From contig CAJXRD010000021.1 of the NCBI GenBank assembly GCA_913058295.1, positions 1 through 45,592 of the forward strand: 45,592 nucleotides of DNA, written 5' to 3'. Numbering within the stretch: position 1 is the stretch's first letter; each line of letters opens with the position of its first letter. The translations under genes were made by a program, and so were the position numbers. Of the stretch, positions 1-45,592 are shown piece after piece. Below the pieces are notes generated by a model. It saw only the letters and a list, made by a program, of their open reading frames with translations, did not search any database and was not told the DNA's origin. The DNA comes from an uncultured Flavobacteriales bacterium (GTDB lineage Bacteria > Bacteroidota > Bacteroidia > Flavobacteriales > Flavobacteriaceae).

Positions 1-45
1 ACACAGAGTAGATCGTCGGCAGCGTCAGATGTGTATAAGAGACAG
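1..45 (+). other. Illumina Nextera adapter (non-genomic contamination)
   Basis: Bases 1-4 (ACAC) match the end of the P5 adapter, 5-12 (AGAGTAGA) is an 8-nt i5 index known from the Nextera set (S504/N504), 13-26 is the Read-1 transposon adapter and 27-45 is the 19-bp Tn5 mosaic end (AGATGTGTATAAGAGACAG). Genomic DNA starts at 46. The sequence is untrimmed library adapter at a contig end, not a biological Tn5 element. Confidence 0.98.
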
Positions 46-289
46 CTATTATAATTTGTGTTTCTAATTCACTTAATGAAGCAACAGATATTCCTAAAAA
101 ACGATGATACTCTTTATTTGAATCCCTAGCTGCTCCTTCTGCAATATTAGAAGGAATGGACACAGCACTTCTTCTTATCTGACTTGTTAAGCCATAGACC
201 TCAGATTTAGGGAATTTTGAAGTAATTTTATAAATACGCTCCACCAAATCCATACTGTATTTCCAAGCATCCAATTTTTTATGATCCAT
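46..289 (-). CDS. Four helix bundle protein (S23/IVP family), 3' end missing
   Basis: A minus-strand reading frame from ATG at 287-289 runs without a stop into the adapter junction at 46, giving 81 residues. It begins MDHKKLDAWKYSMDLVERIY and contains RRSAVSIPSNIAEGAAR, the hallmark of the four-helix-bundle family first described as proteins encoded by 23S rRNA intervening sequences and common as stand-alone genes in Bacteroidota. Complete members are about 115-130 residues, so roughly 40 C-terminal residues are lost at the contig end; this is an assembly truncation, not a mutation. The molecular function of the family is not established. Heptanucleotide repeats lie just upstream (312-333 and 420-488). 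Confidence 0.85.
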
Positions 290-311
290 ATTTATTATTG
301 TTTTGTGATCG

Positions 312-333
312 GTTAACTGTGATTAGTTAACTG
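312..333. repeat. Short heptad-type repeat (GTTAACTG pair)
   Basis: GTTAACTG occurs at 312-319 and again at 326-333, a 14-bp period (two heptads), directly upstream of the four-helix-bundle gene. The TTAACNN unit matches members of the larger array at 420-488, so it is probably a decayed outlier of that array. Confidence 0.5.
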
Positions 334-419
334 AAAAAATCAACGATTCTGGTTTATATATAATTATTAAATTTTTAGCATACTTTTTTTAAAAAAAATG
401 ACACTAACATTAATTCATC

Positions 420-488
420 TTCACAGTTCACACTTCACAGTTCACACTTCACCCTTAACAGTTAACCCTTCACTCTTCACCCTTCACC
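420..488. repeat. Degenerate heptanucleotide tandem repeat array (TTCACNN)
   Basis: About ten consecutive 7-bp units with core TTMAC: TTCACAG, TTCACAC, TTCACAG, TTCACAC, TTCACCC, TTAACAG, TTAACCC, TTCACTC, TTCACCC, TTCACC. The first five positions are conserved and the last two vary. It fills the spacer between the four-helix-bundle gene and the 3' end of the sugar dehydrogenase gene, stopping at the stop codon. Confidence 0.85.
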
Positions 489-489
489 A

Positions 490-1776
490 TTAAAGTCTTC
501 CATCTATCAAATCTTCCGGAAGAAAGGATTTAACATCAAAAACCACCGAAGTATCCGTAGTATATTTCTCTATATTAAAATCTAAAAACTCATCATGCGA
601 TACTGTTAATATAATAGAATCGTAGTTTTCTTTTAAGTGTTTCTCTTCTGAAATCAATGAAATCCCAAATTCACCTTTTACTTCTTCCGCATTTGCCCAA
701 GGGTCAAAAACATCTACATTTAGATGGTAATTCTTTAATTCGGTAATTACATCGATTGCTTTACTATTTCTAATATCTGGGCAATTTTCTTTAAAAGTGA
801 TCCCCATTACTAGGGCATTCCCATTTTTGACTTTCCCGTCTTTTTTTATCATTAGCTTTACCACTTCATGCGCTACATAAGATCCCATTCCATCATTCAT
901 TCTACGTCCTGCTAAAATAATTTCGGGATTATAGCCTTCTTCTATAGCTTTCTGTGCTAAATAATAAGGGTCTACTCCTATACAATGACCACCCACTAAT
1001 CCTGGAGTAAATTTTATAAAATTCCATTTGGTCGCAGCAGCTTCTAATACTTCTTGGGTATCTATATCTAATAATCGAAATATTTTAGACAATTCATTTA
1101 CAAAAGCAATGTTAATGTCTCTTTGTGAATTTTCAATTACTTTGGCCGCTTCAGCAACTTTAATCGAAGGCGCCAAATGCGTACCAGCGGTTATAATAGA
1201 TGCATATAAATCATCTATATATTCTGCTGCTTCTGGTGTAGAACCAGAAGTCACTTTTAATATTTTAGTAACCGTATGCTTTTTATCTCCCGGGTTAATT
1301 CGCTCAGGTGAGTAACCTGCATAAAAGTCTTTGTTGAAGCTTAGTCCTGACACTTCTTCCATTATAGGAACACAAACATCTTCTGTAACTCCTGGATACA
1401 CTGTAGATTCTATAATAACCACATCGTTTTTTTGAAGCACTTTCCCAACCGCTTCACTTGCCTTTTGCAAAGGAATAAGTACGGGTTGGTTGTATTTGTT
1501 TGTTGGCGTAGGAACCGTAATAATATAAACCTGCGCATCTTCTATTTTGGAAGCATCGTCGGTGATTTCTAATCCGAAAGAATTGGAAGTATCCAATACT
1601 TCTTGCAATTCTTCTTTAGAAATTTCTAAGGTAAAATCGTTTCCTTGCTTTAATTCAGAAACACGTTTGGAATTAATATCAAAACCTATCACTTTATATT
1701 TTGCTGCGAATGCAACTGCTAGTGGTAGTCCGACGTAACCTAATCCTATTATTGCTATGGTGGGATCTTTTTTCAA
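490..1776 (-). CDS. Nucleotide sugar dehydrogenase, UDP-N-acetylhexosamine 6-dehydrogenase (TviB/WbpO type)
   Basis: This 428-aa enzyme belongs to the UDP-glucose/GDP-mannose dehydrogenase family. It should oxidise C6 of a UDP-sugar to the uronic acid with two NAD+, supplying an acidic sugar for surface polysaccharide. The N-terminal Rossmann motif GLGYVGLP is at 11-18, YSPERINPGD follows at 155-164, and the catalytic-Cys motif GGHCIGVDPYYL places Cys265 as nucleophile. FKENCPDIRN marks the C-terminal domain. The sequence resembles TviB/WbpO (UDP-GlcNAc/GalNAc dehydrogenases) more than UDP-glucose dehydrogenases such as Ugd, including VPTPTNKYNQP and NPGDKKH; the exact substrate is inferred. 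It lies downstream of wzc and wza on the same strand, but its own -7 element and a repeat-filled 245-bp gap argue for separate transcription. Confidence 0.9.
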   Translation of the reverse strand: MKKDPTIAIIGLGYVGLPLAVAFAAKYKVIGFDINSKRVSELKQGNDFTLEISKEELQEVLDTSNSFGLEITDDASKIEDAQVYIITVPTPTNKYNQPVLIPLQKASEAVGKVLQKNDVVIIESTVYPGVTEDVCVPIMEEVSGLSFNKDFYAGYSPERINPGDKKHTVTKILKVTSGSTPEAAEYIDDLYASIITAGTHLAPSIKVAEAAKVIENSQRDINIAFVNELSKIFRLLDIDTQEVLEAAATKWNFIKFTPGLVGGHCIGVDPYYLAQKAIEEGYNPEIILAGRRMNDGMGSYVAHEVVKLMIKKDGKVKNGNALVMGITFKENCPDIRNSKAIDVITELKNYHLNVDVFDPWANAEEVKGEFGISLISEEKHLKENYDSIILTVSHDEFLDFNIEKYTTDTSVVFDVKSFLPEDLIDGRL

Positions 1777-1795
1777 AGTAAATTATTTTATTTTG

Positions 1796-1803
1796 CAAAT
1801 ATA
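1796..1803 (-). promoter_or_regulatory. Candidate -7 element (TATATTTG) for the sugar dehydrogenase gene
   Basis: On the minus strand TATATTTG fits the Bacteroidota -7 consensus TAnnTTTG and lies 20 bp upstream of the ATG. No convincing TTG -33 element was found at the usual spacing. Confidence 0.5.
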
Positions 1804-1969
1804 AAATTCCTTGCAAGAGAATTGGATAATTTTTTGGTTTAATTATAGTAGAATACTTGATTTTAAGTGAATAATGATAAGTACCCCTTACCCACCTTGG
1901 TTGCTGATCAAAATCGAAGTACAAGGAGGCAATAAATTTCGTTTTAAATATATTTATTCTTGATTCTAA

Positions 1970-2004
1970 ATACTTAATACCCGATACTAGATACTAGATA
2001 CTGA
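1970..2004. repeat. Degenerate heptanucleotide tandem repeat array (ATACNNN)
   Basis: Five successive 7-bp units: ATACTTA, ATACCCG, ATACTAG, ATACTAG, ATACTGA, with weaker related sequence on both sides (from about 1962 to 2010). The period matches the array at 420-488 but the core sequence differs. It sits in the 245-bp gap between wzc and the sugar dehydrogenase gene, ending about 18 bp before the wzc stop codon. Confidence 0.75.
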
Positions 2005-2021
2005 TAGATATAAAAGTGTAA

Positions 2022-4469
2022 CTACTTCCGTCTAAACACCTTCTTCACCCGCTTTAAAAGAGACGGTTTCTTTCCATTTTCATGATACCCCTTCCCATAA
2101 CTTCCATAGCCATAACCGTATCCATATCCATAACCATATTTCGCTTTTTCTTCAAAGAAATTTAACACAAAACTTATATTAGACACCTCTCCAGTTTTAT
2201 ATTTATCATTAATAAAATTAAACATACCTCTTTTGGTATAATTCTGCCTTACAATATACAAGGTTGCATCTGCAAATTTTGTTAACTCTAGCGCATCTGC
2301 AACCAAACCTATAGGAGGAGAATCTAGAATGATATAATCGTAAGTCTTTTTTAATTCGTTGATCAATTCCTCCATTCGTTCACCCATTAATAATTCGGAG
2401 GGGTTTGGAGGTATGGGACCAGAAGTAATCACATCTAAATGATCCACTTTTGTTTTTTGAATTATCTGATCCAAATTGGCATTATCTATTAAATAATTTA
2501 CCACTCCAATTTTATTATCAATTTCAAAATCTCCAAATATTTTAGGTTTTCGCAAATCCAAACCTACAATAACTGTCTTTTTATTACTTAAAGCAAAAAC
2601 AGAGGCAATATTAATAGAGCAAAATGTTTTTCCCTCACCACTAATAGAGGAAGTTAACAACACTGTCTTAGCACCTTCTAAACCCTGTCTTTTATAAATA
2701 AATTGAAGACTTGAGCGCAAACCTCTAAAAGCTTCTGCAACCGAAGATTTTGATTTATTAAAGACGACAAGCTTGTCATTACCTATTGCCTTTCCAATTA
2801 CACCCAAAACAGGTATTTTTGAAAGTTGCTCAATTTCTTTTATTTCAGAAATTTTAGTACTAAAAAAAACTTTTAAGAAAACAATCAAAAAAGGAATTAA
2901 CAGACCAAATATAAGAGCCATCATATTATTTAGTTGGGTATTGGGTCCAACCTTTCCTCCTCCCGTATCCTTTGCAGAATCTATCACTAGTACATCGCTT
3001 ACATTCGCGGCTTTAACTAAGCCTGCTTCACTTCGCTTGGCTAAAAATAAATTATATATCCCTTGGCTTAAATTATAGCGACGCTCAATTTTAAATAGCT
3101 CTTGTTGCTCTTTAGGAAGTTTCTGTATTTCAGATTCATAATTAGATATCTTATTTTCAATTATAGATATCTCATTATTTAATAATGCTTTAGAAGATTT
3201 TAAATTTTCTAACAACACCCTTTTAACCGCATCAATTTGTCTGTCAAGATCCTTAAAAACTGGCGCATCCTCTTTAAAGGTATATTCTAAACTAGAACGC
3301 TCTTCAGCTAATGTAATAATTTTCGAAACACTATTAACAACATTAGATTCGGTTATTCCTGCAACAGAAGGGGCAGGGATCTCTCGATAATCAGATCGAG
3401 TTTGCAAATAATTTTCTAATACGGAATAATAATTAAGTTGCCTATCAATATCATTTTTTTCAATATCTAAGGTATTTAATTTTAGACTTAAATTACTTCC
3501 TTCCTCGTCTAAATTATAGATAGCATTTTTACTTCTAAATTTATCTAAATCTTCTTCTACACTTAATAATTCTTTAGATTTCACTGTTAAGCTACTATCG
3601 ATAAACTGTATAGTTTTAGTTGCAAATAAATTTTTTCGTTCCAACATATTTTCACTTAATACATCAACAGATGTATTAAGATAATCTACTATTTTAAATT
3701 TGTTTTTATTAACTAAACTCAAACGCAAAGTTGAACTTCCATTTTTTTCGGGCTTAACTTTTATGCCCATATAATTTTTAACAATATTATCAAAATTGGA
3801 AAAACTAATATAATAAACTGAATTTTCTCGTGCCTTAATTTCAGGATTAGACAATAGAATTCCATTTAAAAAAGGGGTATTAATTTTTTGCCCTAATTTA
3901 AATTCTTTTGACAGCTCTTGTGCTTCAAAATATTTGGTTTTTTTCTCTTTGGTATGATAGTTTTGAAAAGTAAAATTTCTAGCTTCTTCAATTATTGTTG
4001 AAATTATAAAAGTGGTAGAATCAATAAAAGTTATCTTTAATTGTTTTCCTAATACTTGGTATTTACTAGTATCTATCTTTGCAAAAAATGGTGCTTTTTT
4101 GTATGCATCTATTTGTTTGTATTTTCCATCTTTTTTATAATTGATATAACTCTGTAACCTATCTACAACCTTTTCATTATGAGTACGAGACTTTAAAGTA
4201 ATCACTGCTGTATTTACTTTATCTGTAGTACCTCCCCAATTAAAAGTAAGACTAGTATTAGATGTGAAAAAAGGGTTTTGATCGTCTTTAATAGAAATCA
4301 TAGTATCTAAACTATAATCTGGTAATTTTCTTATATTAATGTAATATGCAATACTGTAAGATATTGCTAAAGAAATAACAAAAAGAGGCCAAAACCTTAA
4401 AAGTTTAAACAACAAGCCCTTAAAATCAAAGGTATTATGTGATTCTAATATTTCAAATTCTTCGCTCAT
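2022..4469 (-). CDS. wzc: Wzc-like polysaccharide co-polymerase / bacterial tyrosine kinase
   Basis: This 815-aa inner-membrane protein controls capsule or exopolysaccharide chain assembly with Wza. A Wzz-type region is bounded by membrane segments near 25-45 and 515-536, with a long periplasmic, partly coiled-coil part between (about 290-480). The cytoplasmic BY-kinase domain has Walker A SISGEGKT (608-615), Walker A' VIVGLDLRKP (633-642) and Walker B YIILDSPP (712-719). The C-terminus carries the expected autophosphorylated tyrosine cluster as an unusual YG dipeptide run: Tyr778, 780, 782, 784, 786, 788, 791 and 795, followed by a basic tail. The start codon directly follows the stop codon of the Wza-like gene with no gap, so the two are co-transcribed and probably translationally coupled. 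The heterogeneous interior is ordinary for the family. Confidence 0.93.
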   Translation of the reverse strand: MSEEFEILESHNTFDFKGLLFKLLRFWPLFVISLAISYSIAYYINIRKLPDYSLDTMISIKDDQNPFFTSNTSLTFNWGGTTDKVNTAVITLKSRTHNEKVVDRLQSYINYKKDGKYKQIDAYKKAPFFAKIDTSKYQVLGKQLKITFIDSTTFIISTIIEEARNFTFQNYHTKEKKTKYFEAQELSKEFKLGQKINTPFLNGILLSNPEIKARENSVYYISFSNFDNIVKNYMGIKVKPEKNGSSTLRLSLVNKNKFKIVDYLNTSVDVLSENMLERKNLFATKTIQFIDSSLTVKSKELLSVEEDLDKFRSKNAIYNLDEEGSNLSLKLNTLDIEKNDIDRQLNYYSVLENYLQTRSDYREIPAPSVAGITESNVVNSVSKIITLAEERSSLEYTFKEDAPVFKDLDRQIDAVKRVLLENLKSSKALLNNEISIIENKISNYESEIQKLPKEQQELFKIERRYNLSQGIYNLFLAKRSEAGLVKAANVSDVLVIDSAKDTGGGKVGPNTQLNNMMALIFGLLIPFLIVFLKVFFSTKISEIKEIEQLSKIPVLGVIGKAIGNDKLVVFNKSKSSVAEAFRGLRSSLQFIYKRQGLEGAKTVLLTSSISGEGKTFCSINIASVFALSNKKTVIVGLDLRKPKIFGDFEIDNKIGVVNYLIDNANLDQIIQKTKVDHLDVITSGPIPPNPSELLMGERMEELINELKKTYDYIILDSPPIGLVADALELTKFADATLYIVRQNYTKRGMFNFINDKYKTGEVSNISFVLNFFEEKAKYGYGYGYGYGYGSYGKGYHENGKKPSLLKRVKKVFRRK

Positions 4470-5264
4470 CTATAAGGATGTTATTAATAAAACAGTAGTT
4501 ATGGTAACTGTTATTAGGGATAAAATTGTAGTAAAAGAACCTAAACCAGTAACCCCAAATCCAGTAGATTTTTGAGGCAATGGATTAATTAAAATCAAAT
4601 CGTTTGGTCGCACATAATAATAAGGGGAATTCATAGCATTTATATCTGTCAAATCAATATGGTGTACTTTTTGACCTAAAGGATATTGACGTATAACAAC
4701 AACATTCGTACGATCACCAACTACTGTTATATCTCCATTATTGGCAATAGCTTCCATAATAGTTACCTCATCTCTATATATGATAGTTGAACCAGGGCTA
4801 TTAATCTCTCCATTGATAGTATAACGTATTCCAGATATTTTTACAGTAACAAAAATATTTGCTTCTTCTTTAAAAAAATCTTTAAGCATCCGTTCTTCAA
4901 TTTTTTGTCTTACCTCATCCACAGTGTATCCTAAGACCTGCATTTCACCAAAACTAGGAATCCGAATATTCCCATGGGGGTCTACTACAAAACCATCATA
5001 ATACAATTTTTCTTCCCCAGTAGCATTTGGATTTGCATCGTTTATAGGATTAAAGATCCCAACCTCATTTTGATCTAAAGCTTTCATACGAATACTCAAA
5101 AGATCGTTTACTTGCAATCGATATGGTTCTTGGATTTTTCTAACCGTCATTAAACTATCTGTAGTTTCTTCATTTTCTTGCAGATAAGTAAGTTGTTTAG
5201 TAGAAACACAGGAGGTGAAATTAAGTGTTAATACAATGAAAAATAGCAGGTAGGTATATTTCAT
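4470..5264 (-). CDS. wza: Wza-like polysaccharide export lipoprotein
   Basis: This 264-aa protein should form the outer-membrane or periplasmic export conduit working with the downstream Wzc-like kinase. It has a lipoprotein signal peptide with lipobox FTSC (Cys19), a polysaccharide export (PES/BexD) domain at about 43-140, an SLBB domain at about 145-195 (NGEINSPGSTIIY) and a hydrophobic C-terminal helix (about 241-264), the part that lines the outer-membrane pore in Wza. It is shorter than E. coli Wza (about 380 aa), with one SLBB domain, as is usual in Bacteroidota. The gene is first in the wza-wzc pair and has a candidate promoter just upstream. Confidence 0.92.
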   Translation of the reverse strand: MKYTYLLFFIVLTLNFTSCVSTKQLTYLQENEETTDSLMTVRKIQEPYRLQVNDLLSIRMKALDQNEVGIFNPINDANPNATGEEKLYYDGFVVDPHGNIRIPSFGEMQVLGYTVDEVRQKIEERMLKDFFKEEANIFVTVKISGIRYTINGEINSPGSTIIYRDEVTIMEAIANNGDITVVGDRTNVVVIRQYPLGQKVHHIDLTDINAMNSPYYYVRPNDLILINPLPQKSTGFGVTGLGSFTTILSLITVTITTVLLITSL

Positions 5265-5284
5265 ATTAATTGGGTTGTTTTAAG

Positions 5285-5292
5285 CAAATATA
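5285..5292 (-). promoter_or_regulatory. Candidate -7 element (TATATTTG) for wza-wzc
   Basis: The minus-strand octamer TATATTTG matches TAnnTTTG and lies 21 bp upstream of the wza ATG, the same geometry as the element before the sugar dehydrogenase gene. No clear -33 TTG is visible. Confidence 0.5.
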
Positions 5293-5367
5293 ACCTAACC
5301 TTAGGAATATTAAAATTAAATCTGTTTTTAGTAAATAAAAACACCTTAATTTGCAAAAAATCGAATT

Positions 5368-7239
5368 GTGAATTACCTATCTGTTGAAAATATTTCTAAA
5401 TCATTTGGAGAACGAGTTTTGTTTAAAAACCTTTCCTTTGGTATTAATGAAGGGCAAAAAATAGGCTTTGTTGCTAAAAATGGTACTGGAAAAACTTCCA
5501 TACTAAATATTATTTCTGGAGATGACATGCCAGATACAGGTAAGGTAGTTTCCAGAAAAGACATTAAAATTTCCTTTCTCTCTCAAGAACCCATACTAGA
5601 CCCAAATTGTACGATTGAAGAAATTATTCAAACTTCCGATAATTTTATTATAAAAATTATTGCCGACTATGAACATGCTTTACTAAACCCAGAAGATAGC
5701 GATGCCTATCAAAAAGCTTTTGATGCCATGGAAGCAAATCAGGCTTGGGATTTTGAAACTGTTTACAAACAAGTATTATCAAAATTAAAATTAGTCGATC
5801 TAGACCAAAAAGTTGCCACTATGAGTGGAGGTCAAAAAAAGCGATTGGCATTGGCTAATGCATTATTGGCACAACCGCAACTTTTAATATTAGATGAGCC
5901 TACCAATCATTTAGATCTTGAAATGATTGAATGGCTAGAAGAGTTCTTTGCAAAAAGTAATATTACCTTATTTATGGTTACTCACGATCGGTTTTTCTTA
6001 GAGCGTGTTTGTAATGAAATTGTAGAATTGGACGAAGGAGTTCTTCATGGCTATAAAGGGAATTACAGTTATTACTTGGAAAAGAGAGATGCTCGAATAG
6101 AAAATTTTGCTTCAGAAACCACTAAGGCAAAACAACTCTACAAAAAAGAACTGGATTGGATGCGTCGCCAACCAAAAGCGAGAACTACCAAAAGTAAGTC
6201 TAGAATTGATGACTTCCAAGACATTAAAAGTAGAGCGCATCAACGTAGAAATGATCACGAAGTTCAATTAGAATTGAACATGGAACGATTGGGAACTAAG
6301 ATCGTCGAGTTGCATTCCATTTCTAAGTCCTTTGATGAAAAAAAAATACTGGACAAGTTTGAGTATAATTTTCAAAAAGGAGAGCGAATAGGAATTATTG
6401 GTAAAAACGGAACCGGAAAATCTACTTTTTTAAATATGATTACTGGAAGCATCGTTCCAGAAGCTGGTAAAGTTGTCATTGGAGATACCGTAAAGTTTGG
6501 ATATTACACACAACAAGGAATCCACATAAAAGAAGGTCAAAAGGTAATTGAGGTTATTAGAGAGTTTGGCGATTTTATCCCATTAAAAAAAGGACGTCAA
6601 ATTTCTGCTCAACAGCTTTTAGAACGCTTTTTATTCGATCGTAAAAAACAATATGATTTTGTAGAAAAGTTAAGTGGTGGAGAACGAAAACGCCTTTATT
6701 TGTGTACCATATTGATTCAAAATCCTAATTTTCTAATTCTGGATGAACCCACCAACGATTTAGATATCGTTACCTTAAATGTATTGGAAAACTTTCTATT
6801 AGACTTCCCTGGTTGTCTTCTAGTAGTTTCTCACGATCGTTATTTTATGGATAAAATTGTAGATCACTTATTCATTTTTAGAGGAAATACTGTAATAGAA
6901 GATTTTCCTGGTAACTATTCAGACTTTAGGGCTTATGAAGACAGTAAAGTAACTGAAAAGAAAGTGGTTTTAGAAGAAAACACTTCTTCAAAAAACAATT
7001 GGAAAACACAGGATAACAAATCTAAATTAAGCTATAAGGAGCAGAAAGAACATTCTAAATTGGAAAGTGAAGTTGCTAAATTAGAACGAGAAAAAGAAAG
7101 CTTAGAATTAAAATTTACTACCGAGAATTGGGATACTAACGAAATTGGTAAACAATCCCTTATATTACAAGAACTCATACAGAAATTAGAAAGGAAGACC
7201 GAACGTTGGTTTGAATTATCTGATAAAATGGAAGGCTAA
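5368..7239 (+). CDS. uup: ABC-F family ATPase, Uup-like
   Basis: This 623-aa cytoplasmic protein has two ABC ATPase domains and no membrane segments, the ABC-F layout of ribosome-associated translation factors. Domain 1 has Walker A NGTGKT (38-43), signature MSGGQ (152-156) and Walker B LLILDEPTNHLD (172-183). Domain 2 has Walker A NGTGKS (347-352), signature LSGGE (435-439) and FLILDEPTNDLD (455-466). The linker between them (about 245-300) is basic. A charged coiled-coil tail (about 550-623) resembles the Uup C-terminal DNA-binding domain, which favours Uup over EttA or antibiotic-resistance ABC-F types. The start is GTG at 5368, chosen because NYLSVENISKSFG begins the family domain at once and no upstream in-frame ATG is apparent. 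The divergent neighbour is wza. Confidence 0.88.
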   Translation: MNYLSVENISKSFGERVLFKNLSFGINEGQKIGFVAKNGTGKTSILNIISGDDMPDTGKVVSRKDIKISFLSQEPILDPNCTIEEIIQTSDNFIIKIIADYEHALLNPEDSDAYQKAFDAMEANQAWDFETVYKQVLSKLKLVDLDQKVATMSGGQKKRLALANALLAQPQLLILDEPTNHLDLEMIEWLEEFFAKSNITLFMVTHDRFFLERVCNEIVELDEGVLHGYKGNYSYYLEKRDARIENFASETTKAKQLYKKELDWMRRQPKARTTKSKSRIDDFQDIKSRAHQRRNDHEVQLELNMERLGTKIVELHSISKSFDEKKILDKFEYNFQKGERIGIIGKNGTGKSTFLNMITGSIVPEAGKVVIGDTVKFGYYTQQGIHIKEGQKVIEVIREFGDFIPLKKGRQISAQQLLERFLFDRKKQYDFVEKLSGGERKRLYLCTILIQNPNFLILDEPTNDLDIVTLNVLENFLLDFPGCLLVVSHDRYFMDKIVDHLFIFRGNTVIEDFPGNYSDFRAYEDSKVTEKKVVLEENTSSKNNWKTQDNKSKLSYKEQKEHSKLESEVAKLEREKESLELKFTTENWDTNEIGKQSLILQELIQKLERKTERWFELSDKMEG

Positions 7240-7397
7240 CAAAACAATCTAAACATTTTGTAATTTACATTTTGTTTATTATTGACTTTTATCTTGTTAC
7301 ATAAAACGTTTAAGTCAGGATAGTGAAATATAATATCTAGGCATAAGCCCTTCTATTAAATTAAATTATCTTGCAAACTCAATAACCATCGAACAAT

Positions 7398-8180
7398 ATG
7401 TCTAATAAAACCGCATTAGTAACTGGAGGAGCTTCCGGCTTAGGGTATGAATTAGCGCTATTACTAGCAAAGGACAACTACAATCTTATTCTAATAGATA
7501 TCGATGCTAATAAGCTTGAAAAAGCTAAAAACGAAATACAAGAAAAATTCAATTCCGAAGTAACAGTTTTAGTAAAAGATCTTAGTATTGTCAATATTGC
7601 AGAGGAGATATTCAATGAAATTAAACACACCCCAATTGATGTTTTAATCAACAATGCTGGCTTTGGATTATACGGCTTTTTTGCTGAAACCAATTGGAAA
7701 AGAGAAGCTGCAATGCTCAATTTGCATATTATAACTACTACCCATTTAACCAAACTTCTTTTAAAAGGAATGGTAGAAAGAGGCTCTGGAAAAATATTAA
7801 ATATGTCCTCCTTAGCTGCTTTTCAACCTGGCCCATTAATGTCTATTTATTATGCATCTAAATCTTATATTTTATCTTTTTCTGAAGCAATAGCAAATGA
7901 GTTAAAAGGAACTGGGGTTACCGTTACGGTACTTTGTCCTGGGCAAACAAAAACTTCATTTCAAGAGGTAGTTTCTGAAGGTACTTCAGAAAATAAAATT
8001 GGATTTAATATTGCCTCTCCAGACGAAGTTGCAAAGTATGGCTACAAAGCTATGTTGAAAGGAAAATCAGTAGCAATTCCAGGAACATTTAATAAGTTCT
8101 TATCGCTATTACCTCGAATTATGCCTAGAAACATAGCAACTTCTATCGTTCGGAAAATCCAAGAAAAAAACAGGGATTAA
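7398..8180 (+). CDS. Short-chain dehydrogenase/reductase (SDR) family oxidoreductase
   Basis: This 260-aa classical SDR has the NAD(P) motif TGGASGLG (9-16), the NNAG motif (85-88), a serine at 137/138 and the YxxxK pair Tyr151-Lys155. It resembles the DltE/YqjQ-like group of short-chain reductases (PGPLMSIYYASKSYIL and a C-terminal GTFNKF segment). Its substrate cannot be read from the sequence. The stop codon shares a TTAA tetranucleotide with the stop codon of the convergent hydrolase gene, so there is no room for a separate terminator between them. Confidence 0.88.
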   Translation: MSNKTALVTGGASGLGYELALLLAKDNYNLILIDIDANKLEKAKNEIQEKFNSEVTVLVKDLSIVNIAEEIFNEIKHTPIDVLINNAGFGLYGFFAETNWKREAAMLNLHIITTTHLTKLLLKGMVERGSGKILNMSSLAAFQPGPLMSIYYASKSYILSFSEAIANELKGTGVTVTVLCPGQTKTSFQEVVSEGTSENKIGFNIASPDEVAKYGYKAMLKGKSVAIPGTFNKFLSLLPRIMPRNIATSIVRKIQEKNRD

Positions 8181-8989
8181 TATTTTTCTAAGACCTCATT
8201 AATCGTATTTGAGTATTCCTTTAGAGAAACCAAATCATTATGTCTTCCTTCTGGGATAGTTATAAGGTTCTTATTTTCTTTTACGATACTTTCAAACAAA
8301 CGCTTTCCTTGCTGATAATCTATTACCTTATCTTTTGTACCATGGTAAATGGTAATTGGACAATTTACTTGATTGATATATTGATAGGTTGGAAATTTAT
8401 AATGCAATAAAAGTTTTATAGGCAAGAATGAAAATCTAGATTTAGCAATTTCTTCCATACTATAATATGGAGCCTCTAATACCAGATTCTTAACTTTATT
8501 TTGAGATGCTACATAGGTTGCAAAAGTGGTTCCTAAACTCCTGCCATATACCGTGATTTGATTCTCCTGATACTCTTTCTTTGTAAAATCATACCATAAT
8601 TCTGCATCTGCGTATAGATTTTCCATAGATTTTTTCCCAGTACTCTTTCCATAACCCCGATAATCCATAACGATCACCGAATAATTCATTTCTACAAAAT
8701 ATTGAGTGGTCTCACCCCAACCTTGTAAATCTCCAGCATTTCCATGGTAATAAAGGATCACTCCCTTAGAATTTTCCGCTTTAAAATGCAGTCCGTTAAG
8801 TTGCGCTCCATCTGTTGTATTTAGCATGATTTCTTCGAATGGATATTCCATTTCAAAAGTATGTTCTTGAGAAAGTAAGCTAGGTAAAAAAATAAGGTTT
8901 TCTTGAAAAAAATAAATCACGCCACAAAGTAAACCATAAATATTAAGGAGTAGGAAGGTTAGAATAAATAACTTCTTTTTACTTTTCAT
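8177..8989 (-). CDS. Membrane-anchored alpha/beta hydrolase (ABHD13/Bem46-like)
   Basis: This 270-aa protein has a single N-terminal membrane anchor or uncleaved signal (about 7-28) followed by a serine-hydrolase fold. HGNAGD (83-88) supplies the oxyanion-loop HGN motif, GRSLG (149-153) carries nucleophile Ser151, Asp220 lies in HGTKDKVID and His250 in EGRHNDL, giving a complete catalytic triad. The arrangement matches the ABHD13/Bem46-like group found widely in bacteria; the substrate, probably an acyl ester or thioester, is unknown. It ends convergently with the SDR gene at a shared TTAA. Confidence 0.85.
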   Translation of the reverse strand: MKSKKKLFILTFLLLNIYGLLCGVIYFFQENLIFLPSLLSQEHTFEMEYPFEEIMLNTTDGAQLNGLHFKAENSKGVILYYHGNAGDLQGWGETTQYFVEMNYSVIVMDYRGYGKSTGKKSMENLYADAELWYDFTKKEYQENQITVYGRSLGTTFATYVASQNKVKNLVLEAPYYSMEEIAKSRFSFLPIKLLLHYKFPTYQYINQVNCPITIYHGTKDKVIDYQQGKRLFESIVKENKNLITIPEGRHNDLVSLKEYSNTINEVLEKY

Positions 8990-9077
8990 ATTAGTTTCTT
9001 TTAGAAAGAAAATAAAATGTAAAAATAAATTTCATCCTTACAAAAATCAAACTATTACTAGAATATTTTTTTGTCTT

Positions 9078-9215
9078 TTATCCCAATCGTAATTTTGATA
9101 ACTTTTCTTTAATTTCATATTGCCATTCTTCAGGAGTCTGAACAGGTCTATTTGGCAAAACCAAAGACTGAACCTTTAATCCTTTTGAATTAAGTTCTTT
9201 TAATAATATATCCAT
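9078..9215 (-). pseudogene. Small ORF, probable relic of an RBBP9/YdeN-type hydrolase
   Basis: A 45-codon minus-strand frame from ATG at 9213-9215 to TAA at 9078-9080 encodes MDILLKELNSKGLKVQSLVL, then PNRPVQTPEEWQYEI and a short lysine-rich tail. The pattern L..L...G..V....LPN...P..EEW is that of the N-terminal third of RBBP9/YdeN alpha/beta hydrolases (about 180-190 aa), recalled from memory. The preceding HG motif, the GxSxG nucleophile region and the rest are absent, and an in-frame stop lies shortly upstream. The rest of the 302-bp stretch 8990-9291 is AT-rich with nothing else recognisable. A genuine small protein is the alternative. Confidence 0.45.
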
Positions 9216-9291
9216 ATTGCCAAAATCTAAAAATTAATTATAAAATAAATATAAAGTTAAAAATATGAATATCAGTATTTTCCTACGTCTT

Positions 9292-10524
9292 TTAGATAAT
9301 GTGCTTGTTTTTCTCTTCTATCCACATACTCATATATTTAATTGACAATAAAGATTGCGTTTGAAGTATTTGCCCAATAAAATTTTTGTTTCGATGCTCT
9401 ACTAAATTCTTTTGAATAAAAATGACTTGGTTTTCAAACTTTTTTGAAAATAATTTTCTATCAAATCTCCTATTTAGTATCTCTGATGCCTTTTTTTGAG
9501 CTATTAACCACTTGTCTTTTTCTCTATATAGTTCAAGGGAAGCTTTTATTATATCTTCTTTATTATCTGCAATCCTTCCTGCAAAAGATAAGTTTCCAGA
9601 AATCCCCTCTGCTCCTATTTTTGTGGTAACCGAAGGAGTTTCATTTTTAAACGCTTCCAAAAACTTTCCTTTTAAGCCAGCACCAAAACGCAATGGAGCT
9701 AAACATACTCTAGCATTTCTCATAACCTCAGAAACACTAGGTGTCCATCCTTTAATTAAGAATCCTTGTTTTTTATTATGTAATTCTGAAATTTGTTGAG
9801 GCGCATAAGCTCCATAAATATGAAGTTCTGCATTTGGAAGTAGTTTTCGTATTTCTGGCCAAATTTCTTTCTTTAAAAACAAAACCGAATCTACATTTGG
9901 CTTATGTAAAAGGTTTCCTATTGTGATAAAATGATTCCTTTCTTCAAATTTTGGAAAGCTAGTTTTTTCTAATTTTTTCTCCACTAGAAAAGGAAGGTAA
10001 TGTAAAATAGAACTGTCAACTTTAAAGGTATCTTGAAGAATCTCCATTTCCACTTCTGAAATAATCAAGGACAAATCACAACGATAGATACTTGCTATCT
10101 CCCTTTTTGCAGTTTCCGTAAGCAAGTTTACTTCATTTGTATTATTTTGTGTTTTAACTGCTTCTTGCCTCGCTTTTCTTAAAAAATGTAAATCTTCTGT
10201 ATCCAATATTCGCAATGCTTTCGGACATTGCTCCGCTACTCTCCAACCAAATTGTTCCTCCGTTATAAAACGATCGAACATTACTATGGAGGGACTTATT
10301 TCCTTAATAAATTTATCAAAACTCGAATCATTTAATCGAATAGGTTTAACATTTATATTAAATTTAGATAAGTCTACTGACTTCTCAGAAACCAAAGCAG
10401 TACTTGCAAATGTGATAGAAAACTTTTGCTCTTGAAATAGAGAAATAAGTTGCATCATTCTTGTTCCTGCAGCCGTTGTTGTAGGCTCTGGAAAAGTATG
10501 ACCGATGATAAGTAGTGTTTTCAA
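9292..10524 (-). CDS. Glycosyltransferase family 4-like protein
   Basis: This 410-aa protein has the GT-B fold typical of GT4/Glyco_trans_1. An N-terminal domain starts LLIIGHTFPEPTTTAAGTRM, and a C-terminal nucleotide-sugar domain (about 200-345) contains GNLLHKPNVDSV, HIYGAY, KGWTPSVSEVM and APLRFGAGLKGKFLEAF, the last covering the acidic/substrate-binding region of the family. It should transfer a sugar from an NDP-sugar to an unknown acceptor in the cytoplasm. The wider polysaccharide locus lies only about 4-8 kb away. The next gene upstream on the same strand, a secreted BNR lipoprotein, ends 10 bp before this start, so they are probably co-transcribed. Confidence 0.85.
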   Translation of the reverse strand: MKTLLIIGHTFPEPTTTAAGTRMMQLISLFQEQKFSITFASTALVSEKSVDLSKFNINVKPIRLNDSSFDKFIKEISPSIVMFDRFITEEQFGWRVAEQCPKALRILDTEDLHFLRKARQEAVKTQNNTNEVNLLTETAKREIASIYRCDLSLIISEVEMEILQDTFKVDSSILHYLPFLVEKKLEKTSFPKFEERNHFITIGNLLHKPNVDSVLFLKKEIWPEIRKLLPNAELHIYGAYAPQQISELHNKKQGFLIKGWTPSVSEVMRNARVCLAPLRFGAGLKGKFLEAFKNETPSVTTKIGAEGISGNLSFAGRIADNKEDIIKASLELYREKDKWLIAQKKASEILNRRFDRKLFSKKFENQVIFIQKNLVEHRNKNFIGQILQTQSLLSIKYMSMWIEEKNKHII

Positions 10525-10534
10525 TATAATTAAT

Positions 10535-11764
10535 TTATAAATCTTTTATTAAAAGGGAAGCAACTCTAATAACAGGTTCTACATTCTCTAAAGAAGTCCA
10601 AGCAATATACACTTTGTCTCCTAAAACTTCCAATTTTGGGAATCCTGAAGATCTTTCAGACCTAGTTTTAGAAACTGTGACTGGTTCATTTATTTTACCA
10701 TTAAAAGACACTTTCGTCAATTGAATCACCGTGTCCACACCTTGTGGTTCCATCCAAAGTACTGCTGCAGACTCCTTATTTAACATCACAACATCTACTC
10801 TACCAATAGCATTTCCGGCATCAATTCTATAAGGAAGTCCGAAGGTTTTACCGCTATCCTCAGAAAAGACTACCTGTACTCTTGGATTATCATTTTCAGC
10901 AGTAAACCAAGCCATAGTAAGATTTGATTCCAATGCATCAATCTCTGGTCCATTAACCGGACATCCCGGAATAAGCCAATTATCTTCAATTATTGTTTCT
11001 GGTTGTGTCCATTGCCCTTCTTCCCATCGTACAATGCTAATGTCCCTTATTTCATCTTCAGATCGATCTCTATAAACAACAACAGGCCCATTTATAGTCA
11101 TCGTTGTAGCGGTATTGCAACAATCACACACTCGATTATCTAACAAAACATCTTGTTCTATATCTCCATTATTATTAATAATTGCGCCTCTTATCGTCAT
11201 TTGCTCTTCCCCTTTAGGAACATTTACTGTGGTTCTTCCGTCCAACCAAGTAACAAAAAAGGAATCTTTTTCAAAAGGCAATATGGATACAAAACCATGC
11301 TCACTTTGAGTACCATCATCATGGAGGAGAATATTATTTTTCCAGCTTTTATTTTCTTTGGAATATAGGTTTAGCTTTACATCATAGGTATAAGTTCCGC
11401 TTGCTGACTTTTGAAGAATATTGGTTAATATATTTCCATTATTTTCAGCAATAGCAGGATAATCAGCCCAGTTCACAAACCAATCTGAGCCAGAAACAAT
11501 CTTTTCAGGATCCCTCCAATTATTATTTTTGAATAAAGAATACTTTAAAACCGATACTGTATCCTTTTTTTCTACCCAAGACATATATAACTCTTCTCCA
11601 TTACTGTAAAGACTAGGCAAAGAACTATTCCTTAATGATGGAGTAGGTAAATTTTTCACAAACTCATCATTATTATTAGAAAGAATTTCCTTTGTTTTAT
11701 TAATTTCCGATTTACACGAAACAAGAAAAATAAAAAACAAAAATGGCAAAGTAGAAAGTCTCAT
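10535..11764 (-). CDS. BNR/sialidase-fold lipoprotein with CDCC motif
   Basis: This 409-aa exported protein has the lipobox LVSC with Cys17. The mature part is rich in beta-propeller features, including an Asp-box SEDSGKTF (301-308) and repeated W-containing blades (VTWLDGR, AVLWMEP, VYIAWTSL). Two cysteine motifs stand out: CDCC at 213-216 and PGCPVNGPEID with Cys268. I do not see the arginine triad or Tyr/Glu set needed to claim true sialidase activity, so "exo-alpha-sialidase", the usual automatic name, is not secure. The clustered cysteines could bind metal or form disulfides. It lies between the DUF2652 gene (21 bp upstream) and the glycosyltransferase gene. Confidence 0.75.
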   Translation of the reverse strand: MRLSTLPFLFFIFLVSCKSEINKTKEILSNNNDEFVKNLPTPSLRNSSLPSLYSNGEELYMSWVEKKDTVSVLKYSLFKNNNWRDPEKIVSGSDWFVNWADYPAIAENNGNILTNILQKSASGTYTYDVKLNLYSKENKSWKNNILLHDDGTQSEHGFVSILPFEKDSFFVTWLDGRTTVNVPKGEEQMTIRGAIINNNGDIEQDVLLDNRVCDCCNTATTMTINGPVVVYRDRSEDEIRDISIVRWEEGQWTQPETIIEDNWLIPGCPVNGPEIDALESNLTMAWFTAENDNPRVQVVFSEDSGKTFGLPYRIDAGNAIGRVDVVMLNKESAAVLWMEPQGVDTVIQLTKVSFNGKINEPVTVSKTRSERSSGFPKLEVLGDKVYIAWTSLENVEPVIRVASLLIKDL

Positions 11765-11785
11765 TGTGCTTTTAATTAGGGATAT

Positions 11786-12868
11786 TTAATTATCTGTTTT
11801 ATTTAGGCTTAAGTATTGGTATAAGTTTTTAATTGCGGCTTTATTATTTTTAACCAATTGCCTTTTAACAAATAGGGCTATCACTATTTTTTTTATTGGA
11901 GATTTTTCTTTCCAATAGGTTTCTAAACTAAGCAAACAAGAATTATCTGAAATAGGTGTTATGATAAAGAATTGGTATAATTCTTCTATTAACTTAGGGA
12001 TTTTGGTTAATTCCCCATAAACAATTTGATTTGGTTTTCCCTTTTTAGTAATCGTCTTAAATTTTAATTGTCTGCCATTTATAACACAAATATGTTCAGA
12101 ACCCAATCTAGTGACTTCATTTTCATTATAAATAAATTCATCCACACCGTCTACCCAATTATGACGATTTTTATAATTGGTGATTTGCTCTAATAAAACT
12201 TCCGAAGAAACATTAAACTCCTTTTCGTAAGCAATTTCTGGAGGGGTATTAAATGTAATAAGTTTAGGTTCTTCAAAGGGCTTTAGTTGCAATTTTGAAG
12301 TTTTAACAACAGCATATTGATATTTTATTTCTTTGGAGTCGTAAGAATCACTACCTGTTTGAAAGTTTAATAAATCATTATTTTTAAGACTTCCAATTTC
12401 ATTTTCTAAATCGCAGCTAATCAAAGTATAATTATCATTAGCGATCGAATTCTTTAATAAGCGATGCGTTTCAATTACTACTTGTCCAAAAGGTTTCCGG
12501 TTTCCTTTTACATCGATAAATTGAAGATCTCCTGCATGGGCAATAATTTTTAATTCTAGTTTTGGTGCCGAAGCACAAGCATTACAAGAACATACTCTGT
12601 TTTTTTCTAAAATTTTTAAGTGGCTATAGAATGCCGTGAACATGCTTTCAATTTGATCTAAAAGGGATTGCTGCGTTAGCTGTATGTTTTCTTTGTAAAA
12701 GAATAAAGCATCTCCTTCTATTTCTGCTAATTCAAGATCTAGGGTATTAGCATCGATAAGTACTTCTAATAGTTCAGCAATAACATGCTGGCTATGTTCA
12801 ATCTCAGTAGTTTTTACAAATTGAGTAAAACCAGAAATGTCAGGTATAAAAAGTAATGATTTAGCCAT
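11786..12868 (-). CDS. DUF2652 protein: class III nucleotide cyclase-like domain plus SRPBCC-like domain
   Basis: This 360-aa cytoplasmic protein starts LLFIPDISGFTQFV, closely resembling the first strand of class III adenylate/guanylate cyclases. Asp10 and Asp53 (in EIEGDALFF) align with the two metal-binding aspartates. The residue at the purine-specifying Lys position is Glu49, as in guanylate cyclases. PFGQVVIETHRL aligns with the GxxVNxAxR motif, keeping Arg136 but replacing Asn by Glu133. A CSCNAC cluster (93-98) is typical of DUF2652. Residues about 210-355 look like an SRPBCC/START-like polyketide-cyclase fold (HNWVDGVDE, ETYWKEKSP). Whether it makes a cyclic nucleotide is unknown. 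It is first gene of the cluster with the BNR lipoprotein and glycosyltransferase genes. Confidence 0.8.
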   Translation of the reverse strand: MAKSLLFIPDISGFTQFVKTTEIEHSQHVIAELLEVLIDANTLDLELAEIEGDALFFYKENIQLTQQSLLDQIESMFTAFYSHLKILEKNRVCSCNACASAPKLELKIIAHAGDLQFIDVKGNRKPFGQVVIETHRLLKNSIANDNYTLISCDLENEIGSLKNNDLLNFQTGSDSYDSKEIKYQYAVVKTSKLQLKPFEEPKLITFNTPPEIAYEKEFNVSSEVLLEQITNYKNRHNWVDGVDEFIYNENEVTRLGSEHICVINGRQLKFKTITKKGKPNQIVYGELTKIPKLIEELYQFFIITPISDNSCLLSLETYWKEKSPIKKIVIALFVKRQLVKNNKAAIKNLYQYLSLNKTDN

Positions 12869-12976
12869 TTAAAAGTATTCATTCAATAAAAGTCTAATAT
12901 AGATAATATATAAACTTTAAAAACAAGAAATGAGGCTTACTTTTTAAGAAATTGAATCTATCAATCCAGAAAAATA

Positions 12977-14278
12977 TTACATAACTTTTGCATACAAATC
13001 AAAGTCTTCTGCTCCTGTAATTATTACATTCACAAAATCCCCTGTTCGAATATATCCCTTTTCTGCATTGATAAGGACCTCGTTATCTACATCTGGGCTA
13101 TCGTATTGAGTTCTACCCACAAAATAGCTTCCTTCCTTACGATCAATAACAACCTTAAACTCTTTTCCTATTTTTTCTTGATTAAGCTCCCAAGAAATTT
13201 GAGATTGTATTTCCATAATCTCATTCGCACGTTGCATTTTAACATCTTCAGGTACATCGTCTACAAGATTATAAGCATGTGTATTTTCTTCGTGTGAATA
13301 TGTAAAACAACCTAAACGATCAAATCGCATTGCTGTTACCCATTGTTTTAGTTCTTGAAAATTCTCTTCGGTTTCTCCAGGATAACCAACGATTAGAGTA
13401 GTTCTTATGGCAATACTGGGTACTGTCATTCTAAAATCCTTAAGTAGTTTATTTACTTTTTCTTTTCCAGATCCACGTCGCATCGACTTTAAAATAGAAT
13501 CTGAAATATGCTGTAATGGAATATCAATATAATTACAAACCTTTGACTCATCTCTCATCACTTCCAAAACATCCAATGGAAAGCCAGTTGGATATGCATA
13601 ATGCAAACGAATCCAATCTATACCTTCCACCTTAATCAGTTCTTTAAGTAGCTCTGCTAAGTTTCTTTTTTTGTAAATATCTAATCCGTAATAAGTTAAA
13701 TCTTGTGCTATAAGGATTAATTCTTTTACGCCATTTGCAGCTAATTTTTCAGCTTCAATTACCAATTCTTCAATAGGTGTACTTTTGTGCTTTCCTCTCA
13801 TTATTGGGATTGCACAAAATGAACAAGGTCGATCACAACCTTCGGCAATTTTTAAATATGCGTAGTTCTTTGGAGTTGTAGTAAGACGTTCTCCAATTAA
13901 TTCGTGTTTATAATCAGCCTCTAAAGCCTTTAACAATGCGGGAAGTTCTGTAGTACCAAAATATTGATCCACACTTGGAATTTCCTTTTGTAAATCGGGC
14001 TTATACCTTTCAGAAAGGCATCCAGTTACAAAAACTTTATCTACAATTCCCTCTTCTTTTTTGCCTACGTATTCTAGAATAGTATTAATGCTTTCCTCTT
14101 TGGCATTGGCAATAAAACCACAGGTATTGATAACAACAATATTCCCTTCTTCCTCATGAACGACGTCTTTATCGTTAGCACGAAGTTGTCCCATTAACAC
14201 TTCACTATCGTAAACGTTTTTTGAACAACCCAGAGTTACTACGTTGATCTTATTTTTTTTAATTGTTTTTGTACGCAT
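12977..14278 (-). CDS. rimO: Ribosomal protein S12 methylthiotransferase RimO
   Basis: This 433-aa radical SAM enzyme adds a methylthio group to an aspartate of ribosomal protein S12. The N-terminal UPF0004 domain has the auxiliary-cluster cysteines Cys18 (TLGCSKN), Cys53 (NTCGF) and Cys87 (VTGCL). The radical SAM cluster is Cys148, Cys152 and Cys155 in EGCDRPCSFCAIP, and a C-terminal TRAM-like domain follows. LGCSKN and the length separate it from MiaB. Its ATG overlaps the ftsY stop codon by one base (TAATG), so translation is coupled. Pairing with ftsY is typical in Bacteroidota. Confidence 0.95.
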   Translation of the reverse strand: MRTKTIKKNKINVVTLGCSKNVYDSEVLMGQLRANDKDVVHEEEGNIVVINTCGFIANAKEESINTILEYVGKKEEGIVDKVFVTGCLSERYKPDLQKEIPSVDQYFGTTELPALLKALEADYKHELIGERLTTTPKNYAYLKIAEGCDRPCSFCAIPIMRGKHKSTPIEELVIEAEKLAANGVKELILIAQDLTYYGLDIYKKRNLAELLKELIKVEGIDWIRLHYAYPTGFPLDVLEVMRDESKVCNYIDIPLQHISDSILKSMRRGSGKEKVNKLLKDFRMTVPSIAIRTTLIVGYPGETEENFQELKQWVTAMRFDRLGCFTYSHEENTHAYNLVDDVPEDVKMQRANEIMEIQSQISWELNQEKIGKEFKVVIDRKEGSYFVGRTQYDSPDVDNEVLINAEKGYIRTGDFVNVIITGAEDFDLYAKVM

Positions 14279-15231
14279 TATTTAAAGAATGAATCTACGA
14301 ATTCGATTTTATTAAAAACTTGCAAGTCTTCGATACCTTCACCAACACCAATATATTTAACAGGAATTTTAAATTGATCACTAATTCCTATTACAACACC
14401 ACCTTTAGCGGTGCCATCTAATTTGGTAACGGCCAATGAAGTTACTTCGGTTGCTGCAGTAAATTGTTTGGCTTGTTCAAAAGCATTTTGCCCTGTGGAA
14501 CCATCTAACACTAATAGTACTTCATTTGGTGTCTCTGGTAATACTTTTTGCATCACCCTTTTTACTTTGGTGAGCTCGTTCATTAAGTTTACTTTATTGT
14601 GAAGTCTTCCAGCGGTATCAATAATTACCACATCTGCATTTTGTGTTACTGCACTTTCTAAGGTATCAAAAGCAACACTTGCTGGGTCACTTCCCATACT
14701 TTGCTTTATAAGTGGTACATCTGTTCGGTCTGCCCAAACTTGAAGTTGATCAATTGCGGCAGCACGAAAGGTATCTGCTGCACCCAAAACAACCTTTTTA
14801 CCAGCCTTTTTAAATTGATATGCCAATTTACCAATAGTTGTCGTTTTACCTACCCCATTAACACCAACCACCATAATTACATATGGAGTCTTTTGAACTG
14901 GAATATCAAACTCTGTTGCCTCACCACTATTTGTTTCACTTAATAATCCAGCAATTTCTTCTCGCAGTATTTTATTAAGTTCCTCGGTTCCTAGGTATTT
15001 ATCATTTGCAACTCGTTCTTCAATTCGGTCTATAACTTTAAGTGTTGTCTCCACACCTACATCACTACTTACCAAAACTTCTTCCAGATTATCTAGAACA
15101 TCAGCATCAACTTTGCTTTTACCAGCAACAGCTTTACTCAACTTATCAAGAAAGGAAACTTTAGTTTTTTCAAGTCCTTTATCTAAAGTTTCTTTTTTCT
15201 CTTTTGAAAATATTTTTTTAAAAAAACTCAT
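14278..15231 (-). CDS. ftsY: Signal recognition particle receptor FtsY
   Basis: This 317-aa SRP GTPase is the membrane receptor that docks SRP-bound ribosomes at the Sec translocon. It has an NG domain without the long acidic A domain of E. coli FtsY. The P-loop GVNGVGKT is at 123-130, DTFRAAA at 153-159, followed by DTAGR and TKLDGTAKGG. The N-terminal segment is lysine-rich and amphipathic, suited to membrane contact. It is preceded by its own TATCTTTG promoter element and separated from the ribosomal protein genes by a strong hairpin at 15304-15334, so it is probably not simply read through from rpmB. Confidence 0.96.
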   Translation of the reverse strand: MSFFKKIFSKEKKETLDKGLEKTKVSFLDKLSKAVAGKSKVDADVLDNLEEVLVSSDVGVETTLKVIDRIEERVANDKYLGTEELNKILREEIAGLLSETNSGEATEFDIPVQKTPYVIMVVGVNGVGKTTTIGKLAYQFKKAGKKVVLGAADTFRAAAIDQLQVWADRTDVPLIKQSMGSDPASVAFDTLESAVTQNADVVIIDTAGRLHNKVNLMNELTKVKRVMQKVLPETPNEVLLVLDGSTGQNAFEQAKQFTAATEVTSLAVTKLDGTAKGGVVIGISDQFKIPVKYIGVGEGIEDLQVFNKIEFVDSFFK

Positions 15232-15254
15232 CTATAGTTTTTATTTTGAGCTTA

Positions 15255-15288
15255 CAAAGATACATCTTCACAATAGCTTTGAAGCAAA
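15255..15288 (-). promoter_or_regulatory. Candidate ftsY-rimO promoter
   Basis: On the minus strand TATCTTTG (15255-15262) matches the TAnnTTTG -7 consensus, and a TTTG element (15285-15288) lies 22 bp further upstream, close to the expected Bacteroidota spacing. It falls between the 15304-15334 terminator and the ftsY ATG. Confidence 0.55.
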
Positions 15289-15303
15289 AAGTTTAGAAAA
15301 TAG

Positions 15304-15334
15304 AAAGAGCCACTTTTAAAAAAAGTGGCTCTTT
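15304..15334 (-). terminator. Intrinsic terminator after DUF4295 gene
   Basis: A perfect 14-bp inverted repeat, AAAGAGCCACTTTT (15304-15317) and AAAAGTGGCTCTTT (15321-15334), with a 3-nt loop lies 21 bp downstream of the DUF4295 stop codon. It would end the rpmB-rpmG-DUF4295 transcript before ftsY; the U-tract on the minus strand is short. Confidence 0.75.
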
Positions 15335-15354
15335 AACTATATACTAAAAATTGA

Positions 15355-15507
15355 TTATTTCTTACTTAACCAATCACTTACTTTATCTGGAGACATAATA
15401 GACTCTACAAAAGTATATGCTCCGGATTTTTCCGATTTTACCATCTTGATAGCCTTAGTTAAACGCTTAGACCCTGATTGTAATGATGCTATTGATTTCT
15501 TTGCCAT
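15355..15507 (-). CDS. DUF4295 family small protein
   Basis: A 50-residue basic protein, MAKKSIASLQSGSKRLTKAI through to SDWLSKK, with ATG at 15505-15507 and TAA at 15355-15357. The sequence and position (directly after rpmG) identify DUF4295, a family restricted to Bacteroidota. It is very basic and encoded with ribosomal proteins L28 and L33, which suggests a ribosome-associated role, but I know of no demonstrated function for it. The gap to rpmG is 6 bp. Confidence 0.88.
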   Translation of the reverse strand: MAKKSIASLQSGSKRLTKAIKMVKSEKSGAYTFVESIMSPDKVSDWLSKK

Positions 15508-15513
15508 GGCTTC

Positions 15514-15696
15514 TTATTTTATCTCCTTATGAACCGTCATCTTTTTAAGAATTGGGTTGAATTTTTTAATCTCCATACGATCTGGAGTATTCTTTTTATT
15601 TTTAGTAGTAATATATCGTGAAGTTCCTGGCTTACCAGAGTTTTTATGCTCTGTACACTCTAAAATTACTTGAACTCTATTTCCTCTTTTAGCCAT
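15514..15696 (-). CDS. rpmG: 50S ribosomal protein L33
   Basis: This 60-aa basic protein starts [20 protein letters not shown] and contains [20 protein letters not shown], characteristic of L33 of the large subunit. It has a single cysteine (in ECTEH) rather than the two CxxC pairs, so it is the zinc-independent form. It is the middle gene of rpmB-rpmG-DUF4295, with 29 bp to rpmB and 6 bp to the DUF4295 gene. Confidence 0.97.
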
Positions 15697-15725
15697 TATA
15701 GTAGACTTTTATATTGTTAATGCAA

Positions 15726-15965
15726 TTATTTATTTAAATAGCCGTTTGCACGAGCTTCTTTAACAACTGCAGTAATTCCTTTTTTATTAATTGTTTTTAA
15801 TACGGAAGCAGCAACTTTAATAGTAATCCACTTATCTTCTTCAGGAAGATAAAAACGTTTTTTGATTAGGTTAACATTAAACCTCCGTCTGGTTCTATTT
15901 AAAGCGTGAGAAACATTGTTTCCAAACATCGCCCTTTTTCCAGTAAGTTCACATACTCTAGACAT
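15726..15965 (-). CDS. rpmB: 50S ribosomal protein L28
   Basis: This 79-aa protein has the L28 signature start MSRVCELTGKRAMFGNNVSHALNRTRRRF (abbreviated family pattern: CxxTGK, GNNVSHA, RTRRR). It is a component of the large ribosomal subunit near the E site. It is first gene of the rpmB-rpmG-DUF4295 operon and is preceded by the best-formed promoter in the window. Confidence 0.97.
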   Translation of the reverse strand: MSRVCELTGKRAMFGNNVSHALNRTRRRFNVNLIKKRFYLPEEDKWITIKVAASVLKTINKKGITAVVKEARANGYLNK

Positions 15966-15997
15966 TAATTATATCTTTTAATTATTTTTACAGGGTG

Positions 15998-16028
15998 CAA
16001 ATTTAAGTAAATTTATCCTTATGTACAA
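15998..16028 (-). promoter_or_regulatory. rpmB operon promoter (Bacteroidota type)
   Basis: The minus strand has TAAATTTG (15998-16005), an exact TAnnTTTG, and TTG (16026-16028, within TTTTGTTG) 20 bp upstream, the canonical -7/-33 spacing. It lies between the cinA stop codon and rpmB and gives a leader of about 25 nt. Confidence 0.75.
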
Positions 16029-16038
16029 CAAAAGAAAT

Positions 16039-17286
16039 TTAGTTTTTTAAAATTTCTTTTAAAAGTAATTCTAAAGCCTTATTTGTCGCTTTAGCCACAA
16101 CTCTTTCTCTAGGTTCTCCAAAATTAAATTTTTCTGAGAAAACACCACTCGGACTAGCAATTGCAATAAAAACCGTTCCAAGCTCATCGACAGCATCTCC
16201 TTTTGTTGGACCAGCAATACCCGTGGTTGAAAGTGCATAATCAGTATTAAACAATTTGTTAGATTGAACAGCCATTGCCTCTGCAACTTCTTTACTCACT
16301 ACTGTATGCTCATTTATCAACTGTTCATCTACACCTAAAACATCAATTTTGGTATCGGTTGCATAAGGCACAGTACTCCCTCTAAAAAAGGCTGAAATCC
16401 CTGCTAAGGACGTAATTTGTTCTGTTATTGCTCCACCAGTGCAACTTTCTGTTAAACTTAAAGTTTTTTCCTTTTGAATAAACAATTTAGCTATTCGTCC
16501 TACAATGGCAGTTTCTTCTTCATATCCTATTGCAATCTCATTTAACAGACCATGCAAAACTTTCATTTCTTTATCTACAGCCCTAACCACATTTTCCTTC
16601 ACTTTTCCTTTTGAGGATAATCGCAATCTAACTCTTCCTAAAGATGGCAAATAAGCAAGCTTAATAGATTTTGGTAATTTATCTTCCCACTTATGAATGA
16701 TTCTTACAATTTCACTTTCCCCCATGCCATAAGTCAATAAGGTTCTATGGTAAATAAAGGGGCAATCAAATTTATCAACTATTCTTGGTAAAACTTCAGA
16801 TTCAATCAACCGCTTCATTTCGTAGGGTACGCCTGGCAAAGAAATAAAAACTGTTTCGTTCTTCTCCATCCACATTCCTGGTGCGGATCCAAAATTATTT
16901 TTTAATACTGTTGCTCTTGAAGGGACTAATGCCTGGTTTAGACTTTCAGGCAATAAGGGGTGATTTGTAAATTTTTTGTAGAGTGCTTTTACATGAGTTA
17001 AAACTGCTTTATCTTCAACCAAGGTATCTTCTAAATATTTACAGAAAGTTTGTTTGGTAATATCATCTTTTGTAGGCCCTAATCCTCCAGTAACGATTAC
17101 TATATCCACTCTTTTTTCAGCATCATTCAATGCCTGTAAAATATGAGCTTCATCGTCTTGAATGGATGTAAGTTGGTAAACCTGAACTCCAATTTTATTG
17201 AGTTCTTTAGAAATGAATGCTGAGTTTGTGTCTACAATCTGACCAATTAAAATCTCATCTCCAATTGTGATTATTTCAGCAAGCAT
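16039..17286 (-). CDS. cinA: CinA family protein (competence/damage-inducible, nicotinamide-nucleotide amidohydrolase)
   Basis: This 415-aa protein joins an N-terminal MoaB/MoeA-like domain (MLAEIITIGDEILIGQIVDTN, VTGGLGPTKDD), linked to ADP-ribose/COG1058 pyrophosphatase activity, to a C-terminal PncC-type amidase domain (about 255-415) with SLTESCTGGAI and STTGIAGP. It recycles nicotinamide mononucleotide in NAD metabolism; a role in competence is only historical. The stop codon of the HPt gene is adjacent to its ATG with no intergenic base, so translation is probably coupled. Confidence 0.94.
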   Translation of the reverse strand: MLAEIITIGDEILIGQIVDTNSAFISKELNKIGVQVYQLTSIQDDEAHILQALNDAEKRVDIVIVTGGLGPTKDDITKQTFCKYLEDTLVEDKAVLTHVKALYKKFTNHPLLPESLNQALVPSRATVLKNNFGSAPGMWMEKNETVFISLPGVPYEMKRLIESEVLPRIVDKFDCPFIYHRTLLTYGMGESEIVRIIHKWEDKLPKSIKLAYLPSLGRVRLRLSSKGKVKENVVRAVDKEMKVLHGLLNEIAIGYEEETAIVGRIAKLFIQKEKTLSLTESCTGGAITEQITSLAGISAFFRGSTVPYATDTKIDVLGVDEQLINEHTVVSKEVAEAMAVQSNKLFNTDYALSTTGIAGPTKGDAVDELGTVFIAIASPSGVFSEKFNFGEPRERVVAKATNKALELLLKEILKN

Positions 17287-17628
17287 CTATAAATTAAAAT
17301 CTCTTTTTAATTCATCAAAAACAGTATGTAACTTAGTAGAAATGTTCTCAATATTTGCACTTATTGAAGATTGACTCTTTAAAGATCTTGTCCAAGATTC
17401 TAGGCTAGTAATATCCTTACCTAAATTTAAACCAAACATTTCTAAATTTGGTTTCATTTTATGCGCGAATTGATAGGCTAACTCTCTATTGTTATTTACA
17501 ATAGCCTCTTCCATTGCTTTTAAGTCTGGCGGAATCTCTTCTAAGAAAGTTTTTGCAATAATTGCAATAAATTCTTTATCGCCGCCAGCAATTTCATTAA
17601 GATTTTCAATTGAATAGTTTTTACTCAT
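17287..17628 (-). CDS. Orphan HPt (histidine phosphotransfer) domain protein
   Basis: A 113-aa helical protein with AHKMKPNLEMFGL at 55-67. His56 is the predicted phosphorylated residue, with Lys59 and Gly66 matching the HPt pattern HxxK...G; Pro60 replaces the usual Gly. There is no kinase or receiver domain in the protein or nearby, so it probably relays phosphate between proteins encoded elsewhere. It is embedded without gaps between an FAH-family gene and cinA: the stop codon of one neighbour and start codon of the other abut it on each side. Confidence 0.85.
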   Translation of the reverse strand: MSKNYSIENLNEIAGGDKEFIAIIAKTFLEEIPPDLKAMEEAIVNNNRELAYQFAHKMKPNLEMFGLNLGKDITSLESWTRSLKSQSSISANIENISTKLHTVFDELKRDFNL

Positions 17629-18240
17629 TTATTTAACTTTTATAGAAAACACTTCTGTGTTTTCAATGAAACCAGTCAAAGTATCATTAGAGATTACTTT
17701 GGCAACTCCCGAAGGTGTGCCCGTAAATATAACATCTCCAATCTTTAAAGTAAAATATTTTGAAATATATTCGATTAACGCATCAATTTTCCACAACATT
17801 AAGGAGGTATTTCCGCTTTGTTGCAGTTTATCGTTTTTTTCTAGCCTAAAATTAATGTCATTAACATTGCTAAAAGTACTCTTTGGAAGAAATTTACCAA
17901 TAACAGCAGATCCATCAAATCCTTTTGACTTTTCCCAAGGCAAACCCTTTTCTTTTAATTCAGACTGAAGATCTCTTGCAGTAAAATCGATTCCTAAACC
18001 TATTTCATCGTAATATTTATATGCAAATTTTTTATCGATGTGTTTTCCTACTCGATTAATTTTAACTAAAATTTCGACTTCGTGATGCACATTGTTTGAA
18101 AATTCAGGAATAAAGAAGGCTTGCTTTTTTAAAACGATTGCAGTATCTGGTTTTAAAAATAAAACCGGTTCTCTAGGAGTTGCATTATTAAGCTCCTCAA
18201 TATGTTCAGCATAATTTCTACCTACACAAATGATTTTCAT
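17629..18240 (-). CDS. Fumarylacetoacetate hydrolase (FAH) family protein
   Basis: This 203-aa protein has the FAH C-terminal fold: MKIICVGRNYAEHIEELNN at the start, HHEVEILVKI with metal-binding Glu residues, and GDVIFTGTPSGV near the end. Members cleave or tautomerise acylpyruvates or decarboxylate oxaloacetate; the substrate is not determinable here. I chose ATG at 18238-18240 rather than an in-frame ATG 16 codons upstream because MKIICVGRNY is the conserved family start and the extra residues are unrelated. The next gene downstream (HPt) starts immediately before its stop codon. Confidence 0.88.
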   Translation of the reverse strand: MKIICVGRNYAEHIEELNNATPREPVLFLKPDTAIVLKKQAFFIPEFSNNVHHEVEILVKINRVGKHIDKKFAYKYYDEIGLGIDFTARDLQSELKEKGLPWEKSKGFDGSAVIGKFLPKSTFSNVNDINFRLEKNDKLQQSGNTSLMLWKIDALIEYISKYFTLKIGDVIFTGTPSGVAKVISNDTLTGFIENTEVFSIKVK

Positions 18241-18329
18241 AAGCCCAATATAATTGTTAATTTGGTTATACTTCGACGAGCACAGCACAGGTATGCTTTC
18301 GCTATTAACAAAAACCTAAAGCGCTCGTT

Positions 18330-19157
18330 TTATTTATTATTAAATTTTTGTTTTAATAAATCTAATCCTTCATTTGTTATTGGACCAGCATCTTTATTTT
18401 TTATTCTCGTTTTCAAATCACGCAATACCTTCTTCGTATATTTAGGAAAGTCTGCGTTTTGAATCCAACTAAAATAACCTGGCTCCGTTTTAAATAACTC
18501 CTCTATTACTTTGCCTTTGTGCTTTCCGAAAGAAATTATCTCTTGACCTTCTTTATTATACCCAACAAATCCTGCAAAATCTGCAAAGTTTTGATGCGAA
18601 CTAAAACTTGAAAGAAAATCAATATCGTTTTCTAAATCTTCATATTTATCTAACTGAGCTTTTAACACTTCATAAGTAGCCATCGTATCGGCTTCAGCAC
18701 TGTGAGCGTTTGTTAAATCTTTATCGCAATAGAAATTATACGCAGCTTCTAATGTCCTTTTTTCCATTTTATGAAAAATAGTCTGAACATCTACTGCTAC
18801 GTTTTTCTTTAAATCGAAATCTATTTCAGCTCTCAATAATTCTTCGGCAAGAAGAGGTATATCGAATCTATTAGAGTTAAAACCACCTAAATCGCTATCT
18901 TTAATAAGTTCGTATACTTTGGAAGCTAATTCCTTAAAAGTCGGCTCATTCGCTACCATTTCATCAGAAATACCATGAATTGCAGTGGTAACAGCAGGAA
19001 TCTTCATCTCTGGGTTAACCCGCCAAGTAAAACTTTCTTTATTTCCGTTAGGAAAAACTTTAAGAATGGATATTTCAACAATTCTATCTTTAGAAACATT
19101 GGTTCCAGTAGTCTCTAAATCAAAAAAACAAATAGGTTTATTTAGTTTTAATTCCAT
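18330..19157 (-). CDS. DnaQ-like DEDDh 3'-5' exonuclease
   Basis: This 275-aa protein has exonuclease motif I FFDLETTG (Asp13, Glu15), motif II around FNSNRFDIPLL, and motif III HSAEADTMATY with the catalytic His and Asp, giving a DEDDh nuclease like the Pol III epsilon subunit. The C-terminal part (about 205-262: SFGKHKGKVIEEL, GYFSWIQNADFP) is the small accessory domain often found fused to such exonucleases in Bacteroidota. It is more likely a stand-alone repair or RNA/DNA-trimming enzyme than the replicative proofreader. It starts the minus-strand run leading through the FAH and HPt genes to cinA, with an 89-bp gap before the FAH gene. Confidence 0.9.
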   Translation of the reverse strand: MELKLNKPICFFDLETTGTNVSKDRIVEISILKVFPNGNKESFTWRVNPEMKIPAVTTAIHGISDEMVANEPTFKELASKVYELIKDSDLGGFNSNRFDIPLLAEELLRAEIDFDLKKNVAVDVQTIFHKMEKRTLEAAYNFYCDKDLTNAHSAEADTMATYEVLKAQLDKYEDLENDIDFLSSFSSHQNFADFAGFVGYNKEGQEIISFGKHKGKVIEELFKTEPGYFSWIQNADFPKYTKKVLRDLKTRIKNKDAGPITNEGLDLLKQKFNNK

Positions 19158-19190
19158 TAAAAAATCAATTCTGTGTTAAAGATTTATAAT

Positions 19191-20504
19191 CTATACCTCT
19201 CTATTACTATCCCAAGCTTCTAAATAATCTGCTACGGCTTTTACAAACTGTCCACCTAAAGCTCCGTTTACAACTCTATGATCGTAAGAATGAGATAAAA
19301 ACATTTTATAGCGTATTCCAATAAAGTCACCATCTGGTGTTTCAATTACCGCTGGAACTTTTCTAATGGCTCCTAAAGCCAAAATTCCAACTTGTGGTTG
19401 ATTAATAATTGGAGTTCCCATAATACTACCAAAAGTACCTACATTGGTTACCGTATAAGTTCCGCCTTGTATATCATCTGGTTTTAATTTTCCATCACGT
19501 GCACGACCAGCAAGATCATTCACTGCTTTAGCCATACCAACTAGGTTCAGTTGATCTGCATTTTTTATCACAGGAACAATTAAATTTCCGTCCCCTAGTG
19601 CGGCTGCCATCCCTAAGTTAATATTTTTTCTCTTGATAATTTTATCCCCATCTACAGAAATGTTTAACATAGGATAAAGTTTCAATGCTTTAGCAACCGC
19701 TTCTAAGAATATTGGAGTAAACGTAAGGTTCTCTCCTTCGCGTTTTGCAAAACTATCTTTCACTTTTTTACGCCAATTCCAAATATTGGTAACATCTGCC
19801 TCTATAAAAGATTGCACATGGGCAGCTGTTTGGATACTCTCTACCATATGGTGAGCTATTAGCTTACCCATACGTGACATTTCTATAATTTCATCACCTC
19901 CATTTATAGATATTGTGCTTCGACTAGGCTCAGCAACCGTATTCTTTTGTTTAGAAGATGTGCTTGTTGTTATATTTTGTTTAGCAGGTTGCGCTTTACG
20001 TTTTTCTATATATTCTAAGATATCGTTTTTAGTAACCCTACCTTCATTTCCAGTACCAGAAATACCGTCCAATTCTTGCTGAGAAACCTCTTCGGTTGCA
20101 GCAATTTTTTTAACTAATGGAGAATAAAATCTTTTATCTGAGCTTTGAACAACTGTTTGAGCTACTTCAATAGTAGCTTCTACTTTAGCAACAACTTCTG
20201 GTGATGGACTTGAAACAGTTTCTTTAGCAACAACAGTACTTGCTTCTTGAACTGCGTTTTCTCCTTCAATTTCAATAACTGCAATGGTTTGTCCAACTTG
20301 TATCACATCGTCTACTTCAAACAACTTTTCAACCAAAACACCAGACACCTCACTTGGCACCTCACTATCTACCTTATCTGTTGCAATCTCTAACACCGCC
20401 TCATCTTCCTCAATGGTATCACCCACCTCTTTAAGCCAGCTTGTTAGTGTAGCCTCTGCAACACTTTCACCCATTTTTGGAAGTTTCAATTCAAATTTTG
20501 CCAT
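19191..20504 (-). CDS. 2-oxo acid dehydrogenase dihydrolipoyl acyltransferase (E2)
   Basis: This 437-aa protein has one lipoyl domain (1-80; lipoylated Lys44 in EIATDKVDSEVP), an Ala/Val/Thr-rich linker, an E1/E3-binding domain (127-166; GTGNEGRVTKNDILEYI) and a catalytic acyltransferase core (about 205-437). The composition suits branched-chain or 2-oxoglutarate dehydrogenase E2. The catalytic motif, normally HxxxDG, reads HRVVNG: His409 is present but Asp is Asn413 (codon AAC on the minus strand). The E1 and E3 genes are not adjacent. A candidate promoter lies about 40 bp upstream, so the gene may be monocistronic. Confidence 0.92.
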   Translation of the reverse strand: MAKFELKLPKMGESVAEATLTSWLKEVGDTIEEDEAVLEIATDKVDSEVPSEVSGVLVEKLFEVDDVIQVGQTIAVIEIEGENAVQEASTVVAKETVSSPSPEVVAKVEATIEVAQTVVQSSDKRFYSPLVKKIAATEEVSQQELDGISGTGNEGRVTKNDILEYIEKRKAQPAKQNITTSTSSKQKNTVAEPSRSTISINGGDEIIEMSRMGKLIAHHMVESIQTAAHVQSFIEADVTNIWNWRKKVKDSFAKREGENLTFTPIFLEAVAKALKLYPMLNISVDGDKIIKRKNINLGMAAALGDGNLIVPVIKNADQLNLVGMAKAVNDLAGRARDGKLKPDDIQGGTYTVTNVGTFGSIMGTPIINQPQVGILALGAIRKVPAVIETPDGDFIGIRYKMFLSHSYDHRVVNGALGGQFVKAVADYLEAWDSNREV

Positions 20505-20542
20505 AATAATTTTCTTACTAAACCTGTTTTATTTTAACGATG

Positions 20543-20550
20543 CAAAATTA
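20543..20550 (-). promoter_or_regulatory. Candidate -7 element (TAATTTTG) for the E2 gene
   Basis: The minus-strand octamer TAATTTTG fits TAnnTTTG and lies 39 bp upstream of the E2 start codon. No clear -33 TTG is visible. Confidence 0.5.
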
Positions 20551-20583
20551 GTTAAAATTTATATGTTAATTGTAGCTATTTTT

Positions 20584-21711
20584 TTAAAATACTTGAACAG
20601 ACCCTTTTTGATCGCTTTGGTCGCTTCCCAACAGGAAACTACAACTAGGAGGACATATGCGAAAGGTGTTTCCTTGATTAGCCAATTTTTTCATCACCAT
20701 AAATATTTGAGAATAGGACATATAATCTACATCAAAAATAATATGACTGTTTGTGATGATTTCATCTGAAAAAATGGTCTTTGAAGTTGTTTTAATTTTT
20801 GAGCTGTGTGTTTCTGAAATATTTTTAAGCAACATCAAGTTTTCTGTCAAGACATAGATAGTTTTATCTTCTTGAGAATCGATAGACTGACTCTGAATTG
20901 TTTTATTACGACTATTTTTTGCAATAAAAAGTCCCACACGCACTAAAGAATTGAATAAGAAATTAGTTTTAAAATGTTTTTTATAAAAAATTTCCATCGC
21001 TCCATAAAAACGATCTAAATATTCCGCGTTTTTCATTGTACTCTCTCCTTTATAATGCAAAATACTTATATCACCTAAATAATGGTTTTTATATCCAGCC
21101 TTGGTTATTTTATAGGAAAAATCTATATCCTCTCCATACATAAAATAGTCTTCATCAAAACCATTAACCTCATTATAAACCTTTCTTTCCAATAACATAA
21201 AAGCACCTACCAAAACAGCAACTTGCCCTTTTCCTTCTGGAGTAATATGGTTTGCATAATAGCTTTTTCCACTACCAAATAGTTTAAGTAAAGAAGCTTT
21301 TGGTGTTGGTAAATTTCGTTTGCTTTCTGGTAAGTAAGCACCTGTACCATCCATTAAGTAAATTCCTAGTACCCCTAAGTCACTGATACTTTCTGCATAA
21401 AATAGTGCCTTTACAAAGGTATCTTCAGCAACTGCAGTATCTGGATTTAATATACAGACATATTCTCCCTTTGCGATTTTCACCGCTTGATTGTTTGCTT
21501 TACTAAAGCCAACGTTTTCTTTATTTTCGATTAAGGTTATTTCAGGAAATTTCGTTTTCACCATAGTACAACTATCGTCTGGCGAATTGTTATCTATAAT
21601 GATAATTTCTGAATCAATAATTTTCAAACTTCGCTGAACACTTAGAATGCACTGTTCTAAAAAATATTGAACATTATAATTAAGTATGATTACAGATAAC
21701 TTCAAAATCAA
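20584..21711 (-). CDS. Glycosyltransferase family 2, TTG start
   Basis: This 375-aa protein opens with the GT2 motif LSVIILNYN and has [12 protein letters not shown] (nucleotide binding), ILNPDTAV (DxD-type, Asp91) and [18 protein letters not shown]. It resembles the rhamnosyltransferase-like GT2 group that uses NDP-sugars at the membrane. Residues after about 255 match nothing I recognise. The start is TTG (21709-21711): the conserved GT2 strand begins at residue 5 and no ATG or GTG is available, and the TTGA sequence overlaps the recR stop codon, implying translational coupling. Confidence 0.9.
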
Positions 21712-22328
21712 GAATTTTTTAAGGAAGCTTCAAAAGGAATTCTATTCACAATACTTCTACCAAGGGTAACCTCATCTGCATATTCTAATTCATCGCCCAC
21801 CGATATCCCTCTTGCAATGGTAGTGGTAGTAATTTCATATTGCTCTATTTGTCTAAAAATAAAAAAGTTGGTAGTATCTCCTTCCATAGTAGAACTAAGA
21901 GCAAAAATAAGCTCTTTCACCTTTCCAGATTTTACTTTTTCCACTAGGGATGCAATATTTAACTCACTAGGACCAATTCCATCCATAGGGGATATTTTAC
22001 CACCTAATACATGATATTGCCCTCTAAATTGGCTTGTATTTTCTATTGCCATTACATCGCGAATATCTTCTACAACACAAATAATTTCTTCACGTCTATT
22101 TTGATTGGAACATATTTCGCATAATTCCTTGTCTGATATATTATGACAATTTTTACAAAATATTATTTCATCTCTCATTAACTGCAGACTTTGCGAAAGA
22201 TTTTGAGTATGTTCTTTGGGTTGCTTTAATAGGTGCAATACCAAACGTAAAGCCGTACGTTTCCCAATACCCGGAAATTGTGACATTTCGTTTACTGCGT
22301 TTTCAAGAAGTTTTGATGAAAAATCCAT
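21708..22328 (-). CDS. recR: Recombination protein RecR
   Basis: This 206-aa recombinational repair mediator acts with RecF/RecO in gap repair. It has an N-terminal helix-hairpin-helix ([12 protein letters not shown], 18-29), a zinc finger with Cys58, Cys61, Cys70 and Cys73, and a Toprim domain starting near [10 protein letters not shown], followed by [16 protein letters not shown] at the C-terminus. Length and order are normal. It overlaps the GT2 start by four bases. Confidence 0.97.
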
Positions 22329-22357
22329 TGCTAATTTATGGATAGCAAGATAAAAAA

Positions 22358-22393
22358 AATGCTTCAGAAAAAAATTAATTTTCCTGAAGCATT
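22358..22393 (-). terminator. Intrinsic terminator of the T9SS propeller gene
   Basis: The inverted repeat AATGCTTCAG (22358-22367) and CTGAAGCATT (22384-22393), with an A/T-rich loop, is followed on the minus strand by a T-run of about seven. It lies about 20 bp beyond the propeller gene stop codon. Confidence 0.85.
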
Positions 22394-22413
22394 ACAATCT
22401 AAATTTTTAATTC

Positions 22414-24909
22414 TTATTCTTTAATAAGTTTTTTGGTTACCGCTCCTTTATCAGAATTAATTCTAATAAAATAGATGCCATTATTTAATTCAGAAATATC
22501 CATTGTATGCTCATTAGAGATAGATACATCTGCTTGATAAATAACTAATTTCCCTAATATATCGAACACTCTAATATCTGCATCAACGCTTTTCTGAAGA
22601 TTTATAGTTACTGTTGAGTTTGCTGGATTAGGATACAAAGCTATGCTAGATTCAGATATAAAATCCTCAGTCCCTAAATTAGGATTCCCTTTTTGAGAAG
22701 ACCAAAAACCTCTTCCATAAGTAGCCGCATAAATTTTACCATCCACAGAATTTATTTCCATTTCATTGATAATTACATTTGGCAAGTTATTACTATATGG
22801 TTGCCATTCAGTAAAAGTATTGTCTATATAGTATATACCGTAATTCATCCCTACATATAAAGCTTCCGCTCCATTATCATCCCACACCACAGACATTGCA
22901 CTAAAATTAGGCAAGTTAAATAAATAACTGTTCCAAGTAACACCTCCATCTGAAGATACAACAACCTTATCTCCACTACTAGTAGCAACAGCCACTAAAT
23001 CTGGATTAGTTGGGTGAATAGCGATAGATCTAATTAAACCTACAGGAGGTGTCATTATTTCCCAGTCTGTAGCTCCACCATCTGTTGTTTTGTATAAAAA
23101 TGTACTTCTTCCAGCATACATTACTTGATTGTTTGAAGGAGCAATTTTTAAATGATCTAAACTAGAAGGGAATTGTTGAGAGATTTCTACCCAACTACCT
23201 CCTCCTCCACCGGATTCAGATTTGTAAACAAAATTATATCCTAAATAAATGGTATTCGTAACTGTTGGATCTTGTTCAAAAGGAGTTACCCAATTTCCTT
23301 GTCCTACTCCTGGTTCACTTAATCCATTTTGTGTAAGTCCACCATTATCTGTTCTGTACAATTGCCCATTTTGAGAAGTACCAAACATTCTAAGAGGATT
23401 ATCTTTATCGATAAATGATTCCATACCATCAGCTCCTAGCCAATCTCTCCATCCTTCTTCAGAAGTATAAAATGAAGTCCCATTATCTTGAGAACCTCCA
23501 GAGATAATAACATCTTGAGATTGTGTAATACCAAGTTTATAGTTTTGTCTTATGCCTAATCCTTGATGGATACTTTCAAAATAAGTAGCATTTAATACGG
23601 GAGTATTTTCAGCTTTAAAAAGCCCACCATCTGTTCCTGCGAACATCGTTGTTCCTGCAAATACTAATAAATCCACATCTGCATGACAGTATCCTTTACC
23701 TGCATTTTCAGCTTGAGTTGGAATCCAATCTGATGTGTTTTCAAAATCAACTCCACCATTCATAGAACGCCAAGTAAGTACTCCTGCAATATGCACTTCA
23801 TTAACATCTGCTGGATTTACAGCAACGTCCATATCTCTGGGAGCTTGTCCTCCAGAATCAACACCATTGGTGTCATAACCAAAATAATTTCTTCCAGCAT
23901 GATTTAATTCTGTAAAACTACTTCCACTATCGTTAGAAACATAAAAACCACCAAAACTTCCACCGGATGCTTCTACTACATAAACTACCTCTGGATCATC
24001 AAGAGAGACAGCCATCATTTTAGGAGCTGTAGGAAATCCTCCAATAGTTGTAAATGTATCTCCTCCGTCTGTAGAAATATGAACACTGTTTCCTGAAGCA
24101 TAAACAACACTTGGGTCTCCAGGCTTAAATTCAAGGTCATAACCTCTATTATCTGTTACTGCAGAAGTCCAAGTAACACCACCATCTATAGATTTTTTAA
24201 TACCTCCATTTTGAGATGTAGCAAACATAATATTAGAATCTGTAGGGTGAATTAAAATTCTATTCACATTTGAAGTTCCTAAATCCCCTAATTGATTCCA
24301 AGTTGCACCAGAATCGGTAGATTTATAAATCAAACCATTATCAGATCCAAAAATATAATTATTAGAATTTGCAGGATCAATTACTACAGAGTAAACAGAT
24401 AAATTTGAAAAGAAATCACCAAGAGGTGTCCAATTTAATCCCCCATCTGTAGTACTCCAAACTCCACCAGTTTGAGCACCTACAATAATATGATCAATAT
24501 CATTTTTATCTATATCGACTCCTGTGATTCTTCCTAAACCAGGACTCCATGCAGAAGTAGCATTATAGTTAAAAGGACCTAGTTCTTCCCAGTTATCTGT
24601 ACCTGCTTGTCTGTTTTGTGAAGTTTCATTTAAATATGCATTATATCTTTCTAATTCTGCTATATTCTCTTCTGAAGTTGGTAAATAACCATTTTCATTC
24701 ATTAAACGCATGGCATTATATTCCCAACGCTTAAACTGTTTATAACCAGACCCTCTACCCTTATCGATATCTGCAAAATATGCTTCTGCATTTTCGATTA
24801 TTTCTTCAACACTAAAAGTGCCCTCATCTATCATTACCTTATATTCTTGAGAATGAGCAGTGATTACTCCAAGAAAAAACACAAACATTACTAATAATTT
24901 TTTTTTCAT
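22414..24909 (-). CDS. Secreted BNR/VPS10-like beta-propeller protein with T9SS type-A sorting domain
   Basis: This 831-aa protein has a Sec signal peptide (MKKKLLVMFVFFLGVITAHS, cleavage near residue 20), many propeller blades bearing Asp-box signatures such as STDGGLNW, STDSGATW, SIDGGVTW and SSDGGVTW, and a C-terminal type IX secretion sorting domain (about 757-831: LYPNPANSTVTI, DILGKLV, GIYFIRI, KKLIKE). It should be exported across the outer membrane and anchored or released. The blades resemble those of sortilin/VPS10 and BNR glycosidase families, but no catalytic residues are evident, so ligand binding or adhesion is as likely as hydrolysis. Similar hairpins lie on both sides of the gene. 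Confidence 0.9.
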   Translation of the reverse strand: MKKKLLVMFVFFLGVITAHSQEYKVMIDEGTFSVEEIIENAEAYFADIDKGRGSGYKQFKRWEYNAMRLMNENGYLPTSEENIAELERYNAYLNETSQNRQAGTDNWEELGPFNYNATSAWSPGLGRITGVDIDKNDIDHIIVGAQTGGVWSTTDGGLNWTPLGDFFSNLSVYSVVIDPANSNNYIFGSDNGLIYKSTDSGATWNQLGDLGTSNVNRILIHPTDSNIMFATSQNGGIKKSIDGGVTWTSAVTDNRGYDLEFKPGDPSVVYASGNSVHISTDGGDTFTTIGGFPTAPKMMAVSLDDPEVVYVVEASGGSFGGFYVSNDSGSSFTELNHAGRNYFGYDTNGVDSGGQAPRDMDVAVNPADVNEVHIAGVLTWRSMNGGVDFENTSDWIPTQAENAGKGYCHADVDLLVFAGTTMFAGTDGGLFKAENTPVLNATYFESIHQGLGIRQNYKLGITQSQDVIISGGSQDNGTSFYTSEEGWRDWLGADGMESFIDKDNPLRMFGTSQNGQLYRTDNGGLTQNGLSEPGVGQGNWVTPFEQDPTVTNTIYLGYNFVYKSESGGGGGSWVEISQQFPSSLDHLKIAPSNNQVMYAGRSTFLYKTTDGGATDWEIMTPPVGLIRSIAIHPTNPDLVAVATSSGDKVVVSSDGGVTWNSYLFNLPNFSAMSVVWDDNGAEALYVGMNYGIYYIDNTFTEWQPYSNNLPNVIINEMEINSVDGKIYAATYGRGFWSSQKGNPNLGTEDFISESSIALYPNPANSTVTINLQKSVDADIRVFDILGKLVIYQADVSISNEHTMDISELNNGIYFIRINSDKGAVTKKLIKE

Positions 24910-25011
24910 AGCTTTAATTTAATTTTTTAAAAGCCGAAAGTAATATTAATATTCTTTAAAAATTAATAAAATATTCTTAAAATTTTAACTATTAAGAAAT
25001 TAGAAAAAAAA

Positions 25012-25041
25012 CCTTCAGAAAAAATGATTATTTTATGAAGG
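25012..25041 (-). terminator. Terminator-like hairpin between divergent genes
   Basis: CCTTCA (25012-25017) pairs with TGAAGG (25036-25041), with inner AAAAT/ATTTT pairing. On the minus strand it is followed by eight T residues. Its position upstream of the minus-strand propeller gene is odd: it could only end transcription coming antisense from the symporter region or from a short unseen RNA. Confidence 0.5.
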
Positions 25042-25080
25042 ATTGTATTTTTACAAGAAATCATAATTAGAAGAACGCTC

Positions 25081-26541
25081 ATGCAACCCATTCATATATT
25101 ATTACTAATCGGCTGTTATTTTGGATTACTATTTTTTATCTCTTATTTAACTGGGAAAGAAGACAGCAATGAAGCCTTTTTTAAAGCAAACAAGCAATCT
25201 CCTTGGTATATAGTTGCCTTTGGAATGATAGGAGCTACTTTATCTGGCGTCACTTTTATTTCTGTTCCTGGTACCGTAGCAGCTCAACAATTTGGGTATA
25301 TGCAGATGGTTTTTGGCTATATATTTGGCACCATAGTTATCGCTTTTGTGCTTTTGCCTATTTACTACAAGTATAATGTAACTTCTATTTACGAATTTTT
25401 GAACCAGCGCTTAGGATCTAAATCACATAAGATCGGAGCATTTTTCTTTTTACTTTCCAGAACGATTGGGGCAGCATTTCGTATATTTTTAGTTGCATTG
25501 GCAATGCAATATTTAATTTTTGATGAATGGGAAATTCCATTTATTATCACTGTTATTTTTTCAATTTTATTAATTTGGATATATACTCATAGAGGAGGAA
25601 TTAAAACGATTGTTTGGACAGATACTTTACAAACCTTCTTTATGCTTTCGGCAGTGATATTCGCCATCTATTTTATCAATCAAAAAATAGGTTGGAGTTT
25701 TTCTGAATTATTAGCTTCAGAGGAATTAAAACAATACAATAAAATTTTATTTACAAGTGATTATAATAGCAAAGCATATTTTTTAAAATCTTTTTTTGGA
25801 GGGGTATTTATTACAATAGCCATGACAGGAGTGGATCAAGATATGATGCAAAAAAACCTTACTTGTAGAAACCTGAAAGATGCTCAAAAAAACATGCTCT
25901 CAATGGTTAGTTTATTGGTAGTTGTGAATTTTGTGTTTTTACTATTGGGTGCACTATTATATATATTTATTAATAAATTCGGATTAGAAGTTCCGGTAAT
26001 TGATGGGGTTAAAAGAACCGATTTATTATTCCCATTAGTAGCGGTTAAAAGTGGATTAGGATTACCTCTTGCAATGGTGTTTATCCTTGGTATAATTGCT
26101 GCAGCTTATTCTAGTGCAGATTCTGCCCTAACCTCTTTAACGACCTCTTATTGTGTAGATTTTTTAGATATAGAACATAAAGAGAAATCTATTCAGAAAT
26201 CCCTAAGAAAAAAAGTTCATATTGCTTTTTCAATTGTTCTAGTAATAGTCGTTGTTATATTTAATAGTGTTCTTGAAAGAGATGTGATAACAGGTTTGTT
26301 TACTATAGCTTCCTATACTTACGGTCCTCTTTTAGGTTTATTTGCTTTTGGAATTATCACCAAATATAAAGTTAAAGAAAACTATGTTTTAATAGTATGT
26401 ATCCTCTCGGTTGTCCTTAGTTATTTTTTAAATGAATATTCTGTTATTTTATTAAACGGATATCAATTTAGTTTTGAACTATTAGGATTAAATGGCTTCT
26501 TTACATTTTTAGGTTTATATCTTATTAGAAGAAAAAAATAA
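25081..26541 (+). CDS. Sodium:solute symporter (SSS family)
   Basis: This 486-aa polytopic inner-membrane protein has about 13 hydrophobic helices with the LeuT-like SSS organisation. The N-terminal ...[24 protein letters not shown] and [17 protein letters not shown] fit the first core helices carrying the sodium site, and [17 protein letters not shown] is the conserved eighth-helix Na2-site region with Ser/Thr ligands. The substrate (sugar, amino acid, sialic acid or other) cannot be assigned. It ends directly against the convergent CoA-binding gene (stop codons adjacent). Confidence 0.9.
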
Positions 26542-26901
26542 TCAATATTGATTGGTACCTAATAATACTAAAGTACAAGCAGCTTCAAATTCAATATTAT
26601 TATTTTTTAAAATTTTATAGAGCTCAGGGTTTTCTGTTCCTGGATTAAAAATAACACGCTTAGGATTTAAAGAGACTATGTAATCGTAAAAATCAATTTG
26701 CCTACTAGGGTTTAAGTATAAGGTGATTGTGTCAACATCCTTATAGGCTTTCCTTTCCTTCGTAATATGCACTCCATTTAGCTCCCCTTCTCTCAAGCCT
26801 ATCGCTATTACAGGATGATTATATTGAGTCAAACGATTAATCGCCAAGTAAGAATATCTAGCGGGATTTAAACTAGCTCCAATAACAAGAGTTTTTTTCA
26901 T
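26542..26901 (-). CDS. CoA-binding domain protein (YccU-like)
   Basis: A 119-aa Rossmann-fold protein beginning KKTLVIGASLNPARYSYLAI with the GAS...P pattern of the CoA_binding_2 family, and VIFNPGTENPEL near the end. Members are small stand-alone versions of the succinyl-CoA synthetase alpha N-terminal domain; cellular role unknown. Its ATG lies 26 bp from the conserved upstream box at 26927, but that element points away, on the plus strand. Confidence 0.85.
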   Translation of the reverse strand: MKKTLVIGASLNPARYSYLAINRLTQYNHPVIAIGLREGELNGVHITKERKAYKDVDTITLYLNPSRQIDFYDYIVSLNPKRVIFNPGTENPELYKILKNNNIEFEAACTLVLLGTNQY

Positions 26902-26926
26902 TTTAAGATTTGAGTTTTAATAATAC

Positions 26927-26977
26927 TATGTTAAAAATTCATTTAAATGTAACAATACTATTTTTAGTACGTCTATA
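26927..26977 (+). promoter_or_regulatory. ECF-type promoter A with upstream box
   Basis: TATGTTAAA (26927-26935), 12 nt, TGTAACA (26948-26954), 16 nt, GTCTATA (26971-26977, preceded by C to give CGTC). The AAC-bearing -35 and CGTC -10 fit ECF sigma factors. Copies B (27089) and C (29683) share the same layout. A predicted start near 26984 would give a transcript of about 100 nt ending at the hairpin 27051-27078. Confidence 0.6.
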
Positions 26978-26983
26978 AAGTAG

Positions 26984-27085
26984 AAATATTTCAAACTTTA
27001 CTGTGTGATTTTTACGTTGATGGTTAGTGTTAATAATCATGGTAAAGTCTCAAGCCCAAAGATAGCTCTTTGGGCTTGTTTGTTA
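26984..27085 (+). ncRNA. Predicted small RNA A
   Basis: A gene-free segment bounded by ECF-type promoter A and a 12-bp hairpin at 27051-27078. No reading frame of note is present. It is predicted from the promoter and terminator pair only; the 5' end is estimated and the U-tract (TTTGTT) is weak. GTTGATG at 27016-27022 is complementary to CATCAAC at 27187-27193 in the barrel-gene leader, which may be chance. Confidence 0.35.
27051..27078 (+). terminator. Strong hairpin, probable terminator of small RNA A
   Basis: A perfect 12-bp stem, CAAGCCCAAAGA and TCTTTGGGCTTG, with a TAGC loop (27063-27066), followed by TTTGTTAATA on the plus strand. It lies between two ECF-type promoters and about 130 bp upstream of the barrel gene, in the 309-bp gap 26902-27210, so it would insulate the barrel gene from promoter A. 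Confidence 0.65.
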
Positions 27086-27088
27086 ATA

Positions 27089-27139
27089 TATGTTAAAGTC
27101 TAATTTAGCTGTAACATTTTTTTTGGAGGATCGTCTTAT
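27089..27139 (+). promoter_or_regulatory. ECF-type promoter B of the outer-membrane barrel gene
   Basis: TATGTTAAA (27089-27097), 12 nt, TGTAACA (27110-27116), 16 nt, GTCTTAT (27133-27139, preceded by C to give CGTC). It lies 71 bp upstream of the barrel-gene ATG, giving a leader of about 65 nt. No TAnnTTTG element competes in this interval. Confidence 0.65.
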
Positions 27140-27210
27140 TTTTAATCAAAACAGCTACTTTTTTTAAATAGAATGAGCAAATAATTCATCAACAATCAAT
27201 CAATCAAAAA

Positions 27211-29655
27211 ATGAAACAGTTAATTACTCTTTTAGCAATAATGCTAAGCTTATCTACCTATGCATTAAACGATCCTGACCCAGAAAAAAACGGATCTATC
27301 ACAGGTTCTGTGATAGACAAAATCCTTCAAGAACCCCTACCCTATGTTTCCATAGTAATCCATGATTTAAATGGAGAAATTATTACGGGTGGAATTACAG
27401 ATGAAAACGGAAGCTTTATCATTGAAGGAATCCCTGAAGGTAAAAGCAATTTAACCATACAATATATTGGCTATAAAGCTTATAAAAATGAAATTGAAAT
27501 TTCTAAAAAATCTAGAAAACTAAGCCTTGGCAGAATTGAATTAGAAGAAGATATAGAATCTTTAGATGAAGTTGTTATAAGAGCTGAAACTTCTACCATT
27601 CAACAAAAAACAGATCGAAAAGTGATTACAGTTGGAAAGGATTTAGTAACGGCAGGTCCTACTGCTTCAGAACTAATGAATAACCTACCAACTGTAAATG
27701 TAAACCCACAAACGGGTGAAATTTCTATGCGAGGTAATAGCAATGTTCAAGTAATGGTAGATGGCAAATTAACCAATGTTCCAATTGCACAATTGCTAAA
27801 ACAAATTCCTTCTTCAGCTATAAAACAAGTGGAGTTAATAACGAATCCTTCTGCAAAATATAATCCTGAAGGAATGAGTGGAATTATAAATATTGTACTT
27901 CATAAAAATGTAAAACTTGGAATGAACGGTACAGCTAACGTTGGACTTACTTATGAAGAGCAAGCAAAATTTAATGCGTCTTTAGATTTAAATTACAGAA
28001 ATGGAAAATTTAATCTCTATGGAAACTATGCTAATAATATAGCTAAAAATGAAAATTATGGAAATATTTTCCGGCCAAATGATAATTCTGAGCAGCTATT
28101 TAATTTCCTAGATGACAATAAATCTAACTTATTTAAAATTGGACTTGATTTTTATTTAAATGAAAAGAATACAATCTCTTTCTTTACAACTCAAAATTTT
28201 TATGATGGAAAAACTACTGGTGTTACAGATATTTTCTATTATGACAATCCAGAATACGATCTAACACAAGATTTTATTAGTGATGGCAGTAATGTCTCCT
28301 CTAGCTATAACTTTGATTATAAATTAGATTTTGAAAAAGAAGGACATAATATAGAATTAGAAGCAGATTATAACGAATATGACAGTGAAGACGAAACTAT
28401 TTTTTATTTTTCTGGAGCTTCAGAAGTCCCTAATTATGAAGATTTCATAGATGTAGAAAGCGAACGAGTAACGGTTAATTTAGACTATGTAAACCCCTTA
28501 ACCGAAGATTCAAATTTAGAACTAGGAGCAGAAGCAAGACTATACAAAACCTTAAATGATTATCGTTCCACTGGATTTGCATATAACTCAAATGGAGAAT
28601 TAGTTTCAACTCCAGCCACAAAATTTAAATATTCTAGAGATATTTATTCCGCTTATGTTACTTACGGGAGAAACTATGACAAATGGTCTTACCAAGCTGG
28701 TGTTCGTGCAGAAACGGTAGAGGTTATAGCCGACACAAATGCAGTTAGATCTTTTGAAAATGATTATGTAGAATTTTATCCTTCTGCATTTGTCACTTAT
28801 ACTCCTTCAGAAAAGAATAATTATCAAGTTAGTTATAGTCGTCGTGTAGACCGTCCTGGAATTAGTCAAGTTAACCCAATTAGAGAATGGAGTACACCAT
28901 TAATTTCTTCTTTTGGAAATACAGAATTAGTACCACAATTCACCAACTCGATTGAAGCAAACTATACTAGAAAACTTGAAAAAGGAAGCATTACTGGTGG
29001 AGTATTTTATCGTGCAATTACCGATGAAATAAACAGAGCCGTTTTTATTGATCGAACAGATTATAATAAAGTAATACTAACTTTTGATAACTTCGATAAT
29101 ACCTCAGCTTATGGTTTTGAAATTTCAGCAAGTTACAAACCTACTAAATGGTGGAGTTTTAATACCAGTTTCGACTTGTATTCTCAAATACAAACTGGAA
29201 TTATAGAAAATTTAGAAGACACGGGTGATATTCCACCTACCGAAGAAAATATAATAATTGAAGAAACAGAAGTTGAAAATGTCGCTTGGAATTTTAGAAT
29301 GTTCAATAACTTTAAAGCTACAAAAAAATTAACCTTTTCAGCTTTCCTATTCTATAGAGGAGAAAATAAAGGTTTACAATTTGAAGTTGACCCTATGTAC
29401 TTTGTCAATTTAGGTGCAAGATATAGCCTATGGGATGATCGAGGAACGTTTAGTATTAATTATAATGATATTTTTAATACCATGGAATTTTCTTTTGAAG
29501 GTAGTAGCCCATATCCACAAGTTGGAGCGTTTAACTGGGAAAGCAATACTGTTTATGTTGGCTTATCCTACCGCTTTGGAGGAGGAAAATACCAAGCTAA
29601 ATCTAGAAAACGTAGAAATAATGACGAAAAATCTGGAGGTGGCGGATTGTTCTAA
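27211..29655 (+). CDS. Outer-membrane beta-barrel protein, TonB-receptor-like (OMP_b-brl_3 family)
   Basis: This 814-aa protein has a signal peptide (about 1-19), a CarboxypepD_reg-like domain (about 28-113, starting GSITGSVIDKILQEPLPYVS), a plug domain (about 130-230: LMNNLPTVNVNPQTGEISMRG, PSAKYNPEGMSGIINIVL) and a C-terminal barrel ending in alternating aromatic strands (NTVYVGLSYRFGG) plus a basic Gly-rich tail. The plug resembles TonB-dependent receptors, but no SusD partner is adjacent, so this is not a classic polysaccharide utilisation pair. The transported substrate, if any, is unknown. An ECF-type promoter drives it, and two further copies of that promoter flank it, suggesting envelope-stress or surface-signalling control. 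Confidence 0.88.
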   Translation: MKQLITLLAIMLSLSTYALNDPDPEKNGSITGSVIDKILQEPLPYVSIVIHDLNGEIITGGITDENGSFIIEGIPEGKSNLTIQYIGYKAYKNEIEISKKSRKLSLGRIELEEDIESLDEVVIRAETSTIQQKTDRKVITVGKDLVTAGPTASELMNNLPTVNVNPQTGEISMRGNSNVQVMVDGKLTNVPIAQLLKQIPSSAIKQVELITNPSAKYNPEGMSGIINIVLHKNVKLGMNGTANVGLTYEEQAKFNASLDLNYRNGKFNLYGNYANNIAKNENYGNIFRPNDNSEQLFNFLDDNKSNLFKIGLDFYLNEKNTISFFTTQNFYDGKTTGVTDIFYYDNPEYDLTQDFISDGSNVSSSYNFDYKLDFEKEGHNIELEADYNEYDSEDETIFYFSGASEVPNYEDFIDVESERVTVNLDYVNPLTEDSNLELGAEARLYKTLNDYRSTGFAYNSNGELVSTPATKFKYSRDIYSAYVTYGRNYDKWSYQAGVRAETVEVIADTNAVRSFENDYVEFYPSAFVTYTPSEKNNYQVSYSRRVDRPGISQVNPIREWSTPLISSFGNTELVPQFTNSIEANYTRKLEKGSITGGVFYRAITDEINRAVFIDRTDYNKVILTFDNFDNTSAYGFEISASYKPTKWWSFNTSFDLYSQIQTGIIENLEDTGDIPPTEENIIIEETEVENVAWNFRMFNNFKATKKLTFSAFLFYRGENKGLQFEVDPMYFVNLGARYSLWDDRGTFSINYNDIFNTMEFSFEGSSPYPQVGAFNWESNTVYVGLSYRFGGGKYQAKSRKRRNNDEKSGGGGLF

Positions 29656-29682
29656 AATTCTAAAAAAACAGGTTGTTATTCT

Positions 29683-29734
29683 TATGTTAAAATTACCTAA
29701 CAATTGTAACATGGCATAGTTATTACAGTCTATA
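29683..29734 (+). promoter_or_regulatory. ECF-type promoter C downstream of the barrel gene
   Basis: TATGTTAAA (29683-29691), 13 nt, TGTAACA (29705-29711), 16 nt, GTCTATA (29728-29734). It starts 28 bp after the barrel stop codon, with only the convergent FabH-like gene downstream, so its product should be a short RNA ending at the terminator 29804-29837. The -10 lacks the leading C seen in A and B. Confidence 0.55.
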
Positions 29735-29740
29735 TAGTAA

Positions 29741-29843
29741 CAGAAAGTTTATGATTTATTTGAATTAACCACTCTAAGGAATAAACAAAAAGTTAGTATT
29801 ATAAAAAGCTCCTTAAGCAATTGTTTAAGGGGCTTTTATTTTT
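29741..29843 (+). ncRNA. Predicted small RNA C
   Basis: Bounded by ECF-type promoter C and the strong terminator at 29804-29837; length about 100 nt, like predicted RNA A. ATGATTTATTTG at 29751-29762 could pair with 11 of 12 bases of CAAATAATTCAT (27178-27189) in the barrel-gene leader. The alternative is a 3' RNA processed from, or read through from, the barrel transcript. Confidence 0.35.
29804..29837. terminator. Bidirectional intrinsic terminator
   Basis: A 13-bp stem with one G-T pair, AAAAGCTCCTTAA (29804-29816) and TTAAGGGGCTTTT (29825-29837), followed by a T-run on the plus strand and by GCTTTTTAT on the minus strand. It serves the barrel gene or small RNA C on the plus strand and the FabH-like gene on the minus strand. 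Confidence 0.85.
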
Positions 29844-30843
29844 ACCATCTAATTACCGCACTAGCCCAAGTAAATCCACTACCAAAGGCTGCCAAAACCA
29901 CTAAATCCCCTTCTTTAACCTTTCCTTCTTCCCATGCTTCAGATAATGCAATAATTATAGAAGCTGCTGTTGTATTCCCATACTTTTGGATATTATTATA
30001 AACTTGATCGTCTCTTAGTTTAAACTTTTTTTGTACAAATTGAGAGATACGCAAATTTGCTTGATGTGGAATTAACATATCTATTTCATCCACAGATAAA
30101 TTATTTGCTTGTAGCCCTTCCATAATGACTTCAGAAAAACGAACTACCGCATTTTTAAATACAAAGGTTCCATTCATATATGGGAAGTATGAAATATCAT
30201 CTGGATTATTTAAAAGTTCCGGAACCCAATGTGCAATGCTAGGACTTTCAACAGTCAGCTCTCTTGCGTGTTTTCCCTCACTATGTAAATGCGTAGATAA
30301 TATCCCTCTAGAGGAATCTTCGCTTCTAGATAAAACTGCTGCTCCTGCTCCATCACCAAAAATAACAGATACTCCACGACCTCGAGTGGTAACATCTAAT
30401 CCTCCAGAATGATATTCAGAACCAATCACTAAAATGTTTTTATACATTCCCGTTTTAATAAATTGATCTGCTACAGACAAAGCATATATAAAACCCGAAC
30501 ATTGATTCCGTACATCTAATGCACCAACTGTTTGCATATCTAACATCTCTTGTATTTGTACTCCACAACCTGGAAAATACATATCTGGACTAAGAGTTGC
30601 AAACACTATAAAGTCGATATCATCTTTGGACAATCCTGCTCTTTCAATAGCAATTTTAGAAGCTTTAACTCCCATACTTGCAGAAGTTTCATTGCTTCCT
30701 TCTTCAATCCATCTACGTTCCTTTATTCCTGTTCTTTCTTGAATCCACTCATCATTGGTATCCATTAACTTTGAAAGATCCTCATTGGTAACAATGTTTT
30801 CTGGAACAAAATATCCTAATCCTGTAATTCTTGATGTATACAT
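29842..30843 (-). CDS. fabH: 3-oxoacyl-ACP synthase III (FabH-like)
   Basis: This 333-aa thiolase-fold enzyme should condense an acyl-CoA with malonyl-ACP to begin fatty acid synthesis or an equivalent chain. The triad is complete: Cys115 (RNQCSGF), His260 (LIPHQANLR) and Asn290 (YGNTTAAS). It starts YTSRITGLGYFVPENIVTN as typical KAS III. It is not beside plsX/rpmF, where the housekeeping fabH of many Bacteroidota lies, so it may be a second, specialised copy. It is divergent from htpG across a 199-bp regulatory gap. Confidence 0.92.
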   Translation of the reverse strand: MYTSRITGLGYFVPENIVTNEDLSKLMDTNDEWIQERTGIKERRWIEEGSNETSASMGVKASKIAIERAGLSKDDIDFIVFATLSPDMYFPGCGVQIQEMLDMQTVGALDVRNQCSGFIYALSVADQFIKTGMYKNILVIGSEYHSGGLDVTTRGRGVSVIFGDGAGAAVLSRSEDSSRGILSTHLHSEGKHARELTVESPSIAHWVPELLNNPDDISYFPYMNGTFVFKNAVVRFSEVIMEGLQANNLSVDEIDMLIPHQANLRISQFVQKKFKLRDDQVYNNIQKYGNTTAASIIIALSEAWEEGKVKEGDLVVLAAFGSGFTWASAVIRW

Positions 30844-30928
30844 TTATTAATTTTTAATTCTAAAAACTTTTAGAGGTCGAAAGATACTTATTAACTACGT
30901 ATTGTCGAAGGCTTTTAAACGCATAAAG

Positions 30929-30940
30929 TATGCACGCATA
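30929..30940. promoter_or_regulatory. Palindrome TATGCACGCATA between fabH-like gene and htpG
   Basis: Perfect inverted repeat TATGC-AC-GCATA in the divergent promoter region, with a further GCATA at 30921-30925. The size is suited to a dimeric regulator. No regulator can be named from the sequence. Confidence 0.4.
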
Positions 30941-30950
30941 GTATATTGAT

Positions 30951-30990
30951 TTGTCAAGTTGGCAGTTAGATTAAATTGGTACTTTATTTG
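30951..30990 (+). promoter_or_regulatory. htpG: Candidate htpG promoter with TTGTCA/TTGGCA direct repeat
   Basis: TTTATTTG (30983-30990) is one mismatch from TAnnTTTG, and TTG (30959-30961) lies 21 bp upstream. The -33 region is part of a direct repeat, TTGTCA (30951-30956) and TTGGCA (30959-30964), 8 bp apart, which could be a stress-regulator site. Confidence 0.45.
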
Positions 30991-31042
30991 ACTATGAGAA
31001 GTATAAATAAAAAGATAATTAATATTCATAAATTATATAACA

Positions 31043-32935
31043 ATGAGTAAAGGAACTATTAACGTATCGGTAGAAAATATTTTTCCACTAATAAAGAAGT
31101 TTTTATATAGTGATCACGAGATTTTTCTAAGAGAATTAATCTCAAATGCTACAGATGCAACGGTTAAGTTAAAACACCTAACCAGTATAGGGGAAGCCAA
31201 AGTTGAATATGGCAATCCTATAATCGAAATAAAAATTGATAAAGAAAATAAAAGGCTTCACATTATTGACCAAGGAATTGGGATGACAAGTGATGAAATT
31301 GAAAAGTATATCAACGAGATTGCTTTTTCTGGAGCTGAAGAATTTATCGAGAAATACAAAGATGATAAGGGAGATGATAAAGGAATAATTGGTCATTTTG
31401 GTCTAGGATTCTATTCTGCCTTTATGGTTGCAGAAAGAGTGGAGATAATTTCTAAAAGTTTTAAAGAAGAGCCAGCAGTACATTGGGAATGTGATGGTTC
31501 TCCAGAATATGCGATCAAAGAATCGGATAGAACTGAAAGAGGGACAGAAATCATTCTTCATATCGCAGAAGACTCTACAGAATTTTTAGAGGAAGCTCGT
31601 ATTACTGAACTTTTAACCAAGTATAATAAATTTATGCCTATTCCAATTAAATTTGGAATGCGTACTGAAACTTTAGCAAAACCTGAAGGTGCTAAAGAAG
31701 AAGACCCTGCTCCTACCGAAGAAGTAGACAATTTCATCAATAACCCAAGTCCAGCTTGGACCAAACAACCTTCTGATTTAAACCCAGATGATTATAAAAG
31801 TTTTTACAGGGAATTGTATCCAATGCAATTTGAAGACCCACTTTTTAATATTCATTTAAATGTGGATTATCCATTTAATTTAACGGGAATATTATATTTC
31901 CCGAAAATGACAAATGACATTAATGGGCAAAAAGATAAAATTCAATTATACCAAAATCAAGTTTTTGTAACGGATAATGTAGAAGGAATTGTACCAGAAT
32001 TTTTAACAATGCTTCGTGGAGTGATTGATTCTCCAGATATTCCATTAAACGTATCAAGATCTTATCTTCAAGCAGACGGTGCTGTAAAAAAGATTTCAAG
32101 TTATATCACACGTAAAGTTGCAGATAAACTAAAAAGTTTATTCAATAATAACCGTGAAGATTTCGAAAAGAAATGGAACGATATTAAAATTGTTATTGAA
32201 TACGGAATGCTTTCCGAAGAAAAATTCTTTGATAAAGCACAAGCTTTTGCTTTGTTTCCAACGGTAGATGATACTTATTTTACTTTGGAAGAATTAAAAG
32301 AGAAAATAAAAGCCACACAGACAGATAAAGATGACAAGTTAGTAGTCTTGTATGCTTCAAATAAAGATGAGCAACATTCTTATATTGATGCAGCAAAGGA
32401 GAAAGGATACGAAGTTCTATTCTTAGACTCTCCTATTGTTTCACATCTTATTCAAAAAATTGAAACTTCAGAAGAAAATATATCTTTTGTAAGAGTGGAT
32501 GGGGATCATATTGACAACCTTATTAAAAAAGATGAGGAGCAAATTTCTAAGTTGAATGATGAAGAAAAAGAAAGCTTAAAAACGATGTTGACTGAAATTA
32601 TTCCACAGGAAAAATTCTCAGTACAACTAGAAGCTATGGATAGTAAAGCAAATCCATTTATCATTACACAACCAGAATTTATGCGTCGTATGAAAGAGAT
32701 GCAACAATCTGGCGGCGGTGGCGGTATGTTTGGTATGGGTAATATGCCAGATATGTATAATCTAATCGTGAATACCAATAACGAACTTATTGGAGAAATT
32801 TTGAATACGAAAACTCAAAAGAAAAAGGAACGTTTGGTACAACAGGCTTTAGATTTAGCTCGTTTATCTCAAAACCTTTTAAAAGGGGAAGAGTTAACTA
32901 CTTTCATCAAACGTAGTTTTGAAATGATTAAATAA
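31043..32935 (+). CDS. htpG: Molecular chaperone HtpG (Hsp90)
   Basis: This 630-aa ATP-dependent cytosolic chaperone refolds stressed proteins. The N-terminal ATPase has ELISNATDA (31-39), the IDQGIGM motif, and the lid GHFGLGFYSAF; middle and C-terminal dimerisation domains follow. A Gly/Met-rich insert (QQSGGGGGMFGMGNMPDM) near residue 555 is a flexible addition seen in Bacteroidota members. It is monocistronic: strong terminator immediately downstream and a regulatory gap upstream. Confidence 0.97.
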   Translation: MSKGTINVSVENIFPLIKKFLYSDHEIFLRELISNATDATVKLKHLTSIGEAKVEYGNPIIEIKIDKENKRLHIIDQGIGMTSDEIEKYINEIAFSGAEEFIEKYKDDKGDDKGIIGHFGLGFYSAFMVAERVEIISKSFKEEPAVHWECDGSPEYAIKESDRTERGTEIILHIAEDSTEFLEEARITELLTKYNKFMPIPIKFGMRTETLAKPEGAKEEDPAPTEEVDNFINNPSPAWTKQPSDLNPDDYKSFYRELYPMQFEDPLFNIHLNVDYPFNLTGILYFPKMTNDINGQKDKIQLYQNQVFVTDNVEGIVPEFLTMLRGVIDSPDIPLNVSRSYLQADGAVKKISSYITRKVADKLKSLFNNNREDFEKKWNDIKIVIEYGMLSEEKFFDKAQAFALFPTVDDTYFTLEELKEKIKATQTDKDDKLVVLYASNKDEQHSYIDAAKEKGYEVLFLDSPIVSHLIQKIETSEENISFVRVDGDHIDNLIKKDEEQISKLNDEEKESLKTMLTEIIPQEKFSVQLEAMDSKANPFIITQPEFMRRMKEMQQSGGGGGMFGMGNMPDMYNLIVNTNNELIGEILNTKTQKKKERLVQQALDLARLSQNLLKGEELTTFIKRSFEMIK

Positions 32936-32959
32936 GGTTAATCACTTTATATTTATATT

Positions 32960-32990
32960 AAACCTCTTTATAATTATTATAAAGAGGTTT
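32960..32990 (+). terminator. htpG intrinsic terminator
   Basis: A perfect 14-bp inverted repeat, AAACCTCTTTATAA (32960-32973) and TTATAAAGAGGTTT (32977-32990), with a 3-nt loop and a following T-run, 25 bp after the htpG stop codon. Confidence 0.92.
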
Positions 32991-33026
32991 TTTTATTCTT
33001 ATTTTTGAAATATAAAATTCAATATT

Positions 33027-33377
33027 ATGTTTCCTTGGCATCAATACTTATTAGCACTTATTTTTATACTTGGCGGTGCCAATCATTTTCGCAAGCCAAA
33101 ATTTTATGAACGCATCATGCCACCTTATATCCCGGCTCATAGTAGCTTAGTTCTAGCTAGCGGAATAATCGAAATGATTTTCGGCTTTATGCTAATCACG
33201 GGAGAGAGCCAAACTATTGGCGCCTGGGGAATAGTTGGTTTATTGATTATTTTTATCCCTGTTCATGTTCATATGCTACAAGATGAAAATGCTTCTTTAA
33301 AACTTCCTAAATGGCTATTAATATTGAGAATCCTTTTACAAGGAGCATTAATTTATTGGGCTTTTCTATATACTTAA
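33027..33377 (+). CDS. DoxX-like small membrane protein
   Basis: A 116-aa inner-membrane protein with four hydrophobic segments (about 5-20, 42-60, 65-84 and 95-114) and the pattern GGANHFRKPKFYERIMPPYIP, typical of DoxX/DUF4267-like proteins. Function is not defined. It is followed after 2 bp by the AlkB-like gene, so the two form an operon. Confidence 0.82.
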   Translation: MFPWHQYLLALIFILGGANHFRKPKFYERIMPPYIPAHSSLVLASGIIEMIFGFMLITGESQTIGAWGIVGLLIIFIPVHVHMLQDENASLKLPKWLLILRILLQGALIYWAFLYT

Positions 33378-33379
33378 AA

Positions 33380-34015
33380 ATGGATTTATTTACTTCAGCA
33401 GCAGACCACCAACAAAAAGGAAATTGTAGTGAAAAAATTATACTTTCTCTTCCAGATTTAGATGCTATTTATTATCCGAATTTTTATTCTTCAGAGGAAG
33501 CTTCTACCCTATTTGAAGAGTTAAAAAAGAAGACCAAGTGGCAACAAGATGATATTACCGTTTATGGTAAAACGCACCCGCAACCTAGGTTAACTTCATT
33601 TCATAGTCTAGAGCAAATGTCATACTCTTATTCTGGAATTACCATGGATACTATTCCTTTTTCTCCTATCCTAGTTCAAATAAAAAATAAAATTGAAGAA
33701 AATATAGAAGAAAAATTTAATGCAGTATTACTCAATCTATATAGAGATGGTATGGATAGTATGGGTTGGCATAGTGATGATGAAAAGGAATTAGGAAAAA
33801 ACCCAGCTATTGCGTCTATCACTTTAGGTGAAGAACGTATGTTTCATTTAAAGCATAAAAACAATAAGGAATTGAAATCTAAATTATTACTACAAAATGG
33901 GAGTTTACTTCTTATGAAAGGCAAGACGCAACATTTTTGGCAACATCAAATACCTAAATCAAAAAAAGTAAATGGATCTAGAATCAATCTTACTTTTCGT
34001 CTTATAAAAGCTTAA
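33380..34015 (+). CDS. AlkB-like alpha-ketoglutarate-dependent dioxygenase
   Basis: This 211-aa Fe(II)/2-oxoglutarate oxygenase should repair alkylated nucleic acid bases by oxidative demethylation. The iron ligands are His131 and Asp133 (MGWHSDDE) and His189 (FWQHQIPK), and the cosubstrate-binding arginine motif SRINLTFR (Arg201, Arg207) is near the end. PQPRLTSFH lies in the substrate-lid region. I chose the ATG at 33380, since an in-frame ATG 23 codons upstream lies within the DoxX coding region and adds nonfamily sequence. The stop codon shares TTAA with the convergent nuclease gene. Confidence 0.9.
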   Translation: MDLFTSAADHQQKGNCSEKIILSLPDLDAIYYPNFYSSEEASTLFEELKKKTKWQQDDITVYGKTHPQPRLTSFHSLEQMSYSYSGITMDTIPFSPILVQIKNKIEENIEEKFNAVLLNLYRDGMDSMGWHSDDEKELGKNPAIASITLGEERMFHLKHKNNKELKSKLLLQNGSLLLMKGKTQHFWQHQIPKSKKVNGSRINLTFRLIKA

Positions 34016-34791
34016 CTAAAAATATCGTTTAGTAAACTTGCCAAACGAATTCCTCCTTTTTGTAATTGTAACCGAACTGTATCCATATAGTCATAAGAAT
34101 ATCTATATCTAAGATTTTCACCGCTTTCAGCACTTGTATAAACCTCTTCACAAAGCTTTCTACTATCGTTCATCCAATCTACAGGGCTTCCATTTTGTAT
34201 AGATTCTAATTGCTGACTGGACAGCTTTTGGGTACTATTTGCTAATTCTGTATAAGACATCCCGTAACCATCAATCATTTTGGAATCCCAAACGGCATGT
34301 AAGTTTGTATCCTTATAAAACCATTGTAATTTAATATCATTTCCACCTCTATCTTCTGCTCTACCAATATGCAAAGGTTGGTGTAAATCTCCAATAAAAT
34401 GCACTAACATTTTAAGGTGAAACACTTTATCTTCCTTAGAACAACTTTCATCTTTTAAAAACTTAATACAGGTATTAATTCCCTCAATTAAATCTCCTGT
34501 TTCGCTTTTAGGATGAGATTCGTAGTTACTACCAATTGGGAAGTTTACATAATGCCAAGTATAATATTTTTTATATTTATCGTCACTCTTAATATCATCC
34601 GCATATGTAGATACAAATGCTAATGAATAACCGTTTAACAATTTATCTATCTCTTTTTTGGCTTTTTTGGTTAAATGCTTTTCAGCAATTTCTCCAGTTG
34701 CTCTATGACCAGTTTTCCCCCAGTCTTCACTAGCTTTTACATTAATAGAACTTAGAATCAAAAATAAAAATAGTAATTGTATTGTTTTCAT
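34012..34791 (-). CDS. S1/P1 family nuclease, secreted
   Basis: This 259-aa zinc-dependent single-strand nuclease is exported: its signal peptide is MKTIQLLFLFLILSSINVKA. The trinuclear zinc ligands are visible: Trp24 near the mature N-terminus, His29 (GHR), Asp65, His80 (WHYVNFP), His131 and Asp135 (HFIGDLHQPLH), His141, His165 and Asp169 (HAVWD). It should degrade RNA and ssDNA in the periplasm or outside the cell, perhaps for phosphate or nucleoside scavenging. A TATATTTG promoter element lies just upstream, and the gene looks monocistronic. Confidence 0.92.
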   Translation of the reverse strand: MKTIQLLFLFLILSSINVKASEDWGKTGHRATGEIAEKHLTKKAKKEIDKLLNGYSLAFVSTYADDIKSDDKYKKYYTWHYVNFPIGSNYESHPKSETGDLIEGINTCIKFLKDESCSKEDKVFHLKMLVHFIGDLHQPLHIGRAEDRGGNDIKLQWFYKDTNLHAVWDSKMIDGYGMSYTELANSTQKLSSQQLESIQNGSPVDWMNDSRKLCEEVYTSAESGENLRYRYSYDYMDTVRLQLQKGGIRLASLLNDIFS

Positions 34792-34808
34792 AGGTCAAAT
34801 AATTTGCA

Positions 34809-34816
34809 CAAATATA
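34809..34816 (-). promoter_or_regulatory. Candidate -7 element (TATATTTG) for the S1/P1 nuclease gene
   Basis: Exact TAnnTTTG match on the minus strand, 18 bp upstream of the ATG. No clear -33 element. Confidence 0.5.
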
Positions 34817-34919
34817 CTATTCTTAAAAGTATAAAAATACTTCTAAAACAATTTTGAAGGATTACTATAAAATTGTTTAAATTGCCAGCTTCTAAATTAT
34901 TTTTAGATAATTATATCTT

Positions 34920-35849
34920 ATGAAAATAAAATGGTTTTTACTTTTTATATTATTCTTCAGAATAGGTATTGCACAAGAAAAGCCCTTTGTTTCAGTAGAC
35001 ATATCTATAAATTCTAAAGTCGAAGGCACTTTATTACTTCCTAATAAATTAGAGAAACCTCCTTTAGCCATTATAATTCCTGGTTCTGGCCCTATAGATA
35101 GAAATGGAAACCAGGTTGATTTAAACAACAACTCTTATAAATATTTAGCAGAAGGTTTATATAGTAAAAACATTGCAAGCTTCAGGTATGACAAGAGATT
35201 GGTAAAACAAATAGCTGTGGGAACCTTTAATGAGAACGATATTTTATATGAAGATTTTATTGAGGATGCGAAAGCAGTAAGAGACCATTTTATAAATGAC
35301 ATTCGGTTTTCTAAAATAATAATTATTGGACATAGTCAAGGATCATTAGTTGGAATGATAGCTGCACAAGAGGAAGTGGATAAGTTTATTTCGATAGCCG
35401 GTGCTGGAAGAGAAATAGATGATGTTGTTATTTTTCAATTAGAAAAACAAGCTCCAGAATTAAAAGACAATGCGAGACAAGCATTTGATGATTTACGCGT
35501 AAATGGTGTTTCGCGAAATTTTAGCCCAGAACTTTCTGCTATTTTCAGGCCTTCATTACAATCATTTATGTATTCTTGGATGCAGTATAACCCACAAACT
35601 GAAATTGCAAAATTAGATATTCCTGTTTTAATCATAAATGGGGATGCCGATATACAAGTACAAGTTTCCGAAGCTGAAAGTTTAAAAACAGCAAAACCTA
35701 ATGCTCAATTTAAAATCATTAAAAACATGAATCACGTTTTTAAAGAAATTAAAGGAGACTTAGCAGAAAACCAAAACTCCTATAATGATACAGACATTCC
35801 TATAATGCCAAAACTTTTAAAAACCATTAGTTCATTTATTTTAAATTAA
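34920..35849 (+). CDS. Exported alpha/beta hydrolase
   Basis: This 309-aa protein has a signal peptide (about 1-19, MKIKWFLLFILFFRIGIAQ) and an alpha/beta hydrolase fold resembling the YcjY/acyl-peptidase-like group. IIPGSGPIDRNGNQ forms the oxyanion-loop region, GHSQG carries the nucleophile Ser139, the acid is in NGDADIQV and the histidine in NMNHVFKE. The substrate is unknown. The next gene (DUF819) begins 7 bp downstream, so they are likely co-transcribed. Confidence 0.87.
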   Translation: MKIKWFLLFILFFRIGIAQEKPFVSVDISINSKVEGTLLLPNKLEKPPLAIIIPGSGPIDRNGNQVDLNNNSYKYLAEGLYSKNIASFRYDKRLVKQIAVGTFNENDILYEDFIEDAKAVRDHFINDIRFSKIIIIGHSQGSLVGMIAAQEEVDKFISIAGAGREIDDVVIFQLEKQAPELKDNARQAFDDLRVNGVSRNFSPELSAIFRPSLQSFMYSWMQYNPQTEIAKLDIPVLIINGDADIQVQVSEAESLKTAKPNAQFKIIKNMNHVFKEIKGDLAENQNSYNDTDIPIMPKLLKTISSFILN

Positions 35850-35856
35850 AACGAAT

Positions 35857-37191
35857 ATGAAAGAAACAACCGAAATAATTATAGACACAACGCCATTATT
35901 TACAAGCGATACTATTGTATTTGGTCTCTTAATGCTTGCATTGGGTTTTATTTTTTATACAGAATCTAAAACCTCTGGGTTTTGGCCTAAATTTTATAAA
36001 ATTGTACCAGGTCTTTTTGTAGCATATATGATTCCTGCAGTATTTACGACAATTGGGCTTATTGCACCAGAATGGACTACCATAGAAGAAAATGGAGATA
36101 TTGTAGAAGGTAGTACTAACTTGTATTATGTTGCAAGTAGATATTTACTTCCTGCAGCTTTGGTTTTAATGACATTAAGTATTGATTTAAAAGCAGTTTT
36201 TAATTTAGGTTGGAAAGCTTTGATTATGTTTTTTACTGGAACTGTTGGAATTATTATTGGAGGTCCTATTGCTATTTTATTAATATCTACTTTTTCTCCA
36301 GAAACCGTTGGAGGTGTAGGTCCAGATGCAGTATGGAGAGGTTTATCAACTCTAGCTGGTAGCTGGATTGGTGGAGGTGCCAATCAAACTGCAATGCTAG
36401 AGATTTATGGTTATAACCAAAAACTATACGGTGGGATGGTTTTTGTTGACATCGTAGTTGCTAATATTTGGATGGCATTATTACTTATAGGAATTGGTAA
36501 ACGTGAAAAAATCAACAAATGGCTTAAAGCGGATACTTCTGCAATTGAAAGTCTTAAGGAAAAAGTATCCACATTTTCTGAAAACATAAAACGAAACCCT
36601 TCTCTAACCGACTTAATGATTATTGCAGCTATCGCTTTTGGGACTGTTAGTTTTGCTCATTTATCCTCTAATTTTCTAGCTCCGTTTTTTAGTGATTTTG
36701 TTACTAATATTGAAGATCCTACCTATAGAAATATGTTTACCTTTTTAGGCTCAAAATTCTTTTGGATGATCAGTATATCCACAATAATTGCAATATTGCT
36801 TTCCTTTACTAAAGCTAAAAATTATGAGGGTGCTGGTGCAAGTAAATTCGGAAGTGTATTTATTTATATTTTGGTTGCTAGTATAGGTATGAAAATGGAC
36901 TTATCTCTTATATTAGACAATACAGGTTTAATTTTAATTGGGATCGTATGGATGTCTATTCATGCTGGATTATTAATTTTGGTAGCAAAGCTTATTAGAG
37001 CACCTTATTTCTTTTTAGCCGTTGGTAGTCAAGCAAATGTTGGTGGTGCAGCTTCAGCTCCTATAGTTGCTTCTGCTTTTCACCCATCGCTTGCAACTGT
37101 TGGTGTTTTATTAGCTGTTTTTGGTTATGCGGTTGGTACATTAGGTGCAATTATTTGTACCATTTTAATGCAATTGGCAGCAGTATCTTAA
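35857..37191 (+). CDS. DUF819 family integral membrane protein
   Basis: This 444-aa polytopic inner-membrane protein has about 11 hydrophobic helices and glycine-rich conserved loops: GSWIGGGANQTAMLEIY and GSQANVGGAASAPIVASAFHP. These are DUF819 hallmarks and resemble substrate-binding repeats of sodium-coupled carboxylate transporters. Transport is inferred, not shown. It is the second gene after the exported hydrolase gene. Confidence 0.88.
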   Translation: MKETTEIIIDTTPLFTSDTIVFGLLMLALGFIFYTESKTSGFWPKFYKIVPGLFVAYMIPAVFTTIGLIAPEWTTIEENGDIVEGSTNLYYVASRYLLPAALVLMTLSIDLKAVFNLGWKALIMFFTGTVGIIIGGPIAILLISTFSPETVGGVGPDAVWRGLSTLAGSWIGGGANQTAMLEIYGYNQKLYGGMVFVDIVVANIWMALLLIGIGKREKINKWLKADTSAIESLKEKVSTFSENIKRNPSLTDLMIIAAIAFGTVSFAHLSSNFLAPFFSDFVTNIEDPTYRNMFTFLGSKFFWMISISTIIAILLSFTKAKNYEGAGASKFGSVFIYILVASIGMKMDLSLILDNTGLILIGIVWMSIHAGLLILVAKLIRAPYFFLAVGSQANVGGAASAPIVASAFHPSLATVGVLLAVFGYAVGTLGAIICTILMQLAAVS

Positions 37192-37204
37192 TTTTTTCAA
37201 TTAA

Positions 37205-37212
37205 TAATTTTG
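37205..37212 (+). promoter_or_regulatory. Candidate -7 element (TAATTTTG) for the DUF4369 lipoprotein gene
   Basis: Exact TAnnTTTG match, 31 bp upstream of the ATG at 37244, in the short gap after the DUF819 gene. No clear -33 element. Confidence 0.45.
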
Positions 37213-37243
37213 CATCTTTGCCTTCTCTTAAATTTAGAATTAA

Positions 37244-37954
37244 ATGAATAAGTTTTTATCGATTATAATAGTATTTTTATTAGTAATTAGTTGTGCAACT
37301 AATGAAAAACAAATGGATCTTTCTGGAAATGTAAAAGGTTTAAAAAAAGGAACTATTTTACTTCAGAAAATTGAAGACACCTTATTAATTACAGTAGATT
37401 CTGTAACTATTAAAGGAAATTCTACTTTTAGTTTTTCTGAAATTATCGAGGAGCCTGAATTATACTATTTGTATGTTAAACTGGAGAATGGAATTGTAAG
37501 AGATGATAGAATTGCTTTTTTTGCTGAATCCAATGAAATAATAATCAACACTACCCTCAAGAATTTTGAAGTAGATGCGAAAGTTTCAGGGTCCAAAAAT
37601 CAAGATAAATTTATAGAGTATAATAAAATTATAAAACGATACAGTGATCAAAATTTAGAGCTTATTGAAAAAGGATATATCGCAAGACAGAATGGAGAGG
37701 ATTCCTTAGCCATAACTATAGAGAAAAATCAAAAAAATATAATTTCGAAAAAATATTTAGCGACCATAAGTTTTGCATTAAACAATAACGATTTTGAAAT
37801 TGCTCCTTATTTAATGGTTAGCCATGTAAATAATTCCAGATTAAAATATTTAGATTCTGTGTATAATAAACTTACACCAAAAATAAAAGACTCTAAATAC
37901 GGTAAGGCATTAGAGTCTTTAATTCAATCTAGAAGAAAAAATGAAATTAACTAA
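37244..37954 (+). CDS. DUF4369 domain lipoprotein
   Basis: This 236-aa protein has lipobox VISC with Cys17 and an N-terminal DUF4369 domain (about 24-125: LSGNVKGLKKGTILLQKI). In Bacteroidota this domain usually precedes a thioredoxin/TlpA domain; here the C-terminal half is a helical, charged region with no CxxC and no thioredoxin motif. It is therefore a stand-alone version of unknown role, probably at the outer-membrane inner leaflet. Its 3' end overlaps the convergent small gene by 8 bp. Confidence 0.8.
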   Translation: MNKFLSIIIVFLLVISCATNEKQMDLSGNVKGLKKGTILLQKIEDTLLITVDSVTIKGNSTFSFSEIIEEPELYYLYVKLENGIVRDDRIAFFAESNEIIINTTLKNFEVDAKVSGSKNQDKFIEYNKIIKRYSDQNLELIEKGYIARQNGEDSLAITIEKNQKNIISKKYLATISFALNNNDFEIAPYLMVSHVNNSRLKYLDSVYNKLTPKIKDSKYGKALESLIQSRRKNEIN

Positions 37955-38216
37955 GTGCGTTAATTTTATCTATTAATTTTCTTCCACGAACTTCTAGTTC
38001 TGCATTAATAGCTTTAAAATGTTGTTTGCTGTTATCAACATCTTTAGTATTCATTTTTACAATTAATTCGTCAAAAACTTCGATAGCTTCATCAATAATT
38101 GCTTCCGATTTTTTAGTGTCTTTTCCTGGGTTTGTAAGTTCCCAAACATATACTGCTTCAATTATATCTGCTAAAACATAATTTATGTCTTTCTTTAAAT
38201 TTCGTATGCTTGCCAT
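37947..38216 (-). CDS. Conserved hypothetical small helical protein
   Basis: An 89-aa, charged, probably all-helical protein (MASIRNLKKDINYVLADIIE at the start, LEVRGRKLIDKINALS at the end) of a type seen in many Flavobacteriaceae without known function. There is no signal peptide or membrane segment. A TATTTTTG -7 element is just upstream. It lies immediately downstream of manA on the same strand, but the manA hairpin at 38235-38258 separates them. Confidence 0.75.
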   Translation of the reverse strand: MASIRNLKKDINYVLADIIEAVYVWELTNPGKDTKKSEAIIDEAIEVFDELIVKMNTKDVDNSKQHFKAINAELEVRGRKLIDKINALS

Positions 38217-38232
38217 TGTATTTTATTTTTTG

Positions 38233-38240
38233 CAAAAATA
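38233..38240 (-). promoter_or_regulatory. Candidate -7 element (TATTTTTG) for the small hypothetical gene
   Basis: Exact TAnnTTTG match on the minus strand, 17 bp upstream of the ATG. It overlaps one arm of the manA terminator hairpin, so terminator and promoter are superimposed. Confidence 0.4.
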
Positions 38241-38258
38241 CTACATTTTCAGTATTTT
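38235..38258 (-). terminator. Weak A/T-rich terminator after manA
   Basis: AAAATACT (38235-38242) and AGTATTTT (38251-38258) form an 8-bp stem that begins in the manA stop codon and is followed by T residues on the minus strand. Low GC makes it weak. Confidence 0.4.
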
Positions 38259-39234
38259 ATGGGATATAAACTTCCAAAAGAATAGCAGAAGTGGATTTTA
38301 TTATTAATTCAATAGTTTCAGCCGGAACCAATAGTGTTTCTCCTCTAACAATTGTTTCTGAAAAACCATTCATTTCTATAATTCCTTCTCCTTCAACACA
38401 CATATAAACCACAAAAGAATCTATATTACTTAAATCTCTAGTTATCTCTTGACTAAGTACTAATTTATTAGTGTGAAAAAAAACATTTTTAAAAAGCTGT
38501 ACAGGAATGTTTTCTTTATCTACATAGTTTAATCTTGTAGATGTGTTATTAAAATCTATAGCATCTATTGCTAAGTCGGTATGTAACTCTCTTAATTCCC
38601 CATTTATATCTGGCCTATTATAATCGAATATTCGATAAGTAACATCTGATGTTTGTTGTATTTCAGCTAACACAACCCCAGCACCAATGGCATGTACTAT
38701 ACCAGATTCTATAATAAAAGAATCCCCTTTTTCAACTTTTTCTGAATGAAGAATTTCTGAAAGTGTGTTTTCAGAAAGATGCTTTTTATAAGTAGATTCA
38801 TTCATCTTCTTATTAAAACCCAATACTAATTTCCCTTTTTCTTCAGCATCTAAAATATACCACATTTCAGTTTTTCCAAAAGAGTTATGGCGTTTTTTCG
38901 CTAATTCATCATTTGGGTGTAACTGTACGGAAAGGTCTTCTTTAGCATCAATAAATTTAAATAATAATGGAAATTTATTACCAAAGGTTCTATAAACTTT
39001 ATTTCCTACTAACCTATGTTGATAAATCTCAATCAATTGATTTAGGTTATTTCCTTTTAAGCTCCCACTTTCTACTATGGAAACATCTTCATTTACAGCA
39101 GACACTTCCCAGCTTTCACCAATTTTCCCCTCACCATTTTTATTAAAAAACTGACTTAATTTACTACCTCCCCAAACCTTTTCTTTTAGGATTGGGATAA
39201 ATTTTATGGGATATAATTTTGAAATTTGAGACAT
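38257..39234 (-). CDS. manA: Mannose-6-phosphate isomerase, class I
   Basis: This 325-aa zinc enzyme interconverts fructose-6-phosphate and mannose-6-phosphate, feeding GDP-mannose and related sugars for surface polysaccharides. The zinc ligands are Gln104 and His106 (VQLHPND), Glu123 (TEMWYIL) and His181 (GIVHAIGAG). The cupin core is complete, and the length is that of the short Bacillus-type class I enzymes. It is the last gene of an idi-queD-manA operon, with 3 bp between the queD stop and its ATG. Confidence 0.93.
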   Translation of the reverse strand: MSQISKLYPIKFIPILKEKVWGGSKLSQFFNKNGEGKIGESWEVSAVNEDVSIVESGSLKGNNLNQLIEIYQHRLVGNKVYRTFGNKFPLLFKFIDAKEDLSVQLHPNDELAKKRHNSFGKTEMWYILDAEEKGKLVLGFNKKMNESTYKKHLSENTLSEILHSEKVEKGDSFIIESGIVHAIGAGVVLAEIQQTSDVTYRIFDYNRPDINGELRELHTDLAIDAIDFNNTSTRLNYVDKENIPVQLFKNVFFHTNKLVLSQEITRDLSNIDSFVVYMCVEGEGIIEMNGFSETIVRGETLLVPAETIELIIKSTSAILLEVYIP

Positions 39235-39237
39235 CTG

Positions 39238-39645
39238 TTAACCGGTATAAACTACAAAATTTCTTGGAGTTTCATATAGTTTTACTGAAACTTTAAATTT
39301 AGAATTTAGTTTATTTCTAAGTCTATCCCAGATAAGAATTGCAATGTTTTCCATGGTGGGATTCATTTCTTTAAAATCTGGAATATCCATATTTAAATTT
39401 TTATGATCTAAATATTCTTCTACCTCTTCTTTAATAATGTTTTTAAGTTCTTCCATATCAATTAGGAAACCTGTTTCTTTATCAATAGATCCAGATATTC
39501 CAACTTCTAATTCATAATTATGACCATGAAAATTAGGGTTGCTGCATTTTCCAAAAACGGATTTGTTTTTTTCATCATCCCAATCTTTTCTATACAAACG
39601 ATGGGCTGCATTAAAATGTGCTTTTCGATAAACAGTAATACTCAT
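39238..39645 (-). CDS. queD: 6-carboxytetrahydropterin synthase family protein (QueD/PTPS)
   Basis: This 135-aa pterin-synthase-fold protein has zinc ligands His15 (FNAAHRL), His40 and His42 (FHGHNY) and the catalytic Cys34 (GKCSNPN). It probably converts 7,8-dihydroneopterin triphosphate to 6-carboxytetrahydropterin for queuosine, though a pyruvoyltetrahydropterin-synthase-type activity is possible. Its ATG overlaps the idi stop codon in ATGA. Confidence 0.9.
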   Translation of the reverse strand: MSITVYRKAHFNAAHRLYRKDWDDEKNKSVFGKCSNPNFHGHNYELEVGISGSIDKETGFLIDMEELKNIIKEEVEEYLDHKNLNMDIPDFKEMNPTMENIAILIWDRLRNKLNSKFKVSVKLYETPRNFVVYTG

Positions 39646-40160
39646 AATGTGATGAATTTATAAAATTTATCGAAAATTATTTTAAACCAAGCGGTATAGT
39701 TTTCAGGATTATTTTTAATATCCTCTTTTATAGCATCCATTGGCATCCATTTCCAAGCGGCTACTTCATCACTATTTAATTGAGGTTCTTCATTATAATT
39801 ACCAACTAAAATATGGTCATATTCATATTCTGTTAAACCATTTTCAAAAGGAGCTTTATATATAAAAGATGTGGTTTCATTTAATTCTGCTGTAAAGCCC
39901 ATTTCTTCCTGAAGCCTCCTTGTACCAGCAGCTAAAGAACTTTCACCATTTCTTTGATGACTACAACAAGTATTTGTCCACAGTCCTGGAGAATGATATT
40001 TATGAAGGGCTCTTTGCTGAAGCATTAGCTCCTTTTTATTATTGAAAATAAAAACTGAAAAAGCACGATGCAAAACAGCCTTTTCATGAGCTTCTTGTTT
40101 TGGCATTAGTCCAATCTGTTCATCTTTTTCATTTACAAGTATTACTTGTTCTTCTATCAT
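39642..40160 (-). CDS. idi: Isopentenyl-diphosphate delta-isomerase, type 1
   Basis: This 172-aa Nudix-fold enzyme interconverts IPP and DMAPP in isoprenoid synthesis. The catalytic cysteine is Cys66 (WTNTCCSH) and the glutamates are in TEYEYDH; the Nudix box is GTRRLQEEMGF. I chose ATG at 40158-40160: the in-frame ATG 20 codons upstream lies inside the terminator hairpin of the preceding operon and upstream of the candidate promoter at 40181. It is first gene of idi-queD-manA. Confidence 0.92.
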   Translation of the reverse strand: MIEEQVILVNEKDEQIGLMPKQEAHEKAVLHRAFSVFIFNNKKELMLQQRALHKYHSPGLWTNTCCSHQRNGESSLAAGTRRLQEEMGFTAELNETTSFIYKAPFENGLTEYEYDHILVGNYNEEPQLNSDEVAAWKWMPMDAIKEDIKNNPENYTAWFKIIFDKFYKFITL

Positions 40161-40180
40161 AGCCGTATTTTGATTTTTAC

Positions 40181-40188
40181 CAAAAGTA
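40181..40188 (-). promoter_or_regulatory. Candidate -7 element (TACTTTTG) for idi-queD-manA
   Basis: Exact TAnnTTTG on the minus strand, 21 bp upstream of the chosen idi ATG. It supports the shorter idi start. Confidence 0.55.
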
Positions 40189-40208
40189 CAAAATGAAGGT
40201 ATATAAAA

Positions 40209-40239
40209 AAAAGCGTTCAATAAATTATTAAACGCTTTT
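40209..40239 (-). terminator. Intrinsic terminator of the adhesin-sprF-ompA operon
   Basis: AAAAGCGTT (40209-40217) pairs with AACGCTTTT (40231-40239), extended by AATAA/TTATT inside. On the minus strand it is followed by a long T-run. It lies 25 bp after the OmpA-family stop codon. Confidence 0.9.
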
Positions 40240-40263
40240 AAAAAACATGATTGGTTAGAGCTA

Positions 40264-42198
40264 TTAGTTTTGAATAATAAACATAGAACGTCTATTTAAT
40301 TGATGTTCTTCTTCGGTACATTCTACTCCATTAGAACATTGATTTACTAATTGACTTTCGCCATATCCTTTTGCTGAGAGTCTATTACTATCAATTCCTT
40401 GATCCACAAACCAACTAAGTGTTGATTGTGCTCTTCTTTCAGATAGAGATTCATTATAGCTATCCTTACCCCTAGAATCGGTATGGGATTCAATATGGAT
40501 AACAAGCTGTGAATATTCACGTAAGGCAGCTAATATTTTAGCAAGTTCTATCTCTGCATCTGGACGGATATCTGACTTATCAAAATCAAAATATATCGGT
40601 AATAAGTTCAGTCGGCAACCAAGATCGTTTGGTGGGCAAGGATCTTTTGTTTTTAGTTGCAAAGATGTTTGAATTACACCTCCAACATCTGGAGTTTCCA
40701 CCAATTTTTCATTTGGAAAATAATCTTTCTTTGTCCCTCTTATAATATAGGTTGAATCACAATCTCCCGAAAAACTATAGCTAGCATCTGGACCAGTAAT
40801 AATTTTTTCTATTAATTTATTATTCTTATCTAAATAAGAAACCTCTGCTCCTGGTAATAACACTCCAGTATCCATATCAGTTACAGTTCCGTTTATAGTT
40901 ATTACACAAACTTCCTTGAAACGATAAATATCATCGTCAATACTTCCTCTACCTCCATTAAAATTGGAAGTGAAAAACCCTATTCCCTTACTTTCTTCTA
41001 TGATAAAACCAAAATCATCTTGATTTGTGTTTACAGGTGCTCCAAAATTGGAAATTACATCTACTTCTCCATTCTCATCTAAAGGAGCTATATATACATC
41101 TAAACCACCATTTCCTCCTCTACCATCTGAGGAATAATAAAGGTTATTATTTTCACTAATAAATGGAAAAGTTTCTCTAGCACTGGTATTTATTTTCCCT
41201 CCTAAATTAACGGGAGCTCCAAATTCACCATCTTCTAAAATATCTACATACCAAAGATCAGACTTACCAAAAGTGCCTGGCATATCTGAGGCAAAGTAAA
41301 TTCGGTTCTCGTCATTATTTAAAGCAGGATGAGATACTGAATAATTTTTATCATTAAATGGCAACTCTTCTACATTTTCCCATTTGCCATCCTCATTCTT
41401 TGTAGCCTTAAATATTTTTAAACGGATCGTTCTTTTTTTATCGCTATAGGTTCGACCATTAGAAAAATTATTTCTTGTAAAATAGATGGTATTACCATCT
41501 TTAGAAAAAATAGGACTTGACTCATGATATTTAGAATTAACATCTCCTCCAATTGCTTTTGCATTAGATAAATTCCCATCTTCATCCATATCAGCAACAT
41601 ATAAATCAAGATATGGAAGGTTGTTCCAATTATTTTTTTTGAAATTATTTAAATCTCTAGAAGTAGTAGAAAAAACTAATTTATCATTATAATATGTTGG
41701 CCCAAAGTCTGTATATTCTGAATTAATAGCAACCTCTTCTACAACATATCTAGAAGACTGTATTCCCAAACTTTTAAGATATTCTGGATTATTTTCAAAA
41801 GCCTGAACAGCGGGCATTACCCCTCCAGATTCTACATACTTTTCCATCAACATATCGGATTCCTCCTTTTTATCTAAACTTTTTAATGCTAAAGCTGATC
41901 GATAATAGTATTCTGTTTCAACTTCATCAGGATAGGTTTTCAACAACTCATTATACCATTTTGCAGCCTCTATATAATTCCCATTATAATAATAGGTATC
42001 TCCTAATTTCTTGTAAATCTCTGAAGAATGATAACCATCTTCAACAACTTTTAGGTAGATTTTTTGTGCATCGATATAACCATATTGATCGAAATCTTTA
42101 TTAGCCTTGTCAACCAATTGCTTCTTTTGTGAGAAGGAAACACTTGTAATAAGAAAGACTAATATAAATAATGCGGAGGTTCGTAATAGTGTTTTCAT
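40264..42198 (-). CDS. OmpA family protein with TPR and PD40 repeats (T9SS-associated, PorE-like)
   Basis: This 644-aa periplasm/outer-membrane protein has a signal peptide (about 1-23), TPR-like repeats (about 25-120), a WD40/PD40 beta-propeller (about 160-425, with blades such as ESSPIFSKDGNTIYF and FPFISENNNLYYSSDGRGG), a CarboxypepD_reg-like domain (about 433-515) and a C-terminal OmpA peptidoglycan-binding domain (about 533-644; YFDFDKSDIRPDA, SHTDSRGKDSYNESLSERRA). The same layout occurs in PorE and in OmpA proteins paired with PorP/SprF genes. It probably anchors the secreted adhesin or SprF complex to the cell wall. It is the last gene of the adhesin-sprF-ompA set. Confidence 0.92.
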   Translation of the reverse strand: MKTLLRTSALFILVFLITSVSFSQKKQLVDKANKDFDQYGYIDAQKIYLKVVEDGYHSSEIYKKLGDTYYYNGNYIEAAKWYNELLKTYPDEVETEYYYRSALALKSLDKKEESDMLMEKYVESGGVMPAVQAFENNPEYLKSLGIQSSRYVVEEVAINSEYTDFGPTYYNDKLVFSTTSRDLNNFKKNNWNNLPYLDLYVADMDEDGNLSNAKAIGGDVNSKYHESSPIFSKDGNTIYFTRNNFSNGRTYSDKKRTIRLKIFKATKNEDGKWENVEELPFNDKNYSVSHPALNNDENRIYFASDMPGTFGKSDLWYVDILEDGEFGAPVNLGGKINTSARETFPFISENNNLYYSSDGRGGNGGLDVYIAPLDENGEVDVISNFGAPVNTNQDDFGFIIEESKGIGFFTSNFNGGRGSIDDDIYRFKEVCVITINGTVTDMDTGVLLPGAEVSYLDKNNKLIEKIITGPDASYSFSGDCDSTYIIRGTKKDYFPNEKLVETPDVGGVIQTSLQLKTKDPCPPNDLGCRLNLLPIYFDFDKSDIRPDAEIELAKILAALREYSQLVIHIESHTDSRGKDSYNESLSERRAQSTLSWFVDQGIDSNRLSAKGYGESQLVNQCSNGVECTEEEHQLNRRSMFIIQN

Positions 42199-42286
42199 CT
42201 TTAGTTTTTAAGTGTATGATTTAAATCAGATTGCTTTCGATTATTAGTCAATTTTAGGTGGCTTTTTTTTATCTTTAATAAATTTT

Positions 42287-43240
42287 CTAGAAAAATCTCG
42301 GATTCAATACTCGTTCTGGTCTATTAAATACATCAAAACGAATCATAAATTCATAGGAACCATCATTATACATTTGTACATCTGTAGTTTCATAATCATA
42401 GCCAAATCCTATAAATATTTGGTCTGTTGCCTGAAATCCTGCCATTGCACTCCAAGCTGCATCCAATCTATATGCTACCCCTGCAGTAAACTTTTGTATA
42501 ATTAAAAAGTTTGCTGATATATCTACCTGAAGTGGTGCTCCACTTACCGCCTTAACGAAGGTTGCTGGTTTAAACTTTAAATTTTCACTTAAATCAAATA
42601 CATACCCAGCAATAAAAAAGTAATGCAAACGGTCTGCTGCAGATGTTGCTTCAGCTACTGGTCCATTGGGGTCTCCTTCTATATCTGACTCATCAAAATG
42701 CTTGGTCGTTAAAAAGTTAGGCACAGACAAACCGGCATAAAACCTATCCGTATTAAAATAAATACCTGCCCCTATCTGTGGCTCCACCTTATTATCGATA
42801 TTGTTTTCAAAAATATCGCCTTCATTGTAAATGTTTAATTTTGAAAAGTCAACATCCAAAATATCTATACCTCCTTTTAATCCAAAGGATAATTCTGATA
42901 CATCTGAAAGGTTGATGGTATAAGAATAATCTACTGTGATATTTGTTTCTACAGCGGGTCCAATATGATCGCTTACAATAGTTAAACCAAGTCCCATATT
43001 ATCTAAAGTTCCAATAGGAGTATCAGCAGTTAATGTAGCTGTTTTTGGTGCTCCATCTAATCCTACCCATTGGGTACGATATAAAAGACCAAAACTTAAT
43101 ACATCCCGGTTTCCAGCATAAGCCGGATTTACAACTTGTGTATTATACATATATTGAGTGTACTGTGGATCTTGTTGTGCCTTACCAGAAAAACATCCTA
43201 GTAAAATCAAAAGTGTGAGTAGTAAATAACTTTTTTTCAT
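42287..43240 (-). CDS. sprF: PorP/SprF family type IX secretion membrane protein
   Basis: This 317-aa outer-membrane barrel has a signal peptide ending near GKAQQ, the family start QQDPQYTQYMYNTQVVNPAYAG, GLLYRTQWVGLDGAPKT, and a C-terminal IFIGFGYDYETTD strand. SprF-like proteins are needed for secretion or surface attachment of the specific type-B T9SS substrate encoded next to them, so its partner is the repeat protein immediately upstream. There are 52 bp between the adhesin stop and this ATG, containing a GC-rich hairpin. Confidence 0.93.
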   Translation of the reverse strand: MKKSYLLLTLLILLGCFSGKAQQDPQYTQYMYNTQVVNPAYAGNRDVLSFGLLYRTQWVGLDGAPKTATLTADTPIGTLDNMGLGLTIVSDHIGPAVETNITVDYSYTINLSDVSELSFGLKGGIDILDVDFSKLNIYNEGDIFENNIDNKVEPQIGAGIYFNTDRFYAGLSVPNFLTTKHFDESDIEGDPNGPVAEATSAADRLHYFFIAGYVFDLSENLKFKPATFVKAVSGAPLQVDISANFLIIQKFTAGVAYRLDAAWSAMAGFQATDQIFIGFGYDYETTDVQMYNDGSYEFMIRFDVFNRPERVLNPRFF

Positions 43241-43258
43241 GTTATAAATTTTTTATTC

Positions 43259-43278
43259 CCGGGAGGTCTCCCTCCCGG
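43259..43278. other. GC-rich hairpin between adhesin and sprF genes
   Basis: CCGGGAGG (43259-43266) and CCTCCCGG (43271-43278) form a perfect 8-bp, GC-rich stem with loop TCTC. It lies 14 bp after the adhesin stop codon and 18 bp before the sprF ATG. There is no T-run on the minus strand, so it is not a standard terminator; it may stabilise the upstream mRNA 3' end or attenuate sprF expression. Confidence 0.65.
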
Positions 43279-43292
43279 TACTTTTTGATTTT

Positions 43293-45592
43293 CTATCTAT
43301 TTAAATATAAGTATCCTGAATAATTTTTCTTACCTGGGTTTGCATCAGGTCCATCGCCAAAGAAGGTTATAATATAGAAGTATGTTCCTGTTGGAGCATC
43401 TCTCTGCCCCTCAATCATCATCCTAGCATCAGCATCTCCTGTAAATACATTCCCTCCTGCAACGTTTTCATATCCATTGGTCTCCCATACCAAGATACCC
43501 CAACGATTATAAATCTTAACATTATTATTTGGATAATTCTCAATTCCATCCAGTTTGAAATAATCATTGAAGTTATCCTCATTTGGCGTTACACCATTAA
43601 AGATTTCAAAAGTAACTTCTGGTTCTACAATTGGTAAGATAACTACAGTAGGATCATTAAGCTCTTCTGTACTTGGATCATCAGATTCGTCGGCAGCTAC
43701 ATCACCAATTAAATTTTCTCCAGTTACAATGGCTTGATTAACTACCTCTCCATTATCGATATCCTCCTGAGTGATAACATAGGTTGCAGTAAATGTGGTA
43801 TTATCCGTTTCTAATGGTAATAATTCCTCTATTGGCCCCCCTTCTATGATTAACCCTGGTAATGGATCCTCAATAGTAATGTTATAGATTGTTTCCGTCT
43901 GACTATCATTGGTTACACTAAAAGTATATTCTATTATCTCTCCTACATCCGCACTACCATCACTATCCTCGTCAATCCATTGACCAGATTTTAGTAGGGT
44001 CATTGTTGGAATCGTTACAATAATAGCACAACTTAAATTGACAATAGTAGGACGATCTTCTTCGAAATTCTCTCTATCTGAAAGGTCTAAAATCGTTTCT
44101 CCTCCTGGAGTTGTCCCCTCAACTGTTGCTTGATTTATAATAGGAAGAGGGTTCTGATCAGGTTCATGTTCTAAATCTAACTCAGTCAATACATAATATC
44201 CTGTAAAAGTAGAATCATCTATAGCTCCTGGTGCCAATGTTGCGATTGGTCCGCCTTCTAGTTCTATACCTGGTAACGGATCGGTTATTACAATATTGGT
44301 AAGCTCTGTATTACCAAGATTAGCCACTGTAAAAGTATAGTGAATAACATCCCCTACACTTGGACAGCCACTCTCGTCCATATCCATCAATTCTGCTTCT
44401 TTAATAAGTGCAATATCTGAATCCTGACATAAGTCTGTATCCGTTGGATCATCTTCTAACTCACTATTATCATCAGATAAATCACTTACTGTTGACTGAT
44501 CTGGTGCTGTTCCTACTGCTTCCGCTTGATTCGTAACAAGTCCTGCATCAATATCTGCCTGAGTGATAACATAAGTCGCTGTGAATGTCACTGCATCTGA
44601 TGCTCCCGCTGCCAATGTTGCGATTGGACCTCCATTTACAGTTACTAAAGGATCCGTTACTATAACATCACTTAAGGTAACATTTCCAGTATTAATTACC
44701 GTAAATACATAACTAATGGTCTCATCTACATCTGAACATCCATCCTGATCTTCATCATTAAATGTTCCTACTTTGATAAGTGCAATGCTTGGGTCCTGAC
44801 ATAAGTCCGTATCCGTTGGATCATCTTCCAATTCACTATTATCATCAGATAAGTCACTTACTGTAGACTGATCTGGTGCTGTTCCTACTGCTTCCGCTTG
44901 GTTTGTTACAACTCCTGTATCAATATCTGCCTGAGTGATAACATAGGTCGCTGTGAATGTCACTGCATCGGATGCTCCCGCTGCCAATGTTGCGATTGGG
45001 CCTCCATTTACAGTTACCAATGGATCGGTTACAATAACATCACTTAGCGTAACATTTCCAGTATTGATTACCGTAAAGACATAACTAATAGTCTCACCTA
45101 CATCAGAACATCCATCTTGATCTTCATCATTAAAAGTTCCTACTTTGATAAGTGCAATACTTGGATCCTGACATAAGTCCGTATCCGTTGGATCATCCTC
45201 CAATTCACTATTATCATCAGATAAGTCACTTACTGAAGACTGATCAGGTGCTATTCCTTTTGCTAATGCCTGGTTCGTTACTACTCCTGCATCAATATCT
45301 GCCTGAGTGATAGCATAGGTTCCTGAGAACATGCTAATATTTGCTTCTCCAGGTGCTAAGGTAATTGGAGTACCTGATACCGTAATTAATGGATCGGTTA
45401 CTATAACACCAGTTAATGTTACATTTCCAGTATTAGCAACTTTGAATGTATAACTAATCGTTTCTCCAACATCGGAACATCCATCCTGATCTTCATCATT
45501 AAAAGTTCCATATTTGATAAGTACAATGCTTGGATCTTGACATAAGTCCGTATCTGTTGTATCGTCATTATCGGTTGCTGTTCCAGATAGAT
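43293..45592 (-). CDS. Large DUF11-repeat surface adhesin with T9SS type-B sorting domain, 5' end missing
   Basis: The reading frame continues through the right edge of the window with no stop; the ATG at 45330-45332 is internal (flanked by LAPGEANIS). The visible 765 residues contain five beta-sandwich DUF11-like modules (each with NTGN, VTDPL, ITQxDID and VTNQA motifs) and end in a gliding-motility-associated type-B sorting domain (FNGVTPNEDNFNDYFKLDG, VKIYNRWGILVWE, GTYFYIITF, YSGYLYLNR). Three modules have a Cys pair (DLCQD, DQDGCSD) and an acidic DEDQDG loop that could bind calcium. It is likely a SprB-like cell-surface adhesin exported by the T9SS with the downstream sprF and OmpA genes. 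Confidence 0.9.
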   Translation of the reverse strand, partial: LSGTATDNDDTTDTDLCQDPSIVLIKYGTFNDEDQDGCSDVGETISYTFKVANTGNVTLTGVIVTDPLITVSGTPITLAPGEANISMFSGTYAITQADIDAGVVTNQALAKGIAPDQSSVSDLSDDNSELEDDPTDTDLCQDPSIALIKVGTFNDEDQDGCSDVGETISYVFTVINTGNVTLSDVIVTDPLVTVNGGPIATLAAGASDAVTFTATYVITQADIDTGVVTNQAEAVGTAPDQSTVSDLSDDNSELEDDPTDTDLCQDPSIALIKVGTFNDEDQDGCSDVDETISYVFTVINTGNVTLSDVIVTDPLVTVNGGPIATLAAGASDAVTFTATYVITQADIDAGLVTNQAEAVGTAPDQSTVSDLSDDNSELEDDPTDTDLCQDSDIALIKEAELMDMDESGCPSVGDVIHYTFTVANLGNTELTNIVITDPLPGIELEGGPIATLAPGAIDDSTFTGYYVLTELDLEHEPDQNPLPIINQATVEGTTPGGETILDLSDRENFEEDRPTIVNLSCAIIVTIPTMTLLKSGQWIDEDSDGSADVGEIIEYTFSVTNDSQTETIYNITIEDPLPGLIIEGGPIEELLPLETDNTTFTATYVITQEDIDNGEVVNQAIVTGENLIGDVAADESDDPSTEELNDPTVVILPIVEPEVTFEIFNGVTPNEDNFNDYFKLDGIENYPNNNVKIYNRWGILVWETNGYENVAGGNVFTGDADARMMIEGQRDAPTGTYFYIITFFGDGPDANPGKKNYSGYLYLNR
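44428..45592 (-). repeat. Near-identical 372-bp tandem coding repeats
   Basis: The marker sequence CATAAGTC begins at 44428, 44800, 45172 and 45541, giving periods of 372, 372 and 369 bp (124, 124 and 123 codons). Copies at 44428 and 44800 are near-identical in DNA and protein; the copy at 45172 is similar but more diverged. The window ends within the next copy, so repeat number is unresolved. Confidence 0.92.

Follow-up and report, generated by a model that had tools for sequence, protein, structure and literature searches.

Why should a single outer-membrane barrel gene be accompanied by three closely matching promoters, two of which lead not into a gene but into a short stretch ending in a hairpin? 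In the 45,592-nt piece of flavobacterial DNA analysed here (the window), the gene in question (27211–29655; like all features below, on the plus strand) encodes an 814-aa OMP_b-brl_3 protein with a carboxypeptidase-regulatory-like domain. The initial annotation had proposed that one ECF sigma regulon drives this gene together with two flanking small RNAs, much as sigma-E does in E. coli. Comparative data support this proposal, and we consider it rather likely that the locus belongs to a small envelope-control regulon made up of a sigma factor, a first small RNA (RNA A), the barrel gene, a second small RNA (RNA C) antisense to a susC message, and a second regulator.

The three sites lie exactly where they had been placed (26927–26977, 27089–27139 and 29683–29734), with the spacing originally given. 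Promoter A (26948–26976) has TGTAACA at -35 (26948–26954) and CGTCTAT at -10 (26970–26976), promoter B (27110–27138) TGTAACA (27110–27116) and CGTCTTA (27132–27138), and promoter C (29705–29733) TGTAACA (29705–29711) and AGTCTAT (29727–29733). Sites A and B thus show the ECF arrangement of an AAC-containing -35 and a CGTC-like -10 about 16 bp apart; C has AGTC. Each is preceded by the same box (TATGTTAAA), at 26927–26935, 27089–27097 and 29683–29691, respectively. The window contains three instances of TGTAACA-N16-GTCT where 0.05 would be expected, a count reached by none of 100 shuffles. Across the 3.07-Mb host assembly, with the reversed motif as control, TGTAACA-N15/17-GTCT yields 13 matches (control: 4) and WGTAACA-N15-MGTCWW also 13 (control: 1); lengthening the spacer one base too far (WGTAAC-N17-CGTC) leaves 7 matches against 4, no dependable excess. 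When the box is included (GTTAA-N13/14-KGYAACA-N14/16-GTCW), the genome-wide scan returns sites A, B and C only and the reversed control nothing; a looser fourth site with a GTTAA box, on contig 9, is not captured by this pattern, since its spacer measures 17 nt. A Megablast search against plasmids gave no match.

The sites are also shared by relatives. Promoter A is kept at 21 of 21 loci where an RNA A copy lies upstream of the barrel gene, promoter B at 48 of 62 loci under a strict pattern, and promoter C at 26 of 28 loci with RNA C under a loose pattern run without a control. Among the 14 printed loci that the strict pattern missed at promoter B, 13 show CGTAACA..GTC by eye; one (L065) has no promoter B by either route. 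Judged by sequence comparison, A, B and C are conserved promoters, and we infer that transcription starts from each.

Which sigma factor might read them? The best candidate scores 222.6 bits against NCBIfam NF058625 (the GFO_1088/PG0214 family; cut-off 130). A single orthologue (E up to 1e-40) is present in 27 of the 29 genomes searched, preceded in 26 of the 27 by GTAACA..CGTC. What links the sites to this factor is their match to that gene's autogenous promoter. We regard an autoregulated ECF factor of the NF058625 family as the likely sigma of the regulon, the assignment being least sure for site C.

The upstream box adds a further layer. GTTA[AT] lies 13–14 nt upstream of the promoter A -35 in 20 of 21 upstream-type loci, and the barrel promoters of relatives carry two GTTAA elements 9–11 bp apart, as a direct repeat, in 43 of 61 cases. 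At promoter C, GTTAA is found 12–15 nt upstream of the -35 in 25 of 28 loci, nearly always at 14 nt. By contrast, the promoter of the NF058625 sigma gene itself has the box in 0 of 26 cases, which is why a second regulator probably acts at the GTTAA-box promoters, as had been suggested. The accompanying idea of a TGTTA...TAACA dyad did not hold up: its TGTAACA half is the -35 element, which the sigma gene has even though it lacks the box. Nor do relatives point to a dyad, the repeat in their box often being direct.

Imagine, then, that only A and B were read by the NF058625 factor and C by a different ECF sigma, with the regulator of the GTTAA box tying all three together. We hold this to be possible, if doubtful. 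Of the 26 loci with a promoter C, just 5 have CGTC at -10 and 21 depart from it, mostly to AGTC; at -35, most relatives read TGCAAC or TGAAAC. The host genome has 17 Sigma70_r2 matches, and the near-constant position of the box at C would fit a shared regulator. Against this, site C in the window shares TGTAACA and the spacing with A and B, and the -35 reads TGTAAC both there and in one related locus (L202). We continue with a single sigma as the preferred reading.

Turning to the transcripts, RNA A is predicted to span about 26982–27084, its start deduced from the -10 element and its end from the terminator. It comprises a loop core that is invariant among relatives (GTTGATGGTTAGTGTTAAT, 27016–27034) and a terminator-like hairpin (27051–27078) with compensatory pairs in the alignment; the hairpin had been described correctly, and the RNA folds better than 200 of 200 shuffles (z -5.7). 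Copies were recovered at 59 of 71 related loci, making 60 with the window; note that this set was barrel-based, that is, selected for the barrel gene. Beyond it, the 14-mer core has 93 matches in 84 of 249 family genomes, versus 3 for a control, although at least nine of the 93 belong to another RNA that shares the loop. On a MAFFT alignment of the 60 copies, RNAalifold recovers the terminator alone; since stem 1 cannot be aligned, we used an alignment-free test in which stem arms are swapped between copies. Arms pair better with their own partner (-14.1 kcal/mol) than with a swapped one (-7.7), and this holds within upstream copies (-14.6 versus -10.6) and within downstream copies (-13.8 versus -9.2), with z below -2 in 58 of 60. 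In these comparisons RNA A is an invariant loop carried on a stem whose arms co-vary.

Could this element simply belong to the barrel transcript and act in cis, as a leader or attenuator in the clade of the window and, elsewhere, from the 3' UTR on stability or termination? Of 30 family matches inspected, 24 do adjoin the barrel gene, as do all 60 barrel-selected copies. While 21 of those lie upstream of the gene with a promoter of their own, 39 follow it directly, 36 of them no more than 53 nt past the stop codon, and just two of the 39 have their own promoter-like site. A cis role nevertheless strikes us as unlikely. In the clade of the window, RNA A has its own promoter and terminator and is followed by a separate promoter for the barrel gene; a strictly cis-acting element would not be expected to change sides; and where no barrel gene lies within 1.5 kb (six inspected matches), five have an upstream CGTC by eye and the sixth is another RNA.

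As a separate RNA, RNA A probably acts by pairing. Searching its own genome for targets of the core gave no excess over controls (8 versus 6, and 13 versus 11), and barrel leaders showed no signal either (2 of 57). The best candidate, albeit a weak one, is the message of the sigma factor itself, at its leader: 10 of 28 sigma-gene leaders pair with z below -2. Hits of the target search include the leaders of an nrfH-like and a cytochrome-oxidase-like gene. Second copies of the core were considered as targets and discarded: of 15 stretches inspected, eight are another RNA and seven look like RNA A.

One reading that we raise tentatively, without favouring it, treats UUGAUGGUUAGUGUUA as a portable regulatory module: an invariant apical loop that RNA A, linked to the barrel gene, and at least one further RNA, located behind a DUF3347-type gene, would each display on a stem unrelated to the other. 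Through it, a bacterium without detectable Hfq would channel several inputs to a common partner, be it RNA or protein, and also exert feedback on its sigma factor.

RNA C, at about 29740–29843 (ends again deduced from the -10 and terminator), likewise ends in the terminator-like hairpin that had been noted (29804–29838, from sequence and fold), its fold being less striking than that of RNA A (z -2.7; 2 of 200 shuffles equal it). Swapping arms supports its stem poorly: the energy is -7.8 with the own partner and -6.6 with a swapped one, and z falls below -2 at 5 of 28 loci. Its core is found 55 times in 37 of 249 family genomes (control: 1). No Rfam family matched at gathering, whether in the window, nine related loci or eight loci that carry other copies of the RNA A core. 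Permissive searches gave only DicF in one related locus (L183; 20.6 bits, cut-off 48) and ncr1015 over RNA C (27 bits, cut-off 60, E 0.57), both judged to be chance. RNA A and RNA C are thus two RNA families without an Rfam match.

What sets RNA C apart is its predicted target. A 24-nt stretch (29748–29771) is perfectly complementary to a leader on another contig of the same genome (G000:C8:5-28), ending one base before the start codon of a gene for a 1107-aa SusC-type receptor with Plug and TonB-barrel domains. Against 12 other susC leaders, the RNA C of the window matches 14 nt in 11 and 20 nt in one. Both partners are clearly held by 18 genomes, and a few, among them the window genome and G082, show changes on both sides of the pair; one genome (G130) has a second susC leader with a mismatch to its own RNA C. 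Most pairs are nearly identical, which is why own duplexes barely beat swapped ones (mean energy -30.9 versus -29.2 in 13 pairs). When two mismatches are tolerated, 6 of 17 genomes inspected have the susC leader alone, so that the leader must be conserved for other reasons too. Complementarity to the mRNA of a separate gene, together with changes in both partners, gives RNA C the sequence hallmarks of a trans-antisense RNA.

Complementarity alone gives no direction of effect, and RNA C might instead serve as a sponge target or decoy, or might activate susC by opening its leader; an RNA-binding protein is described as counteracting pairing of this kind (PMC11697453). We think such roles quite improbable, given that the paired stretch stops one base short of the susC start codon, where pairing is expected to hinder initiation, and that FopS, a small RNA of Bacteroides thetaiotaomicron, is reported to repress translation when it pairs near a susC start codon (PMC11697453). 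RNA C, then, probably shuts off the susC message. It is hardly credible that the motifs and RNAs arose by chance or as artefacts of repeats: all evidence comes from sequence, but control counts of 0 to 3 against 3 (full motif), 55 (RNA C core) and 93 (RNA A core) refute this for sequence conservation, and neither the co-varying arms of RNA A nor the antisense match of RNA C fits it.

Taken together, the circuit might work as follows. An NF058625-family sigma would drive its own gene and, from promoters of the same kind, both RNA A and the barrel gene, with RNA C a probable third. At A, B and C a second regulator would bind the GTTAA repeats, which lie some two turns of the helix ahead of the -35. 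With the system on, barrel protein and RNA C would be made; RNA C would pair with the leader of the SusC/RagA-type TonB receptor (about -25 to -2 from the start) and block ribosome entry, so that the cell would exchange one outer-membrane barrel for another. Pairing of RNA A with the sigma mRNA leader would provide negative feedback.

How does such a circuit compare with known systems? We found no description of RNA A or RNA C in the open-licence literature searched. One comparison is with Flavobacterium psychrophilum, where ECF-type CGT-box promoters (SM6) precede the sRNA Rfp11 and an ECF/anti-sigma pair (PMC9723704); products of the same name recur (rhodanese, ABC ATPase, TPR), although the portion available describes no SusC target for Rfp11 (PMC9723704), which we compare by description only. 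Rfp11 may turn out to be RNA A or RNA C. Another, within the same phylum, is with FopS, which like GibS pairs near start codons in B. thetaiotaomicron (PMC11697453, PMC7366714), its partners being mRNAs of SusC-like receptors and one member deriving from a 3' UTR (PMC11697453). As far as these accounts go, the FopS genes number 14, use the ordinary sigma-ABfr promoter and have a seed that is single-stranded and lies at the 5' end. Compared by description, RNA C has an ECF-like promoter, a long internal seed, a single copy seen in the host genome and a barrel gene next door. A third comparison is with sigma-E of E. coli and Salmonella, an ECF factor described as making MicA and RybB, sRNAs that lower outer-membrane protein mRNAs (PMC1804206). 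That system belongs to another phylum, with other RNA sequences and seeds; at the host locus the RNA genes flank the barrel gene and the promoters carry an extra box, and the window has no gathering-level match to the MicA or RybB families. MicA and RybB use Hfq; no Hfq match was found in the host assembly by a search that gives a signal in 5 of 14 controls. If our reading is right, a phylum in which circuits of this sort have received little attention either evolved or retained the coupling of an ECF factor to antisense control of outer-membrane receptors. The locus brings together two RNA families, a candidate for the sigma factor, a precisely located mRNA target for one RNA, and a promoter box hinting at a further regulator. 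Known here from its sequence, it would work in the manner of both FopS and sigma-E with MicA and RybB, and would be a candidate Flavobacteriaceae counterpart of the sigma-E/sRNA envelope circuit in a genome without detectable Hfq.

The three promoter-like sites flanking the barrel gene (27211-29655, plus strand; preceded by site B) lie where the initial annotation had placed them, each comprising a TATGTTAAA box, 12, 12 or 13 nt, TGTAACA, 16 nt and GTCT. At 32.2% G+C, the window holds three motif matches against 0.05 expected. Scanning the window's own assembly (3,067,664 bases in 95 contigs, 97.6% complete), as that annotation had proposed, yields 13 matches to the motif without the box, including the three window sites, versus one in the reversed control; with the box, the window's three sites are the only matches (reversed control: 0). 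Note that contig 9 bears a further GTTAA-box site, whose 17-nt spacer puts it outside the box-motif pattern.

One of the 13 matches, on contig 43, directly precedes an ECF sigma gene whose product scores 222.6 bits against NF058625 (the GFO_1088/PG0214 family); the others include one on contig 45 and matches before or near genes for a rhodanese, a TPR protein, three ABC ATPases, a CAAX protease and an M61 peptidase. A single orthologue of the sigma gene (E up to 1e-40) was recovered in 27 of the 29 genomes searched (30 requested), with GTAACA..CGTC ahead of it in 26 of the 27. The window promoters appear to belong to a recognisable ECF regulon. On contig 71, another of the 13 matches (L121) precedes a tandem pair of similar, very short ORFs (MRTLN..., ~30 aa). 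Contig 72 carries another ECF sigma gene (3144-3668; L087, L107, L108) with TGTAACC-N16-CGTCTA just upstream and again nearby on the opposite strand, the spacer being one base longer than at the window sites.

The promoters are conserved in relatives. Once nine loci that are distant or fragmentary, and L062 with its missing 5' end, are set aside, 62 loci remain; a barrel promoter is present at 48 of them by a strict pattern and at 13 more by eye, with L065 yielding none either way. In 43 of these 61 promoters GTTAA occurs twice in direct orientation, 9-11 bp apart. OmpR/PhoB-type response regulators bind tandem sites that such repeats resemble. At the 28 loci with RNA C (predicted sRNA, ~29740-29843, plus strand), among which the same species may recur, a loose, uncontrolled pattern finds a promoter in 26, with GTTAA 12-15 nt ahead in 25 and CGTC in five. 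None of the 26 promoters found ahead of the sigma gene carries the box. The box is a mark of a sub-regulon, not of the sigma factor itself, and this sub-regulon would be transcribed by the NF058625 sigma factor together with a second factor.

The two predicted RNAs, both with terminator-like ends, are likewise conserved. Among 71 related loci collected via the barrel protein, 59, in addition to the window, carry the core of RNA A (~26982-27084, plus strand), GTTGATGGTTAGTGTTAAT, or a near copy. Of the 12 that do not, eight encode proteins only 27-29% identical to the barrel, and two more are L065 (47%) and L081 (a fragment), leaving L043 and L054, at 55-60% identity, as true exceptions. Of the 60 copies, 21 sit ahead of the barrel gene, all of them with the promoter of their own that had been claimed for RNA A (20 with the box), and 39 lie downstream, of which 36 are within 53 nt of the stop codon and two have their own promoter-like site. 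A downstream copy in Winogradskyella (L057, near 3975-4041), with a promoter-like TGTAACA..TGTC of its own, is possibly an intermediate between a 3' UTR form and an independent form. In a sample of 249 family genomes, the 14-base core gives 93 matches in 84 genomes versus three control matches; 24 of 30 inspected matches have a barrel gene within 1.5 kb, five of the other six show CGTC upstream by eye, and the sixth is a different RNA. An RNA distinct from RNA A shares the RNA A loop (GATGGTTAGTGTTA) within a GGGAAGGAA hairpin, recurs at L244, L245, L246, L248, L250, L252, L254, L256 and L183, follows a gene with a DUF3347 match at L244, and has no Rfam match at gathering (eight loci, L252 left out).

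The arms flanking the RNA A core vary between genomes yet pair mutually, forming a co-varying stem: own arms average -14.1 kcal/mol versus -7.7 when swapped (-10.6 and -9.2 when swapped within the upstream and downstream types), pairing z is below -2 in 58 of 60 copies, and in 13 copies no arm from elsewhere pairs as well as the own one, which ranks in the top five in 38. Folding z is -5.7 in the window and -6.3 to -7.8 in three relatives. As to targets, sigma leaders pair with the core at a mean z of -1.42 (10 of 28 below -2). By comparison, barrel leaders average -0.09 (2 of 57 below -2), and sigma leaders paired with the reversed core -0.38 (3 of 28). In the own genome, the sigma leader includes 11 nt, AACACTAACCA, that are fully complementary to the core; 10-mer and 15-mer target searches of the own genome gave no excess over control. 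RNA A might, tentatively, feed back on the sigma mRNA.

The RNA C core follows the barrel gene at nine of the 71 loci and gives 55 matches in 37 of the 249 family genomes versus one control match. A few lie within coding DNA or were not classed; many lie on the opposite strand, where the reverse reading is the leader of a SusC-like gene. Two of the three own-genome matches are one site, since the own susC leader spans a contig break. The candidate target in the own genome (1107 aa; carboxypeptidase-regulatory-like, Plug and TonB-barrel domains) has a leader with an unbroken 24-base stretch of complementarity to RNA C, at about -25 to -2. Exact cores of both partners occur in 12 genomes; the 13 resulting pairs are perfectly complementary over runs of 17-26 nt. 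Against the 12 other leaders, window RNA C matches over 14 nt in 11 cases and over 20 nt in the remaining one, because the window genome differs at two positions in both RNA and leader. Another two-sided change occurs in G082; at one of these positions, G041 and G272 have changed the RNA alone (leaving G-U) and the second leader of G130 the leader alone (leaving a mismatch). Permitting two mismatches in 17 further genomes adds G056, G134, G185, G219, G234 and G262 clearly and G083 doubtfully, hence 18 (or 19) genomes with both partners; six have leaders alone, G231 and G217 RNA C alone, and G068 and G116 were assigned to neither class. Mean duplex energies are close for own and swapped partners (-30.9 and -29.2). 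Support for a stem within RNA C itself is poor, with only 5 of 28 copies reaching z below -2. In the 2.2-Mb genome G217 (L222, L315), of the window genome's genus, an altered RNA-A-like core directly precedes the RNA C core, without an intervening barrel gene, as if the barrel gene had been deleted; in G219, G092 and G231 (L232, L233, L234) the two cores are 166-350 bp apart, too short for a barrel gene. RNA C would block SusC translation. No Hfq was found in the own assembly.

Our search of the open-licence literature found no paper describing RNA A or RNA C. By product names, the regulon is like one of F. psychrophilum, the SM6 regulon, described as including an ECF/anti-sigma pair and the small RNA Rfp11 (PMC9723704); Rfp11 may turn out to be RNA A or RNA C. 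The proposed likeness to sigma-E with MicA and RybB holds as a functional parallel (PMC1804206); no Rfam relation was found. Closer to hand, FopS RNAs of B. thetaiotaomicron are described as base-pairing close to start codons and so repressing SusC homologues (PMC11697453): given this precedent from the same phylum, RNA C's way of working would be of a known kind. What sets RNA C apart from FopS is that its promoter is ECF-like, that it lies next to a barrel gene and that its seed is long and internal.
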